DNA of 64,000 bases from Chitinophaga caeni (GTDB lineage: Bacteria > Bacteroidota > Bacteroidia > Chitinophagales > Chitinophagaceae). The stretch is from contig NZ_CP023777.1 in assembly GCF_002557795.1 (NCBI RefSeq), positions 806,001 through 870,000 of the forward strand. Reading direction: 5' to 3'. This document shows, in pieces, positions 1 to 64,000 of the stretch. The translations under genes and the position numbers were made by a program. Each line of letters opens with the position of its first letter. Positions within the stretch are counted from its first letter, which is position 1. The notes beneath the pieces were generated by a model, which searched no databases, was not told where the DNA came from, and saw only the letters and a list, made by a program, of their open reading frames with translations.

Positions 1-1
1 G

Positions 2-1852
<1,851 letters not shown>

Positions 1853-1853
1853 T

Positions 1854-2294
1854 ATGACAGATGAATATTTCATGCAACAAGCGCTCCGGGAAGCTAAACT
1901 GGCATTAGAAGAAGGGGAAGTGCCGATTGGCGCCGTTGTAGTAGTACAAAACCAAATTATCGGCCGGGGGCATAACCAGGTAGAACGGCTAAACGATTGT
2001 ACCGCCCATGCGGAAATGATCGCGTTGACAGCGGCATTCAACAACCTGGGGAGTAAATACCTGGTGGATGCCACGCTTTACGTAAGCCTGGAGCCCTGCG
2101 TAATGTGTGCCGGCGCTTTGTATTGGAGTAAAATTGGGCGGATCGTTTACGCCGCGGCAGATGATAAAAACGGTTATAGAAGCGTTACGGGTCAACAATC
2201 ACCGTTTCACCCTAAGACGAAAGTTGAACTGGGCCCTTACGGTGAAGAGAGTTTAAACTTAATGCGGTCTTTCTTTGTACAAAGAAGAAAATGA
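1854..2294 (+). CDS. tadA: tRNA-specific adenosine deaminase TadA
   Basis: Deaminates the wobble adenosine of tRNA-Arg(ACG) to inosine. The 146-residue length is normal for the family. The zinc/catalytic motifs are visible: HAE within CTAHAEMIAL (His ligand and proton-shuttling Glu) and the PCVMC pair of Cys ligands. The start ATG is one base after the ligA stop. Only 8 bases separate its stop from the inverted end of a mobile element, so the native terminator of ligA-tadA was probably displaced by that insertion. A guanine or cytosine deaminase of the same fold is possible but less likely given the motif spacing. Confidence 0.93.
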   Translation: MTDEYFMQQALREAKLALEEGEVPIGAVVVVQNQIIGRGHNQVERLNDCTAHAEMIALTAAFNNLGSKYLVDATLYVSLEPCVMCAGALYWSKIGRIVYAAADDKNGYRSVTGQQSPFHPKTKVELGPYGEESLNLMRSFFVQRRK

Positions 2295-2302
2295 ATTTTA
2301 AT

Positions 2303-2635
2303 CATTGTTGTCCGACGAAAAATGCTTTAAAGGTACTTGAATTCCTTACCTGGTCAAGGATATAAGCGAAGGATGATACATTCAAAATCCGGGATCCCCC
2401 CGCCAAGAGAACCGTGGAACTTCGCACCGTTGATAGCGAAGGGTAGCTTGGCCATACAGTAGTAGAAAGGCCAGATAGAGCGATCAAATTGGCGGCCGTA
2501 ATGGCCAATTTGTGCCCTTTTTTGGTACCTTTTTTGGGTAAACAAAAAAGTACAAGAAACGAGCAGGTGAACATTGAACCGAACTATTGAGGGATCAAAA
2601 GCGTTCCCCGGTTAAAATTTAGTCGGACAACAATG
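2303..2635 (-). mobile_element. MITE-like element, copy A (333 bp, non-autonomous)
   Basis: A non-coding element bounded by 14-bp perfect inverted ends: CATTGTTGTCCGAC at 2303-2316 and its reverse complement at 2622-2635. It is flanked by a perfect 9-bp direct repeat AATTTTAAT (2294-2302 and 2636-2644) that looks like a target-site duplication. Read on the minus strand it aligns closely with the copy at 30351-30587 over its first ~200 bp and last ~24 bp; the copies differ mainly by about 96 bp of extra sequence here (roughly 2325-2420). No transposase is present. A 90-codon minus-strand frame inside it resembles no known protein and is treated as spurious. A 9-bp duplication is typical of several DDE transposases, including IS4-group members; which one moves this element cannot be told. 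Confidence 0.85.
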
Positions 2636-2644
2636 AATTTTAAT

Positions 2645-2925
2645 ATCTAAATGGGATTAACAGGCAGGGAAGAATGGGTTAATAAAAACAATCGATGCCA
2701 TCCAAGGAGATTTCCCTTCACATGGATGGAACATGATTTGATAACTTTTCTACCGACACACCCGTAATGCTTATTTGAGCAAGCATTACGGTGAGACTTC
2801 GGAGAAAGGTAAGGTTATTACCCCGGGTTAAGAAAACGGATGTAAGACCGACTTGTAGCGAAACTGGCGGCTACAAACAATGAACGAATAGGAACGAACA
2901 ATGCATGAAAGACTATATCTTCCAA
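2645..2925. other. Intergenic region with one stem-loop
   Basis: No convincing gene here. A perfect 11-bp stem-loop lies at 2762-2772 and 2781-2791 with an 8-nt loop; it is not followed by a T-tract, so it is not a clear terminator. Nothing else is recognised. Confidence 0.5.
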
Positions 2926-3135
2926 TTATAAAATTTGATGTTTCCTAAAGAAAATAAATACGTCATCTAGCTCTATCTGCTTAAGTTGGTAGGCCAACTG
3001 GGTTTTCAGATCCTGGGTTTCTTCTTTTATTTTCCTATACTGATTTTTCAATAATTCATATTTTGATATGATTTGATCGGGAGTTGCAGTACGATCAAGC
3101 ATCAAAATGTTATACGCTTTTTCTTCGGTTATCAT
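2926..3135 (-). CDS. Small J-domain-like protein (hypothetical)
   Basis: A 69-residue protein of unknown function. I prefer the inner ATG at 3135 because the 12 residues added by the upstream ATG at 3171 look unlike a protein N-terminus. Residues 5-30 (AYNILMLD, then ATPDQI and SKYELLKNQYRK) follow the pattern of J-domain helices I and II (YxxLGL, ATxxEIxxAYRxLxxxYH), but the HPD tripeptide that stimulates Hsp70 ATPase is absent. The rest is predicted to be a charged helix. It stands alone between a mobile element and a regulator gene. A degenerate J-like fold is inference from pattern only. Confidence 0.5.
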   Translation of the reverse strand: MITEEKAYNILMLDRTATPDQIISKYELLKNQYRKIKEETQDLKTQLAYQLKQIELDDVFIFFRKHQIL

Positions 3136-3228
3136 AGTGATACATATTTCAAAAAACGACCCGGCTAACACTCAAAAGTTCATTATCAACGTTCAGGCTA
3201 CTAAATTAGTGGAGTTATAGTCTCGGGC

Positions 3229-3250
3229 AAATACCCAAGCTTGGGTATTT
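3229..3250. promoter_or_regulatory. Perfect 22-bp palindrome (possible operator or hairpin)
   Basis: AAATACCCAAG is followed directly by its exact reverse complement, with an AAGCTT centre. It lies about 95 bp upstream of the small minus-strand gene starting at 3135 and downstream of the PAS-LuxR gene. The plus strand continues into a short T-run, so a weak plus-strand terminator is possible; a dimeric-regulator site is equally possible. Confidence 0.4.
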
Positions 3251-3473
3251 TTGTTAAAAAAATGATGAAATACCGTCTTTTTTCCCCTTTCGATAGATCA
3301 TTGCCCCTTTCTTTTAATAGTAAATTCTTAATGTTTTATCGATATGATTAGCAACTTGTTAATTAAAAAACATAAAAAATATAAATAAATTAATTTATTA
3401 TATAATATATATAAAATGTAGTATATAGTAAGCCCGGTAAGCTTTTTGTTGGTATAATAAAAATATATATGTT

Positions 3474-4175
3474 TTATTGCACCCCTATTTGTTTGGCTAG
3501 GGCAACGAGTTCCGAAGTATTGCGTACTTTAAGTTTGAGCCTTATGTTCTTCCTGTGGGTTTCAACGGTATACCTGCTGAGGCTCAAAAATCCAGCAATT
3601 TCCTTATTGTTTTTCCCTTGTGCGGCAAGCATGAAAATATCTTTCTCGCGGGGAGTTAGCTTGTTTAAAATGCTTTCATTGCTTTTCCGGAGTACTTCCC
3701 TCAACGCCTCGCTGATCTGGTTACTAGTATTAATGGCATATGAGAAATCCAGGAATACGCAGAGTACGTCCTGGAGGTTTCCAAATTCGTCATGCTTATA
3801 TGGTATTCCTAATCCAACCACCCATTTCCAATCTTCATCATTGCGGCCCTTTACTCTTAAAACACCGCCGAATAAAGGTTGATTATCTTTAAACTGGTTG
3901 CGTGCTACCAATGCAATATCAAAATCTTCCGGGTGCATAATTTCTTTAAAAAATTCCATGCCCTTCTCCGTGATCTCATCCAAGGTATACCCCATGGTAT
4001 CTTCCATCGTCTTGTTGCACCAATTGATCGATTTCCGCTCATTATTAGATGTATAAACCATTGCCGGCATCTCATCCATGATCTTCCTCAACCGTTCCAA
4101 TTGGCTTTTTAAATGCGTATTCTCCGATATCAAAGCATCTAGAGAGTCGCTATGTGCTGTGCCCATGTCCTGCAT
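3474..4175 (-). CDS. PAS domain LuxR-family transcriptional regulator
   Basis: A 233-residue predicted DNA-binding regulator in the cytoplasm. A short N-terminal coiled segment (residues ~10-35) leads into a PAS domain (~35-150; MVYTSN, WCNKTMEDTMGYTLDEI and HPEDF are typical PAS elements). A C-terminal LuxR/NarL helix-turn-helix follows (~170-230; LTPREKDIFMLAAQGKNNKE, then TVETHRKNI). It has no phosphoacceptor receiver domain and no membrane segment, so the input is probably a soluble ligand or a partner protein bound by PAS. It is alone on its strand with AT-rich flanks; its target genes cannot be deduced. Confidence 0.88.
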   Translation of the reverse strand: MQDMGTAHSDSLDALISENTHLKSQLERLRKIMDEMPAMVYTSNNERKSINWCNKTMEDTMGYTLDEITEKGMEFFKEIMHPEDFDIALVARNQFKDNQPLFGGVLRVKGRNDEDWKWVVGLGIPYKHDEFGNLQDVLCVFLDFSYAINTSNQISEALREVLRKSNESILNKLTPREKDIFMLAAQGKNNKEIAGFLSLSRYTVETHRKNIRLKLKVRNTSELVALAKQIGVQ

Positions 4176-4419
4176 ATGGTTTTATTTAAACAAACAATAG
4201 TGAAAGGGTACAAAAACAAAATCCTTACGAATATAAAAATTCCTTGGGTAATAGTTATAACACTTATATGTAAATATAAATGAATTTATCATATATGGAA
4301 ATATAATATTTTACTGCAATAACGGTTCAGTAACAGCTTGGCGTTCTTTTTGTTGCGTTTAAAATGTGTACTTTTTTGCGGTTCTTATCCTTCGATTAAA
4401 AGATTGACAATTAATTCAA

Positions 4420-4450
4420 TTTGACAATACAAGGGAAGGCTGTAAATTTG
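4420..4450 (+). promoter_or_regulatory. Bacteroidota-type promoter of superoxide dismutase gene
   Basis: The -33 element TTTG (4420-4423) and the -7 element TAAATTTG (4443-4450) are separated by 19 bp, matching the Bacteroidota primary sigma consensus TTTG-N19..21-TAnnTTTG. Transcription would start near 4456, leaving a leader of about 40 nt before the ATG at 4497. Confidence 0.75.
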
Positions 4451-4496
4451 GTGACGCGAAAGAAAACTCATTTTTGAACCCATAAAAAATTGGATT

Positions 4497-5099
4497 ATGG
4501 CTTTTACACTTCCTGCATTACCATATGCAAGCGATGCATTAGAACCGCATTTTGATAAAATGACGATGGAAATTCACCACGGCAAACACCATCAAGCTTA
4601 TGTTGATAATTTAAACAAAGCTGTTGCCGGTACTGAAAATGAAAACAAATCTTTAGAGGAATTGGTTGCAAATGCTGGTAAATACGGTGCTGCAGTTAGA
4701 AATAACGGTGGTGGTCACTGGAACCATAGCTTCTTCTGGGTAAGCTTATCTCCAGATGGCGGCGGTCAGCCTTCCGGTAAATTAGCTGATGCTATCAACA
4801 GCGCTTTCGGTTCCTTCGATGCTTTTAAAGAAAAATTCAACGCAGCCGGTATGGGCCGTTTCGGTTCCGGTTGGGCTTGGTTGATCGTTAAAGACGGTAA
4901 AGTAGAGATCACTTCTACTCCAAACCAAGACAACCCTTTAATGGATGTTGCCGAAACTAAAGGTACCCCTTTATTGGGTGTAGATGTTTGGGAACACGCC
5001 TATTATCTTAAATATCAAAACCGCAGGGCCGAATACCTGAACGCATTCTGGAACCTAGTTAAGTGGGATGAGGTTGCTAAGAGGTTTGATGCTGCCTAA
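4497..5099 (+). CDS. sodA: Superoxide dismutase, Mn/Fe family (Mn-type residues)
   Basis: Converts superoxide to hydrogen peroxide and oxygen. The 200-residue length is normal and there is no signal peptide, so it is cytoplasmic. Metal ligands are in the usual places: His in HHGKHHQAY near residue 27, His in WNHSFFW, and Asp/His in DVWEHAYY. The GGGHWNH context and the Gln of NQDNPL are features of manganese enzymes rather than iron enzymes, although cambialistic activity cannot be excluded. It has its own promoter and a strong terminator, so it is a single-gene unit. Confidence 0.95.
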
Positions 5100-5166
5100 G
5101 GTTCAGGGATTTTTTGGATTTAGGGATGGCACGGATTTTTTGTGTGTTCCTTATTTCTGATGGATA

Positions 5167-5198
5167 AAAAAACGGGATGATGTTTCATCCCGTTTTTT
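5167..5198 (+). terminator. Intrinsic terminator after superoxide dismutase gene
   Basis: Perfect 14-bp stem (5167-5180 with 5185-5198), TGTT loop, stem ending in a run of T. The symmetrical A/T flanks would let it also work for the convergent minus-strand gene ending at 5256. Confidence 0.85.
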
Positions 5199-5255
5199 GT
5201 TTTTATTCGTTCCTTTTTATCAATTTTAATCAACCAAAAGGTTGATCGTGTTTGA

Positions 5256-6038
5256 CTAAAGTTGTTTGACCTTTACATTTTTAAACCAGATCTCGCTGCC
5301 GTGATCTTGGAATACGATGTGTCCTTTTTTTACGGAGCCGTAATGTTCGGCATCTTTCCACTTTCCTTCGGCTTTGTGCTTTTTCCACTCGTCTGTCCAA
5401 AGTTCGTAATCGGCTACTTTTTCACCGTTCAGCCAGTGTTCTACATGGCCTTTGTTTACGATGATTTTCGTGGTGTTCCATTCCCCAATTGGCTTTGCGG
5501 CCATCTTTAAAGGTGGGTTCATCGCGTAGTTGGCGCCGGTTTTTTGCCAATCTTCCAGTTTTTCCGGGAAGTTATTGTCATCGATTAATTGGTATTCCGG
5601 CCCGCTGAGATAAGAAGCATCGAAATCCTCGGAAACCAGGTACAAGATACCGCTGTTTCCTTGGGGCGACAATTTCCAATCGGCAGTAAATTCGAAGTTA
5701 TCAAATTCTTTATCGGTAACCAGGTCACCACGCATATCACTTTTATCTGTCGAGCTACCTGCGCAATGCAGCAACCCGTTTTCAGCGCTCCAAGTGTTGG
5801 ATGCTTTCCCTTTATATATGTGCCAACCATCAAGGTTTTTACCATTAAATAATAATTGCCATCCACCAGTTGCTTCGGCATCTGTTAATGTATTGGCAGA
5901 AGGATCCACCACATCACCTGTAACGGTTACGCTATCTTTCGTTGCCGTGCTATCAGCATCACTTTTATTGGAAGTATTTGCACAGGAAACCGCTAACAAA
6001 GTTGCGGCACTCAATGCTGGGATGAATAATTTTCTCAT
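5256..6038 (-). CDS. DUF1080 (3-keto-disaccharide hydrolase-like) lipoprotein
   Basis: A 260-residue exported lipoprotein: the signal peptide ends in the lipobox LAVSC with lipidated Cys at residue 19, followed by a Ser/Thr/Asp-rich linker to about residue 55. The rest is a single DUF1080 concanavalin-like sandwich beginning GWQLLFNGKNLDGWH and containing GNSGILY. Some members of this family hydrolyse 3-keto-glycosides. The gene follows a Gfo/Idh/MocA oxidoreductase gene after 11 bp on the same strand, a common partnership in which the oxidoreductase makes or reduces 3-keto sugars. The specific substrate is unknown. Confidence 0.88.
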   Translation of the reverse strand: MRKLFIPALSAATLLAVSCANTSNKSDADSTATKDSVTVTGDVVDPSANTLTDAEATGGWQLLFNGKNLDGWHIYKGKASNTWSAENGLLHCAGSSTDKSDMRGDLVTDKEFDNFEFTADWKLSPQGNSGILYLVSEDFDASYLSGPEYQLIDDNNFPEKLEDWQKTGANYAMNPPLKMAAKPIGEWNTTKIIVNKGHVEHWLNGEKVADYELWTDEWKKHKAEGKWKDAEHYGSVKKGHIVFQDHGSEIWFKNVKVKQL

Positions 6039-6049
6039 ATCACTAGATT

Positions 6050-7438
6050 TTATTTATTGATGAGTTTTAAGTTTTTAGGATCCCAGTAAACGATCTTGTT
6101 ACTGAAATAGCTATCGTTGCAAAGCAAAGCAGGTGCAGCCGCGCGGTAACCAAACAGTGCATCTTCACTGACTTTACCATTAGTACGCATCGCGTTGAAC
6201 AGGTTATAGAAGTGATCGAAGTGAGCGCCTTTATAACCTTCTTCTGCTTCGTATATCAGCTTATCCGGCGGTAACATGCTCTTACGATCGTAAACATATT
6301 GCCTACCATTTTCTTGAGCTTTCTTGGTTTGTAATAACGGATCATCTTCTGCTGAATATGCCTTGTTGCGGTATAATGTTACGCGATCCCATTCTACTGT
6401 CATAGAACCTTCGCTACCCACCATGCGCAAGTAGTTAGTACCACCGGTGCCATCAACGAAGTTCACCCTTAATGACAAGTTAAAGGCAGGGTGTACCTGT
6501 GTTTCAGGGTAGTCAAACATACCGAGCATAATATCGGGTACCTCGCGGCCATCTTTCCAATAGCGTAAACCTCCGGTTGCCATCACTTTATTAGGCCCCA
6601 TAGAACCTGTAACGAAGTGTAAACTGGAGAACAGGTGAACGAATAAGTCACCGGACACGCCCGTACCGTAATCACGGTAATTTCTCCAGCGGAAGAAACG
6701 AACCGGATCAAAGTCCCTCTTGGTGGTATTCGCTAAGAATCGATCCCAATCAACAGTTTTCGGGGAAGCATCAGCGGGGATCGGGTATTGCCAAGCGCCG
6801 AATGGAGACATCCTCGCCCAGAAACCTTCCGCGTAGTTCAATTCACCGATCGCACCATCTTTCAGCAATTGTTTGGCTTTTTCGTTACCCAGAGAACTCA
6901 TCCCCTGGCTACCAACTTGGAATACAACTTTATTATTATTTTGTGCAGCTACTACGGCTGGTCCTTCGGTAATATCATGTACCATGGGTTTTTCGCAGTA
7001 CACGGACTTACCTTTATTCATTGCTGCAACGGAAATATCTTTATGCCAATGATCCGGAGTTGCAATGATAACCGCATCCACATCTTTGCGGTCCAATACT
7101 TCGCGGAAATCGCGGGTCGTAAAGATATCGTTGCCCCATTTCTTCTTGGCATCCGCTAAGCGTCCATCATAAAGATCACAAGCACCGATGAGCTTAACAC
7201 CCGGTACGGTGATGGCAGTATTAGCATCGGCAGTTCCCATACCGCCGGCCCCGATTAACGCGATCTGAATTTGATCATTAGCGCTATAATGGGATTTTTC
7301 CCTTGCCAAAGATTCAATATTTCTTTTGCGATCCGCGGCCGTGATAATGTTTGGCAACAGCGATGCTCCAATAACCCCCTTGGCTACCTTGGAGATAAAC
7401 CCACGGCGGTTGTTGTTTTCATTGGAATTTACTGGCAT
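6050..7438 (-). CDS. Gfo/Idh/MocA family oxidoreductase with Tat signal
   Basis: A 462-residue NAD(P)-dependent sugar oxidoreductase, predicted to be exported folded: the N-terminus carries twin arginines in NNRRGFISKVAKG followed by a hydrophobic stretch. A Rossmann domain follows (GAGGMG), with the family motif EKP in YCEKPMV and a C-terminal alpha/beta substrate domain. Its 3' end is 11 bp from a DUF1080 hydrolase gene, so the pair likely acts on the same glycoside in the periplasm. A tatC gene in this window (49838-50686) would supply the export route. Confidence 0.9.
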   Translation of the reverse strand: MPVNSNENNNRRGFISKVAKGVIGASLLPNIITAADRKRNIESLAREKSHYSANDQIQIALIGAGGMGTADANTAITVPGVKLIGACDLYDGRLADAKKKWGNDIFTTRDFREVLDRKDVDAVIIATPDHWHKDISVAAMNKGKSVYCEKPMVHDITEGPAVVAAQNNNKVVFQVGSQGMSSLGNEKAKQLLKDGAIGELNYAEGFWARMSPFGAWQYPIPADASPKTVDWDRFLANTTKRDFDPVRFFRWRNYRDYGTGVSGDLFVHLFSSLHFVTGSMGPNKVMATGGLRYWKDGREVPDIMLGMFDYPETQVHPAFNLSLRVNFVDGTGGTNYLRMVGSEGSMTVEWDRVTLYRNKAYSAEDDPLLQTKKAQENGRQYVYDRKSMLPPDKLIYEAEEGYKGAHFDHFYNLFNAMRTNGKVSEDALFGYRAAAPALLCNDSYFSNKIVYWDPKNLKLINK

Positions 7439-7878
7439 TCTTGATTGTTTTATTGCTAATTAAAAATGTGTGCTGCTTGGTTTTCAGTAGATCAAAATAA
7501 AAATTATTGATAGCAATTCATAATTTTTTACACTACTGGTAAATGGAGGCGATAACTGTACAGAAAACCCTTTCCAGATATATCAATTTATTTTATCAAC
7601 AGCAATAATAACGTGTATACGTTCCCGTAAACAAGTAAATGATAAATTAAATTGTGAATTTATAAATAGATTAAGAGTAGCACTTATCCCCGCATTGATT
7701 CCGGGTATTAAGATAATAATCCATCCTGATATTTAATAATCCCTTCGCGGAACGAACAGTAGACACCTGTTCATCTTATTAATAATCAGCAAGTTAACAA
7801 TGTATATAAATTTCTTTCAGCACATTTCAGCGATGGGCCAGGTAGTAAATAAATGGTAAAGGCTTGCAAAAACGGGTA
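7439..7878. other. Intergenic region, no gene seen
   Basis: AT-rich sequence between two minus-strand genes. It contains only a short interrupted inverted repeat (GAACAG at 7754-7759 and CTGTTC at 7767-7772). No RNA gene, coding region or full promoter was recognised. Confidence 0.5.
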
Positions 7879-9534
7879 TCACTCGCTGGTGCCTTTCAAT
7901 ATTGCCTTATATCTAAGTGGATCTTCCAATAGCTGCACAGCTGCGGCTACATCGGTATCCCAGGTTAAACTCTTTTGGATACGCCCCCTTTGAAAGTAAT
8001 ACCTATTCACGATATCTTCTTCGATCAACCTTTTTACTTCTTCTTTATGTTTCAAAATATCTTGCTTCTTATCGTGGTGAATCTTTTGCTGTAATAGTTC
8101 ATATTCTTTCTTTACAGCATCGAAATAATTCTCCTTTTCCGCCTGTTCCTTAAAGCTTTCCAGGGCAATCTCACTATTGGTTTGATAGTTGTAATCCTTG
8201 TCTTCGATATACTTTAGGAACTGCTCGAAATCTTTATCGGTAAATTCGAAATTACCCGGTTCGGGGATAGTCTTATGGCGGTAATAATAATTCGTTACAT
8301 AATCAAAAATATATTGTTTCCTAATTAAGGAAACCGCGATAGGACTATAATAAGAAACTGGAATTTTCTCATCTGGTTCAATACCGCCGCCATCTTTCAC
8401 GGGTCGGCCATTCGAAGTGAAAAATGTTTTCTTTAAGGAGTCGGGAACATGGCTTACTTCACCATCTTCCCCCCTGTGCGAATAATCTATTGCTTGAATA
8501 CATCTGCCGCTCGGGGTATAATATTTTGCAGTAGTTACTTTTAACTTAGCATTATATGGCAATGGCCGCGTGGTCTGTACCAGCCCTTTACCGAACGATA
8601 ACTGTCCGAGTATAACCCCGCGATCCAAATCCTGGACAGCCCCGGCTACAATTTCGGCAGCGGAGGCAGAGTTGCGGTTAGTTAGTACAACCAGGGGAGT
8701 ATTGATATCAACAGCAGGTTGCATAGTTCTATATTCACGATCCCAGTTCTTTACTTTACCCTTGGTGCTAACAACCAGTTGTCCTTTATCGATAAAAATA
8801 TTAGCTAAAGCCACGGCTTCGTCCAGTAAACCACCGGGGTTTCCCCTAAGATCAAGGATAATACCTTTAATATTCTTGTTTTCAGATCTCAGCTTTTCGT
8901 ATGCTTCCTGCACTTGGTGGGCGCTCATCTCCGTGAATTGAATCATCTTGATATAAGCCATTTTACCTACCATACCGTAATAACTAACAGGGTGCACGTT
9001 TATTTCCTCCCTCACGATATGCCTGGGGGTATCTTTCCCGGTAACAGGATTTCGCAATAAAATATCTAAACCGGTCCCGGCATTTCCTTTTAGAAATTTG
9101 CTTACTTCTTCATTAGAAAGCCCCTTGGCATCTTTTCCATCGAGTTTAATGATTATGTCGCCAACCCTGACGCCGGCTTTTTCCATCGGACCCCCTTCAT
9201 AAATATCGGTGATACGTGTCCAGGTGCTATCAGTGATGGTTGCCGCGCCAATGCCCCCGTATTTTCCGGTAGCCATGAACTTGAGTTCTTCGAGGTTCTC
9301 TTCCGGGATAAAATCTGTGTAGGGGTCGGTTTCTTCGAGGATCGCTTGTATGCCGTGGTTCATCAGTTCTTCCGGGGGAAGTTCATCCACGTAATAAGTA
9401 TTCAATTCGCGGTAAAAAGCGGCGAAAATATCGAGGTTTTTAGCTATTTGGAAGTATTTATCGTTCTCGTTAAAACCGAGCGCTAAAACGGCTAATAAAA
9501 GCAGCGGCATCGCTACTTTGAAAATATTTTTCAT
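7879..9534 (-). CDS. S41 family C-terminal processing peptidase
   Basis: A 551-residue periplasmic serine protease of the tail-specific (CtpA/Prc) family. The start is placed at the ATG at 9534, where a hydrophobic signal/anchor begins (KVAMPLLLLAVLALGF); the longer frame upstream runs into yidD sequence. After the signal come a helical N-terminal region, a PDZ domain (GIGAATI to LKGNAGTGLDILL) and the S41 core, with catalytic Ser in NSASAAEIVAGA and Lys in SFGKGLVQT. A helical C-terminal tail completes it. It is the last gene of the rpmH-rnpA-yidD run, 55 bp after yidD. Confidence 0.93.
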   Translation of the reverse strand: MKNIFKVAMPLLLLAVLALGFNENDKYFQIAKNLDIFAAFYRELNTYYVDELPPEELMNHGIQAILEETDPYTDFIPEENLEELKFMATGKYGGIGAATITDSTWTRITDIYEGGPMEKAGVRVGDIIIKLDGKDAKGLSNEEVSKFLKGNAGTGLDILLRNPVTGKDTPRHIVREEINVHPVSYYGMVGKMAYIKMIQFTEMSAHQVQEAYEKLRSENKNIKGIILDLRGNPGGLLDEAVALANIFIDKGQLVVSTKGKVKNWDREYRTMQPAVDINTPLVVLTNRNSASAAEIVAGAVQDLDRGVILGQLSFGKGLVQTTRPLPYNAKLKVTTAKYYTPSGRCIQAIDYSHRGEDGEVSHVPDSLKKTFFTSNGRPVKDGGGIEPDEKIPVSYYSPIAVSLIRKQYIFDYVTNYYYRHKTIPEPGNFEFTDKDFEQFLKYIEDKDYNYQTNSEIALESFKEQAEKENYFDAVKKEYELLQQKIHHDKKQDILKHKEEVKRLIEEDIVNRYYFQRGRIQKSLTWDTDVAAAVQLLEDPLRYKAILKGTSE

Positions 9535-9589
9535 ATAGTGTGGTCTAAATGAATCAAAGCGATCAAAAATAACCGGCGGATATGGCAGA

Positions 9590-9820
9590 TCAAGGAACCG
9601 GATCGTAGCCGTGGCCACCCCAGGGGTGGCAGGAGAGGATCCGCTTGACGGTAAGGTACCCACCTTTAAAGAGGCCGTATTTCTTCAGCGCTTGCAGCCC
9701 GTATTGGGAGCAAGTGGGCGTATACCGGCATTTACTTCCTAATAACGGGGAAATACACCATTGGTATATCTTGATTAAAAAAATAAACGGGTAGCTAAGC
9801 CAGCGGAGTACTTGTTTCAT
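9590..9820 (-). CDS. yidD: Membrane protein insertion efficiency factor YidD
   Basis: A 76-residue membrane-associated protein that assists YidC-dependent insertion. It shows the family signature [20 protein letters not shown] followed by QY, the amphipathic N-terminus, and the closing [12 protein letters not shown]. It sits 12 bp after rnpA in the widely conserved rpmH-rnpA-yidD order. Confidence 0.96.
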
Positions 9821-9832
9821 AAATTACGGCAT

Positions 9833-10249
9833 TCAAATCTCACTGGAACCGGGTTCAACACTCATTTTGAGTATTTCCTTTTCCAACCGATTTAAAATTA
9901 GCGAAAATTTATGGCGAAGCGGTGTGAATTCGGGGATTTTTTTATCGGTATAAATGAAAAATACCGCCAATTGCAATTGTTTTTCCTGCAATAATTGCAG
10001 GAGGGGAGATTTATGTAAGCGCCAACATTCACGTCCTAAACGCTTGATGCGGTTCCGGTCGACAGCCCGGGGAAATTTCCGGGAGGAAACAGTAAATCCT
10101 GCTTGGGCAGGGGCATTCGCAGGCAGTTCAGCGATCATAAAGATGACCCTGTATGGGAAAAGAGAAAACGCTTTTCCATCCTGAAAAAGCGTTTCGACCA
10201 GTTTCCTACTTTTTAACCTTTCTTCCTTTTTAAAAGAATAAGTCTTTAT
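9833..10249 (-). CDS. rnpA: Ribonuclease P protein component RnpA (non-standard start)
   Basis: Protein subunit of RNase P, which trims 5' leaders from pre-tRNA. The core contains the family motif KFPRAVDRNRIKRLGRE. The first ATG in frame (10138) would give only 101 residues and lose a conserved N-terminal region. The frame upstream of it clearly encodes typical RnpA sequence (KKEERLKSRKLVETLFQDGK) back to an in-frame TAA near 10262. In that stretch there is no ATG, GTG or TTG. The best match to family N-termini puts the start at an ATA (10249-10247) reading xKTYSFKK, giving 138 residues; an ATT at 10261 is the alternative. Either start lies within 26 bp of the rpmH stop. Confidence 0.85.
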   Translation of the reverse strand: MKTYSFKKEERLKSRKLVETLFQDGKAFSLFPYRVIFMIAELPANAPAQAGFTVSSRKFPRAVDRNRIKRLGRECWRLHKSPLLQLLQEKQLQLAVFFIYTDKKIPEFTPLRHKFSLILNRLEKEILKMSVEPGSSEI

Positions 10250-10274
10250 AGCAAAGTAAATTTATCTGCGATTC

Positions 10275-10430
10275 TTATTTTAACTTGCGCTCGTCAGAAA
10301 CGGTGAGTTTCTTTCTACCTTTAGCCCTACGGCTAGCCAATACTTTACGGCCGTTGGCAGTTTCCATTCTCTTTCTAAAGCCATGAACGCTCTTTCTGCG
10401 TCTATTGTGCGGTTGAAAAGTACGTTTCAT
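10275..10430 (-). CDS. rpmH: 50S ribosomal protein L34
   Basis: A 51-residue basic protein of the large ribosomal subunit. The sequence begins [18 protein letters not shown] and continues with the diagnostic [20 protein letters not shown]. The C-terminus is a few residues longer than the usual 44-46, as in many Bacteroidota. It is the first gene of the minus-strand rpmH-rnpA-yidD-ctp run. Confidence 0.97.
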
Positions 10431-10513
10431 CTTGTTTTTTTATTTTTTTCCTGTACTAAAAGCCTGCTGGCCGGAGGCCCCAGGACAGATAACCCTGTTT
10501 TTAAAACGGAAGG

Positions 10514-10521
10514 CAAAGGTA
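10514..10521 (-). promoter_or_regulatory. Candidate -7 element upstream of rpmH
   Basis: On the minus strand this reads TACCTTTG, matching TAnnTTTG, and would give a leader of about 75 nt to rpmH. No TTTG was found at the expected -33 distance, so this is a half-supported promoter. Confidence 0.4.
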
Positions 10522-10611
10522 GTGGAAAAATATTGAAATGAGAAGTAATTCCACATTTTTTTTCACCCGGCCCGGGTTATCTTATAGAAACGGCCACTGG
10601 CGGACGTCCCC

Positions 10612-10653
10612 TTTAAAAAAGGAACAAGAAAACCGGTGTTTTCTTGTTCCTTT
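10612..10653 (-). terminator. Intrinsic terminator of the bamA-skp run
   Basis: Perfect 16-bp stem (10618-10633 with 10638-10653) and a 4-nt loop. On the minus strand the stem is followed by a run of T. It lies just after the last skp-like gene and isolates it from rpmH. Confidence 0.85.
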
Positions 10654-10706
10654 CAAAATATATTCAGACAATCTTTAATACGCGGTAAACCGGTTTAAGA
10701 GCTGCC

Positions 10707-11219
10707 TTATTTTACGCCCAATTTAGTTTTCACTGCGCCCATGATATCATCGGAAGCCGGGGAAACCAATAATACGCCTGAAGAGTTATCAATCACGTAT
10801 TGGTACCCTTTCTCTTTAGCTACATCTTCAATTGCTTTCCTAGCTTTATCGTAGATAGGTTTCAACAATTCGCCCCTGCGCATATCGATTTTTTGCTCGG
10901 CAGATTGTTGGTACTCTTGCAACCTTTTGTTAGCATCTTGTAGCTCTTTACCCCTCAATTCCTTGATGTTATCAGTCCATTTTTCAAAATTGTCGTTGTA
11001 GTCTTTCATCTTCTTTTGGTACTCTTCAACAAGAGATTTACCATCATTTTCCAATGTATCGGCATAGGCTTGAAGTTTAGTCATAGCAGTTTTGGCATCT
11101 GGTAAACTTTCGATCAATTGTTGCGCATTGATATGAGCCACTTTAGATTGAGCAGTAGCTTTGTTCACGCTGATCAGACCTGCAACGGCAACAAAAGCGA
11201 TAATTACATACTTCTTCAT
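10707..11219 (-). CDS. OmpH/Skp family periplasmic chaperone (second copy)
   Basis: A 170-residue periplasmic protein with a cleavable signal peptide (residues 1-23, ending ATAQ). Residues ~40-135 are charged and heptad-like, as expected for Skp tentacles, between the conserved N-terminal strand (KVAHINAQQLIESLPD) and C-terminal strand (YQYVIDNSSGVLL). Skp binds unfolded outer-membrane proteins and delivers them to BamA. It is the last gene of a run bamA, skp1, skp2, followed directly by a strong terminator. Confidence 0.93.
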   Translation of the reverse strand: MKKYVIIAFVAVAGLISVNKATAQSKVAHINAQQLIESLPDAKTAMTKLQAYADTLENDGKSLVEEYQKKMKDYNDNFEKWTDNIKELRGKELQDANKRLQEYQQSAEQKIDMRRGELLKPIYDKARKAIEDVAKEKGYQYVIDNSSGVLLVSPASDDIMGAVKTKLGVK

Positions 11220-11275
11220 GATGTTGTCTGGATTTTTTTTATTTGAATACTTATAGGTAAAAAACTGGTAACTAA

Positions 11276-11788
11276 TTACTTGGCATTTATGGATTTCAAA
11301 ATTTCGTCGCTTTTGTCGAGTTTTGGATCATAATAAATCACGGTAATACCATTGGATTTATCGAGTACAAAATCATACATCCTGCTGGCTGCTAATTTTT
11401 GTACCGCGTTATAAATTTTATCCTGTATGGGTTTTACCAATTCTTCCCTTTTCTTGAACAAATCGCCTTCGTAACCGAACCTCTTCTTTTGTAATTCCTT
11501 GGCATCTTTCTCCTTAACTACTATCTCGTCTTCCCTTTTTTTCTTCAGCTCATCGGTGAGCATAACTTGCTCCGCCTGGTATGATTTATACATCTTATCT
11601 ACTTCCTGGAACTTGGTATCGATCTCTTTTTGCCATTGCTCGGCAATTGCATCCAGTTGTTTCTGGGCTTCCTTGTATTCCGGGATGTTTTCCAAGATAT
11701 ACTTTGTATCTATCACGCAATAGCGTTGTGCCATAGTGGAAACCACCGTGCTCAACAATATTACCGCTGTAATGAATAGTTTTTTCAT
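11276..11788 (-). CDS. OmpH/Skp family periplasmic chaperone (first copy)
   Basis: A 170-residue paralogue of the next gene, with a signal peptide (MKKLFITAVILL to STMAQ). The ATG at 11788 is preferred over 11800 because it begins directly at the basic signal n-region. The conserved strands RYCVIDTKYILENIPEY and YDFVLDKSNGITVIYY flank a long charged helical segment. It lies 141 bp downstream of bamA and 56 bp upstream of the second copy. Tandem Skp-like genes next to bamA are usual in Bacteroidota. Confidence 0.93.
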   Translation of the reverse strand: MKKLFITAVILLSTVVSTMAQRYCVIDTKYILENIPEYKEAQKQLDAIAEQWQKEIDTKFQEVDKMYKSYQAEQVMLTDELKKKREDEIVVKEKDAKELQKKRFGYEGDLFKKREELVKPIQDKIYNAVQKLAASRMYDFVLDKSNGITVIYYDPKLDKSDEILKSINAK

Positions 11789-11929
11789 GCGTGTTAACAT
11801 TTTTAAGTTTCGAATGGGTCTTTACTTCCAGCTCCATATTTCAACTTCATCAAACTTGGCGCTTGGATTTGCAATATATAATAAAAATTATAAGTTGTTG
11901 CAAGTGCCATGCCATTTTAACAAAAGTCC

Positions 11930-14653
11930 TTATTCCGGTTCGAAACCTAACATGAATGTAAACTTACCGGCATCCTTCAATCCGCCTCCAGGACGTAGCC
12001 TATCCAAACCGATACCGTAATCAAACCCTAGCAATCCAAACATCGGTAAATAGAACCTGGCGCCCAAACCGATAGACCTACGTAAACGGAACGGGTTGTA
12101 ATCGTTGAAATCCGTATAACCGTTTGCTGCTTCGAAGAACATCAAACCGAAGATCGTAGAACTTGGATTCAGGCTAAAGGGATAACGGAGCTCCATCACG
12201 TATTTATTAAAGATGGAAAACCCTTGGTAACCTGCTGGTTGCGATGCCCCATCCGGGTTCAACCTCGGGTTGGATGTATAATAAACCGGGTAACCGCGCT
12301 GCGAGATGATATCCCTATCATAAATAGCAAAATTACTCAACCCGTCACCACCCAATTCGAACCTGCCGAAAGGCGACAAGGTTGTGCGGTTGTTATAACT
12401 TCCAATATAACCGAATTTAGCGGCCACTTTCAATACCAATGTTTTACCCTCTGTTCCGGTCGGGCGGCTCAAAGGCACATACCAATCCACGTTTAAACGG
12501 TACTTTTGGTACTCGATAAACTTAAACTGCTCGCTGATCGGCTCCGATTTATAGTCCTTATCGGGGTTAAAAACCGAATAAGGCGGTGTAAACTGGCCGT
12601 ACAACATAAAGTTAGAACCGCTACTTGGATAAATTTGCTGGTTTACGGAAGAACGGGCCAAGGTTAACCTCAAACTGACGTTATTCGATGTTCCGTTATC
12701 GAAACCAGGTATGTTAAAGTAGTTGAAATCGCGGAGTTTATACTGTTGGTAGTTGATGGCATACATCAGGGAGAAGTAGTCATCAGGCCAACGTAATTGT
12801 TTACCCAGGGAAATTGATCCACCCAAAACCTTGAAATAAGCATTCGGGTTAGTCACCGTTCCACCGATCGCTTTAGCATATGCATTCGGATCTTGGAAAG
12901 TATAATAGAAACTTACCGAGAACGGGTTCCTTTTCTTTCCACCGAGCCAAGGCTCCGTGAAAGAAAGATTATACGAGCGGTATGCCCTACCGTTGGATGA
13001 AATACGAACGGATAATTTCTGTCCATCACCACTTGGTAAAGGATCCCATGTTTCCTTCTTAAAGATATTCCTCAGGGAGAAGTTATTAAATGTTACCCCC
13101 AAGGTACCCGTTAACCCGATATAACCACCCCAACCGGCTGATAATTCCAACTGGTCATTAGCCCTTTCTTCTACCGAATACTCGATATCAACGGTTCCAT
13201 CTTGCATATTCGGGTTCGGTGTCGGGATAACTTTTTCTGGGTTAAAGAAGCCCAGGTTGGAGATCTCACGTTGCGAGCGGATCAGCTCTTGGCGACTAAA
13301 TTTCTCACCGGGTAAGGTTTTTAACTCGCGGCGGATTACGTGTTCGTTCGTTTTCTCGTTACCCACGATCGTAATGTTACGATTATCGGCTTGCGGGCCT
13401 TCCACCATGCGGATTTCAAAATCGATGGTATCACCGCGTACGCCAACCTCCACGGGATCTACGCGGTAGAACAGGTAACCGTTATCCATATAGGCGCCCA
13501 TGATATCGCCACCTTCGGCAGACATTTGTTTACCCAAGCGTTTTTCCAACAACTCCAGGTTATATACATCGCCCTTCTTGATGCCGAGCAAACGGTCCAA
13601 TATTTCATCCGTGTAAACGGTATTACCTTTCCAGGTGATGTTACCGAAATAATATTTCTTCCCTTCGCTTACTTCCATGTTAATTTTAAAATTACCCTGG
13701 GAAGTGGTGAAGGTGGTATCTTTTACGATTACCGCATCACGATAACCTTTAGAGTTATAATAAGTAATTACTTTTTCCTTGTCTTCCTCGAATTTCGAAG
13801 CATTGAACTTAGCAGAACTGAACAACTTGAAACGGAAGTATGGATCTAAAGCAGATAAAGTGCGGGAAGGGGATAAGAAACTGTAAGAGTTCCAGTAATC
13901 AACATTTCCGTGTGTACTATCGGAATAAACATTTTCTGTATCCGGGTATAAAGTAATACGGGTTTTCTCCTTGGAGCCTTTCATTTTTCTCTTGAGCGCC
14001 TGATCGGAGATAGCTTCATTACCGAAGATTACATTATCGTATATTTTAACTTTTTCACCCTTATTTACAGTGATAACCAACGAATTATAGTTCACTTGGT
14101 TCGGTTCCGGCTTTTCGGAGATTTCTACCACGGTATTTCCGAAACCCTTATCAGCATAGTGTTTCCTGATAACCGATCGCGTATTTAACAACAAGGCGTC
14201 CGTAATAACCGAACCTTTTTTCAGGCCGGCCTTTTTAGCTAACTCGTCGGCATCGGTTTTTTTAACGCCTTTGAAAGAATAATTAAATAACCTAGCTTTT
14301 TCCGTGAGTACAATTTCCAGCCATATCTTGCCATTTTCTATCTTGGTAATATCGATAGCGATGTTAGAAAAGAGGCGTTGCCCCCACAGGGTGTTAATCG
14401 TTTTGGCGAAATGATCGCCCGGTAAAACGATCTTGTCTCCAACATTAAGGCCAGTAAGCGAGAGCAATAATGATTTATCGAGGTATTGCGTACCGGAAAC
14501 GGAAATATCCGCAATTTCATATTGCTGTGGATTATCCAATCCGAAAGGAGGTATTCCGTAAACGGGTATTGTATCTTTATTTTGAGCTGATACGAGTCCT
14601 GCGCTGCAACATAAAACTATGGCCAAAAGACTTTTAGGAAACAATTTCTTCAT
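11930..14653 (-). CDS. bamA: Outer membrane protein assembly factor BamA
   Basis: A 907-residue outer-membrane protein that folds beta-barrel proteins. The ATG at 14653 is chosen because it begins directly at a signal peptide (MKKLFPKSLLAIVLCCSAG to SAQ). Five POTRA repeats follow (about residues 45-430), then a 16-strand barrel with conserved lid loop features and a terminal strand ending KFTFMLGFEPE. The start overlaps the 3' end of uppS by 20 bp, so the two are translated from one message, with two Skp genes downstream. Confidence 0.96.
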   Translation of the reverse strand: MKKLFPKSLLAIVLCCSAGLVSAQNKDTIPVYGIPPFGLDNPQQYEIADISVSGTQYLDKSLLLSLTGLNVGDKIVLPGDHFAKTINTLWGQRLFSNIAIDITKIENGKIWLEIVLTEKARLFNYSFKGVKKTDADELAKKAGLKKGSVITDALLLNTRSVIRKHYADKGFGNTVVEISEKPEPNQVNYNSLVITVNKGEKVKIYDNVIFGNEAISDQALKRKMKGSKEKTRITLYPDTENVYSDSTHGNVDYWNSYSFLSPSRTLSALDPYFRFKLFSSAKFNASKFEEDKEKVITYYNSKGYRDAVIVKDTTFTTSQGNFKINMEVSEGKKYYFGNITWKGNTVYTDEILDRLLGIKKGDVYNLELLEKRLGKQMSAEGGDIMGAYMDNGYLFYRVDPVEVGVRGDTIDFEIRMVEGPQADNRNITIVGNEKTNEHVIRRELKTLPGEKFSRQELIRSQREISNLGFFNPEKVIPTPNPNMQDGTVDIEYSVEERANDQLELSAGWGGYIGLTGTLGVTFNNFSLRNIFKKETWDPLPSGDGQKLSVRISSNGRAYRSYNLSFTEPWLGGKKRNPFSVSFYYTFQDPNAYAKAIGGTVTNPNAYFKVLGGSISLGKQLRWPDDYFSLMYAINYQQYKLRDFNYFNIPGFDNGTSNNVSLRLTLARSSVNQQIYPSSGSNFMLYGQFTPPYSVFNPDKDYKSEPISEQFKFIEYQKYRLNVDWYVPLSRPTGTEGKTLVLKVAAKFGYIGSYNNRTTLSPFGRFELGGDGLSNFAIYDRDIISQRGYPVYYTSNPRLNPDGASQPAGYQGFSIFNKYVMELRYPFSLNPSSTIFGLMFFEAANGYTDFNDYNPFRLRRSIGLGARFYLPMFGLLGFDYGIGLDRLRPGGGLKDAGKFTFMLGFEPE

Positions 14654-15395
14654 TCTGCTGTATTTGTTCGCTTGTTTTGCCAAATCGACGTTCTCTGGTT
14701 TGGTAATTTAAGATGGCTTCGTAAAGGTTCTCCCTGCGGAAATCCGGCCAACGGGTGTTGGTAAAGTAAAGTTCCGCATAGGCCAGTTGATATAGTAAGA
14801 AATTGCTAATCCTACATTCTCCACTGGTTCTAATCATTAGTTCGGGATCGGGCAGTTTTGCCGTGCAAAGGTACTGTTGCCAAACTTCGCCGTTAATGTC
14901 TTCCGGTTTCAATTTACCGGCCTGGACATCCAGCGCTATATTCTTGGTGGCTCGCAGGATTTCCCACCTTGAGCTATAGCTTAAGGCCATAACGAGGTTT
15001 AAGCCCTTATTCTGGGCTGTAATAGCCATCGCTTCATCCAGTTCCTTGATGCATTGCGGTGGCAACATGGTCATATCGCCGATCACGTGGAGGCGGATGT
15101 TGTTCTTGGAGAGTGTTTGAATCTCCTTACGTATCGTAGTCACCAACAACTCCATTATGCCATTTACTTCGTAAACCGGGCGATCCCAGTTTTCGGTAGA
15201 AAAGGCATATAACGTGAGGTATTCGACACCCAGTTCGGCACATGCCTCTACCACGGTGCGCACACTCTCAACCCCTTCGTGATGCCCATAAAGTCGATCC
15301 TGTCCCCGTTCTTTTGCCCATCGACCATTCCCATCCATAATGATGGCAATGTGACGGGGAAGACGTTGCAGGTCTATTTGATCCTTCAAACTCAT
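14634..15395 (-). CDS. uppS: Undecaprenyl diphosphate synthase
   Basis: Cis-prenyltransferase that makes the C55 lipid carrier for peptidoglycan and other polysaccharides. The 253 residues show the family motif HIAIIMDGNGRWAKERG (catalytic Asp21), the LTLYAFSTENW segment, and the C-terminal pyrophosphate-binding region DPELMIRTSGECRISNFLLY. The ATG at 15395 is used; a frame open further upstream adds an unconserved N-terminus. The 3' end overlaps bamA by 20 bp. Confidence 0.96.
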   Translation of the reverse strand: MSLKDQIDLQRLPRHIAIIMDGNGRWAKERGQDRLYGHHEGVESVRTVVEACAELGVEYLTLYAFSTENWDRPVYEVNGIMELLVTTIRKEIQTLSKNNIRLHVIGDMTMLPPQCIKELDEAMAITAQNKGLNLVMALSYSSRWEILRATKNIALDVQAGKLKPEDINGEVWQQYLCTAKLPDPELMIRTSGECRISNFLLYQLAYAELYFTNTRWPDFRRENLYEAILNYQTRERRFGKTSEQIQQNEEIVS

Positions 15396-15601
15396 GAGTA
15401 TTCCAGGCGTGTTAAAAACAGATTTACTAAAAGTGTGCAAAGATACAAAAATACCGCAATGTAGTTTCCATCAAAGAGAGGAGGGGTCTTTTAACGTAGT
15501 TTTAACGGAAGCGTCCGTAAACCCAATACCAGGGGGCAGATTGCCAAATATACAACGAAAGTATGGGCATTTTTCATCGACAAATTTTATAATATTACCG
15601 G

Positions 15602-16477
15602 TTAAAATTTACATTTATAACTGGTAAACAGGAAGCCGATCGTAAATTCTATGCTGGCAAAATGATCCTTATCGCGGCTATTTCCCCTTTGTCTGCCCGC
15701 TTCACCGATCTTCGGGCTGGTAACTGCACCCGACCGATCTTGCAAGATAGACGCAATTGACTGGGAACCATCCGCATTCAAGGGAAAGAAATTCTCGCCG
15801 ACGTAAGTCGTGCTCACATCATCAAGATAATCCGTACCGGTGAAGCGATACAGGAATTCAAGCCCCAAATTTATTTTACTGGAATAATTATATTTAAAAC
15901 CGAAACCTATCAAGTAGGCGTGGGATAAGCGGTTGTAAAGTTTCCTATCGGGATAAAGCGGGCTGCCCTGTCCTTCCGTGCGTAAGGGCTGCAAATAATA
16001 CTTCGTTCCTTCATAATAGGTATAAGGATCGAAGCCGAATATGCCCAAACCCGCGGTTAAATATGGCGTAAATTCATAATCCAAACTCCCCGGCTCAAAA
16101 CGAAAAAAGTTAAAATCACCCTGTACATCAAACTCAAATACATTTGAATTAAAACTCAAGTTTCGTTTATGCTCAAAATCGTTCGTATTATAAACATCCG
16201 AATAACCTAGCTGCAGGAAACGGAACGTTCCCTTGACCCCGAGATAATTGTTAAATAAATATTTATAATAAATACCTACCGAGGGCTTTGGTGAGTTTAA
16301 TGCTGTTCTCGTATTTAAATCTCCAAAATAATGCGCAGCCCCGGCTGTAATGCCGACTTCCCCAATGTATCTTTTTTCGTATTGCGCCATCAATGGGCCA
16401 ATACCGACAATTGCTAAGCAAGTTGATAATAGTGTTATCTGAATTATTCTACGGAAACAAGGGTTCATTTGGTTCAT
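15602..16477 (-). CDS. DUF6089-type outer-membrane beta-barrel protein
   Basis: A 291-residue exported protein with a signal peptide ending in a Gln after Ala (PLMAQ). Alternating hydrophobic strands (GEVGITAGAAHYFGDLN, LGVKGTFRFLQLGYS, HAYLIGFGFKYNYSS, LGLEFLYRFTGTDYLDD) are typical of small Bacteroidota porin-like barrels. The AHYFGDLN opening recalls the DUF6089 family, which I remember beside nadK and uppS in this phylum. No enzymatic role is known; it probably sits in the outer membrane. Confidence 0.8.
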   Translation of the reverse strand: MNQMNPCFRRIIQITLLSTCLAIVGIGPLMAQYEKRYIGEVGITAGAAHYFGDLNTRTALNSPKPSVGIYYKYLFNNYLGVKGTFRFLQLGYSDVYNTNDFEHKRNLSFNSNVFEFDVQGDFNFFRFEPGSLDYEFTPYLTAGLGIFGFDPYTYYEGTKYYLQPLRTEGQGSPLYPDRKLYNRLSHAYLIGFGFKYNYSSKINLGLEFLYRFTGTDYLDDVSTTYVGENFFPLNADGSQSIASILQDRSGAVTSPKIGEAGRQRGNSRDKDHFASIEFTIGFLFTSYKCKF

Positions 16478-16550
16478 AAATCTTTCTAAAAACGTAAAAT
16501 AGGGGTTTTTCGTATGAGTTATTTTTACGGTTCAATACCCTTGCCCGGAT

Positions 16551-17444
16551 TTATTGGTTGTTTCCCCTGTTGCGGGTGTCTATTCCCCACAATAATTTAT
16601 GCCTTAACGTATGTAAAAAATTTCCTTCATTCAAACGTACCAGGCTTATGGAAAACTGTTCTTTCTTAACCGCCAATTGTACCCGGTTATCGATAATCTC
16701 CATCCTGGAATCCAAGGTGCAGATAAATTGATCGCTCCGTCCTTCGATTTCGAAGGAAATTACCTGGTCGTCGGGAACTACGATCGGGCGGACATTCAAA
16801 TTATGGGGCGCTACCGGTGTAATGACGAAATTACTGGCTTCCGGGAACACGATCGGGCCGCCGCAGCTCAAGGAATACCCGGTTGAACCGGTAGGCGTGG
16901 AAACGATCAGGCCATCTGCCCAGTAGGTATTCAGAAATTCCCCGTTCAGGTAAGTATGGATCTTAACCATCGCGGAGGTATCTTTCTTATGTATGGTAAA
17001 TTCGTTCAGCGCGTAAGGCACATCTCCAAATAACGGGATACTTGCGTCTAGGTGGATCAGTGAACGTTGGTCAAGCGTATAATTTCTATCGACCAATGAA
17101 ACCACCACATCGTGGATTTCTTCCCTACCGATGCTTGCCAGGAACCCGAGGCGACCGAAATTAACGCCCAATACGGGAATATTTTTATCGCGGATATAGC
17201 AAACGGTGTCTAACAAGGTGCCATCTCCTCCTAAACTCACCAGGAACTCGATTTTGCCGTCCAAGTCTTCTGCACCGGAAAATGTATCTACATCTGCCGG
17301 GAATGTGACGTGGGGTTTCAAATCCTGGTAGAAAGGCTCATAGATAACGGGGGTGATCTCCTGCTTCCTCAATTCGTCTAACAGTAACTTGATATCATCT
17401 ATATCTTCCTTGTTAAATCCTCTACTATAAAGGGCTATTTGCAT
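16551..17444 (-). CDS. nadK: NAD kinase
   Basis: Phosphorylates NAD+ to NADP+ in the cytoplasm. The 297-residue protein has the catalytic motif SLGGDGTLLDT (residues 70-80), the NE-D like segment ALNEFTIHK, and the glycine-rich TPTGSTGYSLSCGGP. It heads a minus-strand run with the DUF6089 protein, uppS and bamA; spacing to the next gene is 73 bp. Confidence 0.96.
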   Translation of the reverse strand: MQIALYSRGFNKEDIDDIKLLLDELRKQEITPVIYEPFYQDLKPHVTFPADVDTFSGAEDLDGKIEFLVSLGGDGTLLDTVCYIRDKNIPVLGVNFGRLGFLASIGREEIHDVVVSLVDRNYTLDQRSLIHLDASIPLFGDVPYALNEFTIHKKDTSAMVKIHTYLNGEFLNTYWADGLIVSTPTGSTGYSLSCGGPIVFPEASNFVITPVAPHNLNVRPIVVPDDQVISFEIEGRSDQFICTLDSRMEIIDNRVQLAVKKEQFSISLVRLNEGNFLHTLRHKLLWGIDTRNRGNNQ

Positions 17445-17525
17445 AATTAAGTTTAGTTCCTGGGCTTTGAAATAAAGATGCTAAATATATAACCTGGGAA
17501 AGCGATCTCCCGGCTCACAAACACC

Positions 17526-18953
17526 TTACATGTCAATCTTAGTGTGCAAAAATAAACCATTTTGACCTAATTGGTTAAAGCTATACTCGATCCTTAAACA
17601 AGCATCATAAAATGAAACGATATCTAAGCCGAATCCGCCGGTATATAAAAAGCGCTCATCCAGGAAACTATCGCCGGGAAATTTACTGTAAACATAACCG
17701 GCATCCGCATAGGTCTTGGCAAATATCCTGAATGGCACCGCGCTGAATTTCTTGGGAACCAGCGGCAGGCGGATCTTGAAGTTGAATAATTCGTAACGTA
17801 AAGTTGATTTAGCGATGGCTAACGTTGTTCCATCGACCACGTAATATTCCAATCCCCGTAGATAATCTTCCAAATACCCCATGCCTTTCTGCGCGATATA
17901 AGGCTGATCTGCTCCATATTTTGCTTCGAAGCGGGCGCCGGCAGCCGCGTAAAATTTCTTATCCAATTCCCAGTAACGCGTTCCTTTCAAGCGGATCTTG
18001 AAATAATTTAATCCCGAAACGCCCAATAACCCGGCTTTCGTTAATTCCGCCCTGAAAGCAGTCCCCTTTAGAGGATAAACCCAACTATCAGCATCGATAT
18101 AATTGAATCGGTAAGCAAGTTCCAGGTATTTAACTTCCGTGCGGCCATCGCCCAAGTAACTAGGGCTAACTTTGGCCACGGAATCGCTAACATATTCGTA
18201 ATTATAATTTAATGAAATACGGTGCTGGGACCGGATCGCGGGGCGGTATGTGTATTGCAAACCAACCAACCATTGTTTACGGAGGAAATCATCTTGTTTA
18301 AAGAAATGTTGCTTGTTAAGTATGGTAGTATCATTTACTTCGCGGTTACGGCTGTAAGACACGACGAAACCGAGACCATGTTGAAGGTTCTTATCTATGT
18401 ATGGTAAAACGTAAGACAATATAACTTTTTGCGTATACCCTACCTGTAGCTCCAGGCCCAATTCATCATTGCGGCCTGTTAAATTGTCTTGAAAGCCCTT
18501 GATTCCCAGGTTCACCCTATTGAGGCTGGCTTTTTGTTCTACCCACCACTGGTTAAAGTTCCTGTCTGCCAATTTGAAGATCGGGAAGGCGATGGTATAC
18601 CAACGTTCCCAAACATCGATCACGATATCGGCATAATTGTTATCCCAATTTTTTACATTCAAGCTAACATTTAAAAACAGCGAAGTATTGAGCAGGCGTT
18701 TTTTGCTGATTTCGAGGGTTGCCGCTAAATCCTTGTAATAAATAGTATCGTTGGCGCGGAAGTCGAGTTCCCGCATTATAATCGAGCTACGGGTTTTCTT
18801 ATTACCATTGATCCTGACTTTCTTGATAATAAAATAACTACTGGGAACAACGATTTTGTTTCCGGTAGTACCTGGAATAACTGTTGCAACGGCAGCTTCC
18901 GTAGTAATACAGCTAAACAATAACAGTAAAAAAAGGCTGATGATACGGTTCAA
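17526..18953 (-). CDS. POTRA/BamA-like outer-membrane protein
   Basis: A 475-residue protein that starts with TTG: the signal peptide (NRIISLFLLLLFSCITTEA) begins immediately and there is no nearby ATG. One clear POTRA domain follows (FIIKKVRINGNKKTRSSIIM to VNLNVKNWDNN region, residues ~40-120), then a beta-barrel to the C-terminus (AFRIFAKTYADAGYVYSKFP, final strand LRIEYSFNQLG). This is half the size of BamA with one or two POTRAs, as in TamA-like/patatin-associated barrels. It probably inserts or exports other outer-membrane components; the substrate is unknown. Confidence 0.82.
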   Translation of the reverse strand: MNRIISLFLLLLFSCITTEAAVATVIPGTTGNKIVVPSSYFIIKKVRINGNKKTRSSIIMRELDFRANDTIYYKDLAATLEISKKRLLNTSLFLNVSLNVKNWDNNYADIVIDVWERWYTIAFPIFKLADRNFNQWWVEQKASLNRVNLGIKGFQDNLTGRNDELGLELQVGYTQKVILSYVLPYIDKNLQHGLGFVVSYSRNREVNDTTILNKQHFFKQDDFLRKQWLVGLQYTYRPAIRSQHRISLNYNYEYVSDSVAKVSPSYLGDGRTEVKYLELAYRFNYIDADSWVYPLKGTAFRAELTKAGLLGVSGLNYFKIRLKGTRYWELDKKFYAAAGARFEAKYGADQPYIAQKGMGYLEDYLRGLEYYVVDGTTLAIAKSTLRYELFNFKIRLPLVPKKFSAVPFRIFAKTYADAGYVYSKFPGDSFLDERFLYTGGFGLDIVSFYDACLRIEYSFNQLGQNGLFLHTKIDM

Positions 18954-19027
18954 AGTAATAGATAGTGCTAAAATCGGCTAAAAATAGGCAAAAATAAGCA
19001 TTCACAAAGCCCTTTATCCTTTTTCAA

Positions 19028-19690
19028 CTACATGGAAATATAGTTCATGAGCAGGTCATAATTCTTACGCAGCACATCTTCCCCGGTTTCTTCGACGAAA
19101 AGATGCTTTATGATATAATTGAAACGTTCGAAAGTTGCTACTAATGATTGTAGTTCGAGCCTATTTGTTTTAAGGGTCACATCCAACTTGCCGGTAGCCG
19201 GGTTAGAGAAGGTATTCACGCTCAGCAAGGTTACATCGTTAGACTCTGCAATCCTGGCAATCTCGCTGAGGCTGTAATCCCTCGGTTCAATTTCAAGGAC
19301 CAAGATACCCCCCGCCTCGTTCACTGCATTTAATTGCGCCATGGTGGCGATCATGTTTTCGCGGGTAATTACCCCGGTATATTCTTGCTCTTTATTGATA
19401 ACCGGTAATAAGCATAGTTTAAATTCGTAGAATAACTTGAGCGCATCGAAGATATGTGCTTGCTCATTTACTGCCGGTTTAAAAGCATTGAGAGGAATAT
19501 TCTCGAAGAGTATTTCCGGGTTATCCCAATCGAGGATATCATCTTCTTCCAACAGGGCAACGTATTTGCCATCCATAACATAAGGCAATTGGGAGAGGTG
19601 GAATTCATTCATCAAACCCAGTGCTTGTGCTCCGGAATCCGTAGGGTGTATAACCGGTATTAATGCTGATATAAGTTCCTTTGCCACCAT
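19028..19690 (-). CDS. CBS domain-pair protein with C-terminal ACT-like domain
   Basis: A 220-residue cytoplasmic protein. Two CBS motifs (residues ~8-60 and ~72-130; the second ends GVITRENMIATMAQ) form a Bateman module that usually senses adenine nucleotides. The C-terminal ~80 residues (GGILVLEIEPRDYSLSEIAR, then a second beta-alpha-beta half) resemble an ACT domain. No catalytic domain is present, so it is likely a regulatory or metabolite-sensing protein. It is 74 bp upstream of the POTRA-barrel gene on the same strand. Confidence 0.8.
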   Translation of the reverse strand: MVAKELISALIPVIHPTDSGAQALGLMNEFHLSQLPYVMDGKYVALLEEDDILDWDNPEILFENIPLNAFKPAVNEQAHIFDALKLFYEFKLCLLPVINKEQEYTGVITRENMIATMAQLNAVNEAGGILVLEIEPRDYSLSEIARIAESNDVTLLSVNTFSNPATGKLDVTLKTNRLELQSLVATFERFNYIIKHLFVEETGEDVLRKNYDLLMNYISM

Positions 19691-19895
19691 AAGCCATGAT
19701 TCTTTTACAATATTAACAAAGAATATTCCAACTAGCCCATCCTATAGTAAAAATAATCAATTATTAATGGATTTGGTTCGATCTGCATGCAACTTTCCCC
19801 GGTAAATTAAAGAAATACTTGCGGGCAGGATGCAGTAAAGCCGCCAAACATTAAATGCTGGCGGCTTTACAGGTAAATATTTTTATTTTGAAAAC

Positions 19896-20663
19896 CTATT
19901 GTTTTTCAGCTAACTTATCAAGGAAGCCGTGTAAAATCTTGTTAAACTCTACGGGAACTTCCATCATGGCAGCATGGCCGCATTTATCGATAAAATGTAG
20001 TTCAGAATTTGGAATCAATTTTTTAAACTCTTCTCCAACCATCGGCGGGGTAATCGTATCATTCAACCCCCAGATAAGACAGGTAGGGGCTTGGATATCT
20101 CTCAATTCTTCACCCAGGTTATGACGGATTGCAGATTTAGCCAAGGCAATAATCTTAATTACCTTTAAGCGGTTACTGGTGATTTCAAACACGTCATCTA
20201 CCAATTCTTTCGTAGCGATGGCAGGATCATAGAAAGTAAGTTCCGTTTTCTTGCGGATGTATTCATAATCGCCGCGTTTAGGATATGTTTCCCCCATCCC
20301 GTTTTCAAATAAACCGGAGCTACCCGTTAAAATCAATGACTTCACATTTTCGGGGTGTTTCAAGATATACAGTAATGCTACGTGGCCGCCCAGGGAGTTA
20401 CCCAGCAAGTGCACATGGTGATAACCGCGGCTCTCTAAAAATTTGTGAACGTATTTTGCCAATCCGCTCACGGTTGTTTCCAGGATATTTAAATCAAACA
20501 GAGGCAATATAGGAACAACAACCCTATTATATTGCTTAAAATAGTCAATCAGATCCTTGAAATTACTCAAGGCTCCGAACAAGCCATGCAATAATACCAG
20601 CGGTTCTCCCTCTCCTTCTTCGATAAATTTAAACTTGCCCTGTGTTTTAATTTCGTAATCCAT
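19896..20663 (-). CDS. Alpha/beta hydrolase
   Basis: A 255-residue soluble esterase-like protein. The nucleophile elbow is LLGNSLGGHVALL with Ser90; the acid is probably Asp in WGLNDTITPP and the base His in DKCGHAAMMEVP. The oxyanion-hole motif LLHGLFG is at residues 24-30. There is no signal peptide. Substrate is unknown. It stands alone between a CBS protein gene and a CvpA gene. Confidence 0.88.
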   Translation of the reverse strand: MDYEIKTQGKFKFIEEGEGEPLVLLHGLFGALSNFKDLIDYFKQYNRVVVPILPLFDLNILETTVSGLAKYVHKFLESRGYHHVHLLGNSLGGHVALLYILKHPENVKSLILTGSSGLFENGMGETYPKRGDYEYIRKKTELTFYDPAIATKELVDDVFEITSNRLKVIKIIALAKSAIRHNLGEELRDIQAPTCLIWGLNDTITPPMVGEEFKKLIPNSELHFIDKCGHAAMMEVPVEFNKILHGFLDKLAEKQ

Positions 20664-20738
20664 TGCCTATGCTTAAAAGTCAATTTTGCGCTAAAATAAT
20701 TCTTTTTATGTATTCAAATAATCTTTGAATAGAATGTA

Positions 20739-21278
20739 TCAGGATGGAATTTTGTGGGCCAATTGCTCAAAAAATTCTTGAATGGCATCAAACATATCCC
20801 TAAATATAGGTAACACCTTTCCTAAACTATTGATTACAAATGGACCAATGGGTTCTATATAAGGATATACCACCGATTGCAATTTAGTATCCGGGGACAA
20901 CCAATACAACTGGTTTGCCCACCATAAAAGTACGCTGAAAACGATCGTATATAGGGCGCCGTAAAGCAGTATTCCACCGAGTTTATTAACCCAACCCATT
21001 AATCCAAGTTCCACGACCCGTTCCAGGAGAGTAGCGCCTATCCTGATGATGATCGCAATAGCGATGAAAATGACCAAGAAGGCTACAATTGGCCACCAGC
21101 GGGAAGGCATCCCGGATTGGGCTTGCAGGTATGTGGCAACCGCTGCACCCAGCTTCATCGCGGCAGCAATACCTAGTATAATTGCCAAAAAAGAAAATAT
21201 GGCCACGATCAATCCCCGGGAATACCCCTTGTAAATGGCAAATGCCATGATGACCGCAAATATGATGTCGATACCCAT
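20739..21278 (-). CDS. CvpA family membrane protein
   Basis: A 179-residue inner-membrane protein with four predicted transmembrane segments. The family opening DIIFAVIMAFAIYKGYSRG and the second-helix region FSFLAIILGIAAAMKLG match CvpA (colicin V production) proteins, whose physiological role in envelope homeostasis is still loosely defined. It is 37 bp downstream of the YqeY-like gene and may share its transcript. Confidence 0.88.
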   Translation of the reverse strand: MGIDIIFAVIMAFAIYKGYSRGLIVAIFSFLAIILGIAAAMKLGAAVATYLQAQSGMPSRWWPIVAFLVIFIAIAIIIRIGATLLERVVELGLMGWVNKLGGILLYGALYTIVFSVLLWWANQLYWLSPDTKLQSVVYPYIEPIGPFVINSLGKVLPIFRDMFDAIQEFFEQLAHKIPS

Positions 21279-21315
21279 TTTCGAAATGCTTGGTCGCCCG
21301 GTAAACCGGGGCCAA

Positions 21316-21768
21316 TTATTTAGCTAAAAGCTCTTTCACGATCGTAGAGATCATCTTACCATCTGCTTTACCGGCCAGCTCTTTGGTGGCAACGCCCATC
21401 ACTTTACCCATATCGGCAGGGGAGCTGGCGCCAGTTTTACCAATTATACCGGTAATGATGCCGCGTAACTCTTGTTCATCCAACTGTTTCGGTAAGAATT
21501 TCTCGATCACATCCAACTCTTCCTGTTCCTTCTTTGCGAGATCCTCCCTGTTTTGTTGTTGGAAAATTTCCAGGGAATCTTTCCTTTGCTTTGCCAGTTT
21601 CTGCAATAATTTGATCTCGTCTGCTTCATTCAATTCGCCATTTGCACCATCGGCAGTTTTTGCCAGTAGCAAGGCGGCTTTAATAGCTCTCAAAGCTCTC
21701 AATTCCGCTTCCTGCTTGCCCAGCATGGCTGTTTTAATTGCGCCGTTTATCGTTGTTTCTAATGACAT
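21316..21768 (-). CDS. GatB/YqeY domain protein
   Basis: A 150-residue cytoplasmic protein of the YqeY family, related to the tail domain of amidotransferase GatB, which binds tRNA. Typical segments are ALRAIKAALLLAKTA, LQKLAKQRKDSLEIFQQQ and FLPKQLDEQELRGII, ending in the ADMGKVMGVATKELAGKADG helix. Length is standard. The free-standing protein has no proven role. Confidence 0.92.
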   Translation of the reverse strand: MSLETTINGAIKTAMLGKQEAELRALRAIKAALLLAKTADGANGELNEADEIKLLQKLAKQRKDSLEIFQQQNREDLAKKEQEELDVIEKFLPKQLDEQELRGIITGIIGKTGASSPADMGKVMGVATKELAGKADGKMISTIVKELLAK

Positions 21769-21832
21769 TGGATTAAATTTACTATCTTAAAATACTGAAA
21801 ATGTAATAATTAAAGAATAAATAATTCATTAA

Positions 21833-22186
21833 TTATTGTTGACCTTGCGTTTCGTTCTTAAGTTTCTCCTGGAATTTTTGATAAAAATCCTTGGCGAACT
21901 TGCGCATATCTTCTGCCATATCATGGTAAGGAGTAGCCCTGTTGTAGGTGTCGGCCATCGTCATCATGGTTTGATAGAAAAAGTCAGCCATTTCATCTAC
22001 CATCATAGCTTTCGTCCACAGGTCAATCCTGAGGGCGGTTTTATCGGCGCCGTCCCAGAAAGCGAGCATCATAGCCTTGGCTTTGTTCATTCTTTCCCCG
22101 GCACCTTCAGCGCTCCATTCCAATTGCTCAGGCACCCGTTGATCATCCAAGGTTACCTTTATCTCGATGTTTGAAGTTTTTCCCAT
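21833..22186 (-). CDS. gldC: Gliding-motility-associated protein GldC
   Basis: A 117-residue protein matching GldC, which is required for efficient gliding in flavobacteria. The matches are MGKTSNIEIKVTLD, VPEQLEWSAEGAGE, MLAFWDGADKTALRIDLWTK, MVDEMADFFYQT and MADTYNRAT. The ATG at 22186 is used: the frame open upstream to 22345 adds 53 unconserved residues that run into the next gene's 3' end. No signal peptide is seen, so it is cytoplasmic or peripheral. It supports a gliding Bacteroidota host. Confidence 0.9.
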   Translation of the reverse strand: MGKTSNIEIKVTLDDQRVPEQLEWSAEGAGERMNKAKAMMLAFWDGADKTALRIDLWTKAMMVDEMADFFYQTMMTMADTYNRATPYHDMAEDMRKFAKDFYQKFQEKLKNETQGQQ

Positions 22187-22238
22187 TATTTCAATTTTGA
22201 AAGGCAAAAATAAGATTTTGTTACAGGCTTTGCTAATC

Positions 22239-23321
22239 CTAGCCTTCTTGCAAGGTTTCCAGGATGTTATTGGCAGCATCTCGCCAGGAAGGGAAATTAT
22301 TCCCGGTAGGCAACTGTTGTAATATTTTTGCCCTGAGGTGTTCATCTTTATATATGGCGCCTATTTTTTCCGCTAAATCGTTGATGTCGCCCGGTACAAC
22401 ACGCAATGCGCCATTCTTCCCGATTTCCGCGGCAGCCGATCCATTTGTAACGACCAATGGAACCTCCGTAGCGGCGGCAATATAAACCGGCAAGGCCATG
22501 CCGTCATTTCCCGCGACGTGAACCATGGCATAAGCGCCTGCAATAATTTTTGAAAGCTCTGCTGCCGTCACATCTTGGAGGCACTTCACTTCATCCCGGA
22601 AACGGTATGTTTTAAGTGATTCCATTATCTCGGCGCCGGCGGCACTAACACTACCCACGATCACTAGCTTCATACTACTGCGCATCCGCTTCTTGAAAGC
22701 TGAGAACGCCTTCAACAAGGGGATAATATTATTTTTAGGATGGATACTACTTACTACTACAAAATATTCTGCGGCATTGGCATATTTCTGTTTCAGCGCC
22801 TGTCTCTCATCCCAATCCAGCGGCGCCAACCCGGCAGGTACGCCCGGCGCAACCACCGTAACTTTACCTTCCATTGCTGGAAAGGCTTGCAACACCTGCT
22901 GTTTCATGTATCCCGAGAAAACAATGATCCCTTCATATAATGGCAAATGCTTCTTCGCCTTTTCAGATTGTAGGATACCTGGGAAGTACATCAATGCCAG
23001 GTAAGCTTTGCGGCCCGCCTTGATAGGGTAGATAAAATCGATACAAAATAATATGTCCGGCTGGTATTGCTTCATTGCATTGGGCCAATGTAGCGATTGC
23101 TGTAGCAGCCTACCTAATCCGCTGCCGGTGTTTCCTTTCACCAAGCTTTGCCGCAGGTTCGAAGGCATCGGGGCAGCAAATTGAAAGCTGGCATCCGTAA
23201 GGATATTCCAATCATTTGCGGGATTTTGGCCGGCTAATGATTGCAATAATAATGTACTAGCTAAACCGGTATCGGCAATATGATCTTCAGCAATATGAGG
23301 AGCTATAACGGCGATTCGCAT
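22239..23321 (-). CDS. Glycosyltransferase family 4-like protein
   Basis: A 360-residue soluble GT-B fold protein. The C-terminal half shows the family core: YFVVVSSIHPKNNIIPLLKA (start of the donor domain), KLVIVGS, and DGMALPVYIAAATEVPLVVT with the region where GT4 enzymes bind the sugar nucleotide (E in ATEVP). The N-terminal half begins MRIAVIAPHIAEDHIADTGL. It probably transfers a hexose to a cell-surface glycan; acceptor unknown. It ends 53 bp before gldC. Confidence 0.85.
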   Translation of the reverse strand: MRIAVIAPHIAEDHIADTGLASTLLLQSLAGQNPANDWNILTDASFQFAAPMPSNLRQSLVKGNTGSGLGRLLQQSLHWPNAMKQYQPDILFCIDFIYPIKAGRKAYLALMYFPGILQSEKAKKHLPLYEGIIVFSGYMKQQVLQAFPAMEGKVTVVAPGVPAGLAPLDWDERQALKQKYANAAEYFVVVSSIHPKNNIIPLLKAFSAFKKRMRSSMKLVIVGSVSAAGAEIMESLKTYRFRDEVKCLQDVTAAELSKIIAGAYAMVHVAGNDGMALPVYIAAATEVPLVVTNGSAAAEIGKNGALRVVPGDINDLAEKIGAIYKDEHLRAKILQQLPTGNNFPSWRDAANNILETLQEG

Positions 23322-23402
23322 CTTTCTCTAATTCTTATTCCATTTTGGAAAAACGACACAAACCTACGTTAAAATGGCTAAATCAAGCTATTTTTCGAAG
23401 CT

Positions 23403-23831
23403 TTATTGTACTTTATTCCAGGTTCCGAATTGTAAGGTAACCGTGTTACCGGGCTTTGAAACCGAGGTCACTTTTACCGTAACCTGTACCAGCTTTAAAC
23501 TAGTAAGATCTTTGAGGGTAAACGAAGTGCTCTTTTCAGAAGTTGTTATCGGCCCATCCTGCGGAATCATGGTGTTCTGCGGTGTTTCCATAGCCGTAAC
23601 TTCAATCGTTACACCCCCGGGGGGCATTTCGGAGGTAATGTTAATCGTAATATTATGGGTCGTTCCCTGCGTGGCGTTCATATCACTATCCACGATGACC
23701 CCGTCGATCGTAACGGCAAGATCTTTTTCTACGGGTTTGGGCTTAGCTTTATCTTTCTTGCTACAAAAACTGCAAGACAAGCCAATAAATAGGCAGGCAA
23801 AAATGGTTTTCAAATATGGTTGTATGGACAT
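23403..23831 (-). CDS. Putative lipoprotein of unknown function
   Basis: A 142-residue secreted protein. The N-terminus is a lipoprotein-like signal (TIFACLFIGLSC, Cys about residue 20), followed by a Lys/Pro-rich linker and a single beta-rich domain of about 105 residues that looks immunoglobulin-like (NITINITSEMPPGGVTIEVT, VTVKVTSVSKPGNTVTLQFG). Start is placed at the second ATG (23831); 23840 is equally possible. No family was recognised. Confidence 0.65.
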   Translation of the reverse strand: MSIQPYLKTIFACLFIGLSCSFCSKKDKAKPKPVEKDLAVTIDGVIVDSDMNATQGTTHNITINITSEMPPGGVTIEVTAMETPQNTMIPQDGPITTSEKSTSFTLKDLTSLKLVQVTVKVTSVSKPGNTVTLQFGTWNKVQ

Positions 23832-23897
23832 AATTGGCAATTGATATACTAAAATTACTAATTTTTAATATTTATACTATGACAATTTCATCCTTGC

Positions 23898-25046
23898 TTA
23901 TAATTTCCCTTTAACATCCAGGGCATCCCTCAAGCCATTACCCAGGAGGTTAAAGGCAAGCACTAATATCATGATTGCGAAACCCGGCGCTAGGGCCAAC
24001 ATAGGGTTATGGGTGATGATAAAATTGTAATTCTCCTTGATCATTAGCCCCCAGGAAGGTTGGGGAGGTTGTACCCCGACTCCCAGGAAACTTAACCCGG
24101 CCTCTACTACTATAGCCGTTGCAAAATTACTTGCTGCAACAACCATTACAGGGCCCAGTATATTCGGTAATATATGTTTCAGAATAATCCTTGAATGACT
24201 ATACCCGAATGCCCTTGTAGCTTCTACAAATTGTAACTCGCGGATAGAAAGCACTTGTCCCCTGATAATCCTCGCTACGCTTACCCACATCGTTAACCCG
24301 ACGGCAATAAATACTTGCCAAAAACCTTTACCCAATGAAAGCGTGATCGCGAATACCAACAAAAGCGTCGGCAAGGCCCAAATAACATTTATAAACCACA
24401 TTACCAGGTCATCCAACCAGCCACGCACATAACCGGCGATAGCGCCTAAAAAAACGCCGATCGACAGCGATATCAATACGGCAATGCAGCCGACGCCCAA
24501 GCTAACCCTTGTTCCCAATAAAAGCCGGCTCAATATATCGCGGCCAAACTTATCGGAACCTAGCCAATAGGTAAAATGATGTATCTTTTTCAATACCTGC
24601 TGACGCAAGGCCAGGCTATCGGTCACCTTGGTATATTGCCTTCCGTAAAGTACCCGTGTCAATGGATATGCTTGCGTTGCGGATAAACTTTCATCTACAT
24701 ATTTTTCGACGATGATCGAATCATTTTGGAAACGGTATGATTTTACCGGTATCCAAATGTCCGGCGACTCCTGGCCAAACAGTAACCGCTGTAAAAAACC
24801 GGCCTCTTCAATATCCCTTTCTTTTTTTAAGGCCAGCATATCGATGGAAAAACCGGGCTTCTGACCGCTAACTTCCAATACCATCCGGTTGGCCGCCGGT
24901 GTACCATCCGGCGCAATAAAATAAGCAAATATGCCGATGATGAAGCTTAGCCCGATAACGAATAAGCCGACGAGGGCAGCTTTGTTCTTCCTTAGCCTTC
25001 TCCAAGCCAACAGGGTCGATGATATATTTTCAGAAGTCGAGGACAT
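23898..25046 (-). CDS. OppC-type ABC transporter permease
   Basis: A 382-residue inner-membrane permease of the dipeptide/oligopeptide/nickel importer class. After a first membrane helix (LVGLFVIGLSFIIGIFAYF) comes a periplasmic segment of about 120 residues, longer than in enterobacterial OppC. The standard core then follows: LGSDKFGRDILSRLLLGTR and the EAA-like coupling helix (FVEATRAFGYSHSRIILKHI). It ends GNGLRDALDVKGKL. The partner OppB permease, ATPases and binding protein are not adjacent. The substrate cannot be inferred. Confidence 0.9.
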   Translation of the reverse strand: MSSTSENISSTLLAWRRLRKNKAALVGLFVIGLSFIIGIFAYFIAPDGTPAANRMVLEVSGQKPGFSIDMLALKKERDIEEAGFLQRLLFGQESPDIWIPVKSYRFQNDSIIVEKYVDESLSATQAYPLTRVLYGRQYTKVTDSLALRQQVLKKIHHFTYWLGSDKFGRDILSRLLLGTRVSLGVGCIAVLISLSIGVFLGAIAGYVRGWLDDLVMWFINVIWALPTLLLVFAITLSLGKGFWQVFIAVGLTMWVSVARIIRGQVLSIRELQFVEATRAFGYSHSRIILKHILPNILGPVMVVAASNFATAIVVEAGLSFLGVGVQPPQPSWGLMIKENYNFIITHNPMLALAPGFAIMILVLAFNLLGNGLRDALDVKGKL

Positions 25047-25406
25047 CAATTATAAATACTTAAAAGTAACAAGTTATAAAAATAGGATGGCATTTTCGTC
25101 CTATTCAATAACTGGCGTTAAATCCCGGTAAAAAATAAAAATGCAAATAATTATAAAGGGGTTGAAATATTGATGTAAATTTAAATACAATACATAATAC
25201 CCTATTACCTATTGCCTAGCTGACAGCATGCTGCCAAACCCTTGCAGTGATTGAGTTTCAGGTGAATGAATGCATAGTAACACATATTTTTTATCTGTTT
25301 AATTTGTCGTAATTTCTAGTAAAGACACACGCTATCCAACGAAGACTAAGAGACACGTCAACTTAAACCACTTTAGACCGAATCGTTAACCAAAAACTAT
25401 CATACT
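25047..25406. other. Divergent intergenic region before terpene synthase
   Basis: AT-rich spacer between divergent genes. A 10-bp palindrome CAGCATGCTG (25224-25233), nearly 14 bp with one mismatched edge, is the only notable motif and could be an operator. No complete promoter could be assigned. Confidence 0.4.
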
Positions 25407-26411
25407 ATGTCAATGTCAACAATCCAATTGCCGGAAATCTATTGCCCATTCCCGAGCAAAATCAGTCAATTTGCCCAACAAGCAGAATTACACACGGCAG
25501 AATGGGTCAAGCATTTCGGTCTTGTTAATTCTGAAAAAGCTTGGAAGAAGTTCCACCGTGCCCGGTTCGCCGCTCTTTCAGCAAGGGCTTTCCCTACTGC
25601 CGATCCCTATGAACTGTTCATCGCCGCCGACTTTAACACCTGGCTTTTTATGCTGGACGATCAAAACGATGAAATGAAGTTCGGCAAGGTTGATTTCCTG
25701 GATATGATCATCCAGATTGTCACCAATATTTTGAAAGGTAAAACGATGGTAGTACCGCCGGATGGGGAAGGCTTAGCTGCCAGCTTTAGCGACCTCGTTT
25801 CCCGCATGAAAAAAATCAGTACACCGGATTGGGATGTACGTTTTAACCAAAGCATGATCGATTACCTGGAGGCTTGTAGTTGGGAAGCAGAAAACAGGGT
25901 ACAGCATATGGTTCCAAGCGTAAAAGATTATGTTGAAAAAAGACCTTACACCGGCGCATTATATGCCGACATCGAATTGATCGAAGTGCTGGAAAAAATT
26001 TACTTGCCCGATGAAGTCCGTTTACATCCCGATGTGCAACAGTTAGCGCTCAGTTGCAATAACGTGGTATGCTGGGCTAATGATTTATTCTCTTTGGCAA
26101 AAGAGTTGAAACATCATGACGTTCACAACCTGGTCATAGCATTACAACATGAACATCAATCCAGCTTGGATGAAGCAATTGCTAAAGCCGCGGTGATGCA
26201 CGATGCAGAAGTACAAAAATTTATCAACACCAGTTTGCATTTGCCCAACTTCGGACCAGCCTTAAATATAGAGTTGGAAAGATATATCGACATACTACGT
26301 TCATGGATGCGGGCCAACCTAGATTGGAGTTTTAGCGACACTGCACGCTATGCTATGAACATCAAGGAAACGGCCAATGGCAAATGGGCACTTTCCCATG
26401 TTGAGGAATAA
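25407..26411 (+). CDS. Class I terpene synthase
   Basis: A 334-residue cytoplasmic cyclase that ionises a prenyl diphosphate and cyclises the carbocation. The metal-binding motifs are intact: DDQND at residues 84-88 and the NSE triad NDLFSLAKE at 225-233. A candidate pyrophosphate-sensing Arg lies at 179 (EKRPYTG) and the C-terminal RY pair in DTARYAMN. The size is that of bacterial sesqui- or diterpene synthases. No prenyl diphosphate synthase, P450 or methyltransferase is adjacent, so it works as a lone gene; it has its own terminator. Product unknown. Confidence 0.93.
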   Translation: MSMSTIQLPEIYCPFPSKISQFAQQAELHTAEWVKHFGLVNSEKAWKKFHRARFAALSARAFPTADPYELFIAADFNTWLFMLDDQNDEMKFGKVDFLDMIIQIVTNILKGKTMVVPPDGEGLAASFSDLVSRMKKISTPDWDVRFNQSMIDYLEACSWEAENRVQHMVPSVKDYVEKRPYTGALYADIELIEVLEKIYLPDEVRLHPDVQQLALSCNNVVCWANDLFSLAKELKHHDVHNLVIALQHEHQSSLDEAIAKAAVMHDAEVQKFINTSLHLPNFGPALNIELERYIDILRSWMRANLDWSFSDTARYAMNIKETANGKWALSHVEE

Positions 26412-26458
26412 GGATTTTCCAGGTAGCAAGTAAAGGATTTGTTCTTATGTATCCCGGG

Positions 26459-26500
26459 GTTGCAGCGCTTTGTATAAATGAAGCGCTGCAACTTCATTTT
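26459..26500 (+). terminator. Terminator after terpene synthase
   Basis: A perfect 12-bp stem (26459-26470 with 26481-26492), 10-nt loop, followed by a T-rich stretch. It also separates the convergent GT2 gene. Confidence 0.75.
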
Positions 26501-26505
26501 TCCTA

Positions 26506-27645
26506 TTATTGCACGGTGCGGCCCTTCCATTCATAACTTCCGAACTTACCGAGCCATCCCGCGGAGATAACATACAAGATGTGGAACGGTTGCCCTGCAA
26601 TAAACCACTTCAACAAATGTTCTTGTGAAAAGAAACTCGCGATAGGGTATAAAAAGAATAATTCAACGATGATCTTCAGGATCATTAAACCCAGTAACCA
26701 TGACCATAGCAATGGCTGAAAGATGGCGGCAATAAACAAGATCAACAGGCTCAAATTCCAAAAATACACCAGCGCCAAAACCCTGGTAATACGTTTATCC
26801 TCATATTTATCAGCCTTAGAAGACCACCTGATCCTTTGATTCATAAAGCCTTTCACAGTATCTACCGGCAAGGTACGTACGATAGCGTCCTTATTTTTTA
26901 AATACAATACCCCCTTCGGGTAAGCATTATAAATTTTATACATCAACAACATATCATCACCCGAAGCGATCATATCAATCCCTTTGAAGCCGCCAACCTC
27001 TTCGAAAGCTTCCCTCTCATAAGCCAAGTTAGCGCCATTGCACATCGTACCGCTTTGTAAGTAAGCCATGGCGCCCGTAATGCCCTGCATCGTTGTAAAA
27101 TCTAACGATTGCAAGCATTTAAAGAAATTATCCTCCCCGTAAAAGCAAACGGGGGCGGCAATAAATTTGGGCTGGGCTTCTTCATAATAAGCAACGATCG
27201 TTTCCAGCCAACGTTCTCCCATAATGCAATCTGCATCCGTTGTAACGATCAAGGTACTCTTCGAAGTTTGCACGGCAAGATCGATAGCCTTCTTTTTATA
27301 GGCATTCAGCCTTTCATCCGGATTCAGTCGATCCGAAAGCTTGATCAAACGCTTATTTGGCATCGGGTGAAGATCCACTAAACCGGCAGTATTATCCGTC
27401 GAAAAATCATCTACAACCACCACTTCGAATAAGCTAGCCGGGTATGTTTGCGACTGTAAGGCATCCAGCAGTGCCGGGATGTTGGCCGCTTCATCCCTCG
27501 CGGGAATTATGATGCTAACGGTAGTATTATAATTGTTTTGCCGGGGATGAAATTCCGGTAATTTCACCCAACCGTATCGATAGGTAAGAATTAATACGAC
27601 ATACAAAAATGCCAAACCCAACGTAATAATCAGCAACACGTTCAT
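26506..27645 (-). CDS. Family 2 glycosyltransferase, membrane-bound
   Basis: A 379-residue processive-type GT2. It has one N-terminal membrane helix, then the GT-A domain with SIIIPARDEAANIPALLDAL, EVVVVDDFSTDNT, the DxD-like TTDADC and the acceptor/processivity motif QRIRW. Three C-terminal membrane helices follow (YFWNLSLLILFIAAIF and beyond). Such enzymes build exopolysaccharide or glycolipid. The gene is 10 bp downstream of an alpha/beta hydrolase gene on the same strand and is likely translated with it. Confidence 0.9.
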   Translation of the reverse strand: MNVLLIITLGLAFLYVVLILTYRYGWVKLPEFHPRQNNYNTTVSIIIPARDEAANIPALLDALQSQTYPASLFEVVVVDDFSTDNTAGLVDLHPMPNKRLIKLSDRLNPDERLNAYKKKAIDLAVQTSKSTLIVTTDADCIMGERWLETIVAYYEEAQPKFIAAPVCFYGEDNFFKCLQSLDFTTMQGITGAMAYLQSGTMCNGANLAYEREAFEEVGGFKGIDMIASGDDMLLMYKIYNAYPKGVLYLKNKDAIVRTLPVDTVKGFMNQRIRWSSKADKYEDKRITRVLALVYFWNLSLLILFIAAIFQPLLWSWLLGLMILKIIVELFFLYPIASFFSQEHLLKWFIAGQPFHILYVISAGWLGKFGSYEWKGRTVQ

Positions 27646-27655
27646 GCAGGAATGT

Positions 27656-28456
27656 TTATAAATATTGCTTTAAGATAATACCCAGCTCATGATCCACCAA
27701 CTGGTGCCCTTTATCTAAGACAATCACCTGGCAAGGAAAACTCCCATCAGCAAATTTTCTGCCAAGAATAGGAGGTATTACCCGGTCGTATTTACCAAAA
27801 AACAGGAATGTTTGAATATGATGGCTAGCCAGCAAGCGTTTACATCTCTTTTTTCGCGGCATCATATGCCTAAGAATCGTCCATACTTTATAGACTTGTT
27901 CCCGCTTTTGCAGATCATTCATATTTAATAAAACAAATTTATAGACACTTTCGTTGAGCAGTTTCCATTTCCGCAACCGTGTAAGAAGCCGGAAGAAAAA
28001 AGCGGGGTGATAAGTATTGTATTTAAACACTTTATTTCCCAGCTTGGTTTGGGTAGCGATCATATGCCAGGGGTTATTCTTGAGGCCATCGGCAGCAGCA
28101 AGGAAGAGTTGGTCGATTTGATCTGCCATCAATTCTACGACGCAAAGAGATATTCTCCCGCCCATGCTATATCCGAAAAGTGAAAATTTTTCAAATCGAA
28201 ACCTGGTTAACAATTGCCCGATCCATAGGGCCAGGTCACTTTTTTCAAGGGGCCTTTCTTCCCGCCAAACCGTTTTCCCATGTAAAGGCAGATCGATGGC
28301 CAAGAGTGTAAATACATCACCCAAAGCGCTTGCAAACTCGCTAAAATGCCTGGCACTTTCCCCGAATCCATGAAAGCAAATCAACAGCCGCGATCCTTGT
28401 CCGAACCGGGCCACATGTATTTTGCTTGCCATATGATCCAAGAATAAAGTTTCCAT
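27656..28456 (-). CDS. Alpha/beta hydrolase
   Basis: A 266-residue soluble hydrolase. Motifs: oxyanion region CFHGFGESARHF, nucleophile elbow LFGYSMGGRISL, acid in FFGKYDRVIPP, and a histidine near the end in DKGHQLVDH. The ATG at 28456 is used; the frame opens at 28483 but adds hydrophobic residues without a signal cleavage pattern. It is upstream of a GT2 gene by 10 bp, so a role in glycolipid or menaquinone-type metabolism is possible but unproven. Confidence 0.83.
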   Translation of the reverse strand: METLFLDHMASKIHVARFGQGSRLLICFHGFGESARHFSEFASALGDVFTLLAIDLPLHGKTVWREERPLEKSDLALWIGQLLTRFRFEKFSLFGYSMGGRISLCVVELMADQIDQLFLAAADGLKNNPWHMIATQTKLGNKVFKYNTYHPAFFFRLLTRLRKWKLLNESVYKFVLLNMNDLQKREQVYKVWTILRHMMPRKKRCKRLLASHHIQTFLFFGKYDRVIPPILGRKFADGSFPCQVIVLDKGHQLVDHELGIILKQYL

Positions 28457-28537
28457 AATTTTAACATTCGCAATGATAATCAACTTTTGCCATTTGCTGC
28501 AATATCCTTAAATTACATTAGACCAAAAACACCAAAG

Positions 28538-30331
28538 ATGGAGACAGCCGTAAATAACCCTTCAGCCTTAAAAGGAGCTGAATTTTTAGTTAAAAATACT
28601 TCACCTGATGCCGTGTTTATCCCGGAAGATTTTTCTGAAGAACAGGTGATGATCAAAGATATGGCAGAGCAATTTATCGATAAAGAAGTAAAACCGGTGT
28701 TGGATCGTATCGATAAACTGGAAGAAGGTTTGATGCCTTCCTTGCTGGATAAGGCTGGTGAACAAGGATTGCTGGGTGCGGCATTCCCGGAAGAACTCGG
28801 CGGTCTAGGTAAGGACTTCATCACGGCTACATTGATCAACGAAGCGCTCGGCGCCGGGCATTCATTCTCCGTTGCAATGGCCGCGCATACCGGTATCGGC
28901 TCTTTGCCCATCTTGTATTTCGGCACCGAAGAACAAAAACAAAAATATATACCCAAGCTGGCCTCCGGCGAGATGAAAGGGGCATATGCACTTACGGAAC
29001 CTAACAGCGGATCCGACGCTTTGAGTGCCAAAACAACCGCGAAGTTGTCTGATGATGGCAAATTTTATTTAATCAATGGACAAAAAGCCTGGATTACCAA
29101 CTCCGGCTTTGCCGATGTGTTTACCGTTTTTGCTAAGATTGACGGCGAAAAATTCACCGCTTTTATAGTTGATAAGGATACCCCGGGATTTACCTTGGGT
29201 GCAGAAGAACACAAGATGGGCATCAAGGGATCATCTACCCGCCAAATTTATTTCCAGGATGCAAAAGTTCCGGCCGAAAATGTACTTGGAGAAATCGGGA
29301 AAGGACATTTAATCGCTTTCAATATACTAAATATCGGTAGGCTGAAATTATGTGCTGCCGCTTTAGGTGGGGCCAAGGATTGTATTGATATATCCGTTCA
29401 ATACGCGGCTACCCGCGAACAATTCAAACAACCGATCGCAAATTTCGGCGCTATCAAACATAAGCTAGCAGAGATGGCTATCCGAACCTGGTCTTGCGAA
29501 TCTGCCCTCTATAGAACGGCGCAGCTCATCGACCAGAAAGAGAAAGAACTGTTGGAATCAGGAAAAGCATTTAACGAAGCGTTACTCGGCGCAGCCGAAG
29601 AATATGCCGTGGAATGCGCCATGCTGAAAGTAAACGGTTCCGAAGTGCTGGATTTCGTTGTGGATGAAGGCGTGCAAATTCACGGCGGTAACGGTTTCAG
29701 CGATGAATATGTTATTTCTAAAGCTTACCGCGATAGCCGCATCAACCGCATCTTTGAAGGTACGAATGAAATCAACCGCTTATTAACTTTAGACATGACC
29801 TTGAAACGTGCCATGAAAGGTAAAATCGACTTGATGAAACCCGCCATGGAAGTTATGAATGAACTGATGAGCATCCCTGATTTCGGGAATGATGATGAAG
29901 GACCTTTCGCTAAAGAACAGAAGGCTATAGCACAGTTTAAGAAAGCCATATTGATGACTGCCGGTGCAGCCGCACAAAAACTAATGATGCAATTGGAAAC
30001 CGAGCAGGAAATATTGATGAACATCGCGGACATGGCAATTGAAACATTCGTAGCCGAGAGTGCATTACTGCGATTAATGAAACTGAACGCTACCAAAGGC
30101 GAACCAAGCTCCGGGCTGTTGGCAGATATCGTGCGGGTTTATATTACAGATGCAGCTGACAAGATCAATAAATCAGGTAAAGATGCTATTAACGGCTTTG
30201 CAGAAGGTGATGAGCAAAGGATGATGTTACTCGGGTTGAAACGCTTTACTAAAGTAGAGCCTTTTAACACCAAGGATGCGAGAAGAAGAATCGCTGACAA
30301 GATGATTGAATCGCAAAAGTATATTTTTTGA
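28538..30331 (+). CDS. Acyl-CoA dehydrogenase (extended FadE-like form)
   Basis: FAD-dependent dehydrogenase of fatty-acid beta-oxidation. At 597 residues it is longer than the usual ~380 because of a C-terminal helical extension of about 180 residues. The core shows GAYALTEPNSGSDALS (FAD/substrate loop), VQIHGGNGFSDEYVISKAYRDSR with the conserved HGGxG, and RIFEGTNEINR. Start ATG at 28538 follows a non-conserved open stretch. It stands alone, with no thiolase or hydratase adjacent. A mobile element has inserted 19 bp after the stop codon, ahead of the terminator. Confidence 0.94.
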   Translation: METAVNNPSALKGAEFLVKNTSPDAVFIPEDFSEEQVMIKDMAEQFIDKEVKPVLDRIDKLEEGLMPSLLDKAGEQGLLGAAFPEELGGLGKDFITATLINEALGAGHSFSVAMAAHTGIGSLPILYFGTEEQKQKYIPKLASGEMKGAYALTEPNSGSDALSAKTTAKLSDDGKFYLINGQKAWITNSGFADVFTVFAKIDGEKFTAFIVDKDTPGFTLGAEEHKMGIKGSSTRQIYFQDAKVPAENVLGEIGKGHLIAFNILNIGRLKLCAAALGGAKDCIDISVQYAATREQFKQPIANFGAIKHKLAEMAIRTWSCESALYRTAQLIDQKEKELLESGKAFNEALLGAAEEYAVECAMLKVNGSEVLDFVVDEGVQIHGGNGFSDEYVISKAYRDSRINRIFEGTNEINRLLTLDMTLKRAMKGKIDLMKPAMEVMNELMSIPDFGNDDEGPFAKEQKAIAQFKKAILMTAGAAAQKLMMQLETEQEILMNIADMAIETFVAESALLRLMKLNATKGEPSSGLLADIVRVYITDAADKINKSGKDAINGFAEGDEQRMMLLGLKRFTKVEPFNTKDARRRIADKMIESQKYIF

Positions 30332-30350
30332 TTTCTTTGTAGATTAAAAT

Positions 30351-30587
30351 CATTGTTGTCCGACTAAATTTTAAGCGGGGAGAACTTTTGATCTCTCAAT
30401 AATTCGATTCAATGTTCATCTGCTCGTTTCTTGTACTTTTTTGCTTGCCCAAAAAAGTACAAGAAACGAGCACAAATTGGCCATTACGGCCACCAATTTC
30501 ATCGCTCGATCTAGCCTTTCTACTACTGTATGGCCAAGCTACCGTTCGCTATCAACTGTGCGTAGCATTTTTAGTCGGACAATAGTG
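30351..30587 (+). mobile_element. MITE-like element, copy B (237 bp)
   Basis: A shorter copy of the element at 2303-2635, in the opposite orientation. Left end CATTGTTGTCCGAC (30351-30364) matches copy A exactly; right end (30574-30587) matches with two mismatches. It is flanked by a perfect 9-bp direct repeat GATTAAAAT (30342-30350 and 30588-30596). Compared with copy A it lacks about 96 bp near its right end. It contains a perfect 22-bp stem-loop (30421-30442 with 30451-30472, 8-nt loop) that is decayed in copy A. No coding region. Confidence 0.85.
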
Positions 30588-30609
30588 GATTAAAATAATA
30601 ATTCCCTTG

Positions 30610-30640
30610 AACCGGTATCTATGATGATACCGGTTTTTTT
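30610..30640 (+). terminator. Terminator of the acyl-CoA dehydrogenase gene
   Basis: A 10-bp stem (30610-30619 with 30626-30635), 6-nt loop, then a T-run. It was probably close to the gene's stop codon before the mobile element inserted between them. Confidence 0.8.
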
Positions 30641-30802
30641 CTGGATAAAAACGATTGTATTTTCATTTTGATTCATTTTTTATGATATTCATCCTTTCAA
30701 TGTAAAAATTGTTATAATCTTTGTGAATGCTTTCCCACCATAGTTGTACCGGCACACAACGCGGAGATACATGCAAAAAAATTAATTTCAAAATCATAGG
30801 AC

Positions 30803-32551
30803 ATGAATAAAAATATTAGACCGTTAGCATTCTTAATCATTCTTTTATCAACGGCTATTACATCATGGGGACAACAACCGTTTATACGGCTTACCAATCC
30901 ACTGAAAACAGACAATTCCAGTAGTTATTCGAAACAATTCATTACTGGTAGCACCTGTAAATCATGTACTATCACTATGAATAATGTAGCACAGAAAGTT
31001 TATCCTACCGGCGCATTCGCCATACAACTGGATTTGCAACAGGGCAATAATCAATTTAAACTGATTGCTAAAAATAAATCGGGCAAGTCAACTACCAAGG
31101 TCATTAATTATAATTATACGGAACCGGCGCCACCGCAGCCGGTCACTTCATTCAGCATCGCGTATGTACAAACTTTTCCATCTGGAGATCTCATTGTTGC
31201 ACCCGGCGATAAAATACAATTCCGCGTAAAAGCGCAACCCGGGGGAGAAGTGGCTGTAGAAGATAAATTCAGGTTACAAGAGATTCCATTGGGTGGAACG
31301 CAACAAATGCCGGGCATTTACCAGGGAACATACACCGTGCAATGCAACGATCCCTTGATAAATGGCGGAAGGTTAAATATTGTTTTACGCAATAACAACC
31401 AAAGTGTTGCCAAGCGTACCGAATCATCTTATACTTTGCTAAATACTAATGAACAACCACTTATCGGCAAAACGAAAGGCGAACTCCCTTACCTCGAATA
31501 CGGCTTAGGCGATGACCGCCTGGGAGGCGCCAAGATGGGTTATTTAGATACTGCCGTCTTATTATCCATTACAGGGAAAGTGGGAGATGAGTACCGGGTA
31601 AAACTATCCAGCACACTATCCGCTTACATCCCTTCTGAAATGGTGGAATTATTGCCGGGAGGAACATTTCCGCCAAGATCGAATACCGGTTCTTGGAAGG
31701 TGTATGGCGATGATAAATTTGATTATGTAAGCATCGGGCTCTCCTGCAAATTACCTTACCGCTCTATTCAAGAAATAAATCCATCCAAGATTATCGTAGA
31801 TGTGTACGGCGCTACCAGCAATACCAATTGGATTACCCAATTGCAGAACGTGCAGGAAATTAAGAATGTTTATTACGATCAAAAAGAAGATGGTGTATTC
31901 CGCGTGATCATAGAATTAAAACATGAACAACATTGGGGGCACCAAGTTTATTATGATGGTAATACCTTGATGATTAAAGTTAAACGTCCACCGCAAAGTA
32001 AAGATATCAAGGGACTAACCATTGCCGTGGATGCAGGGCATGGTGGTAGAAACCGCGGCTCGCGCGGCCCAACGGGGGTTTATGAAAAAGATATGACATT
32101 GGCCATATCAAAAATTGTTGCCAAGAAGTTGGAAGATGAAGGAGTAAACGTGCTGATGACCCGTGTCAACGATTCTTATGTTGATAATCGTTATAGGATT
32201 GTTTACTATCAAGAGAAAGATCCGGATTTACTCATCAGCATCCATACAAACTCCTCGGCAGATCCCATCCGTGTTGAAGGTACTAGCACCTATTACAAGC
32301 ATATCGGCTTCCGGGATCTGAGTACTTCCATTTATAAAAAGATGTTAGGCACGGGATTGAAAGAATTTGGCAACGTGGGCAGCTTCAACTTCGCGCTTAA
32401 CGCTCCTACGGAATATCCAAACGCATTGGTGGAAACACTTTTCATCAGCAATCCCGAAGATGAGATGAAAGTGCTTGACCCCGCATTCAGGGAAAAGATG
32501 GCCGATGAAATCATTGCAGGCATCAAGGACTTCGTGAAAAATGCCCGTTAA
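30803..32551 (+). CDS. N-acetylmuramoyl-L-alanine amidase (Amidase_3)
   Basis: A 582-residue exported cell-wall hydrolase that cuts the amide bond between MurNAc and the stem peptide. A signal peptide ends near SWGQQ. About 370 residues of beta-rich N-terminal sequence follow, including an AMIN/SH3-like part. The zinc amidase domain is C-terminal: TIAVDAGHGGRNRGSRGPTG, EKDMTLAISK with the Glu ligand, LISIHTNSS with the His ligand, and the catalytic Glu in LVETLFISN. It is a single gene on its strand, likely involved in septum splitting or remodelling. Confidence 0.92.
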   Translation: MNKNIRPLAFLIILLSTAITSWGQQPFIRLTNPLKTDNSSSYSKQFITGSTCKSCTITMNNVAQKVYPTGAFAIQLDLQQGNNQFKLIAKNKSGKSTTKVINYNYTEPAPPQPVTSFSIAYVQTFPSGDLIVAPGDKIQFRVKAQPGGEVAVEDKFRLQEIPLGGTQQMPGIYQGTYTVQCNDPLINGGRLNIVLRNNNQSVAKRTESSYTLLNTNEQPLIGKTKGELPYLEYGLGDDRLGGAKMGYLDTAVLLSITGKVGDEYRVKLSSTLSAYIPSEMVELLPGGTFPPRSNTGSWKVYGDDKFDYVSIGLSCKLPYRSIQEINPSKIIVDVYGATSNTNWITQLQNVQEIKNVYYDQKEDGVFRVIIELKHEQHWGHQVYYDGNTLMIKVKRPPQSKDIKGLTIAVDAGHGGRNRGSRGPTGVYEKDMTLAISKIVAKKLEDEGVNVLMTRVNDSYVDNRYRIVYYQEKDPDLLISIHTNSSADPIRVEGTSTYYKHIGFRDLSTSIYKKMLGTGLKEFGNVGSFNFALNAPTEYPNALVETLFISNPEDEMKVLDPAFREKMADEIIAGIKDFVKNAR

Positions 32552-32735
32552 GGCTGTCATATATTTATCATCTTAAAACCATTACCCTACTGTTTTAGTA
32601 GATTATTAATATATTTGCCTTCCTTTTTTCCTTAGAATGAAGGATATTTGACATCAATTTAATGAGCAGGTTAGATCAAAATATAAACACATTGATTTAC
32701 AGATTCTTATAAATATTTCAATATCTACATAAACA

Positions 32736-33080
32736 ATGGGACAACAATTAGACGAATTCAACGCATATAGGGAGAAGATGAACGGGGTGATCCTGGGTAA
32801 GCAGAATAAAGTGATTAACCGCTTATTCAACCTTGACACCAATACCTACGCCGAAGGTGCACTGAGTACCAAAACCAAGGAAATGTTGGGTTTGGTAGCT
32901 TCAATGGTGCTCCGTTGCGATGATTGTATCAAATATCACGTCGCAAAGTGCCATGAGCAAGGCATTACCACCGAAGAGATGTACGAAATATTTGCCGTGG
33001 CCAACATCGTGGGCGGTACTATCGTAATTCCGCATACGCGCCGCGCCGCCGAGTTTTGGGAAGAATTAATTGCAGGATAA
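32736..33080 (+). CDS. AhpD-like carboxymuconolactone decarboxylase family protein
   Basis: A 114-residue helical protein. It carries the AhpD-type redox motif in RCDDCIKYHVAKCHEQG (CxxC followed by His), which suggests peroxidase or thiol-reductase activity rather than lactone decarboxylation. Both ends fit the compact CMD fold (KTKEMLGLVASMVL; EIFAVANIVGGTIVIPHTRR). It is followed after 79 bp by the 2-oxoacid oxidoreductase gene on the same strand. Confidence 0.85.
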   Translation: MGQQLDEFNAYREKMNGVILGKQNKVINRLFNLDTNTYAEGALSTKTKEMLGLVASMVLRCDDCIKYHVAKCHEQGITTEEMYEIFAVANIVGGTIVIPHTRRAAEFWEELIAG

Positions 33081-33133
33081 TAACCAACCGGGTATAACAG
33101 GGTTTAATCTAAGATGTTTAGCCTGTTATATCG

Positions 33134-33141
33134 TAACTTTG
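33134..33141 (+). promoter_or_regulatory. Candidate -7 element upstream of korB-like gene
   Basis: TAACTTTG matches TAnnTTTG and lies 18 bp before the ATG at 33160, which would give a leader of about 13 nt. No -33 TTTG at the right spacing was seen. Confidence 0.4.
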
Positions 33142-33159
33142 TATTCATAAATCTTAATA

Positions 33160-34194
33160 ATGTCAACAGCCACTATAACTCCACAGCCATTAACGGCAAA
33201 AGATTTTGCTACCGACCAGGAAGTTCGCTGGTGCCCGGGCTGTGGCGACTATTCTATCTTAAAGCAAGTACAAACCATCATGCCGGGCTTGGGTATTCCC
33301 AAGGAAGATATCGTTATCATCTCCGGGATCGGTTGTTCTTCGCGTTTTCCATATTACATGAACACCTTCGGGATGCATAGTATACATGGCCGTGCCACCG
33401 CGATCGCATCCGGATTGAAAGCCGCGAGGCCCGAGTTGAGTGTTTGGATCGTTACCGGTGACGGCGACGGCTTGTCAATCGGGGGAAACCATACGATCCA
33501 CCTGTTGAGAAGGAATTTCGATGTCAATATCATGTTGTTTAACAACCAGATTTACGGTTTAACGAAAGGGCAATATTCCCCGACTTCGGAAACCAACAAG
33601 GTTACTAAATCAACGCCATTCGGTAGCATCGATCATCCTTTTAACCCGATGGCTTTGGCCATAGGCGCAGATGCTTCTTTCATCGCGAGAAGTATGGACA
33701 GGGATCCCAAGCATTTGCAGGAGATGTTGAAAAGAAGCCATGCCCACAAGGGCGCTTCCTTCCTGGAGATCTATCAAAACTGTAATATCTTCAACGATGG
33801 CGCTTTCGAAGCTTTCACAGAGAAATCGTCCAAGGCAAACGAAACATTGTTCTTGGAACAGGGGCAACCCTTGGTATTCGGTGCGCAGAAAGATAAAGGT
33901 ATCCGCCTGGACGGATTTAAACCTGTCGTGGTTGATTTAAACGAAGGTTTTTCTACGAGCGATCTTTGGGTGCACGATGAGCAAGATTTTTACAAGGCTC
34001 AAATTTTAACCCGCATGTTCGATGATCCGAGGATCGAAGGGCATATGCCAAGGCCATTCGGCGTGTTCTACCAAGCCTTCCGACCTACGTACGACGACTT
34101 GATGACAGCGCAATTAGAAGATGCGATGAATAAAAAAGGTAGCGGGGATCTCGACAAATTATTAGCAGGGAAAGAAACTTGGGTGATCAGGTAA
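33160..34194 (+). CDS. 2-oxoacid:ferredoxin oxidoreductase, beta subunit (KorB-like)
   Basis: A 344-residue thiamine-diphosphate-binding subunit that oxidatively decarboxylates 2-oxoacids (2-oxoglutarate or pyruvate) to acyl-CoA using ferredoxin. Visible motifs: RWCPGCGDYSIL (N-terminal Cys pair), SGIGCSSRFPYY, the TPP motif GDGDGLSIGGNH and NNQIYGLTKGQYSPTS. The alpha subunit, normally just upstream, is not here; the flanking genes are an AhpD-like protein and a LysE exporter. The function is thus incomplete without a partner encoded elsewhere. Confidence 0.92.
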   Translation: MSTATITPQPLTAKDFATDQEVRWCPGCGDYSILKQVQTIMPGLGIPKEDIVIISGIGCSSRFPYYMNTFGMHSIHGRATAIASGLKAARPELSVWIVTGDGDGLSIGGNHTIHLLRRNFDVNIMLFNNQIYGLTKGQYSPTSETNKVTKSTPFGSIDHPFNPMALAIGADASFIARSMDRDPKHLQEMLKRSHAHKGASFLEIYQNCNIFNDGAFEAFTEKSSKANETLFLEQGQPLVFGAQKDKGIRLDGFKPVVVDLNEGFSTSDLWVHDEQDFYKAQILTRMFDDPRIEGHMPRPFGVFYQAFRPTYDDLMTAQLEDAMNKKGSGDLDKLLAGKETWVIR

Positions 34195-34221
34195 AAGAAT
34201 GATATCAACATAACCATTTTC

Positions 34222-34255
34222 AATGGGGGTGGCCTTTTAGCTACCTCCATTTTTA
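34222..34255. terminator. Bidirectional terminator between korB-like and LysE genes
   Basis: A 12-bp stem with two G-T wobbles on the plus strand (34222-34233 with 34240-34251), short loop, followed by T-run. It lies between convergent genes. Confidence 0.6.
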
Positions 34256-34261
34256 TTTAGG

Positions 34262-34903
34262 TTAATGAACACCTAGATTTTGAGGATCGAAGAACACGGT
34301 ATATAGCAGTATTACCCCGAACAGGATCATACAAATACCCGCGATGCGGTTTAACCATTCAACATTGGTCAAAGTGAGTTTATGGCGAATCTTATCGGCA
34401 ATAAATACTTTCAGGATATCCATCGATAATACAAAAACCAGGCAGGTAGTGTATAAAATAACGCGGTAGCTAACTTGAAGGGGACTATTAGCAATACATA
34501 CGCCCAACCAAAACACGATCACGGCGGGATTCAATGTATTCATGAGGAAACCGGCTAACCAGATCTTGGCATAATCCCGGGTGCGGAACATTTCAGGTCT
34601 TTCATCGCCGGAAGCGATCTTAACCTTTTTAAAGAAAAGGCCGTATACTCCCATACAGATCAGTAGGATCCCACCTACGATGCCAATTAACTTGTTATAT
34701 TTCTCGAGGTTAGTAACAAAGGAAGTTGCTAGATTTCCCATTAAAATAAAAGTAGTATCACTAAAGGAAACGCCTAACGCGAAAGCGATCCCCGCTTTAA
34801 AACCGTTGTTGATACTATATTTTATAATGGCAAAGATTACCGGCCCCACTGAAACCGATAAAAATATCCCCAAACCTAAACCTGCGATAATGGCTGTCCA
34901 CAT
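34262..34903 (-). CDS. LysE family amino-acid exporter
   Basis: A 213-residue inner-membrane protein with six predicted helices. The LysE/RhtB signature is near the N-terminus: GLGLGIFLSVSVGPVIFAII and the following NNGFKAGIAFALGVSFSD. The central charged loop (about residues 75-90) is usual. It exports amino acids or homoserine-like compounds; substrate unknown. It is convergent with the korB-like gene and shares a terminator with it. Confidence 0.9.
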   Translation of the reverse strand: MWTAIIAGLGLGIFLSVSVGPVIFAIIKYSINNGFKAGIAFALGVSFSDTTFILMGNLATSFVTNLEKYNKLIGIVGGILLICMGVYGLFFKKVKIASGDERPEMFRTRDYAKIWLAGFLMNTLNPAVIVFWLGVCIANSPLQVSYRVILYTTCLVFVLSMDILKVFIADKIRHKLTLTNVEWLNRIAGICMILFGVILLYTVFFDPQNLGVH

Positions 34904-35038
34904 GTATCTAAAATCCGTAAGCTAATAAAAGATAAATTTAATTGATTCATACTGGATGATCAATTAATATATCTACTTATCGTTCCCCTGCTATCATTTT
35001 TTAACCTAAATAGAATTAAAAAAAGATCTATACAGGTT

Positions 35039-36583
35039 TTAAACATTCGTATTAATAGCTTTATGTGCTAAATATTCTTCCCAATCTTTCAATTTGGCAC
35101 CTTTCAACACGCGTGGGAATTTATTCATAGCTCCTTCTTTTCCTTTGAAACGTAAATATTCGATAAACACCTGGTTCGGTATAATTTCAACGAATACTTC
35201 TTTCAGCGCGGAAGTTCGCTCAACAGCATAATCATCGTTGATCTCGCTTAAAGTTTCATCGATAATTTGACGGATCTGTTCTACATCGGAATCTACCGCA
35301 TCGGTACCGATATACCAACGGTGGGCGAACAAGTTCTCGTAGCTAAATCCTGCCACGGTAAATTCCTTGATCGTGATACCCATTTTCTTTTGAACGGTAT
35401 CGATCGCCTTATTCATATTATCGATACTCATATGCTCGCCGCAAAGGCTTAGGAATTGCTTGGTACGGCCAACAATGATGATCTCATGCTCTTTAACAGA
35501 AGTAAACTTAACTACATCCCCGATCAGGTAACGCCATGCTCCTGCACAGGTAGATAGCATCACGGCATATTCAACATCTTCCACGACCTCGTGAATCATG
35601 TAAGACTTAGGGTTCGGTTTTACTTCACCATCAGCCGTAAAGTTTTCTTCATTGAAAGGTACAAATTCGTAAAACACGCCAGCATTTAGTACGAGTTTTA
35701 TCCCCTTGGTACCGGGGCGGGCTTGGAAACCGAAAGAACCTTCGGAAGCCATGTATGTTTCGATGAAGGTAATAGGTTTACCCAGTAATTTTTGAAAACT
35801 TTCGCGGTAAGGTTCGAAGGATACGCCACCGTGAATGTAGATAGCCAGGTTCGGCCAAATCTCGTGGATATTATTCACCTTGTGGTACTTGATCACCTCT
35901 TCGAAAACGATCTGCACCCAGGCGGGAACGCCGCAAACGGTACCCACATCCCAAGAAGGAGCTTTGCGGACGATCAACTTAATCCTTTGTTCCCAATTCG
36001 GTTTATTGGAAATATTACCACCGGGTTTATAGAAACGGCGAAACCACCTGGGAATATTCTTCGCCTGGATACCGCTCATATCACCTTCGTAATAATCACC
36101 TTTTTCGTATAGTGAAGTGGTACCGCCCAACATGAGGATACCTTTTTCGAAAGACTTGGGGGGAATGTTAAAGTTCACCATGGAATAAAGTTGCTTCACA
36201 CCCACTTTTTTCACTGAGCGGAGCATATCCTTGGTAACGGGAATATGTTTGCTGGCGCTTTCTGAGGTACCCGAGCTTAGGGCGAAATATTTCACTTTCT
36301 CCGGCCAACTTACATTGCCTTCACCTTCTAAGCATTTATGCCACCATTCATCGTGCATTTTATTGTAGTTATGCACCGGTATCGATTTCCGGTATTGGCT
36401 TACCCATTGGGGGTTTGACAAGATACCTTGAAAATCGTAATGTTCCCCGAATTGAGTATGCTTAGCCTTTTCAAGCAAACGGTGCAACACTTGTACCTGG
36501 TATTGACGTGGCGTCCCTGTTTTTAACGTAAATTTCTTCCGTATTCTAAGGGATCTGGATACTAGATTACCAAAAATGGCCAT
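35039..36583 (-). CDS. GH3 family acyl-acid amido synthetase-like protein
   Basis: A 514-residue ANL-superfamily protein related to plant GH3 enzymes, which adenylate carboxylic acids and join them to amino acids. Typical segments: YFALSSGTSESASKHIPVTK (ATP-phosphate loop), FIETYMASEGSFGFQ, and GAWRYLIGDVVKFTS. Bacterial GH3 proteins have no established substrate. No partner gene is adjacent; the 5' side is a long intergenic region. A TAnnTTTG-like box (minus strand, 36607-36614) lies 23 bp from the start. Confidence 0.88.
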   Translation of the reverse strand: MAIFGNLVSRSLRIRKKFTLKTGTPRQYQVQVLHRLLEKAKHTQFGEHYDFQGILSNPQWVSQYRKSIPVHNYNKMHDEWWHKCLEGEGNVSWPEKVKYFALSSGTSESASKHIPVTKDMLRSVKKVGVKQLYSMVNFNIPPKSFEKGILMLGGTTSLYEKGDYYEGDMSGIQAKNIPRWFRRFYKPGGNISNKPNWEQRIKLIVRKAPSWDVGTVCGVPAWVQIVFEEVIKYHKVNNIHEIWPNLAIYIHGGVSFEPYRESFQKLLGKPITFIETYMASEGSFGFQARPGTKGIKLVLNAGVFYEFVPFNEENFTADGEVKPNPKSYMIHEVVEDVEYAVMLSTCAGAWRYLIGDVVKFTSVKEHEIIIVGRTKQFLSLCGEHMSIDNMNKAIDTVQKKMGITIKEFTVAGFSYENLFAHRWYIGTDAVDSDVEQIRQIIDETLSEINDDYAVERTSALKEVFVEIIPNQVFIEYLRFKGKEGAMNKFPRVLKGAKLKDWEEYLAHKAINTNV

Positions 36584-36971
36584 TAATTCATTCCTTATTT
36601 AATTTGCAAAAATAGGTATTTAACCGCTATAAATTCTGAATAGTTCCAAGAACGGTTATCCCCTCAACATCTTTTACTTCCAAACTATATACCTAAAACC
36701 ACGCTACCGCTACTGAATGCCATATTTAAATATAACTTATTACAAATCAACTAAATAAATTTTACATTTCAAACTACATTATCAATACTGCCAGGGCACT
36801 ATATCCATGGTTTGTAAAGGTCGCGCCGCAGCCGGTTTTGATAATAGATAATTATTTCAATATTCATTATTTAATTATCAAGTAGTTCTTCTATTTTTTT
36901 AGAAATTCATGATTATATTGTTTCATGCAAGTCAATCGCCTGGATTATGCTACCGGGATAAACCAAGTAGT

Positions 36972-37111
36972 TTAGGAGTATTTCACCATGCCGTAATTCA
37001 GCGCAATGCTACTACCGGGGCCATCCGGCGAGTTAGACCTGTTACTTCCGATCCATTTAAGCGGCTACCGTTGATGATAAAGTGATAATGCCGCTTTCCC
37101 GGGAATAAGGG
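36972..37111 (-). pseudogene. Decayed C-terminal gene fragment (unidentified)
   Basis: Two overlapping minus-strand frames read like one protein broken by a single missing base. The first encodes FPGKRHYHFIINGSRL; after a one-base shift at about 37056-37060 (an A-run) the second continues KWIGSNRSNSPDGPGSS and IALNYGMVKYS to a TAA at 36972. The composition differs from the AT-rich flanks. No start codon or upstream domain is left. I do not recognise the family; calling it a pseudogene is inference from protein-like composition and frame complementarity. Confidence 0.4.
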
Positions 37112-37325
37112 TTATAAATAAAGTGATTTTATTAAACATAGATATACTTCGTTGGTTATAATATGAATACCGGCATTATGAAAGCTTATCCCCGTAATAG
37201 CTAGGTCATTTACCTATAAATATATTATTATTCTATATTTTATTTTTAACAGTATTTTATAGAAAAACAGGGTTTTGAACATATAAAATTGCCATTTTAG
37301 GGGCGCTAAAATTCTAAAATCAATT

Positions 37326-37333
37326 TAACTTTG
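37326..37333 (+). promoter_or_regulatory. -7 element 5 bp before the inositol monophosphatase ATG
   Basis: TAACTTTG matches TAnnTTTG. With transcription starting about 5-6 bp after the box, the message would begin at or next to the ATG at 37339, i.e. leaderless. No good -33 TTTG is visible. Confidence 0.45.
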
Positions 37334-37338
37334 TGACC

Positions 37339-38109
37339 ATGTTAAAACAGACCCTACTTAAAGCTACACAAGCTGGTGCCAAAGTTTTACAACAGTATTT
37401 TAATGGAACATTTGAAGTATCCAGCAAGGACACTATCAATAATCTCGTAACGCAGGCCGATAAAGAAGCGGAATCTGCCATCATCGATGTGATCAGGGAA
37501 ACATTCCCCGACCATTTCATACTCAGTGAAGAAGTTGGGGAGTTAAGGATGGATTCTAATATGAAATGGGTGATAGACCCGCTCGATGGTACGGTGAATT
37601 TCGCGCACGGTATTCCTATCTGCTGCGTCTCCATCGCTGTTGAAAGAGATGAAGAGGTAATCATGGGAGCCGTCTACAATCCTTTCATGAACGAATTTTT
37701 CATGGCCGAATTAGAACAGGGAGCCACGTTGAATGACAAGGAAATTCATGTTTCGACGAAAGAAGATCTTGCCAGCGCTTGCCTGGTAACAGGATTTCCA
37801 TACAATTGGCGCGAAATGAGAAATGATCCTGTCAAAGTTTTTAAACGCTTCGTAGAAAACGGGAACCCGGTTCGACGGCTCGGATCTGCCGCATTAGACC
37901 TTTGCTGGGTGGCTTGCGGTAGGTTTGATGCTTTCTGGGAACATCATTTACAACCTTGGGACTCGGCAGCAGGCGCTTTAATCGTGCAAGAAGCCGGTGG
38001 CGTTGTTACTGATTTCGATGGGTACCCGTATTCCATTTACCAAAAACCGATATTAGCTACGAACGGCTTATTGCATGGCGACATGTTGCAAGTGATCAAC
38101 AACGGCTAA
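37339..38109 (+). CDS. Inositol monophosphatase family protein
   Basis: A 256-residue Mg2+-dependent phosphatase. Metal-site motifs are intact: SEEVGE, WVIDPLDGTVNFAHG and WDSAAGALIVQEAGG. Family members hydrolyse inositol phosphates, 3'-phosphoadenosine phosphate or sugar phosphates; the substrate is not clear here. The ATG at 37339 is preferred over a GTG at 37333 because the GTG overlaps a predicted -7 element. thiL follows after 32 bp, so they are probably co-transcribed. Confidence 0.92.
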   Translation: MLKQTLLKATQAGAKVLQQYFNGTFEVSSKDTINNLVTQADKEAESAIIDVIRETFPDHFILSEEVGELRMDSNMKWVIDPLDGTVNFAHGIPICCVSIAVERDEEVIMGAVYNPFMNEFFMAELEQGATLNDKEIHVSTKEDLASACLVTGFPYNWREMRNDPVKVFKRFVENGNPVRRLGSAALDLCWVACGRFDAFWEHHLQPWDSAAGALIVQEAGGVVTDFDGYPYSIYQKPILATNGLLHGDMLQVINNG

Positions 38110-38141
38110 TCTTATATATATTAACCCTCAATTAAAAGATC

Positions 38142-39173
38142 ATGGAGGAAAGAACAGAAATAGATAGCCTGGGTGAATTTGGGCTGATTGATTACCTGAC
38201 GCGTAATATTGAAATTCATCATGCCAGTACTATCCTGGGGGTAGGAGATGATGCCGCTGTTATTGACCACTTTGGCAAACAAACGGTTATCAGCACCGAT
38301 ATGCTAATAGAAGGTATTCACTTCGATTTCATGTACACACCATTGAAACACCTGGGGTACAAGTCAGTGGTGGTGAACCTTTCAGACATTTATGCCATGG
38401 GCGCTACACCCACGCAAATCACTATAAGCCTTGCATTCTCTAACCGCCTATCGGTAGAAGCATTGAACGAATTTTACGAAGGTGTTTACGCGGCTTGCGA
38501 TAAATATAATGTTGATTTGATCGGTGGTGATACCAGCTCTTCCCAAAAAGGCTTCGTAATTAGCGTAACCGCGATCGGGGAAGTGACGCCGATGGAATTT
38601 ATTAAGCGCTCTACCGCTCAAAAGGGAGATTTACTCTGTGTTTCAGGCGATCTTGGCGCTGCGTTCCTAGGCTTGACTTTATTGGAAAGAGAAAAGAAAA
38701 TATTCTTAGAAAATCCACAAATCCAACCGGACCTGGAAGGCGAAACTTACATCATCGGGAGGCAATTGAAGCCGGAAGCCAGGCAAGATATTATCACTTT
38801 CCTAAAAGAAAAAAATATTACGCCCACCGCGATGATGGATATTAGCGATGGTTTAAGCTCGGAAGCGATCCATATTTGTAAACAGAGTAACCTCGGTTGC
38901 GTGATTTATGAAGATAAAATCCCGATAGACGACAGGACCAAGCAGGCGGCCTTAAAATTTGGGATAGACCCCACTGCCTGCGCGTTGAGTGGCGGGGAAG
39001 ATTATGAATTAATTTTCACGATGTCTCAATCGGATTACGATAAGATTACTCTCTCCGAGGAAATCAGCGTGGTAGGATATATGACGGATATTTCGGAAGG
39101 AACGCATATCATTACCAAGGGTGGGAATAAGCATAAGTTGCAAGCCCAGGGCTGGAATGCATTCAAACAGTAG
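38142..39173 (+). CDS. thiL: Thiamine-monophosphate kinase
   Basis: Phosphorylates thiamine monophosphate to the active cofactor thiamine diphosphate. The 343-residue protein shows the AIR-synthase-like fold with VGDDAAVID, STDMLIEGIHFDF (Mg/ATP site), NLSDIYAMGATPTQITISL, LIGGDTSSS, and DISDGLSSEAIHI. The enzyme's product is the cofactor needed by the KorB-like protein encoded 4 kb upstream. A strong terminator follows. Confidence 0.95.
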   Translation: MEERTEIDSLGEFGLIDYLTRNIEIHHASTILGVGDDAAVIDHFGKQTVISTDMLIEGIHFDFMYTPLKHLGYKSVVVNLSDIYAMGATPTQITISLAFSNRLSVEALNEFYEGVYAACDKYNVDLIGGDTSSSQKGFVISVTAIGEVTPMEFIKRSTAQKGDLLCVSGDLGAAFLGLTLLEREKKIFLENPQIQPDLEGETYIIGRQLKPEARQDIITFLKEKNITPTAMMDISDGLSSEAIHICKQSNLGCVIYEDKIPIDDRTKQAALKFGIDPTACALSGGEDYELIFTMSQSDYDKITLSEEISVVGYMTDISEGTHIITKGGNKHKLQAQGWNAFKQ

Positions 39174-39244
39174 GGCAAGGAAAGCCTTGTCTCATGAGCA
39201 TTTCCCCAATAGTCACCTCTTTTAATTGACACGTCCTGTATTTT

Positions 39245-39298
39245 AACATAAAAATCCCCCAAGAATTGATATATATATTCTTGGGGGATTTTTATGTT
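39245..39298. terminator. Bidirectional intrinsic terminator after thiL
   Basis: A 22-bp perfect stem (39245-39266 with 39277-39298) and a 10-nt AT loop, with A-run before and T-run after the GC core on both strands. It separates thiL from the convergent GT39 gene. Confidence 0.9.
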
Positions 39299-39350
39299 TG
39301 AATGAATATTTTTTTATTGAGCGATTCACGGGACGAGGCTTGCCTAGTCT

Positions 39351-41033
39351 CTAAGGGCGCACCTCAAACACCATCGTTTGACTGTTATGCGTCGGTTGTA
39401 ATCCCTTCACCAAAATTGACATCTTCATTTTATACAGCCCGGGATTATCCGGCACTTTTACGGGCACTATCACGCTATCTTTTTGCACAACCATCGGCAA
39501 GGTTATATCCGTTTCCTGCAATTCATTCCAACCCTCGTTATCCCAAAATCCATACGCGATAATAGCCGGGGCTTCTTCATTTAATTGAACAGGAATATTA
39601 TAATTGCTGGACACGCCCAATTTCAGTTGAACCGTTTGTCCTACCGTTGCTTCAAACTTCTTGACCGGGCTATTAAATTGAATGAGATTGTAACTGTAAT
39701 AGGGCTTCACCGTCATAAAATACAGGTGTTTATTAATGCGGAAAGTCATACTATCCGTGGCTTGTACCCAAACTTTGGATTTATCTGCAACGAGCACTTC
39801 TTTTCCCCATAATGCCGGTTCTGTTTCCCAGTAATTATATTGGCTTCTCCTGCTGAATACATTGTTTAAACTATAAGCCAATTTACCGGTATAAAACATA
39901 TATTTAGATGGGAGCTGATAAGAATTGTAAAACACTACGGGTTTATCACCGGCTTTTCGGGCAATTGCCTCCGTCCATTCATGATTGTGATGGATCTCCG
40001 GGCGCACTTTTAGACCGGGCACAAAATCCCATACCATGTATACCCTGACGATTAAAACCAATAACAGTGAAACTGGCAAGGTGTATAATAACGGTTTGAT
40101 GGAAAAGTTCATCCTGGTGATTGCCTGGTGCGCTAAAATCACGAGGGGAGTGAATACCATTACCGTCCAGTTAGCTTCTACACGACCTTTGAAAGTGCTA
40201 ATCATAAAAAACACCAATACCCCTACCAATGAAAACTTCAAAGCTCTTTCGAAGGCGCTTTGCAAAGTGCAACGGATACCGTAATACAACAACAACCATC
40301 CAACTAATGGACCGAACAACAAAATTTGACCGAGTAAATAGTCCAATGTAAAGCTGATGCGGTAATGCGCGGCATTCCGTTCCACGAGATGGTACTGCAA
40401 GGAAGGAAAATCATGTTGGTATTGCCAAATAAGGTGGGGTAAGAATAATATGGTAGTAATAACGACGGCAATGTAATACCTGCGCACTTTCAACAGACTC
40501 AAATTGCTGATTAACGTAAAGAACACAAGCAGTATACCGTGATATTTGCTATAAAACATCAAAGCCATAGAAAGTGCCAAGAAGATCGTTTGTTTCCAAT
40601 CCTGCGCTTCCAAGAACTTTTTATATGCTACAAAGTATAAAGTACCGAAAAATATTAAAGGTAAATCAGGAACCGCGAGCATGCCGCCCAATTGCATGGC
40701 TCCCATGCCTCCTAATACCAGGTAAAGCACCTTGTTATTTTTTACCGGGATTAAACGGTCCAATAATACTAACGTACCTACATTTAAAAGCACCATGAAT
40801 AGCCTTACACCCAACTCGTTGTGAAATAAGCTGTAGCCGGCCTTTATCAACACGGCTATCATCGGTGGATGATCGAAATATCCCCAGGCCAAATGCTGGG
40901 AATACACCCAATAATAGGCTTCGTCATCCATTAGCTGCGTAAAACAGGCTTGAATTAGGCCTATAATTGCCCAAGCAAGGAAAAATGTATGCTTGTACTG
41001 ATCCTTCTTCAACCAATGTAAAATACGATCCAT
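39351..41033 (-). CDS. Family 39-type glycosyltransferase (ArnT/PMT-like)
   Basis: A 560-residue polytopic inner-membrane enzyme of the GT-C fold, using a polyprenyl-phosphate sugar. About ten helices are predicted. The catalytic acidic pair lies in the first periplasmic loop (MDDEAYYWVYSQHLAWGYFD, followed by HPP). The C-terminal ~180 residues form a periplasmic domain. Possible roles are lipid A sugar addition or protein O-glycosylation; the acceptor cannot be told. It is convergent with thiL and upstream of nothing obviously related except nagA on the same strand. Confidence 0.88.
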   Translation of the reverse strand: MDRILHWLKKDQYKHTFFLAWAIIGLIQACFTQLMDDEAYYWVYSQHLAWGYFDHPPMIAVLIKAGYSLFHNELGVRLFMVLLNVGTLVLLDRLIPVKNNKVLYLVLGGMGAMQLGGMLAVPDLPLIFFGTLYFVAYKKFLEAQDWKQTIFLALSMALMFYSKYHGILLVFFTLISNLSLLKVRRYYIAVVITTILFLPHLIWQYQHDFPSLQYHLVERNAAHYRISFTLDYLLGQILLFGPLVGWLLLYYGIRCTLQSAFERALKFSLVGVLVFFMISTFKGRVEANWTVMVFTPLVILAHQAITRMNFSIKPLLYTLPVSLLLVLIVRVYMVWDFVPGLKVRPEIHHNHEWTEAIARKAGDKPVVFYNSYQLPSKYMFYTGKLAYSLNNVFSRRSQYNYWETEPALWGKEVLVADKSKVWVQATDSMTFRINKHLYFMTVKPYYSYNLIQFNSPVKKFEATVGQTVQLKLGVSSNYNIPVQLNEEAPAIIAYGFWDNEGWNELQETDITLPMVVQKDSVIVPVKVPDNPGLYKMKMSILVKGLQPTHNSQTMVFEVRP

Positions 41034-41068
41034 AGTGTTGCGAAGGTAATAAATTAGTCTTGAGCTTG

Positions 41069-42184
41069 CTATTCCTTGGGCAAACCATCCAAAATCATCG
41101 ATACCAATTGAAAGCTTTCATCGAATATCATGAAATTGGCCTGCGCTCCCGGTTTGAGTTGGGCAAGATCCAATCTTTGAACTAGCTTGGCAGGATACTC
41201 ACTGCCCATTTTGAGCGCTTCATGCGCTGAAATACCGACATGGGTAACACAATTTTTCACGGCTTGCAACATCGTTAAACAGGAGCCGGAAAGTACGCCT
41301 GTAGCGCTTACAAAACGATCTTTCCCGCGCAGGTAAACATAATCGCCCACCGGGTTTTCATCCACGGCATCTGTAATCAAGAATAATCGCTGACCCATTA
41401 TTTTTTTACTGATACGGATAGCGTCAAAACTTACATGCACTCCATCGGCAACAACGCTGCTGCAAACTTTCGAATGGTCGAATATGGCGCCGACCATCCC
41501 CGGCGAGCGGCTTTCGAATGGACTCATCGCATTAAATAAATGCGTGGCGGCAGGGATGCCGTTTTCGAATGCTTCCGTTGCAATTTCATAACTGGTGTTA
41601 CTATGCCCGGCAGAAATTAACACCTGGTGTTCTTTCAGCAATTCAATGATTTCCTTGGATGCATGTTGCGGTGCAATGGTCATCATTTTCACGGCGCCGT
41701 TGGCACGCTTCAGCAGCTCCTTTACTTTTTGCGGAGTGGGCACTTGTATATATTGTTCGAGGTGCGCGCCCTTCTTTGCCGGGTCAATATATGGACCCTC
41801 GAGATGCAAACCCAACAAACCTTTCCCACCGCTCTTCCAATATTCATTTACGGCATCCATTCCCTTGAACATCGTTTCCTCCGAAACGGTGGGCAAGGTA
41901 ATCATAAAGTGCGCCGCGCCTCCGGAAAGGCAATACTGGTAAACGGCGGCAATAGTTTCAGGGTTAGGATTTTGCAAGAAAACCTTCCCGTTCCCGGCAT
42001 AAATTTGCAAATCAATTAATGCCGGGTGCAGGTAAGCCCCCCTTAAATCAACCGTATCATATTTTGTAGGAATATCTTTATCATTCACCCAACCTACAAT
42101 TTTTCCTTGCTCACATAATAGGGCTTTCCCTGTTTGCCAATTACCTTCTTCAGAAAATATAAAATTGGAATACGCTATGGCCAT
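41069..42184 (-). CDS. nagA: N-acetylglucosamine-6-phosphate deacetylase
   Basis: Removes acetate from GlcNAc-6-P in amino-sugar catabolism and cell-wall recycling. The 371 residues show HLEGPYIDPAKKGAH (metal Glu), AGHSNTSYE and ATHLFNAMSPFESR (His ligands) and the catalytic Asp in LITDAVDE. The first motif of the fold is IDLQIYAGNG rather than HxH, like the single-metal E. coli enzyme. The ATG at 42184 is chosen over an upstream TTG. No nagB is adjacent. It is followed after 35 bp by the GT39 gene. Confidence 0.92.
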   Translation of the reverse strand: MAIAYSNFIFSEEGNWQTGKALLCEQGKIVGWVNDKDIPTKYDTVDLRGAYLHPALIDLQIYAGNGKVFLQNPNPETIAAVYQYCLSGGAAHFMITLPTVSEETMFKGMDAVNEYWKSGGKGLLGLHLEGPYIDPAKKGAHLEQYIQVPTPQKVKELLKRANGAVKMMTIAPQHASKEIIELLKEHQVLISAGHSNTSYEIATEAFENGIPAATHLFNAMSPFESRSPGMVGAIFDHSKVCSSVVADGVHVSFDAIRISKKIMGQRLFLITDAVDENPVGDYVYLRGKDRFVSATGVLSGSCLTMLQAVKNCVTHVGISAHEALKMGSEYPAKLVQRLDLAQLKPGAQANFMIFDESFQLVSMILDGLPKE

Positions 42185-42224
42185 ACTTTTCAATTTTCGG
42201 GTGAATAAAATTTGATATAAATCC

Positions 42225-43013
42225 TTATATAATCATAAAACGATCCGCATCTTTCAAGAAAGGAATCTTACTACGGATCTGCTCAAGGGGTTCCTTTTTC
42301 AAGGTGTATGTAAAAATATCTTCATCATGCGCTTTATGGTAAATAATTTCACCCAGCGCATCGATAATACTTGAATCGCCACTATAATATATTTTATTGC
42401 CATCCTCCCCTACACGGTTAACACCGATCACGTAAGATTGGTTTTCGATCGCCCGGGCTTGCAATAACGTGCGCCAGGCGGTATTGCGCCGTTCCGGCCA
42501 ATTGGCAACGTTGATGTAAAGATCGTAAGCCGCCTGGTCGTTTATTACCTGGTTGCGTGCCCATACAGGGAATCTTAAATCGTAGCAAACTGCCAGGCAC
42601 ACTTTCCAACCCTTCACTTGTGCTATCAAACGTTGATCCCCGGCAGTGTAATGTTCGTGTTCACCGGCATATGCAAATAAATGTCTTTTATCATACTTTC
42701 CGAATACACCGTTGGGCTGCATCCAGATCAGCCTATTATAATATTGACCGCCTTCTTCTATAATGACACTACCGGCGATGATTACGTGCTTCTCCCTGCT
42801 CTTTCTTTTCATCCATTGCAGTGTTTCTCCTTCCATCGTTTCGGCCAATTTCTCGGGCTCCATGCTGAACCCGGTGCTAAACATCTCCGGTAGGATAATC
42901 ACTTCAGTTCTAACGGGAATAGCATCGATCTTGGCATCGAGCATGGCAAGATTTGCCGCCTTGTTTTCCCAATGCAACTGCGTTTGAATCAACGTAACGG
43001 TTAAATCTTTCAT
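42225..43013 (-). CDS. Omega-amidase, nitrilase superfamily
   Basis: A 262-residue amidohydrolase with the full nitrilase triad: Glu43 (LPEMFSTGFS), Lys109 (GKYDKRHLF) and Cys143 (CLAVCYDLRFP). The sequence fits the YafV/NIT2 branch, which hydrolyses alpha-ketoglutaramate and related ketoacid amides produced by glutamine transamination and methionine salvage. It is cytoplasmic, without a signal. The same-strand neighbours nagA and recX are not functionally related. Confidence 0.9.
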   Translation of the reverse strand: MKDLTVTLIQTQLHWENKAANLAMLDAKIDAIPVRTEVIILPEMFSTGFSMEPEKLAETMEGETLQWMKRKSREKHVIIAGSVIIEEGGQYYNRLIWMQPNGVFGKYDKRHLFAYAGEHEHYTAGDQRLIAQVKGWKVCLAVCYDLRFPVWARNQVINDQAAYDLYINVANWPERRNTAWRTLLQARAIENQSYVIGVNRVGEDGNKIYYSGDSSIIDALGEIIYHKAHDEDIFTYTLKKEPLEQIRSKIPFLKDADRFMII

Positions 43014-43087
43014 AAATGCTTAATTGATACCAACAAAATATAAACAAAATTACAGCCTTCTCCATTAGAAATTTTGAAATAATACCG

Positions 43088-43564
43088 TCATTTCCCGGCT
43101 TGGTTTGCGATTTCTTCAATGGCTTGGCGGGCTAAATCTTGTTCAAAACCGCGCTGCATTAAATATTGCAGTGTTTTATATTTCTTTTGATATTCCTTAG
43201 TTTCTTTTACGGATGCAAATTTCTTCGCGGCTTCCTTGTTCAAGGTCTTCATGTAATCATCCATATCAATTTCTTCCATGGCTTTATTAATGCAATAGCC
43301 GGAGATGTCGCGCATTTTCAATGCCGCCTTGATCTTGTTTTTACCCCAGCGTTTTAGCCTGAATTTTCCACCGGCAAAGGCGCGGGCAAAACGTTCTTCA
43401 TTCAAGAAGTTCTCTTCAACCAACTGTGCGAGTAACTCGTCTTGCTCATGACCTCTTACACCTAACTCGTAACATTTATCCCGTACATCTTTATGGCATC
43501 TTTCCTGGTAGGCGCAATAATGTTTCAACTTCTGTAAGATTACTTCCTGCATTCGAATAGACAT
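43088..43564 (-). CDS. recX: RecX family regulatory protein
   Basis: A 158-residue, mainly helical protein that modulates RecA filaments. Three RecX helix repeats are visible: YCAYQERCHKDVRDKCYELG, LVEENFLNEERFARAFAGGK with KFRLKRWGKNKI, and the C-terminal LQYLMQRGFEQDLARQAIEE. The ATG at 43564 is preferred over 43576, because the extra four codons lie within the terminator stem that follows pcrA. It is on the same strand, just downstream of pcrA. Confidence 0.93.
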   Translation of the reverse strand: MSIRMQEVILQKLKHYCAYQERCHKDVRDKCYELGVRGHEQDELLAQLVEENFLNEERFARAFAGGKFRLKRWGKNKIKAALKMRDISGYCINKAMEEIDMDDYMKTLNKEAAKKFASVKETKEYQKKYKTLQYLMQRGFEQDLARQAIEEIANQAGK

Positions 43565-43601
43565 AAAAATGGCCACCCGGTTGAATCAAGTGGCCATTTT
43601 T
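43565..43601 (-). terminator. Terminator between pcrA and recX
   Basis: A 12-bp perfect stem (43565-43576 with 43590-43601), A-rich before and T-rich after on the minus strand. It ends directly at the recX start codon, so recX must be read from transcripts escaping it or starting close to the ATG. Confidence 0.75.
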
Positions 43602-43610
43602 GATATTTTA

Positions 43611-45941
43611 TTATTTAATAATCATCAATTTGGCATAGTTCAACATGATCTTTTTATCCCCTCCTGCTGCCGGGAAATTCACGGTAGCAATCCGGTTATT
43701 CGGCGCGCCATCCATGCTCGTAATCGTTCCGAAACCAAATTTTTGGTGCTCTACTTTCATACCTACTTCCATGTTTACCGGGTCATCAGGGGCAAACCCT
43801 TCCGTTGGAACGTGATTAGTGACAGTAGTAGCTGGCCTGGGGCCGGGATTGGGGTTGGTACCGATCGAAGTAGTTGTTTTATGCCCCGGGGCCGGTTTAC
43901 GGTTCGAGCGATCAAACAAACCATTACCACCTCCCCATGAGGGTGTGCTTCCCATATTACGAACACCGCCACCCGCGTAGCTGCGATCCAGGTGTTGCGG
44001 TGGAATTTCATCGATAAAACGGCTGGATTCATTTTGAACGAGGTTACCGAAGCGGTAACGGCTATTCGCATAAGTGATCCATAACTTAGACTTGGCACGG
44101 GTGATAGCCACGTAAAATAATCTCCTTTCTTCTTCTAGCTCTTCCCTTGAGTTGATAGCCATGCTATTGGGGAATAAAGTTTCTTCTAATCCTACCGAAA
44201 ACACGACCGGAAATTCCAATCCTTTGGCTGCGTGGATGGTCATTAGTTTAACAACATCGCTATCTTCATCATTCCCTTGATCGGCATCTGTCAACAATGT
44301 GATCTGTTGTAAATAAGCGCCCAAGGTTTTTTCCAGCAACTCACCATCTTCGGTAGGCGTTTCGGTGAACTCTTTGATCGAGTTCAACAACTCTTGCACG
44401 TTTTCATAACGGGCCAAGCCTTCCGTAGTTTTATCGTTGAAAAGTTCTTTAACAATGTTGGTGGATTTACCTACTTGCACGGCTACATCATAAGCGTTGC
44501 TTTTCTCCAATTGGCTTTGGAAGCTTTTGATCATAGTTACGAAACCATCAATCGCTTCGAGCGTACCGGAGCGGAATCCGAAATTACCGGCGCTGGATAA
44601 TACTTCCCAAAAAGTAAGGTCATGGGTATTGCTCAACAACGTCAGCTTATCGATCGTCGTTTTACCGATGCCCCTGGCTGGGTAGTTGATAATCCTTTTT
44701 AACGCTTCTTCATCTCGCGGGTTGATGATCACCCTTAAATAAGCTACGAAGTCCTTGATTTCTTTTCTTTGGTAAAACGACAATCCACCGTAAATGCGGT
44801 AGGGGATATTCATCCTCCGCAAGCTTTCCTCGAAAGCACGGCTTTGCGCGTTGGTGCGGTATAATATGGCAAATTCCCGGTTGGAATAATGGTTTCTCAA
44901 CTTCTGTTCCGCGATAGTATCCGCTACGAATTTACCTTCTTCATTATCCGTCGAAGTACGAACCAATCGAATTTTTTCGCCCTGGTCATTATCCGTCCAC
45001 AGGCTTTTCTCGATCTGGCCCTTATTGTTTTTAATAACTTGGTTGGCCACGTCGAGGATCGATTTGGTACAGCGGTAGTTTTGTTCAAGCTTAACCACTT
45101 TCACATCATCATAATCTTTCTCGAACTGTAAAATATTCTGGATGGTAGCCCCGCGGAAAGAATAGATACTTTGGGCATCATCTCCCACGACTGCAATATT
45201 TTCATGTACGGCGCCCAACAGCTTGATGATTTCATACTGCGCGGGGTTCGTATCCTGATACTCATCGATCATGATATACCGGAACTTGTGCTGGTATTTG
45301 CTCAGCACTTCCGGGAAACTCTTGAGCAGCACGTAAAACTTGTAAAGCAGGTCATCGAAATCCATCGCGCCATTTTTAAAGCAGCGCTTGGCATACATAT
45401 CGTAAATCTTGCCGATCATCGGTCTGCCGGATCTTTGATCTTCCTGCTGGATATAATAATCATGCTGGTATTCTTGCGGGCTCATAAGGCTGTTTTTAGC
45501 AGCCGAGATACGGTTGTATACCAAGTTGGGTTTATAATGTTTATCATCGAGGTTCAACTCGTTGATGATGGTTTTAACGACACTCTTGGCATCATCTGCA
45601 TCGTATATGGTAAAATCGTTCGGATAGCCCATTTTGGGTGCATCCGTCCTAAGTAAACGGGCAAATACGGAGTGGAAAGTACCGATATATAAGTTACGGG
45701 CTTCATGTCCACCCAAGATCCTTTCAATACGTTCTTTCATTTCCCTGGCGGCCTTGTTGGTAAAGGTTAACGCTAGGATATTAAAAGCATCCACACCATT
45801 GTTCATTAGGTGCGCGATACGTGTTGTGAGTACTTTAGTTTTACCAGATCCAGCACCTGCAACAATCATAAGCGGACCGTTGATATGGGAAACGGCTTCA
45901 CGCTGCCGATCATTCAGTTCATCGAGGTAGTTTGCATTCAT
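43611..45941 (-). CDS. pcrA: UvrD/PcrA-family DNA helicase
   Basis: A 776-residue superfamily 1A 3'-5' helicase for repair and replication-conflict resolution. Walker A is VAGAGSGKTKVLTTR (residues ~27-42); the Walker B/motif II is IDEYQDTNPAQY; further motifs are GDDAQSIYSFRGA (III) and LMTIHAAKGLEFPVVF (V), ending with VAITRAKSKLWI (VI). The C-terminal part has a low-complexity linker and a Tudor-like end (VEHQKFGFGTITSMDG), the RNA-polymerase-binding element of PcrA-type enzymes. Confidence 0.95.
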   Translation of the reverse strand: MNANYLDELNDRQREAVSHINGPLMIVAGAGSGKTKVLTTRIAHLMNNGVDAFNILALTFTNKAAREMKERIERILGGHEARNLYIGTFHSVFARLLRTDAPKMGYPNDFTIYDADDAKSVVKTIINELNLDDKHYKPNLVYNRISAAKNSLMSPQEYQHDYYIQQEDQRSGRPMIGKIYDMYAKRCFKNGAMDFDDLLYKFYVLLKSFPEVLSKYQHKFRYIMIDEYQDTNPAQYEIIKLLGAVHENIAVVGDDAQSIYSFRGATIQNILQFEKDYDDVKVVKLEQNYRCTKSILDVANQVIKNNKGQIEKSLWTDNDQGEKIRLVRTSTDNEEGKFVADTIAEQKLRNHYSNREFAILYRTNAQSRAFEESLRRMNIPYRIYGGLSFYQRKEIKDFVAYLRVIINPRDEEALKRIINYPARGIGKTTIDKLTLLSNTHDLTFWEVLSSAGNFGFRSGTLEAIDGFVTMIKSFQSQLEKSNAYDVAVQVGKSTNIVKELFNDKTTEGLARYENVQELLNSIKEFTETPTEDGELLEKTLGAYLQQITLLTDADQGNDEDSDVVKLMTIHAAKGLEFPVVFSVGLEETLFPNSMAINSREELEEERRLFYVAITRAKSKLWITYANSRYRFGNLVQNESSRFIDEIPPQHLDRSYAGGGVRNMGSTPSWGGGNGLFDRSNRKPAPGHKTTTSIGTNPNPGPRPATTVTNHVPTEGFAPDDPVNMEVGMKVEHQKFGFGTITSMDGAPNNRIATVNFPAAGGDKKIMLNYAKLMIIK

Positions 45942-46488
45942 GTAATCGTTCTATTTAAATTGATGCTAGGAGCAAGCAGTAAAATTACAACTTGAAAAGG
46001 GTTTTGAAAAATTAGGTTCCCGAAGCGTTGGCAACGATCAGCTACATTGATTTTCTTACTTCCCGATCCGGGAATAATTATCTCCCTCCCGGAAGTGCTA
46101 TTGCCCTTTTCCAAGATAAGCATTTTCCAAGTTGGGCAACTGTCATTTCTTTTTCTTCATGCCGGGGATAAGCGTGAATGAAATAAATCCAATGGAAAAT
46201 CAACATACAAACATTTTCACATATAAATCGATTACTAATGTGAATTAAGCAGTGGATTTCATGTGAATTGATGTTAATAACTGTGGATAAGTTATAGGGT
46301 AGATTTCATGGCCCCGGGCCAACAATTCCCCCGCATCGCTTGTAATGTATGTTGGATAATAACTGAAAACCAAACTACTGGAAACCTTGAATCATCTTCA
46401 ATTATCCGGCCTTATGATAAGTCCTGCAATCAAAAACTTATAAAACCGGCATGGCTTCATTTTTTGTTTAACCGCTAAAGCTTCTAAC
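45942..46488. other. Intergenic region with DnaA-box-like sites
   Basis: Divergent spacer between pcrA and the gene at 46489. A perfect DnaA-box 9-mer TGTGGATAA is at 46282-46290. Near it, in the same orientation, are TGTGAATTA (46240-46248) and TGTGAATTG (46263-46271), degenerate matches. No RNA gene or ORF of interest is seen. Replication-origin function is not supported by anything else. Confidence 0.4.
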
Positions 46489-46794
46489 ATGGCTATAGAG
46501 ACAACCGGGGTAATTTCCGAAATCGAGTTCAAGCATTTACAAGGGAATACCTATTTACAGCAATTTCTTCGCACTGTATTTAATGAGTTGCAGTTGCATT
46601 GCGATAAAAGCATCAGCCATATTTCCATTACTATTCACGGCGATAAAACGTATTTTTCACCTTCAGAAGAAGTACGCAAACTACAGTATACAAACCACGA
46701 AAAACAAACGGAAGTGGAGTTTCAAGAATTGAAAGTCCCCGATGTAAGCATGCAACACCTTGTAACGGTTATCGCTAACAGGATCACGGATTAG
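46489..46794 (+). CDS. Hypothetical protein, 101 residues
   Basis: A small soluble protein with no recognised family. It has no signal or membrane segment. Predicted structure is mixed: a helix (LQQFLRTVFNELQLHCDK), a strand (ISHISITIHGDKTYF), and a C-terminal helix (SMQHLVTVIANRITD). The only ATG context of note follows an AT-rich tract. It stands alone and its stop codon is immediately followed by a 22-bp tandem repeat array, so the array might lie in its 3' untranslated region. Confidence 0.55.
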   Translation: MAIETTGVISEIEFKHLQGNTYLQQFLRTVFNELQLHCDKSISHISITIHGDKTYFSPSEEVRKLQYTNHEKQTEVEFQELKVPDVSMQHLVTVIANRITD

Positions 46795-46801
46795 AGGATT
46801 T

Positions 46802-46955
46802 CACAGATAGGATTTACATGTATAACAGATAGGATTTACATGTATCGCAGATAGGATTTACATGTATCGCAGATAGGATTTACATGTATCGCAGATAGGA
46901 TTTACATGTATCGCAGATAGGATTTACATGTATTACAGTTAGGATTAACTTGTAT
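46802..46955. repeat. 22-bp tandem repeat array, seven units
   Basis: Seven consecutive 22-bp units. Four are identical (cGCAGATAGGATTTACATGTAT form, at 46846, 46868, 46890 and 46912), two at 46802 and 46824 differ in their first bases, and the last (46934-46955) has diverged. Each unit holds the 8-bp palindrome TACATGTA. The unit length is not a multiple of three, so it does not encode peptide repeats. The array starts 8 bp after a stop codon. Confidence 0.95.
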
Positions 46956-47042
46956 TATGAGTGTAGCAGACAAAAGTCATAGATGGGATGGACTAGTGTC
47001 TTAGATAGGCCGGATAGGGGGGGGTACCATAGGCGTTGATTT

Positions 47043-47591
47043 TTATGGTAATTTACTGAAAAGTGCTTCCATGGCTTTATCGGCTTGTGCTGGCAAGCTG
47101 GATGACTTCTTGGTAATAACATCAGAAACCGTTCCTTGCCAGAGCAGTTTCTCGCTTTTGGGATCTACCAGGTGAATGTTTACCGTACCTTCTTTGTAAC
47201 GTCCCACTTCCACTTCTTCGCTTTTCCAGGAATAGCGGCGTTGCCCCATGTAACGGGGGGCGTCTGTCCTAAAGTCGGTTTGCCGGGTTTGTATTTTTTC
47301 ATTTACGACGAGGCCTATGTTAACGAGGAGATCGGGATTATTAGATGTCCGTGTTAAACCCCTGGTGGCTAATTGTTTGGAAATCGCATCTTCCAACATC
47401 GCGATGCCTTTCTTGTAATTTTCCATGTTGCTGGAATCCGCGGCGGTGGAATCGATCTCGTAAAATTGGTAAGTCTTATACTGATTGATCGAAAATCCAT
47501 CGACCCCTTCATGTTGTAACACCCTCGTAGAGCTACAGGAATAAAGTAAGGCGGCGGTAATAACAATAGTTAAAATCAAGATTCTTTTCAT
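47043..47591 (-). CDS. DUF4136 domain lipoprotein
   Basis: A 182-residue outer-membrane lipoprotein: signal peptide with lipobox LLYSC (Cys near residue 19). The mature part matches the DUF4136 fold (TYQFYEIDS near the start; EDAISKQLATRGL; PDLLVNIGLVVNEK; VNIHLVDPKSEKLLWQGTVS). Function unknown; other members are small envelope lipoproteins. The start at 47591 places the basic n-region MKR directly before the hydrophobic core. A run of eight G lies just past its 3' end. Confidence 0.85.
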   Translation of the reverse strand: MKRILILTIVITAALLYSCSSTRVLQHEGVDGFSINQYKTYQFYEIDSTAADSSNMENYKKGIAMLEDAISKQLATRGLTRTSNNPDLLVNIGLVVNEKIQTRQTDFRTDAPRYMGQRRYSWKSEEVEVGRYKEGTVNIHLVDPKSEKLLWQGTVSDVITKKSSSLPAQADKAMEALFSKLP

Positions 47592-47655
47592 ACGTAGCAT
47601 TTTATTTATATAATAATATAATGCTTGGATGCAGCATTTCGTTCATTTCCATAAG

Positions 47656-47683
47656 AAAAGGATGGCTTGGCGGCCATCCTTTT
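47656..47683 (-). terminator. Terminator after the M28 peptidase gene
   Basis: A perfect 11-bp stem (47656-47666 with 47673-47683), 6-nt loop, followed on the minus strand by a short T-run. It lies just past the stop codon of the peptidase gene. Confidence 0.75.
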
Positions 47684-47704
47684 ATAAACGAATCGAGGGA
47701 AACA

Positions 47705-49207
47705 TTATTTCTCGTGCCTGTCTACCGGCAGCTTATCTTCACGGTTAGCGATCTCCCAGGCGGTATAAAATACTAGCTGGGCCCTTTTAGCCATCAGTTC
47801 ATAATGAATTTTATCCACCGTATCTGTCGGCTTGTGATAATCTTCATGTACACCGTTGAAATAGAAGATAATCGGGATGTTATGTTGCGCAAACATGTAA
47901 TGATCTGAACGGTAATAAAAACGGTTAGGATCATTGGGATCATTGTATTTATAATCCAATTCAAGGTTCGTGATCTTGTTAGCGGCTTCACTTATCGGAC
48001 GTAGTTCAGAACTCAACTTATCATCACCAATTATATATATGTAATTTGTATCGGCCACTTTCGCCGGATCAACCCTTCCCACCATGTCTATATTCAGATC
48101 TACGACGGTTTTTTCCAGTGGATAAATAGGGTGTTCCGTATAATAGCGGGAGCCGAGCAAGCCCTTTTCTTCGCCGGAAACCGTCATAAACACCATGCTT
48201 CTTCTCGGTCCGTGACCGGCTTTTTTAGCCTCGGTGAAGGCCTGGGCCATTTCTATAACGGAGACGGTACCGGAACCGTCGTCATCGGCGCCGTAGTAAA
48301 TTTGCCCGTCATGCGTTCCCAGGTGGTCGTAGTGAGCCGTAATAAACACGATTTCATCCTTTTTATCCGTTCCTTCCAAGTAACCTAATACATTGGACGA
48401 TTTTGTTTCATCGGTTTTCTTTTTTAGCTCGATTTCCAGGGGAGTTTTGCTTTCTAATGATTTCAAGCTTTCTTTCGGGCTAGCTTTGTAAGTATCGAAA
48501 GCGGCTTGTCCGAATATTGCCGCGGCCATTGTTTCAGAAATGAAATAAACGTTTTGCGATTCCTGCTCATCAGCCTGTCCCATGTATAAACCCGATCTTT
48601 TCAAACGATCGGCGATGCGGGAAATGTTAGCCATGGAGCTATTATTCATTACGAACATCACGACCTTGGCATCCTTCACAACATCCTTAACCTGGTCAAC
48701 AGGGTTCATCCTCCTTCTCATTCCAGGTTGCGGGGCATCTTGTAAAAACACCACGGCCTTCCCTTTATAATTTCCTTGTAAGGGTTTATCTGCATAACCG
48801 GCAAGCACGGTATTATTTACCGTGAGAGATTCGCTTTTGCTGTCCTTCAAGGAAGCGTAAAAATCCTTGGCAAACTCATAATTCGTGCCGCCAATATTGA
48901 TTTGACTGCTTTCCAGAACATCTTGGAAGAGGGAATAATACTGGAACCATTCGCCATTAGCCCCTGGTTGCAAACCGAATGCTTTGAATTGATCGCGGAT
49001 ATAATCCGCCGCTTTGCGTTGCCCGGCAGTACCTGTTTCCCGGCCTTCCATTCCTGGTCCAGCCACGATATATAATTGCTTTTTGAGATCGGCCGCCGTA
49101 ATTGTGTTCCCAAACTGCTTGATGGCAGCATCGGGGGACTTCATTTGCGCCTGGGCAGCAAGAGCCAGCACTAACAGTCCCGCGGTCAATTGCGTTGTTC
49201 TTTTCAT
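47705..49207 (-). CDS. M28 family zinc aminopeptidase
   Basis: A 500-residue exported peptidase with a signal peptide ending AQAQ. A protease-associated (PA) domain occupies about residues 105-260. The M28 catalytic core follows, with co-catalytic zinc ligands in AHYDHLG and GADDDGSGT, the general base in GEEKGLLGS, and further ligands in NIDMVGR and RSDHYMF. It removes N-terminal amino acids in the periplasm or outside the cell. It lies 131 bp downstream of rpiB on the same strand, separated by a structured RNA element. Confidence 0.92.
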   Translation of the reverse strand: MKRTTQLTAGLLVLALAAQAQMKSPDAAIKQFGNTITAADLKKQLYIVAGPGMEGRETGTAGQRKAADYIRDQFKAFGLQPGANGEWFQYYSLFQDVLESSQINIGGTNYEFAKDFYASLKDSKSESLTVNNTVLAGYADKPLQGNYKGKAVVFLQDAPQPGMRRRMNPVDQVKDVVKDAKVVMFVMNNSSMANISRIADRLKRSGLYMGQADEQESQNVYFISETMAAAIFGQAAFDTYKASPKESLKSLESKTPLEIELKKKTDETKSSNVLGYLEGTDKKDEIVFITAHYDHLGTHDGQIYYGADDDGSGTVSVIEMAQAFTEAKKAGHGPRRSMVFMTVSGEEKGLLGSRYYTEHPIYPLEKTVVDLNIDMVGRVDPAKVADTNYIYIIGDDKLSSELRPISEAANKITNLELDYKYNDPNDPNRFYYRSDHYMFAQHNIPIIFYFNGVHEDYHKPTDTVDKIHYELMAKRAQLVFYTAWEIANREDKLPVDRHEK

Positions 49208-49260
49208 AATCAGGTAGATCTTGGTTGTAATGTATATTGGTTTTAGTAAGCTTGGGCAAT

Positions 49261-49330
49261 AAAAAAGCTGGTAGAGTTATCCTGCAAGGGCAGTTACCGG
49301 GAGCCCCGGTAAATAACTTCAACCAGCTTT
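49261..49330 (-). terminator. Three-way-junction RNA element after rpiB
   Basis: A compact nested structure starting 8 nt past the rpiB stop. The closing stem has 9 bp (49264-49272 with 49122+200, i.e. 49322-49330), and the second stem 6 bp (49275-49280 with 49313-49318). Two inner hairpins abut each other: 4 bp (49282-49285 with 49290-49293) and 8 bp (49294-49301 with 49305-49312). All 27 pairs are Watson-Crick. On the minus strand it ends in a U-run, so it may be an intrinsic terminator with an unusual branched stem, or a leader RNA for the peptidase gene at 49207. Confidence 0.6.
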
Positions 49331-49338
49331 CTAAATTT

Positions 49339-49797
49339 TTAGCTACAGGCTATCTTGTGCACGCGGTTGGCATGCCTACCGCCTTCAAATTCGGTGTTCA
49401 TAAAAATATCCGTCATTTGGGTTGCCAGGGCAACATCCACGAAGCGGGCAGGGATACACAAGATGTTGGCATCGTTGTGTTGACGAACGAGGCGTGCAAT
49501 TTCTTCCCCCCAGCTTAAGCCGGCCCTGATACCTTGGTGTTTGTTTGCCGTGATGGCTACACCGTTTGCGCTACCGCAGATCAGTATACCGAAGGCGGCT
49601 TCGCCTTTTTCAACTGCATTGGCAACGGGATGGGCAAAATCGGGATAATCCACCGAATCCTTGGAAAAAGGTCCGAAATCATTGACTTGCAAACCTTTCG
49701 CTTCAAGAAAGGAGATCAACTCCTCTTTATAATCGTAACCTGCATGGTCGCTCCCAATTGCGATTGGGAGCGACAGGTTAAAGCTTTTGTTTTCCAT
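49339..49797 (-). CDS. rpiB: Ribose 5-phosphate isomerase B
   Basis: Interconverts ribose 5-phosphate and ribulose 5-phosphate in the pentose phosphate pathway. The 152-residue protein shows IAIGSDHAGYDYKEEL, DSVDYPDFAHPVANAV, and GILICGSANGVAITANKH followed by WGEEIARLVRQHNDAN. The ATG at 49797 is preferred over 49815. It is followed by a structured three-way-junction element. Confidence 0.94.
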   Translation of the reverse strand: MENKSFNLSLPIAIGSDHAGYDYKEELISFLEAKGLQVNDFGPFSKDSVDYPDFAHPVANAVEKGEAAFGILICGSANGVAITANKHQGIRAGLSWGEEIARLVRQHNDANILCIPARFVDVALATQMTDIFMNTEFEGGRHANRVHKIACS

Positions 49798-49837
49798 GGT
49801 GTATGTAATTTTCATTCCTTGGTGAACAATTGATCAA

Positions 49838-50686
49838 TTAGGACCATTCTTCAACATCTTCTTTTTCTTCACGTCCTTTCATTGCCCTTTTAGAAACAAT
49901 GATACTGATCTCGTATAATGTATACAAAGGTATGAATACCAACAATTGATCGATCACATCCGGCGGGGTAATTATCGCTGCTAAAACGAGGATGATCACG
50001 ATAGCATGGCGGCGGTATTTACGCATGAAACTAGGCGTCAAAAAGCCGATCTTGGTTAAAAAGAACACCAAGATGGGCAGTTCAAACAACACCCCCATAC
50101 CGATTACTATCTGGGTCAGCAAGGAGAAGTAGTCATCGATAAAAAAGAAATTCTGAACATTATCGGTTATTGTATATCCTGCTAAGAAATTAATTGTAAA
50201 TGGGGCAATTAAAAAGTAACTGAATAATATCCCCAGGAAAAACTGGAAAGAAATCCAGAAGATCAGGCCTTGCGCGCCATTTCTTTCCTTTTCTTTCAAC
50301 GCCGGTTTTACGAAGCGCCAAAATTCCCAGAATATGTATGGAAAAGCGCCTACAAGACCCAATATGAAGGCCAGTTTAAATTGCAACATTACCTGCCCGG
50401 CCATCTTCGGGTTTTGGAAATTGAAGTCCGTCGGCGAAATACATAATTTGTCTCCTAACCCGACGGAATTACTGAATTTACATAACCAATGGTAAGTTGG
50501 AAACCAATCCTGCGTGGGACCAAATACGATATAATCTAAGAATTCCTTCGTAAAGATGAAGCCGAAAACGCTTAAAATCACGATAGCGAAAGCCGATCTA
50601 ACCAAATGCCAACGTAACTCCTCCAGGTGATCGAAAAATGACATCTCTGCCTTATCCTGATTATTGGCGAAAATCTTTTTAAACAT
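49838..50686 (-). CDS. tatC: Sec-independent protein translocase TatC
   Basis: Core receptor of the twin-arginine export pathway. The 282-residue inner-membrane protein has six helices and the TatC hallmarks: MSFFDHLEELRWHLVRSAFA near the N-terminus and the conserved FEFWRFVKPALKEKER-like loop (IFWEFWRFVKPALKEKE). tatA is not adjacent. A Tat-type substrate, the Gfo/Idh/MocA oxidoreductase at 6050-7438, is encoded in this window. A consensus promoter lies just upstream. Confidence 0.95.
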   Translation of the reverse strand: MFKKIFANNQDKAEMSFFDHLEELRWHLVRSAFAIVILSVFGFIFTKEFLDYIVFGPTQDWFPTYHWLCKFSNSVGLGDKLCISPTDFNFQNPKMAGQVMLQFKLAFILGLVGAFPYIFWEFWRFVKPALKEKERNGAQGLIFWISFQFFLGILFSYFLIAPFTINFLAGYTITDNVQNFFFIDDYFSLLTQIVIGMGVLFELPILVFFLTKIGFLTPSFMRKYRRHAIVIILVLAAIITPPDVIDQLLVFIPLYTLYEISIIVSKRAMKGREEKEDVEEWS

Positions 50687-50710
50687 ACGTTATCTAATAG
50701 TCAAGGATCA

Positions 50711-50744
50711 CAAATATAACAGAAGGCCAGCACATTTTTTCAAA
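50711..50744 (-). promoter_or_regulatory. Candidate promoter of tatC
   Basis: On the minus strand, TTTG (50741-50744) and TATATTTG (50711-50718) are 22 bp apart, close to the Bacteroidota consensus. The leader before the tatC ATG at 50686 would be about 19 nt. Confidence 0.5.
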
Positions 50745-50961
50745 ATGATGTAAGTCCTCAAAAAACCTTTGATCTAACAGGCTTTTGCCAACCATATTAA
50801 TGATAAAAATGAAAGCCTACAGGCCCTTTGCAAGTTACATAAGCTGTATTAAAACCAGGTTAAAATTTCTATATACCTACGAAATCTAGGGATGTTAGGT
50901 TGTTTAACCCAATAAATTATCCGGGGATAGACAAATATTGCCAATGTTTTCAACGCATAAA

Positions 50962-50987
50962 AAAACCACCCGCAGGGGGGTGGTTTT
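50962..50987 (-). terminator. Intrinsic terminator of the small membrane peptide gene
   Basis: A 10-bp GC-rich stem (50962-50971 with 50978-50987), 6-nt loop, then a T-run on the minus strand. It starts 15 bp past the stop of the 25-codon ORF at 51002-51079. Confidence 0.75.
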
Positions 50988-51001
50988 AACATATAATAAT
51001 T

Positions 51002-51079
51002 TTATGAGGTTCCAATCATCAACATGATTGCTAAAAAAAATAGAGCCAGCCCAAGAAGAATCAAGAGCCGGCCTTTCAT
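51002..51079 (-). CDS. Putative 25-residue membrane peptide
   Basis: A short ORF starting with ATG: MKGRLLILLGLALFFLAIML followed by MIGTS. It is a basic N-terminus followed by a single hydrophobic helix of about 18 residues, the shape of a small inner-membrane peptide. It has a strong terminator 15 bp after its stop. Nothing in the sequence shows its function, and no Shine-Dalgarno is expected in this phylum. The support is the compact gene-plus-terminator arrangement in an otherwise empty 800-bp interval; conservation is untested. Confidence 0.45.
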   Translation of the reverse strand: MKGRLLILLGLALFFLAIMLMIGTS

Positions 51080-51496
51080 CCATTGTTTGTTAACCCCAAA
51101 AAAGTTGAATTCGAGAATGTCTTATCGCTCTCTATTATAACTTTACTAATTCCTTTTAATGGCAAGCTATTCAGAATCGAGTAATAGATTTTTTAAGAGC
51201 TTTTGAATTTCTACAACAAATTTAGAAAGAAATATCGTATTATCAATGTTATAACAAAGTTTTTTACAACCTTTTAACAAAAATCAAATTATTGTGTTAC
51301 GCTGCTTAACTTAAATTTACACCTTTCGTGTTAATTTATACTACTTTTTTACAAAAACGATTTAGCCCTCTTTTTATTGCTAATGGCCACTTTCAGGCCA
51401 TCTTTTTTATAAGTTATTGGATATCATTACTTATATCATAAAAAAGCAATATCGTTTTTGCTTTAGTGTGTGTAAAAATAATACTTTCTAATTATT
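51080..51496. other. AT-rich intergenic region
   Basis: No convincing gene. A weak 6-bp stem (51383-51388 with 51396-51401) followed by a T-run on the plus strand could be a terminator of an unseen plus-strand RNA, but no promoter or ORF supports this. Confidence 0.4.
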
Positions 51497-52765
51497 TTAA
51501 TTAAATTTTTTCATTTTAACCATCTCAATCCTCGTATCTGTCACACTGATAATGTCAAACTCGTAATCATCTATAATAATCCGTTCCTTGTTCTTCGGGA
51601 TTTTCTCGTGGTGAGCAATAATGTAGCCAGATAAAGTTTCGCTTTCGTCTTCCGGGAAATTGAACCCGTATTTCTCGTTCAGGTAATCCAGCTCCAACCG
51701 TCCGGAAAATATATATTCCTTCTCAGCAATCTGTCTTTCAACGAATTCCTCCACGTCATGTTCATCCTTGATCTCCCCGAAAATCTCTTCCAACACGTCC
51801 TCTATCGTAACGATGCCCGCGGTCCCTCCAAACTCATCAACCACCCAGGCAATACTGCGATGCTCTTTATTAAACTTATTTAACAAGTCTATAGCGCTCA
51901 TTGTTTCAGGAACAGCTATTATTTCATGGATCACTGACTTTATATCGGGAGGGTTCTTAAATATATCCAGCTGGTGAACGTATCCCAAGATGTTATCTAT
52001 ATTCTTATCATACACGATAATTTTAGACAATTTCGTCTCGATTAATTTCCGTTTTACAGTCCCGATATCATTATTGATATCCACCGCCTCGATCTCTTTA
52101 CGCGGGATGAGGCAACCCCGGATCTTTACATGAACTAATGATAGGGCATTTTCGAACAACTCCGTATTCAAGTCTTGATTTTCATTCATATGTTGCTGCG
52201 ACTGCCTTGTAAACTGTTCGACATCAACGCGGATAAATGGCTGATCCGAATCAATCAACCGCACGTTAAACAAGTATTTCAGTATCCATTCGGAGATGGA
52301 GACCAAAACATTGCCGATTACATATAAAGGTTTAGCCAAAACGGAAATTGGCAATGCGAAGAAACTCAGCATCCCTTCCGGCCTTGAACGGAAAATACTC
52401 CTCGGGATAAAAAAGCCGAAAAATAACATCACGATGGAGGCGATGATCACTTCTGCGAAGATCAGGGCAGGACGGATACGCTCCTGGTATTCCGTATCCC
52501 AAAAATAATTCCAAACCGGGTCCAACAAGCCGGCCACCAACATCCCGTAAATCACGGTCATGATACATAAACCGATTAAACTGGTAGCCAAAAGCCGGGC
52601 GGGGTTTTCTATAAATCCAGCCAAGATACGACCCGTGGTGCGACCTTGCTTTTTACGCAGCTCTACACTTAGCTTGTTGATGTTTGCAAAGGCGGTTTCT
52701 ACACCGGCAAATAAACCGGTCAGTAACAATGTTAGCACTAGAAAGATAACCGTAGTAATATCCAT
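51497..52765 (-). CDS. CNNM/CorC-type hemolysin family protein
   Basis: A 422-residue inner-membrane protein. An N-terminal DUF21 (CNNM) domain with four helices spans about residues 1-170. A CBS pair (~200-320; CLIPRKEIEAVDINN and WVVDEFGGTAGIVTIEDVLE) and a C-terminal CorC/HlyC domain (FSGRLELDYLNEKYGFNFPE) follow. The family moves Mg2+ or Co2+, or regulates such transport. The old name hemolysin reflects one member only. The -7 box is 5 bp from its ATG. Confidence 0.92.
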   Translation of the reverse strand: MDITTVIFLVLTLLLTGLFAGVETAFANINKLSVELRKKQGRTTGRILAGFIENPARLLATSLIGLCIMTVIYGMLVAGLLDPVWNYFWDTEYQERIRPALIFAEVIIASIVMLFFGFFIPRSIFRSRPEGMLSFFALPISVLAKPLYVIGNVLVSISEWILKYLFNVRLIDSDQPFIRVDVEQFTRQSQQHMNENQDLNTELFENALSLVHVKIRGCLIPRKEIEAVDINNDIGTVKRKLIETKLSKIIVYDKNIDNILGYVHQLDIFKNPPDIKSVIHEIIAVPETMSAIDLLNKFNKEHRSIAWVVDEFGGTAGIVTIEDVLEEIFGEIKDEHDVEEFVERQIAEKEYIFSGRLELDYLNEKYGFNFPEDESETLSGYIIAHHEKIPKNKERIIIDDYEFDIISVTDTRIEMVKMKKFN

Positions 52766-52770
52766 CGAAA

Positions 52771-52778
52771 CAAAGATA
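52771..52778 (-). promoter_or_regulatory. -7 element 5 bp before the CNNM/CorC gene start
   Basis: Minus strand TATCTTTG matches TAnnTTTG; the ATG begins at 52765, so the predicted mRNA would be leaderless or nearly so. No -33 TTTG found. Confidence 0.4.
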
Positions 52779-52833
52779 ACGTGAATAAATCCAATCCCAT
52801 CATTTGCTTACCCTAGGATAACGCTATTCCCGG

Positions 52834-53406
52834 TTAACTGTTCAAGAAATTCTCAATGATCGACCTAACTTCTTGATAAGCAGTTTCCAAGACTTCATTT
52901 ATTACAATATAATCAAATTCACGGGCAAATGATAATTCATATTTCGCTTTCCCAAGCCTTTCTTCTATCGATGCCTGGTTTTCCGTTCCCCTTTCGCTCA
53001 ACCTTTCGCGCAATGCATCTATAGAAGGGGGTTCGATAAATACAGTCAAAGCATCCCCATGATACTTTTCCTTGATCGACAAAGCTCCTTTTACATCGAT
53101 ATCCACCATTGGCACCCTTCCATCGTCCCAGATCCTTTGCAATTCACTTTTAAGCGTACCGTAATACTTCCCGGCGTATACCATCTCGTATTCGGCAAAA
53201 GCATTTTCCTCGATTTTCTGTTGGAATGCTTCGGGACTCATAAAGTAATAGTCTTTCCCATCTTGTTCATTCCCCCTGGGGGCGCGTGTAGCCGCTGAAA
53301 CGGAAAACTCCAGCACGGGCATGCTGCTCAATAATTTCCTTACAATGGTGGTTTTACCGGCGCCTGATGGCGCTGTTACGATAATGATTTTATGCTTCGA
53401 AGCCAT
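52834..53406 (-). CDS. gmk: Guanylate kinase
   Basis: Phosphorylates GMP to GDP in nucleotide metabolism. The 190-residue protein has the P-loop APSGAGKTTIVRK, the GMP-binding region SVSAATRAPRGNEQDGKDYY and YAGKYYGTLKSELQ, and DIDVKGALSIKEKY. Length is normal. It lies 69 bp downstream of the CNNM/CorC gene's 5' side on the same strand. Confidence 0.96.
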   Translation of the reverse strand: MASKHKIIIVTAPSGAGKTTIVRKLLSSMPVLEFSVSAATRAPRGNEQDGKDYYFMSPEAFQQKIEENAFAEYEMVYAGKYYGTLKSELQRIWDDGRVPMVDIDVKGALSIKEKYHGDALTVFIEPPSIDALRERLSERGTENQASIEERLGKAKYELSFAREFDYIVINEVLETAYQEVRSIIENFLNS

Positions 53407-53701
53407 TATAAATAAAAAATTTCCTTTCTGGATATAGTATTAATGACAAAGATATATTTACGAATAAAAGCAAATTGTAAGCTCCATTGTATATACCTGC
53501 ATTTTCGTTCTCAATAAAATCCTGAATGTCTTCAACCGAGCTTGGAAGCTCAAACCAGCAATACCTTCCACGGTCGTTCGAGGATGCTATAGTACTACCC
53601 TGAAGTCAAGCTTCCGTTCCCTTACATTATACAAATTAATATTGCAATTAAAACAAACGTTCTATCGAGATGCTATATTTATTGATAGTCAAATTTTTGA
53701 C
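53407..53701. other. Intergenic region, no gene seen
   Basis: Sequence between murA and gmk. A TAnnTTTG box (minus strand, TATCTTTG, 53447-53454) could serve gmk. No RNA gene or ORF was recognised. Confidence 0.4.
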
Positions 53702-55009
53702 TTACACCCTTTTGATATCAGCACCTAAATTCCTCAAGCGTTCATCTATATATTGATAACCGCGATCGATTTGATCAATGTTATGAATCGTGCTTTTCCC
53801 TTCTGCACTCAATGCGGCGATTAATAAGCTGACGCCGGCACGGATATCTGGCGATGTCATCGTGATTCCTCTTAGTTCGTGTGTCCTATTCAAGCCAATT
53901 ACGGCCGCGCGATGTGGATCACAAAGGATAATCTGCGCACCCATATCGATCAATTTATCGACGAAGAACAACCTGCTTTCAAACATCTTCTGGTGCACCA
54001 ACACGCTGCCTTTCGCTTGTGTTGCTACCACTAAAACGATACTCAAGAGGTCAGGTGTAAAGCCTGGCCAAGGGTGATCGGAAATGGTGAGTATAGAACC
54101 GTCGATGAATGTTTGTATTTCGTATTGTTCCTGCGAGGGGATATAAATATCATCTCCCCGGAACTCCATCTGTATGCCTAACTGTTGGAACTTTTCTGGG
54201 ATAATACCCAGGTGTTGAATCCCGGCATTTTTGATGGTGATCTCACTTTGAGTCATGGCTGCTAAACCGATGAAAGAGCCGATCTCGATCATATCCGGCA
54301 ACATTGTATGCTCGCATCCACCGAGGTAAGTAACCCCTTCAATGGTCAACAGGTTGGAACCAACGCCGGAGATCTTGGCGCCCATGCCGTTGAGCATCTT
54401 ACAAAGTTGTTGCAGGTAAGGTTCGCAAGCGGCATTATAAATGGTAGTAGTCCCTTTTGCCATCACTGCCGCCATCACGATATTGGCCGTACCGGTAACT
54501 GAAGGTTCGTCCAAAAGCATGTACGCGCCTTTCAGTTGCTCGCTTTCTAACCTGAAATAATTATCGCCCGTTTCGTAAACAAACTTGGCGCCTAATTTTT
54601 CAAAACCGATGATATGCGTATCCAACCTGCGGCGGCCGATCTTATCGCCACCCGGTTTTGGAATAAAAGCTTTACCAAACCGGGCCAATAAGGGGCCTGC
54701 AAACATCACCGAGCCACGCAGCTTCCCCGTCTTTTTCTTAAACTCGGGAGAATGCATGTACTCGAAATCTACCTCATCAGCCTGGAATTCGCAAACAGAA
54801 CGGGAAATCCTATTGAGCTTAACGCCCATATCACCTAACAATTCGATCATTAGGTTGACGTCCAAGATATCGGGAATGTTATGGATGACTACTTTTTCGG
54901 GTGTCAAAAGAACGGCGCTGATAATTTGCAAGGCTTCATTCTTAGCACCCTGTGGTATAATTTCACCGGAAAGGCGTTGCCCGCCTCTTACTTCGAAAGC
55001 GCTACTCAC
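53702..55009 (-). CDS. murA: UDP-N-acetylglucosamine 1-carboxyvinyltransferase MurA (Asp variant)
   Basis: First committed step of peptidoglycan synthesis: adds enolpyruvate from PEP to UDP-GlcNAc. The 435-residue protein has the substrate Lys in PQGAKNEALQ near residue 23, the LRGSVMFAGPLLARFG segment, and the active-site loop PGGDKIGRRRLDTH. At the position of the catalytic Cys (Cys115 in E. coli) this enzyme has Asp122. It starts with GTG at 55009, which overlaps the DUF4290 stop as GTGA, so the two are translationally coupled. Confidence 0.95.
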   Translation of the reverse strand: MSSAFEVRGGQRLSGEIIPQGAKNEALQIISAVLLTPEKVVIHNIPDILDVNLMIELLGDMGVKLNRISRSVCEFQADEVDFEYMHSPEFKKKTGKLRGSVMFAGPLLARFGKAFIPKPGGDKIGRRRLDTHIIGFEKLGAKFVYETGDNYFRLESEQLKGAYMLLDEPSVTGTANIVMAAVMAKGTTTIYNAACEPYLQQLCKMLNGMGAKISGVGSNLLTIEGVTYLGGCEHTMLPDMIEIGSFIGLAAMTQSEITIKNAGIQHLGIIPEKFQQLGIQMEFRGDDIYIPSQEQYEIQTFIDGSILTISDHPWPGFTPDLLSIVLVVATQAKGSVLVHQKMFESRLFFVDKLIDMGAQIILCDPHRAAVIGLNRTHELRGITMTSPDIRAGVSLLIAALSAEGKSTIHNIDQIDRGYQYIDERLRNLGADIKRV

Positions 55010-55683
55010 TTGTTCCTATTTTTGTATTTATTATGCTTATTTCCTTTGTTGTTGTTACTACCGCCTTTGAATTTGCTTCCTTGTTGGAAATTCTTGCGCT
55101 TGTTGCTGCCGCCTGAACCTGAAGAACGGTAATTATCGCCGCTACTGAAACTTGCGCTGCCCAGGCCGGTTTGATATTGCAACTGGCTGTCCGTGATGGC
55201 AGACAATTCAGTCCTAATAGCGTCATCATGAACATTTTCCTTATGCCAGTTAGCATAAGCCAGTTTCATGTAATTGCCGACGCATTGGGTAAAGCCTTCT
55301 TTCTTTTCCGGATCTTCTTCTTCTATGGCTTTCTTGATAACCATTTCCAGGTTCTTCCCGATATGCCGGAACTCCGGGTATTTTTTTGGGTACGGTAAAG
55401 GATCCGGTTTGGCCTTTAAAGATTCGCGGGTAGGGATGGGGTAAGGGGATTCCACATCCAGTTTAAAATCGGAGATCAAGAATAAATGATCCCATAATTT
55501 ATGGCGAAAGTCTTCGACATTTCTCAAGTGCGGGTTCAAAGTTCCCATCAACTCTATTAGCGCAAAAGCATTGCGTTGGCGCTGCTCCTTATCTTTGATG
55601 GACAGCAGAAATTCTACCATTTTCTGGATATTCCTGCCATACTCCCGCATAATTAAATGATTGCGTGTGGTATTATATTCCAT
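55006..55683 (-). CDS. DUF4290 domain protein
   Basis: A 225-residue cytoplasmic protein. The N-terminal ~165 residues match DUF4290 (NTTRNHLIMREYGRNIQKMV; NAFALIELMGTLNPHLRNVE; FRHKLWDHLFLISDFKLDVE), a family found in Bacteroidota directly upstream of murA. The last ~45 residues are a disordered Gly/Ser/Asn/Lys-rich tail. Function unknown. It overlaps the murA GTG start by 4 bp, so a role tied to cell-wall synthesis is possible. Confidence 0.9.
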   Translation of the reverse strand: MEYNTTRNHLIMREYGRNIQKMVEFLLSIKDKEQRQRNAFALIELMGTLNPHLRNVEDFRHKLWDHLFLISDFKLDVESPYPIPTRESLKAKPDPLPYPKKYPEFRHIGKNLEMVIKKAIEEEDPEKKEGFTQCVGNYMKLAYANWHKENVHDDAIRTELSAITDSQLQYQTGLGSASFSSGDNYRSSGSGGSNKRKNFQQGSKFKGGSNNNKGNKHNKYKNRNK

Positions 55684-55927
55684 TTGTAGTTATTATAACT
55701 ATAAAAAATATTAAATTTTTTGCTAAATGCTATTTCTTACGCAGAGGGGACAAATGTAAGCAGGGAAGGAATTCTTTATTTGCCCTAAGGTATATAATAG
55801 CCCTGGTAAGGGTGCAGTTTATTAATTGAACTGCAAACTTAACGAAAAATAGCAGAATATTTTCATTTTGCCAATAACCATACCACTTTATTGTAAATTT
55901 ATTTTTATACTCAAAACTTTTCATACC

Positions 55928-56713
55928 ATGAATTTATCATTGACAGGAAATCATGCGCTGATCTGCGGCAGTTCACAGGGCTTAGGTCTAGCTTCTGCAC
56001 AAGAAATCGCTTTATTGGGCGCTGATTGTACACTCGTGGCTAGAAATGAAGAAACGTTGAAAACGGCCCTGGCTTCACTTGATACATCGAAAGGACAACA
56101 ACATCGTTATTTTTCCATCGATTTTTCCAACCTTTCGGCCGTAAAAGAATGGATCCAATCTTTAGTGCAGGAAAAACCGGTACACATCCTGGTCAATAAT
56201 TCCGGTGGACCTGCCGGCGGGCCAATCACCGGGGCTCAACCTGAAGCCTTTCTCAATGCCTTCCAACAGCATGTGATCGTGAATCAATTATTGGTGCAGG
56301 CAGTCATTCCGGGAATGAAATCCAAAAAGTATGGGAGGATTATACAAATAATTTCCACCTCGGTTAAAGCCCCCATTAAAAACCTCGGCGTTTCTAATAC
56401 CATCCGCGCCGCCGTGGCCAACTGGGCAAAAACTTTAGCCGGGGAATTAGCACCCTACGGGATCACGGTCAACAATGTGCTGCCCGGCTCGATGACTACG
56501 GATCGATTATTCAGCTTATTCAAAGCGCAAGCAGCCGCTAGGCAGGTGGGAGAAAAGGAGATCGAGGCCGAATGGCTGAAGGAAATACCGATGGGGAGAT
56601 TCGGTGATCCAAGGGAGTTTGGCGCCGCCGTTGCTTTCCTAGCCAGCCCGGCCGGGAGCTATATTACGGGGATCAACCTCCCGGTAGATGGTGGACGCAG
56701 CCCAAGTTTATAA
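55928..56713 (+). CDS. SDR family oxidoreductase lacking the YxxxK motif
   Basis: A 261-residue short-chain dehydrogenase/reductase fold. The cofactor motif GSSQGLG is at residues 14-20 and NNSGG (90-94) is the usual NNAG. At the catalytic position, Ser143 is followed not by Tyr-x-x-x-Lys but by Ser156-x-x-x-Arg160 in GVSNTIRAAVANWAKTLAGE. A subgroup of SDRs shares this replacement, so the protein may bind NAD(P) without classic reductase chemistry or use other residues. Start ATG at 55928 is chosen since the longer frame adds non-conserved residues. It stands alone. Confidence 0.85.
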   Translation: MNLSLTGNHALICGSSQGLGLASAQEIALLGADCTLVARNEETLKTALASLDTSKGQQHRYFSIDFSNLSAVKEWIQSLVQEKPVHILVNNSGGPAGGPITGAQPEAFLNAFQQHVIVNQLLVQAVIPGMKSKKYGRIIQIISTSVKAPIKNLGVSNTIRAAVANWAKTLAGELAPYGITVNNVLPGSMTTDRLFSLFKAQAAARQVGEKEIEAEWLKEIPMGRFGDPREFGAAVAFLASPAGSYITGINLPVDGGRSPSL

Positions 56714-56719
56714 CTAGAT

Positions 56720-56760
56720 AAAAAAAGATCTTGCAAGGATATTACTACCTTGCAAGATCT
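56720..56760 (-). terminator. Terminator after tryptophan dioxygenase gene
   Basis: A perfect 13-bp stem (56726-56738 with 56748-56760), 9-nt loop, then a T-run on the minus strand. It lies between convergent genes and may serve both. Confidence 0.85.
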
Positions 56761-56775
56761 CGAAATACTTCGGCA

Positions 56776-57702
56776 TCAAATCACGATGTTCTTACCCCAA
56801 TCATCCAATTCGGCATCTGTCCAAATGTCTTTAAAGAACACGATACGCTTATTTTTAGGAGGTAAATACTGTTGCCAGTTAGTACCACCTGTTGCCGCGA
56901 TATCTTCCGGCTTTTTATGTAAATAGCGCACGGCAGATTTGTAATGCATCAATGGCCATTTAACATTGATGTTCAAATCATACTCTTTCAGCAGCGGCAG
57001 CAAGTTTTGTTGCGCATCCTTGGGCAATTTGGCAAAAGTAGCAGCCATGGTACGGCCTTCATACTTCGTGGCCAGTTCCAGGAACTCGTTCATGTACTTC
57101 GCTTCAAATTGACGCAATGTCAGCGTTTTCTTGCCCGTAGCTAATTCCGTAGCTCCTTTACGCCAGTAGATGTGTTCCAACACCGACTTCAAATCTTTCG
57201 TATTTACCGCCGGTCTTTCCGATTCATAAACGAGGTTGAGCAGGTCGGTAGAACAGATCTCGATCTTACGGAATTGTCCGCTTTGGAAGCCACTCGCCGG
57301 GAGCAATGCCATCCTGAACTGCAAGAATTGGTGTTTGTCCATCCCGTCTACCATGATCTCGAAAGAGTTAATCAGGTTGCGGAAATAATTGTTGATCCGC
57401 TTGATTTGGGTGGCAAAAATTTCTTCGGTTGGTTGGTCTGCGAGGCAAATTTGGTCGATGGCTTTCAACACAAGCTTGAAATACAGTTCCGTGATCTGGT
57501 GGTAAATAATAAAGATGCTTTCATCGGGGATGGGCGTGCGGGGATGTTGCAGGTTGAGCAATACATCCAGCTGGATGTAATCCCAATAGGTAAGATAATC
57601 TGCGTACAGGAGGCCGTCGAGGTACGACGACAGATCTTGGCCCATAGCGGCATACTTTTCTTCCAGCCGCTTGATTTTTTCGGCGATTTCAGTTGTAACC
57701 AT
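56776..57702 (-). CDS. kynA: Tryptophan 2,3-dioxygenase
   Basis: Heme enzyme opening the indole ring of L-tryptophan to N-formylkynurenine, the first step of the kynurenine pathway. The 308-residue protein shows YADYLTYWDYIQLDVLLNLQ, IIYHQITELYFKLVLKAID and FQFRMALLPASGFQSGQFRK-type substrate loop (QFLQFRMALLPASGFQSGQF). The C-terminus contains the TDO signature TGGTNWQQYLPP. Other kynurenine genes are not adjacent. An Lrp-type regulator lies directly upstream on the same strand and may control it. Confidence 0.95.
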   Translation of the reverse strand: MVTTEIAEKIKRLEEKYAAMGQDLSSYLDGLLYADYLTYWDYIQLDVLLNLQHPRTPIPDESIFIIYHQITELYFKLVLKAIDQICLADQPTEEIFATQIKRINNYFRNLINSFEIMVDGMDKHQFLQFRMALLPASGFQSGQFRKIEICSTDLLNLVYESERPAVNTKDLKSVLEHIYWRKGATELATGKKTLTLRQFEAKYMNEFLELATKYEGRTMAATFAKLPKDAQQNLLPLLKEYDLNINVKWPLMHYKSAVRYLHKKPEDIAATGGTNWQQYLPPKNKRIVFFKDIWTDAELDDWGKNIVI

Positions 57703-57805
57703 GGAACAAGATTAAGTAATTAACCTGTAATTACCAATGGTCACAGTTCATAGGCCCGGCAAATACAACCGGGCCATGGAACCTAATATCTTTACCTGGA
57801 ATAAA

Positions 57806-58273
57806 CTATTCTACTACGTTAATAGTACGGGTGAAGCTTTCTTCGAGGGAGATGAAAGTTTCGGTGCGTTCGATTCCTTTGATTTTTTGCAATTCATCGT
57901 GTAATACGCGGCGGAGCTGTGTAATATCTTTACATATGATCTCGGCCCACATGCTATAACTACCGGTTGTATAATTGAGGCGAACAATTTCGGGGATCTT
58001 GCGCAAATCACGGGCAACCCCGTCATACAAGGAGCTTTTTTCCAGGTAAATGCCGATAAACGCGATTACATCGTAACCGATCATTTTCAGATCTACCTGT
58101 AATTTAGTTCCTTTAGCTATACCCAGTTCTTGCAGCTTCTTCATTCTAACGTGGATCGTACCCCCGGAAACAAATAGCTTCTTACCGAGATCAGCGTATG
58201 AAATTTCCGCATTGGTCATCATCTCGCTGATGATCTGTAAATCAAGTTTGTCAATATTCAAATTGTGGCTCAT
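57806..58273 (-). CDS. Lrp/AsnC family transcriptional regulator
   Basis: A 155-residue DNA-binding protein. The N-terminal winged helix is typical (LDLQIISEMMTNAEISYADL, then VSGGTIHVRMKKLQELGIAK) and the C-terminal ~75 residues are the ligand-binding RAM domain (VDLKMIGYDVIAFIGIYLEK; VRLNYTTGSYSMWAEIIC). Such regulators sense amino acids. Its gene ends 103 bp upstream of tryptophan dioxygenase on the same strand, suggesting control of tryptophan catabolism. Confidence 0.9.
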   Translation of the reverse strand: MSHNLNIDKLDLQIISEMMTNAEISYADLGKKLFVSGGTIHVRMKKLQELGIAKGTKLQVDLKMIGYDVIAFIGIYLEKSSLYDGVARDLRKIPEIVRLNYTTGSYSMWAEIICKDITQLRRVLHDELQKIKGIERTETFISLEESFTRTINVVE

Positions 58274-58356
58274 TTTTACAATTTGTTTTTGAATGTTTTA
58301 AACCGTTATGCAAATATTTGAAAAATTTCGAAAATTGAAAAATTTTTCTTGAAAAA

Positions 58357-58388
58357 TTTGCAAGAAATAACCAATCTCTTTAGATTTG
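58357..58388 (+). promoter_or_regulatory. Consensus promoter of the giant-arm tRNA
   Basis: TTTG (58357-58360) and TAGATTTG (58381-58388) are separated by 20 bp, an exact match to the Bacteroidota pattern. Transcription would begin near 58394 and give a leader of about 68 nt before the mature tRNA 5' end. No plus-strand ORF follows before the tRNA, so this promoter belongs to it. Confidence 0.8.
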
Positions 58389-58461
58389 CATCAGATTCAT
58401 TGAAAAACGATAGTGATTTCAAAGCAATCATTTCTCACGCACAACGAATCATTATAAAAAT

Positions 58462-58607
58462 TGTGGGGTGATGAAATTGGCAGACATGCCCTCTTGTCTC
58501 GGGGGTGTGGAGCATAGGATAAACCTTCGCATAATGGGTTGACCACTAATCTTACTTGTGCCTGGGCTAACTACCACGTGGAGGTTCGACTCCTCCCCCT
58601 ACAGCCA
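58462..58607 (+). tRNA. tRNA with giant branched variable arm, anticodon GUC
   Basis: A 146-nt cloverleaf. Acceptor stem TGTGGGG/CCCTACA (58462-58468 with 58597-58603, one G-T pair), then discriminator G (58604) and encoded CCA (58605-58607). T8 G9, D stem ATG/CAT (58471-58473 with 58485-58487) with GG at 58479-58480. Anticodon stem CCCTC/GGGGG (58489-58493 with 58501-58505), loop TTGTCTC, anticodon GTC at 58496-58498. T arm GGAGG-TTCGACT-CCTCC (58580-58596). A15 (58476) and T48 (58579) fit a Levitt pair. The variable region is 58506-58579, about 74 nt, with stems 58507-58510/58574-58577, 58511-58513/58566-58568 and 58516-58518/58561-58563, and two inner hairpins. The D arm resembles tRNA-Leu. 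G73, GUC and C38 are Asp identity elements, but position 10 is A and position 37 is U, which is unusual. Identity is uncertain. Confidence 0.85.
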
Positions 58608-58615
58608 ATTTATCT

Positions 58616-58650
58616 AAAAGCCTGGGATTATAACATCCCAGGCTTTTTTT
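58616..58650 (+). terminator. Intrinsic terminator of the tRNA unit
   Basis: A perfect 13-bp stem (58616-58628 with 58635-58647), 6-nt loop and a T-run, starting 8 bp after the CCA end. It marks the tRNA as a monocistronic transcript. Confidence 0.9.
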
Positions 58651-58685
58651 ATTTTCCGCTAATGTAAGCATTAGCCCCCATATGG

Positions 58686-60287
58686 TCATCTTTCTAATAT
58701 TTTTAAATAAGTGGGATCCAAAGCATATACCGGTGCAAACTTAGGATCACCGGGGTTTTGCAATATTAAATAGGGTTTTAGCTCCGCGACGATCGCCATA
58801 GACTTTTCATACGCTTCAGGATGCCGGAACTTCACAGCCGGGTCGATTTCGATCGCATCTTCGAGGATATAGACCTTCTTTTGCCCTGCCAAAGTATTAC
58901 GGATATTCAACTTGGCTTTATCATAATGTTGCTCCAGCGAATAAACGGTTGCCGGCGTATTATAAGCAATATAGTTTAGCTTGCTACCGGCGCCTAGAGA
59001 CATTACCAAATCGCCCTGCGATGTATGTCCTTCCAGCCACCCGGTTTCGTGGACGATCAAATCGCCGGATTGCTTCCGGATCACTTGATATCCACCGAAA
59101 AAATTATGCAGACCGATGCAAAGCAGCATGGCCCAAGGTAAGAATACCCACTTGTCCCGCGGCAATTGCCCCACCCAGGAACTGATCAATAATACCATGG
59201 GCAACAACAGCATCGTCCAGGGTTCCGGGGAATTGGGGTCGAGGTATAGCAACATCATCGCGTAAATCCCGATCCATAAAACCAGGATGACCTGTGCAGT
59301 TAACAATTTTAACCGTTTCCGTTTCAAGAACACCAGGATCAAAGTTGCCAAGATACTCAGCACGGCCAAAATGGTGGTCACTACGGCAATCTTATTACCG
59401 ACAGGATTGGAATTAGCGGCATATACTTCTTCCGCGATAATATTTGCCGGGAAACGGTGATGAATAAACCCCGCGACCTTCTCAAATCCATATATAAAAC
59501 CGGTTGCCAAAATATTGGCCCCGATCACGAAAATGGTAACCAAAGGACTACCGTATGACTGGCTGGCGCCATCTAAAAAGAACTCCCTGAATGTCATATC
59601 GCCCGGGAATACGCTGTACACGGAATAATAACCTGCCAAAACAACCAAGAACCCCAAAATACCGTAAGCAAATGTAAATGACCATTGCCGCCTAATCAGC
59701 AACCAGAAGGGGAACGCAAAAAACAACGGGATCACGTTTGGCTTGTAAAACAATACGGATACCCCGGCCAGCACGCTGGTGATCAACAACCATTTCCTGG
59801 AACCCCGCTCCTTGGTCATACGCCACATACACAGAAAAACGAGGATAGACAATAAATTGGAAATGGCATATACTTCTGCTTCCACGGCATATCTCCAAAA
59901 GCCATAGCAGATCATTAATAAAACCGCACCCCAAACCGCGGTAGTTCTCTTTATATTAAATACATTATTCAACGTATAATAGACCAGCACGCAGGTAGCA
60001 GCACTACAGGCTGCGCTTACATAACACATGAATTTGTATACATCGGCATGCCAACCAAGCTGCCAGAAGAAAGTATGCGCAGCTTTCAAAAATGGCAAGA
60101 ATAGTAAATACCTGGATTGGAACAGCCGTTCCCATGAATTATCGCGGACCAGGTACGCATAATAAAATCCATCATCAGCCTCACTGCGGTTACCGGGAAA
60201 AGAAAGTAAAATGAAACATAATATTACTCCGAAAACAAGTAAGTATCTCCACCAATTATTTGAGGCCTGGTTACGTATGGGATGCAT
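58686..60287 (-). CDS. Polytopic membrane protein, GT-C-like
   Basis: A 533-residue inner-membrane protein with about ten predicted helices. The first helix (YLLVFGVILCFILLSF) is followed by an acidic pair in a loop (SEADDGFYYAY), the position and pattern of catalytic acidic residues in GT-C glycosyltransferases such as family 39. The C-terminal ~130 residues are soluble (LVMSLGAGSKLNYIAYNTPA), as in that class. A mannosyl- or arabinosyltransferase-like role is inference. It is convergent with the tRNA unit. Confidence 0.7.
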   Translation of the reverse strand: MHPIRNQASNNWWRYLLVFGVILCFILLSFPGNRSEADDGFYYAYLVRDNSWERLFQSRYLLFLPFLKAAHTFFWQLGWHADVYKFMCYVSAACSAATCVLVYYTLNNVFNIKRTTAVWGAVLLMICYGFWRYAVEAEVYAISNLLSILVFLCMWRMTKERGSRKWLLITSVLAGVSVLFYKPNVIPLFFAFPFWLLIRRQWSFTFAYGILGFLVVLAGYYSVYSVFPGDMTFREFFLDGASQSYGSPLVTIFVIGANILATGFIYGFEKVAGFIHHRFPANIIAEEVYAANSNPVGNKIAVVTTILAVLSILATLILVFLKRKRLKLLTAQVILVLWIGIYAMMLLYLDPNSPEPWTMLLLPMVLLISSWVGQLPRDKWVFLPWAMLLCIGLHNFFGGYQVIRKQSGDLIVHETGWLEGHTSQGDLVMSLGAGSKLNYIAYNTPATVYSLEQHYDKAKLNIRNTLAGQKKVYILEDAIEIDPAVKFRHPEAYEKSMAIVAELKPYLILQNPGDPKFAPVYALDPTYLKILER

Positions 60288-60429
60288 TCACAATTGTATT
60301 TGCGTGTAGCGTGAAGTAAAAGAAATTCAATATAAATTCCTATTTCTATTTGTTAATTACCCATTAATAGCTGCTAATTGGCAAAATGATACCGCGTATA
60401 CTTGTTTTATAAGTACTGAAATAATTAAG

Positions 60430-60437
60430 TAATTTTG
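60430..60437 (+). promoter_or_regulatory. -7 element 6 bp before the trmB start
   Basis: TAATTTTG matches TAnnTTTG and ends 6 bp before the ATG at 60444, predicting a leaderless mRNA for the trmB operon. The -33 region has no TTTG at the right distance. Confidence 0.45.
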
Positions 60438-60443
60438 CGCCCC

Positions 60444-61151
60444 ATGGGACAAAAGAAATTGCAACGATTCGCTGAAATAGAAACGTTCCCCAACGTTTTG
60501 ATCTACCCTGAAAACATGAAAGGGCGATGGAAGGAACATTTTAAGAACGATCATCCGCTAACCCTGGAGTTGGCTTGCGGGAAAGGCGACTACACCCTTG
60601 GTTTAGCCAGGATGTTTCCCGATCGTAATTTTATGGGCGTGGACCTGAAGGGAAACCGCATCTGGAAAGGCGCCAAATCGGCCTTGGATGAAGGTTTGCA
60701 AAACGTGGCTTTCTTACGTACCCAGATCGACAAGCTCGATAATTATTTTAATCCCGGCGAAGTAGCCGAAATATGGATCACTTTTCCCGATCCGTTTTTA
60801 CGTAATTCCAAAGCCAAGAAACGTTTGACGCATCCGAAATTCCTGGGTATATATCAAAAAGTATTAATACCCGGTGCTACCGTAAATCTCAAAACGGATT
60901 CACCGGAATTGTATGAATTTACCAAGGAAGTAGTTTCCGTGGTAAATTGCCCTTTATTGGAAGATATTCCGGATGTATATGCCCAACCAGCAATTGAACC
61001 CATACTAGATATTAAAACTTTTTACGAAAGAATGCATCTTGCCGATGGCAGAACCATTCGTTTTCTTAAATTTACATTACCGGGTGAACCGATAGATTGG
61101 AAAAAAATCAGACTCAGCACCGATGAAAAAGAAACTGGAGGAGGGGATTGA
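60444..61151 (+). CDS. trmB: tRNA (guanine-N7)-methyltransferase TrmB
   Basis: SAM-dependent enzyme that methylates G46 in the variable loop of type I tRNAs. The 235-residue protein shows LELACGKGDYTLGLARMFPD (SAM site), VDLKGNRIWKGAKSALDEG and the catalytic region EIWITFPDPFLRNSKAKKR. The ATG at 60444 is used; an upstream TTG overlaps the predicted promoter box. It overlaps the DUF5522 gene by 29 bp and heads a compact run of small genes. Confidence 0.95.
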   Translation: MGQKKLQRFAEIETFPNVLIYPENMKGRWKEHFKNDHPLTLELACGKGDYTLGLARMFPDRNFMGVDLKGNRIWKGAKSALDEGLQNVAFLRTQIDKLDNYFNPGEVAEIWITFPDPFLRNSKAKKRLTHPKFLGIYQKVLIPGATVNLKTDSPELYEFTKEVVSVVNCPLLEDIPDVYAQPAIEPILDIKTFYERMHLADGRTIRFLKFTLPGEPIDWKKIRLSTDEKETGGGD

Positions 61152-61314
61152 CTTTTATTATAACGGCGATGGCCTGATGGTATTGACAGCAAAATTTCAC
61201 TTGGAAAGAGGGCATTGCTGTGGTAACGGCTGTAAACATTGCCCGTATAATTATGAAAATGTTCCCGAGCCCAAAAAAACAAAGCTCCTCAACGACCGGC
61301 AAAAGCAAGGATAA
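61123..61314 (+). CDS. DUF5522 protein
   Basis: A 63-residue protein with the family core EGIDFYYNGDGLMVLTAKFH followed by LERGHCCGNGCKHCPYN. Four Cys in CCxxxCxxC spacing (CCGNGCKHC) suggest a metal or iron-sulfur site. Function unknown. It starts 29 bp inside the trmB 3' end in another frame and overlaps the next gene by 62 bp, so the three are translationally coupled. Confidence 0.88.
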   Translation: MKKKLEEGIDFYYNGDGLMVLTAKFHLERGHCCGNGCKHCPYNYENVPEPKKTKLLNDRQKQG

Positions 61315-61636
61315 AACCTCCTTCTTTGAAGCCGTATTCGAGGTGGCCAGGAAAATACCGAAAGGTCGCGTTAGTACTTACGGCGCCATTGCGGAAGCAA
61401 CTGGTTTGCGCATAACGCCGAGGATGGTAGGTTGGGCCATGCATGCCGCAGGTTCGGCAAAACCGAAAGTACCGGCGCATAGGGTTGTGAATAGGTTGGG
61501 GGAATTATCGGGCAAAGACCATTTCGAACAGCCCGGTTTAATGCAAGCTTTGTTAGAAGCCGAAGGGCTTACCGTGAAGGATGGCAAAATCCAACAGTTC
61601 AAAAAGTTTTACTGGGATCCGAATGAACATAAATGA
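61253..61636 (+). CDS. Alkyltransferase-like protein (MGMT family, PAHR variant)
   Basis: A 127-residue relative of O6-alkylguanine-DNA alkyltransferase, with the winged-helix DNA-binding part (GRVSTYGAIAEATGLRITPR, then MVGWAM). At the acceptor-Cys site it has PAHRVVN (Ala75) rather than PCHR, so it cannot accept alkyl groups; such proteins bind alkylated bases and recruit nucleotide-excision repair. The start is put at the ATG at 61253; a GTG at 61220 is possible. Its stop overlaps the next ATG as ATGA. Confidence 0.9.
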   Translation: MKMFPSPKKQSSSTTGKSKDKTSFFEAVFEVARKIPKGRVSTYGAIAEATGLRITPRMVGWAMHAAGSAKPKVPAHRVVNRLGELSGKDHFEQPGLMQALLEAEGLTVKDGKIQQFKKFYWDPNEHK

Positions 61637-62190
61637 AAGATAAAGGAAACGGCAGTAATCATCAATTAAAGGTAGTAAAGTATTCATCGACGAGCGGTAA
61701 TCAGTATACACAACAATACGATAGTATTTATCCACAATCTCCGTATATGTCGGTATTAAAGCTGAAATTGGATCAAGATCAACTAGTAGATGACTTTTTT
61801 GAGTCTACTTACTTGGTCGGGATTGTTTCTCCCGTGAGGGATTACCAACTTTGTTGGCAGGTTAACCGTGAGCTGGGATACCGTTTTAAGGTCAACAATA
61901 CCTTGGAGATTAACCTTACGAAAAATAACCGCCATTTTCACTTTACCGTTTACGAAGACCGGGAAAACATAAAATCCGTATCACACTATTTATATAATAA
62001 TCATTGCAAGGCCGAATTTTTAATGCCGGAACTAAAACACATTGATTATTTATGGCTGATAAAAGGCAATTATTACCAGGTTGATGATATCAAGAAATTG
62101 ATTGACCAGGTTCGTAAATTAGAATTCGTCCAGCTTGTTTCTATAGTGGATATAAAGGATTTAAGAAATAGAATGAACCTAATTTTTTAG
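61633..62190 (+). CDS. IPExxxVDY family protein
   Basis: A 185-residue cytoplasmic protein of a Bacteroidota-specific family named for a C-terminal signature, here present as MPELKHIDYLWLIKG. N-terminal ~50 residues are variable. Family members are often beside pyruvate kinase genes in this phylum, which is not the case here. Function unknown. It begins with an ATGA overlap with the alkyltransferase-like gene. Confidence 0.85.
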   Translation: MKDKGNGSNHQLKVVKYSSTSGNQYTQQYDSIYPQSPYMSVLKLKLDQDQLVDDFFESTYLVGIVSPVRDYQLCWQVNRELGYRFKVNNTLEINLTKNNRHFHFTVYEDRENIKSVSHYLYNNHCKAEFLMPELKHIDYLWLIKGNYYQVDDIKKLIDQVRKLEFVQLVSIVDIKDLRNRMNLIF

Positions 62191-62290
62191 TATCTTTTCC
62201 GTTCGTTTGATAAAGTATTGTATCTTTTTGATATAGATAGTATTTCGAATCCTTTTCCGATGGGATTCCTTCATCCCAAAATAATTCTTT

Positions 62291-62521
62291 ATGTGGCAAG
62301 AACAACGAGATCGCTTGTTTCGATCCTTTACGTTCAAGGACTTTAAAGAGGCGTTTGCCTTCATGACCAAGGTGGCTTTGATAGCCGAAAAGATGGATCA
62401 TCATCCCAATTGGTCGAATGTATATAACAAGGTAGAAATATCTTTATCTACCCACGATGCCGGGGATACTGTAACTGATAAGGATCGGCGCCTCGCGAAA
62501 GCGATCGATGAACTGGTTTAA
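62291..62521 (+). CDS. Pterin-4-alpha-carbinolamine dehydratase
   Basis: A 76-residue dehydratase that recycles 4a-hydroxy-tetrahydropterin after aromatic amino-acid hydroxylation. Motifs: [40 protein letters not shown] and [13 protein letters not shown], with the paired His of the active site. It is short (family ~95) because the N-terminal extension is reduced, but the core is complete. Its TAA overlaps the next ATG (TAATG), indicating coupling. Confidence 0.9.
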
Positions 62522-64000
62522 TGACTAATATTTCCCTACCTGTGCGATATTTATTCCTCATCTGCTGCTGCTTGGTTTTTGGTCAAATTTCATTGGCCCA
62601 GGATACGGTGCGCATAGATGAAGGGCTGCATTACCCGGTAAACCTGCAAGATAATCTTCAAGCAATGGTTGACAGCAGCCACCGGGTCGACGCTACGCAG
62701 ATCGATGAAAAATTATTCGCCACCCCAGCCGGCATTTTCCATGATGATAAGATCAGGGCTAACGGGAAAAGAGATTACTGGCTCCGTTTTTCTATCCACA
62801 ACGCTACTGCATCCGAGCTCGATAATTACCTGTTTACTGGTTGGCACGATAAGTTATACTGGTATAAAAAAGATGTTTCAGGAAAATATCAGCTCCTGCA
62901 AACTGCCGGGATGATGATGGATCCAACCGGGGTAAGACGATGGGACAACTTCGCGATGCCCGTGCAGGTCCCCCCCGGCGAAACCAGGACTTTCCTGCTA
63001 CATATCAAAAATTCATTTTATGTCGAGGCCGCTTTTTCACCAACTTTACATAACCCCTTAACGTATCAAAATTTTAAACACCGCGAATATGTAAAATACG
63101 ATTCCATGACGATCATTTATAATACGATGATCGGCATGTTATTGGCCTTGCTATGCATAACAATTATTAACTATACACAATTGCCGGATAGATCATCCTT
63201 ATTTTTCGCGGCATACCTTCTCGGGTTAATATTCATGTATGCATTGAGGATAGAGTTCCGGCCCTTCCAATTATCGTATTTCCACCGCTGGCCGATGCTG
63301 AAGTACTATGCAGATATCCCCGCCATTTTGTTTTGCTTTTTCATCGTGCACTTACTGTTTGGGAACAGTTTTCTTAGCCTGCGGGAACGTTACCCACTCA
63401 TGGGTAAGGTATTTAAAATAGCAGCCGTTCTTGCTACGGTTTTATTAATCATTACGGCAAGTTGCATTTATTTCGATCATTTCGATATAGCCGCCAACAT
63501 TTTTTCATATACATATTTCTCCAGCTTCGTACCATTAGTTATCGTGTTAATTGCGCTAACAAGGAGAACTAAGCACCACCCATTGGCAAGATTTTTTATA
63601 CTGGGTTCATTATGCCCTTATTTCGTTTCCGTTTACAGCTTCCTTTTCCTTCACCATGCTCCGAATGTAAGCGCGTTACCAGAACTCGCACCATCCCCTG
63701 CAACGCTTTCTGCCGGGGTAATATTACAGGCGCTCTTCTTTGCCGCGGGACTGAGCTACAGGAACAAGATGCTGCATCAAGATAAAACTAAGACACAGGA
63801 ATTATTGATAAAACAATTAAATAAAAATAAATCCTTACAAAGAAAGCTAAACGAACAACTAGAAGAACTCGTAAAAGAACAAACGACAGAAATTCTCAGG
63901 AAAAAACAGGAGCTGGAAGAGCAACGTAAATTACAGATGGAGATGGAATACGAGAAGAAGTTCTCTGAAATAGAACTGAAAGCCATCAGGGCACAAATCA
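62521..64000 (+). CDS. 7TM-DISM sensor histidine kinase (3' end outside window)
   Basis: The frame is open to the right edge (493 codons visible). A signal peptide (LFLICCCLVFGQISLAQ) precedes an extracellular 7TMR-DISMED2 domain (about residues 40-185; RDYWLRFSIHNATASELDNY). Seven membrane helices of the 7TMR-DISM type follow (~200-420), then a coiled coil (KQLNKNKSLQRKLNEQLEEL onward). The last residues, FSEIELKAIRAQ, are the usual lead-in to the LytS/YehU-type histidine kinase domain. It overlaps the dehydratase stop by one base. A response regulator probably follows outside the window. Confidence 0.85.
   Translation, partial: MTNISLPVRYLFLICCCLVFGQISLAQDTVRIDEGLHYPVNLQDNLQAMVDSSHRVDATQIDEKLFATPAGIFHDDKIRANGKRDYWLRFSIHNATASELDNYLFTGWHDKLYWYKKDVSGKYQLLQTAGMMMDPTGVRRWDNFAMPVQVPPGETRTFLLHIKNSFYVEAAFSPTLHNPLTYQNFKHREYVKYDSMTIIYNTMIGMLLALLCITIINYTQLPDRSSLFFAAYLLGLIFMYALRIEFRPFQLSYFHRWPMLKYYADIPAILFCFFIVHLLFGNSFLSLRERYPLMGKVFKIAAVLATVLLIITASCIYFDHFDIAANIFSYTYFSSFVPLVIVLIALTRRTKHHPLARFFILGSLCPYFVSVYSFLFLHHAPNVSALPELAPSPATLSAGVILQALFFAAGLSYRNKMLHQDKTKTQELLIKQLNKNKSLQRKLNEQLEELVKEQTTEILRKKQELEEQRKLQMEMEYEKKFSEIELKAIRAQI

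Follow-up and report, generated by a model that had tools for sequence, protein, structure and literature searches.

The window, the whole 64,000-nucleotide stretch of Chitinophaga caeni DNA analysed here, encodes a member of a real, widespread and covarying RNA family: a tRNA-like molecule with a giant variable arm, found in Bacteroidota and in viral contigs. We consider it probable that this RNA is a tRNA-derived carrier that does not decode, receiving aspartate from AspRS and having it converted to asparagine by GatCAB, in an asparagine-producing route controlled by AsnC. The first-pass annotation had proposed a tRNA with a tRNA-Leu-like body, aspartate-type identity marks and a special use, perhaps charged by SerRS; the first three points stand, and charging by SerRS is not supported. 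The U1-A72 pair, the asnC neighbour, the co-occurrence with GatCAB and the viral copies shift the likely function from an odd form of decoding to tRNA-dependent asparagine synthesis, and the carrier hypothesis accounts for the fixed bases, the neighbouring gene and the co-occurrence better than its rivals. We infer the steps of charging, amidation and release, as well as control by AsnC and what the arm does.

Structure and conserved bases of the RNA

The cloverleaf proposed for 58462-58607 was borne out, with acceptor (7-bp), D (3-bp), anticodon (5-bp) and T (5-bp) stems (Table 1), and the window sequence holds the GG/TTC elbow, A15 with U48, anticodon GUC and G73 that had been listed with it. 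In its D-T elbow cloverleaf and tRNA-type 3' end the RNA is built like a decoding tRNA. Its variable region is indeed 74 nt long, outside the size range of class I and class II, and whole homologous copies measure 115 to 195 nt. The encoded CCA described earlier is present at 58605-58607 but is not a family trait, as only 14 of 78 copies encode it; the constant 3' end across the family is G73-C74 rather than CCA. The 3' ends of the 39 distinct tRNAs called in the C. caeni genome are of the same type, with C74 encoded in 39/39 and CCA in 3/39.

Table 1 Features of the RNA gene and its surroundings (window coordinates)
Feature	Position	Strand	Basis
Promoter-like TTTG-N20-TAGATTTG	58357..58388	+	TAnnTTTG enrichment upstream of homologues
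asnC-like regulator gene, Lrp/AsnC family, 155 aa, divergent from RNA gene	57806..58273	-	NCBIfam, PDB
Giant-armed tRNA-like RNA, positions 1 to 76, CCA encoded	58462..58607	+	R1 model 149.3 bits at 58461-58605; homologues
Acceptor stem 5' strand UGUGGGG	58462..58468	+	U1, G2 fixed in 113/113 unique copies; 4-7 covary
D arm, 3-bp stem A10-U25, U11-A24, G12-C23	58471..58487	+	Both-side changes in 2/3 pairs
Anticodon stem-loop CCCUC-UUGUCUC-GGGGG	58489..58505	+	Loop base counts, 113 copies
Anticodon-like GUC, positions 34-36	58496..58498	+	Base counts, 113 copies
Variable-arm helix V1, 5' strand (partner 58574-58577)	58507..58510	+	Both-side changes in 3/4 pairs, 100% paired
Helix V2 5' strand (58515-58517) and GAUAAA (58518-58523)	58515..58523	+	V2: 98% paired, 3/3 pairs changed on both sides
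GAUAAA, conserved internal-loop strand	58518-58523	+	Alignment of homologues
Hypervariable arm hairpin with GGGUUGACCAC module at 58536-58546	58524..58566	+	Alignment; module common to viral copies
Internal-loop strand CUAA (58567-58570), V2 3' strand (58571-58573), V1 3' strand (58574-58577)	58567..58577	+	
T arm, loop UUCGACU	58580..58596	+	Five pairs, 100% paired
Acceptor 3' strand; C71, A72, G73, C74 fixed	58597..58605	+	113/113 each
Intrinsic terminator, 13-bp hairpin then T run	58616..58647	+	Fold z -5.8

To compare homologues, we took 78 copies (66 distinct) from 70 fetched loci and aligned 51 of them, dropping those more than 95% identical to a sequence of the same length. The 37 pairs tested comprise the cloverleaf and four arm helices and include -1 with 73 and 26 with 44, both of which lie outside the model. 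Paired cells made up 96.9% of this alignment, compared with 47-54% when partners were slid by 1-3 columns; 24 of the 37 pairs had changed on both sides, and none of 500 shuffles equalled any of the five measures. Within the acceptor stem, pairs 4-69 to 7-66 vary freely with compensation. The comparison also confirmed the helices of the variable arm, which had been described as multi-stemmed and consists of two helices of 4 and 3 bp separated by a 4-nt bulge, followed by an internal loop, usually GAYAAA/CUAA, and by a hairpin that varies widely in length. Folded singly, the RNA scored no better than its shuffles (z 0.21); the case for structure therefore rests on comparison. A covariance model and a search of relatives, suggested as a check in the annotation, recovered the family with compensatory changes in its stems.

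ARAGORN called no tRNA in the window, and no Rfam 15 family exceeded its gathering score there (best 22.2 bits with lax filters, against a gathering score of 55). An RF00005 search of the C. caeni genome returned 53 tRNA places, none of them the giant-armed RNA. Several other identities were discarded: an ordinary class II tRNA overlooked by software is incompatible with G73, the arm and the loop; tmRNA or a known Rfam family does not fit a window that lacks Rfam matches, RF00023 included, in a genome with a separate tmRNA (G000:C1:2970961); and the UAA-like motif, of which GACAAA variants occur, is not stable enough for the arm to hold stop codons or a hidden frame.

Base counts were taken over 113 distinct cellular copies from 83 sources. 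U1, G2, U8, G9, U35, C36, C38, C71, A72, G73 and C74 are invariant (113/113), and position 34 is G in 110 copies and C or U in the remaining 3. Aspartate identity depends mainly on G73, G34, U35, C36 and C38, the second pair being a minor determinant (PMC9976931); across the family all five are invariant or almost so, and the AspRS-type marks seen first in the window are thus a family property. Two further AspRS features differ, with A10 (49 of 51 aligned copies) where the AspRS set lists G10, and U1-A72 in place of G1-C72 in 113/113. U1-A72 is the pair recognised by bacterial GatCAB (PMC4206432 and PMC9976931). Among the 39 distinct tRNAs called in the C. caeni genome it is confined to tRNA-Asn and tRNA-Gln, and tRNA-Asp has G1-C72.

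The positions that flank these bases in the anticodon loop are of another kind. Position 37 is U in 102, C in 8 and G in 3 copies (a pyrimidine in 110/113, a purine in 3/113), and position 33 is U in 95, C in 9, A in 7 and G in 2. The features of the loop that AspRS recognises are thus conserved, and those required by the ribosome are not. The RNA, which departs from the combination of U33 and purine 37, does not look like a decoding tRNA, and the earlier argument for a special use over ordinary decoding, drawn from U37 in the window, gains from pyrimidine 37 in 110/113 copies and U33 in only 95/113.

As proposed, the body is tRNA-Leu-like, its D arm and core resembling the tRNA-Leu genes of the same genome. 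Class II tRNA-Leu has A73, the base wanted by LeuRS, whereas the RNA has G73 (113/113), a 74-nt arm, an aspartate-type loop and pyrimidine 37. It shares tRNA-like ends with tmRNA and differs from it by a full anticodon arm. Allo-tRNAs and tRNA-Sec are decoding molecules, mainly of serine and selenocysteine systems, with arms much shorter than that of the giant-armed RNA. They are like it in having an unusual cloverleaf with an enlarged arm (PMC7609411).

The annotation had also given the gene its own promoter and terminator. The terminator hairpin 3' of the RNA was confirmed. Upstream, the promoter-like element is present. The Bacteroidota promoter consensus TAnnTTTG occurs in the 120 nt before the RNA in 61 of 83 loci, compared with a mean of 7.9 and a maximum of 18 in shuffles, at distances from the RNA scattered between 8 and 100 nt, and a sigma-70 scan found no site.

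Distribution, asnC neighbour and co-occurrence with GatCAB

Of 148 related genomes, 103 contain the RNA by DNA query, among them the C. caeni genome itself and 78/78 of the same genus. These homologues, together with those in other families and the covariation, rule out chance or an assembly error. Genome hits of the R1 covariance model form two classes, at ~85-152 bits and ~50-68 bits; from their length, mostly ~86 nt, and the likeness of their bodies, the weaker hits are taken to be ordinary tRNA-Leu, one 78-nt hit of 67.8 bits (G442) falling outside that length. Searched with R1 (E <=1e-18), the order has the RNA in 181 of 298 genomes (80 of 136 genera) and the class in 52 of 296 genomes (38 of 165 genera); the RNA is also found in another class of the phylum (family f68). 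One genome scored as RNA-lacking, G218, holds a copy broken by a contig end, so the true numbers are slightly higher.

A pattern scan of named genomes yielded at least 120 stretches. The matches listed include Bacteroidota such as Chitinophagaceae, Saprospiraceae, Cyclobacterium, Algoriphagus, Dyadobacter and Spirosoma, and one record named Cellulophaga. PLSDB and INPHARED gave no match of plasmid or named-phage origin. Some genomes outside the genus carry tandem copies. L138 has four in tandem and L139 five. At L044 (700-1230), an intact copy is directly preceded by two 248-bp tandem repeats that contain approximately the first 23 nt of the RNA gene, which would fit an insertion or duplication point in its 5' part. 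We found no description of the family in the literature searched, which leaves out most subscription journals.

The product of the divergent gene beside the RNA scores 151 bits with the NCBIfam AsnC model NF008384 (below its 227-bit cut-off), 61.6 with ChrS and 49.9 with Lrp (NF008370), and its best PDB match is E. coli AsnC (2cg4, 110 bits; second match 66.9). Judged by these matches, the regulator is predicted to be AsnC-like rather than Lrp-like. In 56 of 82 loci, from two classes, an Lrp/AsnC-type gene was found, in all 56 upstream of the RNA and divergent from it with 121-218 bp between them; asnC is absent from the fetched flanks of the other 26. (The 82 loci represent 81 distinct places, L050 and L113 being one place, without asnC.) Broader clustering of frames gave an asnC-like gene in 73 of 107 loci, upstream and divergent in 72 and downstream in 1. 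The asnC and asnA genes of E. coli K-12 are likewise divergent, 151 bp apart, and E. coli AsnC regulates asnA. The divergent asnC is thus shared with that system, and here the RNA gene occupies the place of asnA.

An asnC-like gene at E 1e-25 or better was present in 14 of 26 chosen genomes, which comprised RNA-bearing and RNA-lacking ones; RNA-lacking genomes with an asnC-like gene include G090 and, at 39-41% identity, f25 genomes. At L492 (1968-2400), from G090, the asnC-like gene has ~70% identity and hairpin-like stretches can be seen by eye in the divergent region; asnA was considered as its neighbour there, and by eye no asnA-like frame was evident. In the C. caeni genome, AsnRS is encoded ~10 kb from the RNA gene (G000:C1:874742-875809). 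Downstream in the window lies trmB, the tRNA guanine-46 methyltransferase gene (60435-61151, +), and a homologous frame lies downstream in 29 of 107 loci.

From the aspartate identity, U1-A72 and asnC we predicted a link to GatCAB, and stated it before the genome test; as background to that prediction, some Cytophagales probably carry GatB. The sample consisted of 40 RNA-bearing and 40 RNA-lacking genomes, chosen by RNA status, completeness and spread, with GatCAB presence judged by GatB (GatB_N) alone. GatB was present in 40/40 RNA-bearing and 8/40 RNA-lacking genomes (Fisher 7e-15, uncorrected for kinship). The association held within families (21/21 vs 1/14 in f1; 6/6 vs 0/9 in f18), and in three genera of mixed state (G156/G280, G142/G252 and G106/G171) the RNA and GatB switch together (3/3). 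GlnRS exceeded its cut-off in 68 of the 80 genomes, and where it was present, GatB accompanied it in 35/35 RNA-bearing vs 1/33 RNA-lacking genomes, the exception being G273, which has GatB, GlnRS and no RNA hit. GlnRS was missing from 7 of the 8 RNA-lacking genomes with GatB, where GatCAB is therefore expected to serve Gln-tRNA, and from 5 RNA-bearing genomes, where GatCAB thus has another use. The C. caeni genome has one AspRS, one LysRS, one AsnRS, GlnRS and a full-length GatB; with AspRS, AsnRS and GlnRS all present, GatCAB is left without another evident client. The AspRS is bacterial-type, and at the putative discrimination site it has Phe, not His.

The AsnB orthologue (NF006949) was over its cut-off in 0/40 RNA-bearing, 10/40 RNA-lacking and 0/48 GatB-bearing genomes, a comparison of asparagine synthetases that covers AsnB only; some RNA-bearing genomes may have the ammonia-dependent AsnA. 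Among the RNA-lacking genomes, the match in G402, one of the 10, contains two stops, and G254, in addition to the 10, reaches 494.5 bits against a cut-off of 499. In the mixed genera, the orthologue is present in G280 and G252. Weaker AsnB-like paralogues (~150-250 bits) are common in RNA-bearing and RNA-lacking genomes, and some of those in RNA-bearing genomes could make asparagine; the C. caeni genome has none of them, its sole AsnB-like hit being at E 1.5e-8. Both the RNA and GatB are missing from 32 genomes. Of these, 21 are without the AsnB orthologue even if G254 is counted as having it, and these 21 must make or import asparagine otherwise.

A carrier model and its alternatives

A known form of tRNA-dependent asparagine synthesis uses tRNA-Asn as its carrier (PMC4206432, PMC8762117). 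In a survey of 547 genera in 2014, the combination of AsnRS, GlnRS and GatCAB without asparagine synthetase was recorded in 18, some of them Bacteroidetes, and a relaxed AspRS was proposed (PMC4206432). The route in Deinococcus radiodurans, Thermus thermophilus and Bdellovibrio likewise combines AsnRS, GlnRS and GatCAB with no AsnB orthologue and an RNA bearing U1-A72 as the proposed substrate of amidation; its carrier is tRNA-Asn, charged by a non-discriminating AspRS (PMC4206432), whereas here a separate RNA has the aspartate identity bases.

If the carrier model is correct, the RNA would be matured in the fashion of a tRNA, its CCA end being completed after G73-C74. Since the RNA has retained the main identity bases for aspartate, AspRS would load that amino acid onto it, and GatCAB would amidate the bound aspartate to asparagine, because the RNA has U1-A72, which tRNA-Asp of the same genome lacks. 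The asparagine would be released or handed on and then used through AsnRS. A separate carrier RNA would let an ordinary AspRS perform the first step. Reading of codons would be disfavoured by pyrimidine 37, the loose U33 and the large arm, as the model needs, because an Asn-bearing RNA with GUC would insert Asn at Asp codons. The product of the divergent asnC would sense asparagine and set the amount of carrier, a feedback like that of AsnC on asnA in E. coli, and the giant arm probably either holds an AspRS-GatCAB complex together or excludes the RNA from EF-Tu and the ribosome. Staphylococcal cell-wall tRNA-Gly is a non-proteinogenic charged tRNA, not destined for the ribosome. It offers a parallel in its non-ribosomal use and differs in amino acid and pathway and in having no giant arm. 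If the model is true, the RNA would be, to our knowledge, the first kept as a cofactor of amino-acid synthesis rather than for decoding, and it would give a different answer, for Bacteroidota, to the question of the missing asparagine synthetase noted in 2014.

Other readings of the same features have to be weighed against the carrier. The RNA might act as a regulatory decoy or sensor that binds AspRS, GatCAB or AsnC, tuning the supply of Asp/Asn-tRNA or the AsnC-controlled asparagine genes with no carrier role, as its linkage to asnC, its tRNA mimicry, the tandem copies of L138 and L139 and its large structured arm could suggest. We regard this as unlikely: a decoy does not require the absence of the AsnB orthologue, it leaves unexplained that GatB stands beside GlnRS only with the RNA (35/35 vs 1/33), and the tRNA-type 3' end suits a charged molecule. 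Somewhat harder still to accept is that GatCAB serves tRNA-Asn through a relaxed AspRS and that the RNA accompanies this state in some other way, for example as a chaperone of the complex. For Bdellovibrio this route has been demonstrated in vitro, and it has been considered possible for other genera with AsnRS, GlnRS and GatCAB and without asparagine synthetase, Bacteroidetes included (PMC4206432), yet it gives no reason why one RNA should combine U1-A72 with an anticodon loop of aspartate type.

Decoding in a specialised form, with Asp, or Asn after amidation, placed at GAY codons in a special context, strikes us as very improbable. The nearly fixed GUC and the many viral copies that lie near tRNA genes, some with tmRNA, speak for it, but position 37 is a pyrimidine in 110/113 copies and U33 is kept in 95/113, the C. 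caeni genome has two ordinary tRNA-Asp genes, and tRNA-Asp is also carried by 3 of 42 viral loci. Hardly credible is a long-armed tRNA charged by SerRS and placing Ser at Asp codons, which had been raised on account of G73 and the long arm: the SerRS determinant is C72 (PMC9976931), whereas the RNA has A72 in 113/113, and SerRS would not explain why U35, C36 and C38 are fixed.

Copies in viral contigs

If the carrier model is true, phages would have a reason to carry the RNA. We lean slightly towards a wider form of the model, in which the RNA is a dedicated cofactor for making a free amino acid and stands, in the place of asparagine synthetase, under the control of an asparagine sensor, phages spread it as an auxiliary metabolic RNA, and self-complementary arm ends may pair two copies.

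An exact pattern matched 75 stretches in IMG/VR contigs of up to 289 kb, and 86 viral loci fell into 23 groups by shared proteins; four proteins sampled from viral loci were a terminase, a portal protein, a DnaB-like helicase and an exonuclease. The 50 viral copies compared are invariant at G2, C71, A72 (50/50), G73 and C74, and all but one have U1 (49/50). The first search pattern for viruses included the anticodon loop; a scan with an arm pattern, whose matches were mostly due to chance, gave at least 11 true copies, and those taken from it have GUC in 11/11 and C38 in 10/11. Among 42 viral loci scanned, 24 have tRNA genes near the RNA, several of them as long arrays, 8 have tmRNA, and 3 (L331, L339 and L367) also hold an ordinary tRNA-Asp. 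A protein partner was sought in the viral loci and discarded, as the readable recurring clusters were phage genes or apparently spurious frames.

A palindrome of at least 6 letters follows GACCAC in 42 of 47 distinct viral arms (L293-L367), compared with a mean of 13.1 and a maximum of 23 in 300 shuffles, and the palindromes are of many different sequences. Cellular arms have one at chance level (18 of 90; mean 19.6). This pattern in the sequences suggests that the viral RNA may form dimers through its arm tips. Other large-armed, tRNA-Leu-shaped viral genes lie near the RNA at L312 (4342-4707 and 9979-10113, -) and L361 (3169-3299, +), scoring 30-53 bits with R1 and having no clear anticodon hairpin by eye, and in the viral loci L309, L300 and L458 the D loop is, by eye, enlarged by a hairpin or palindrome.
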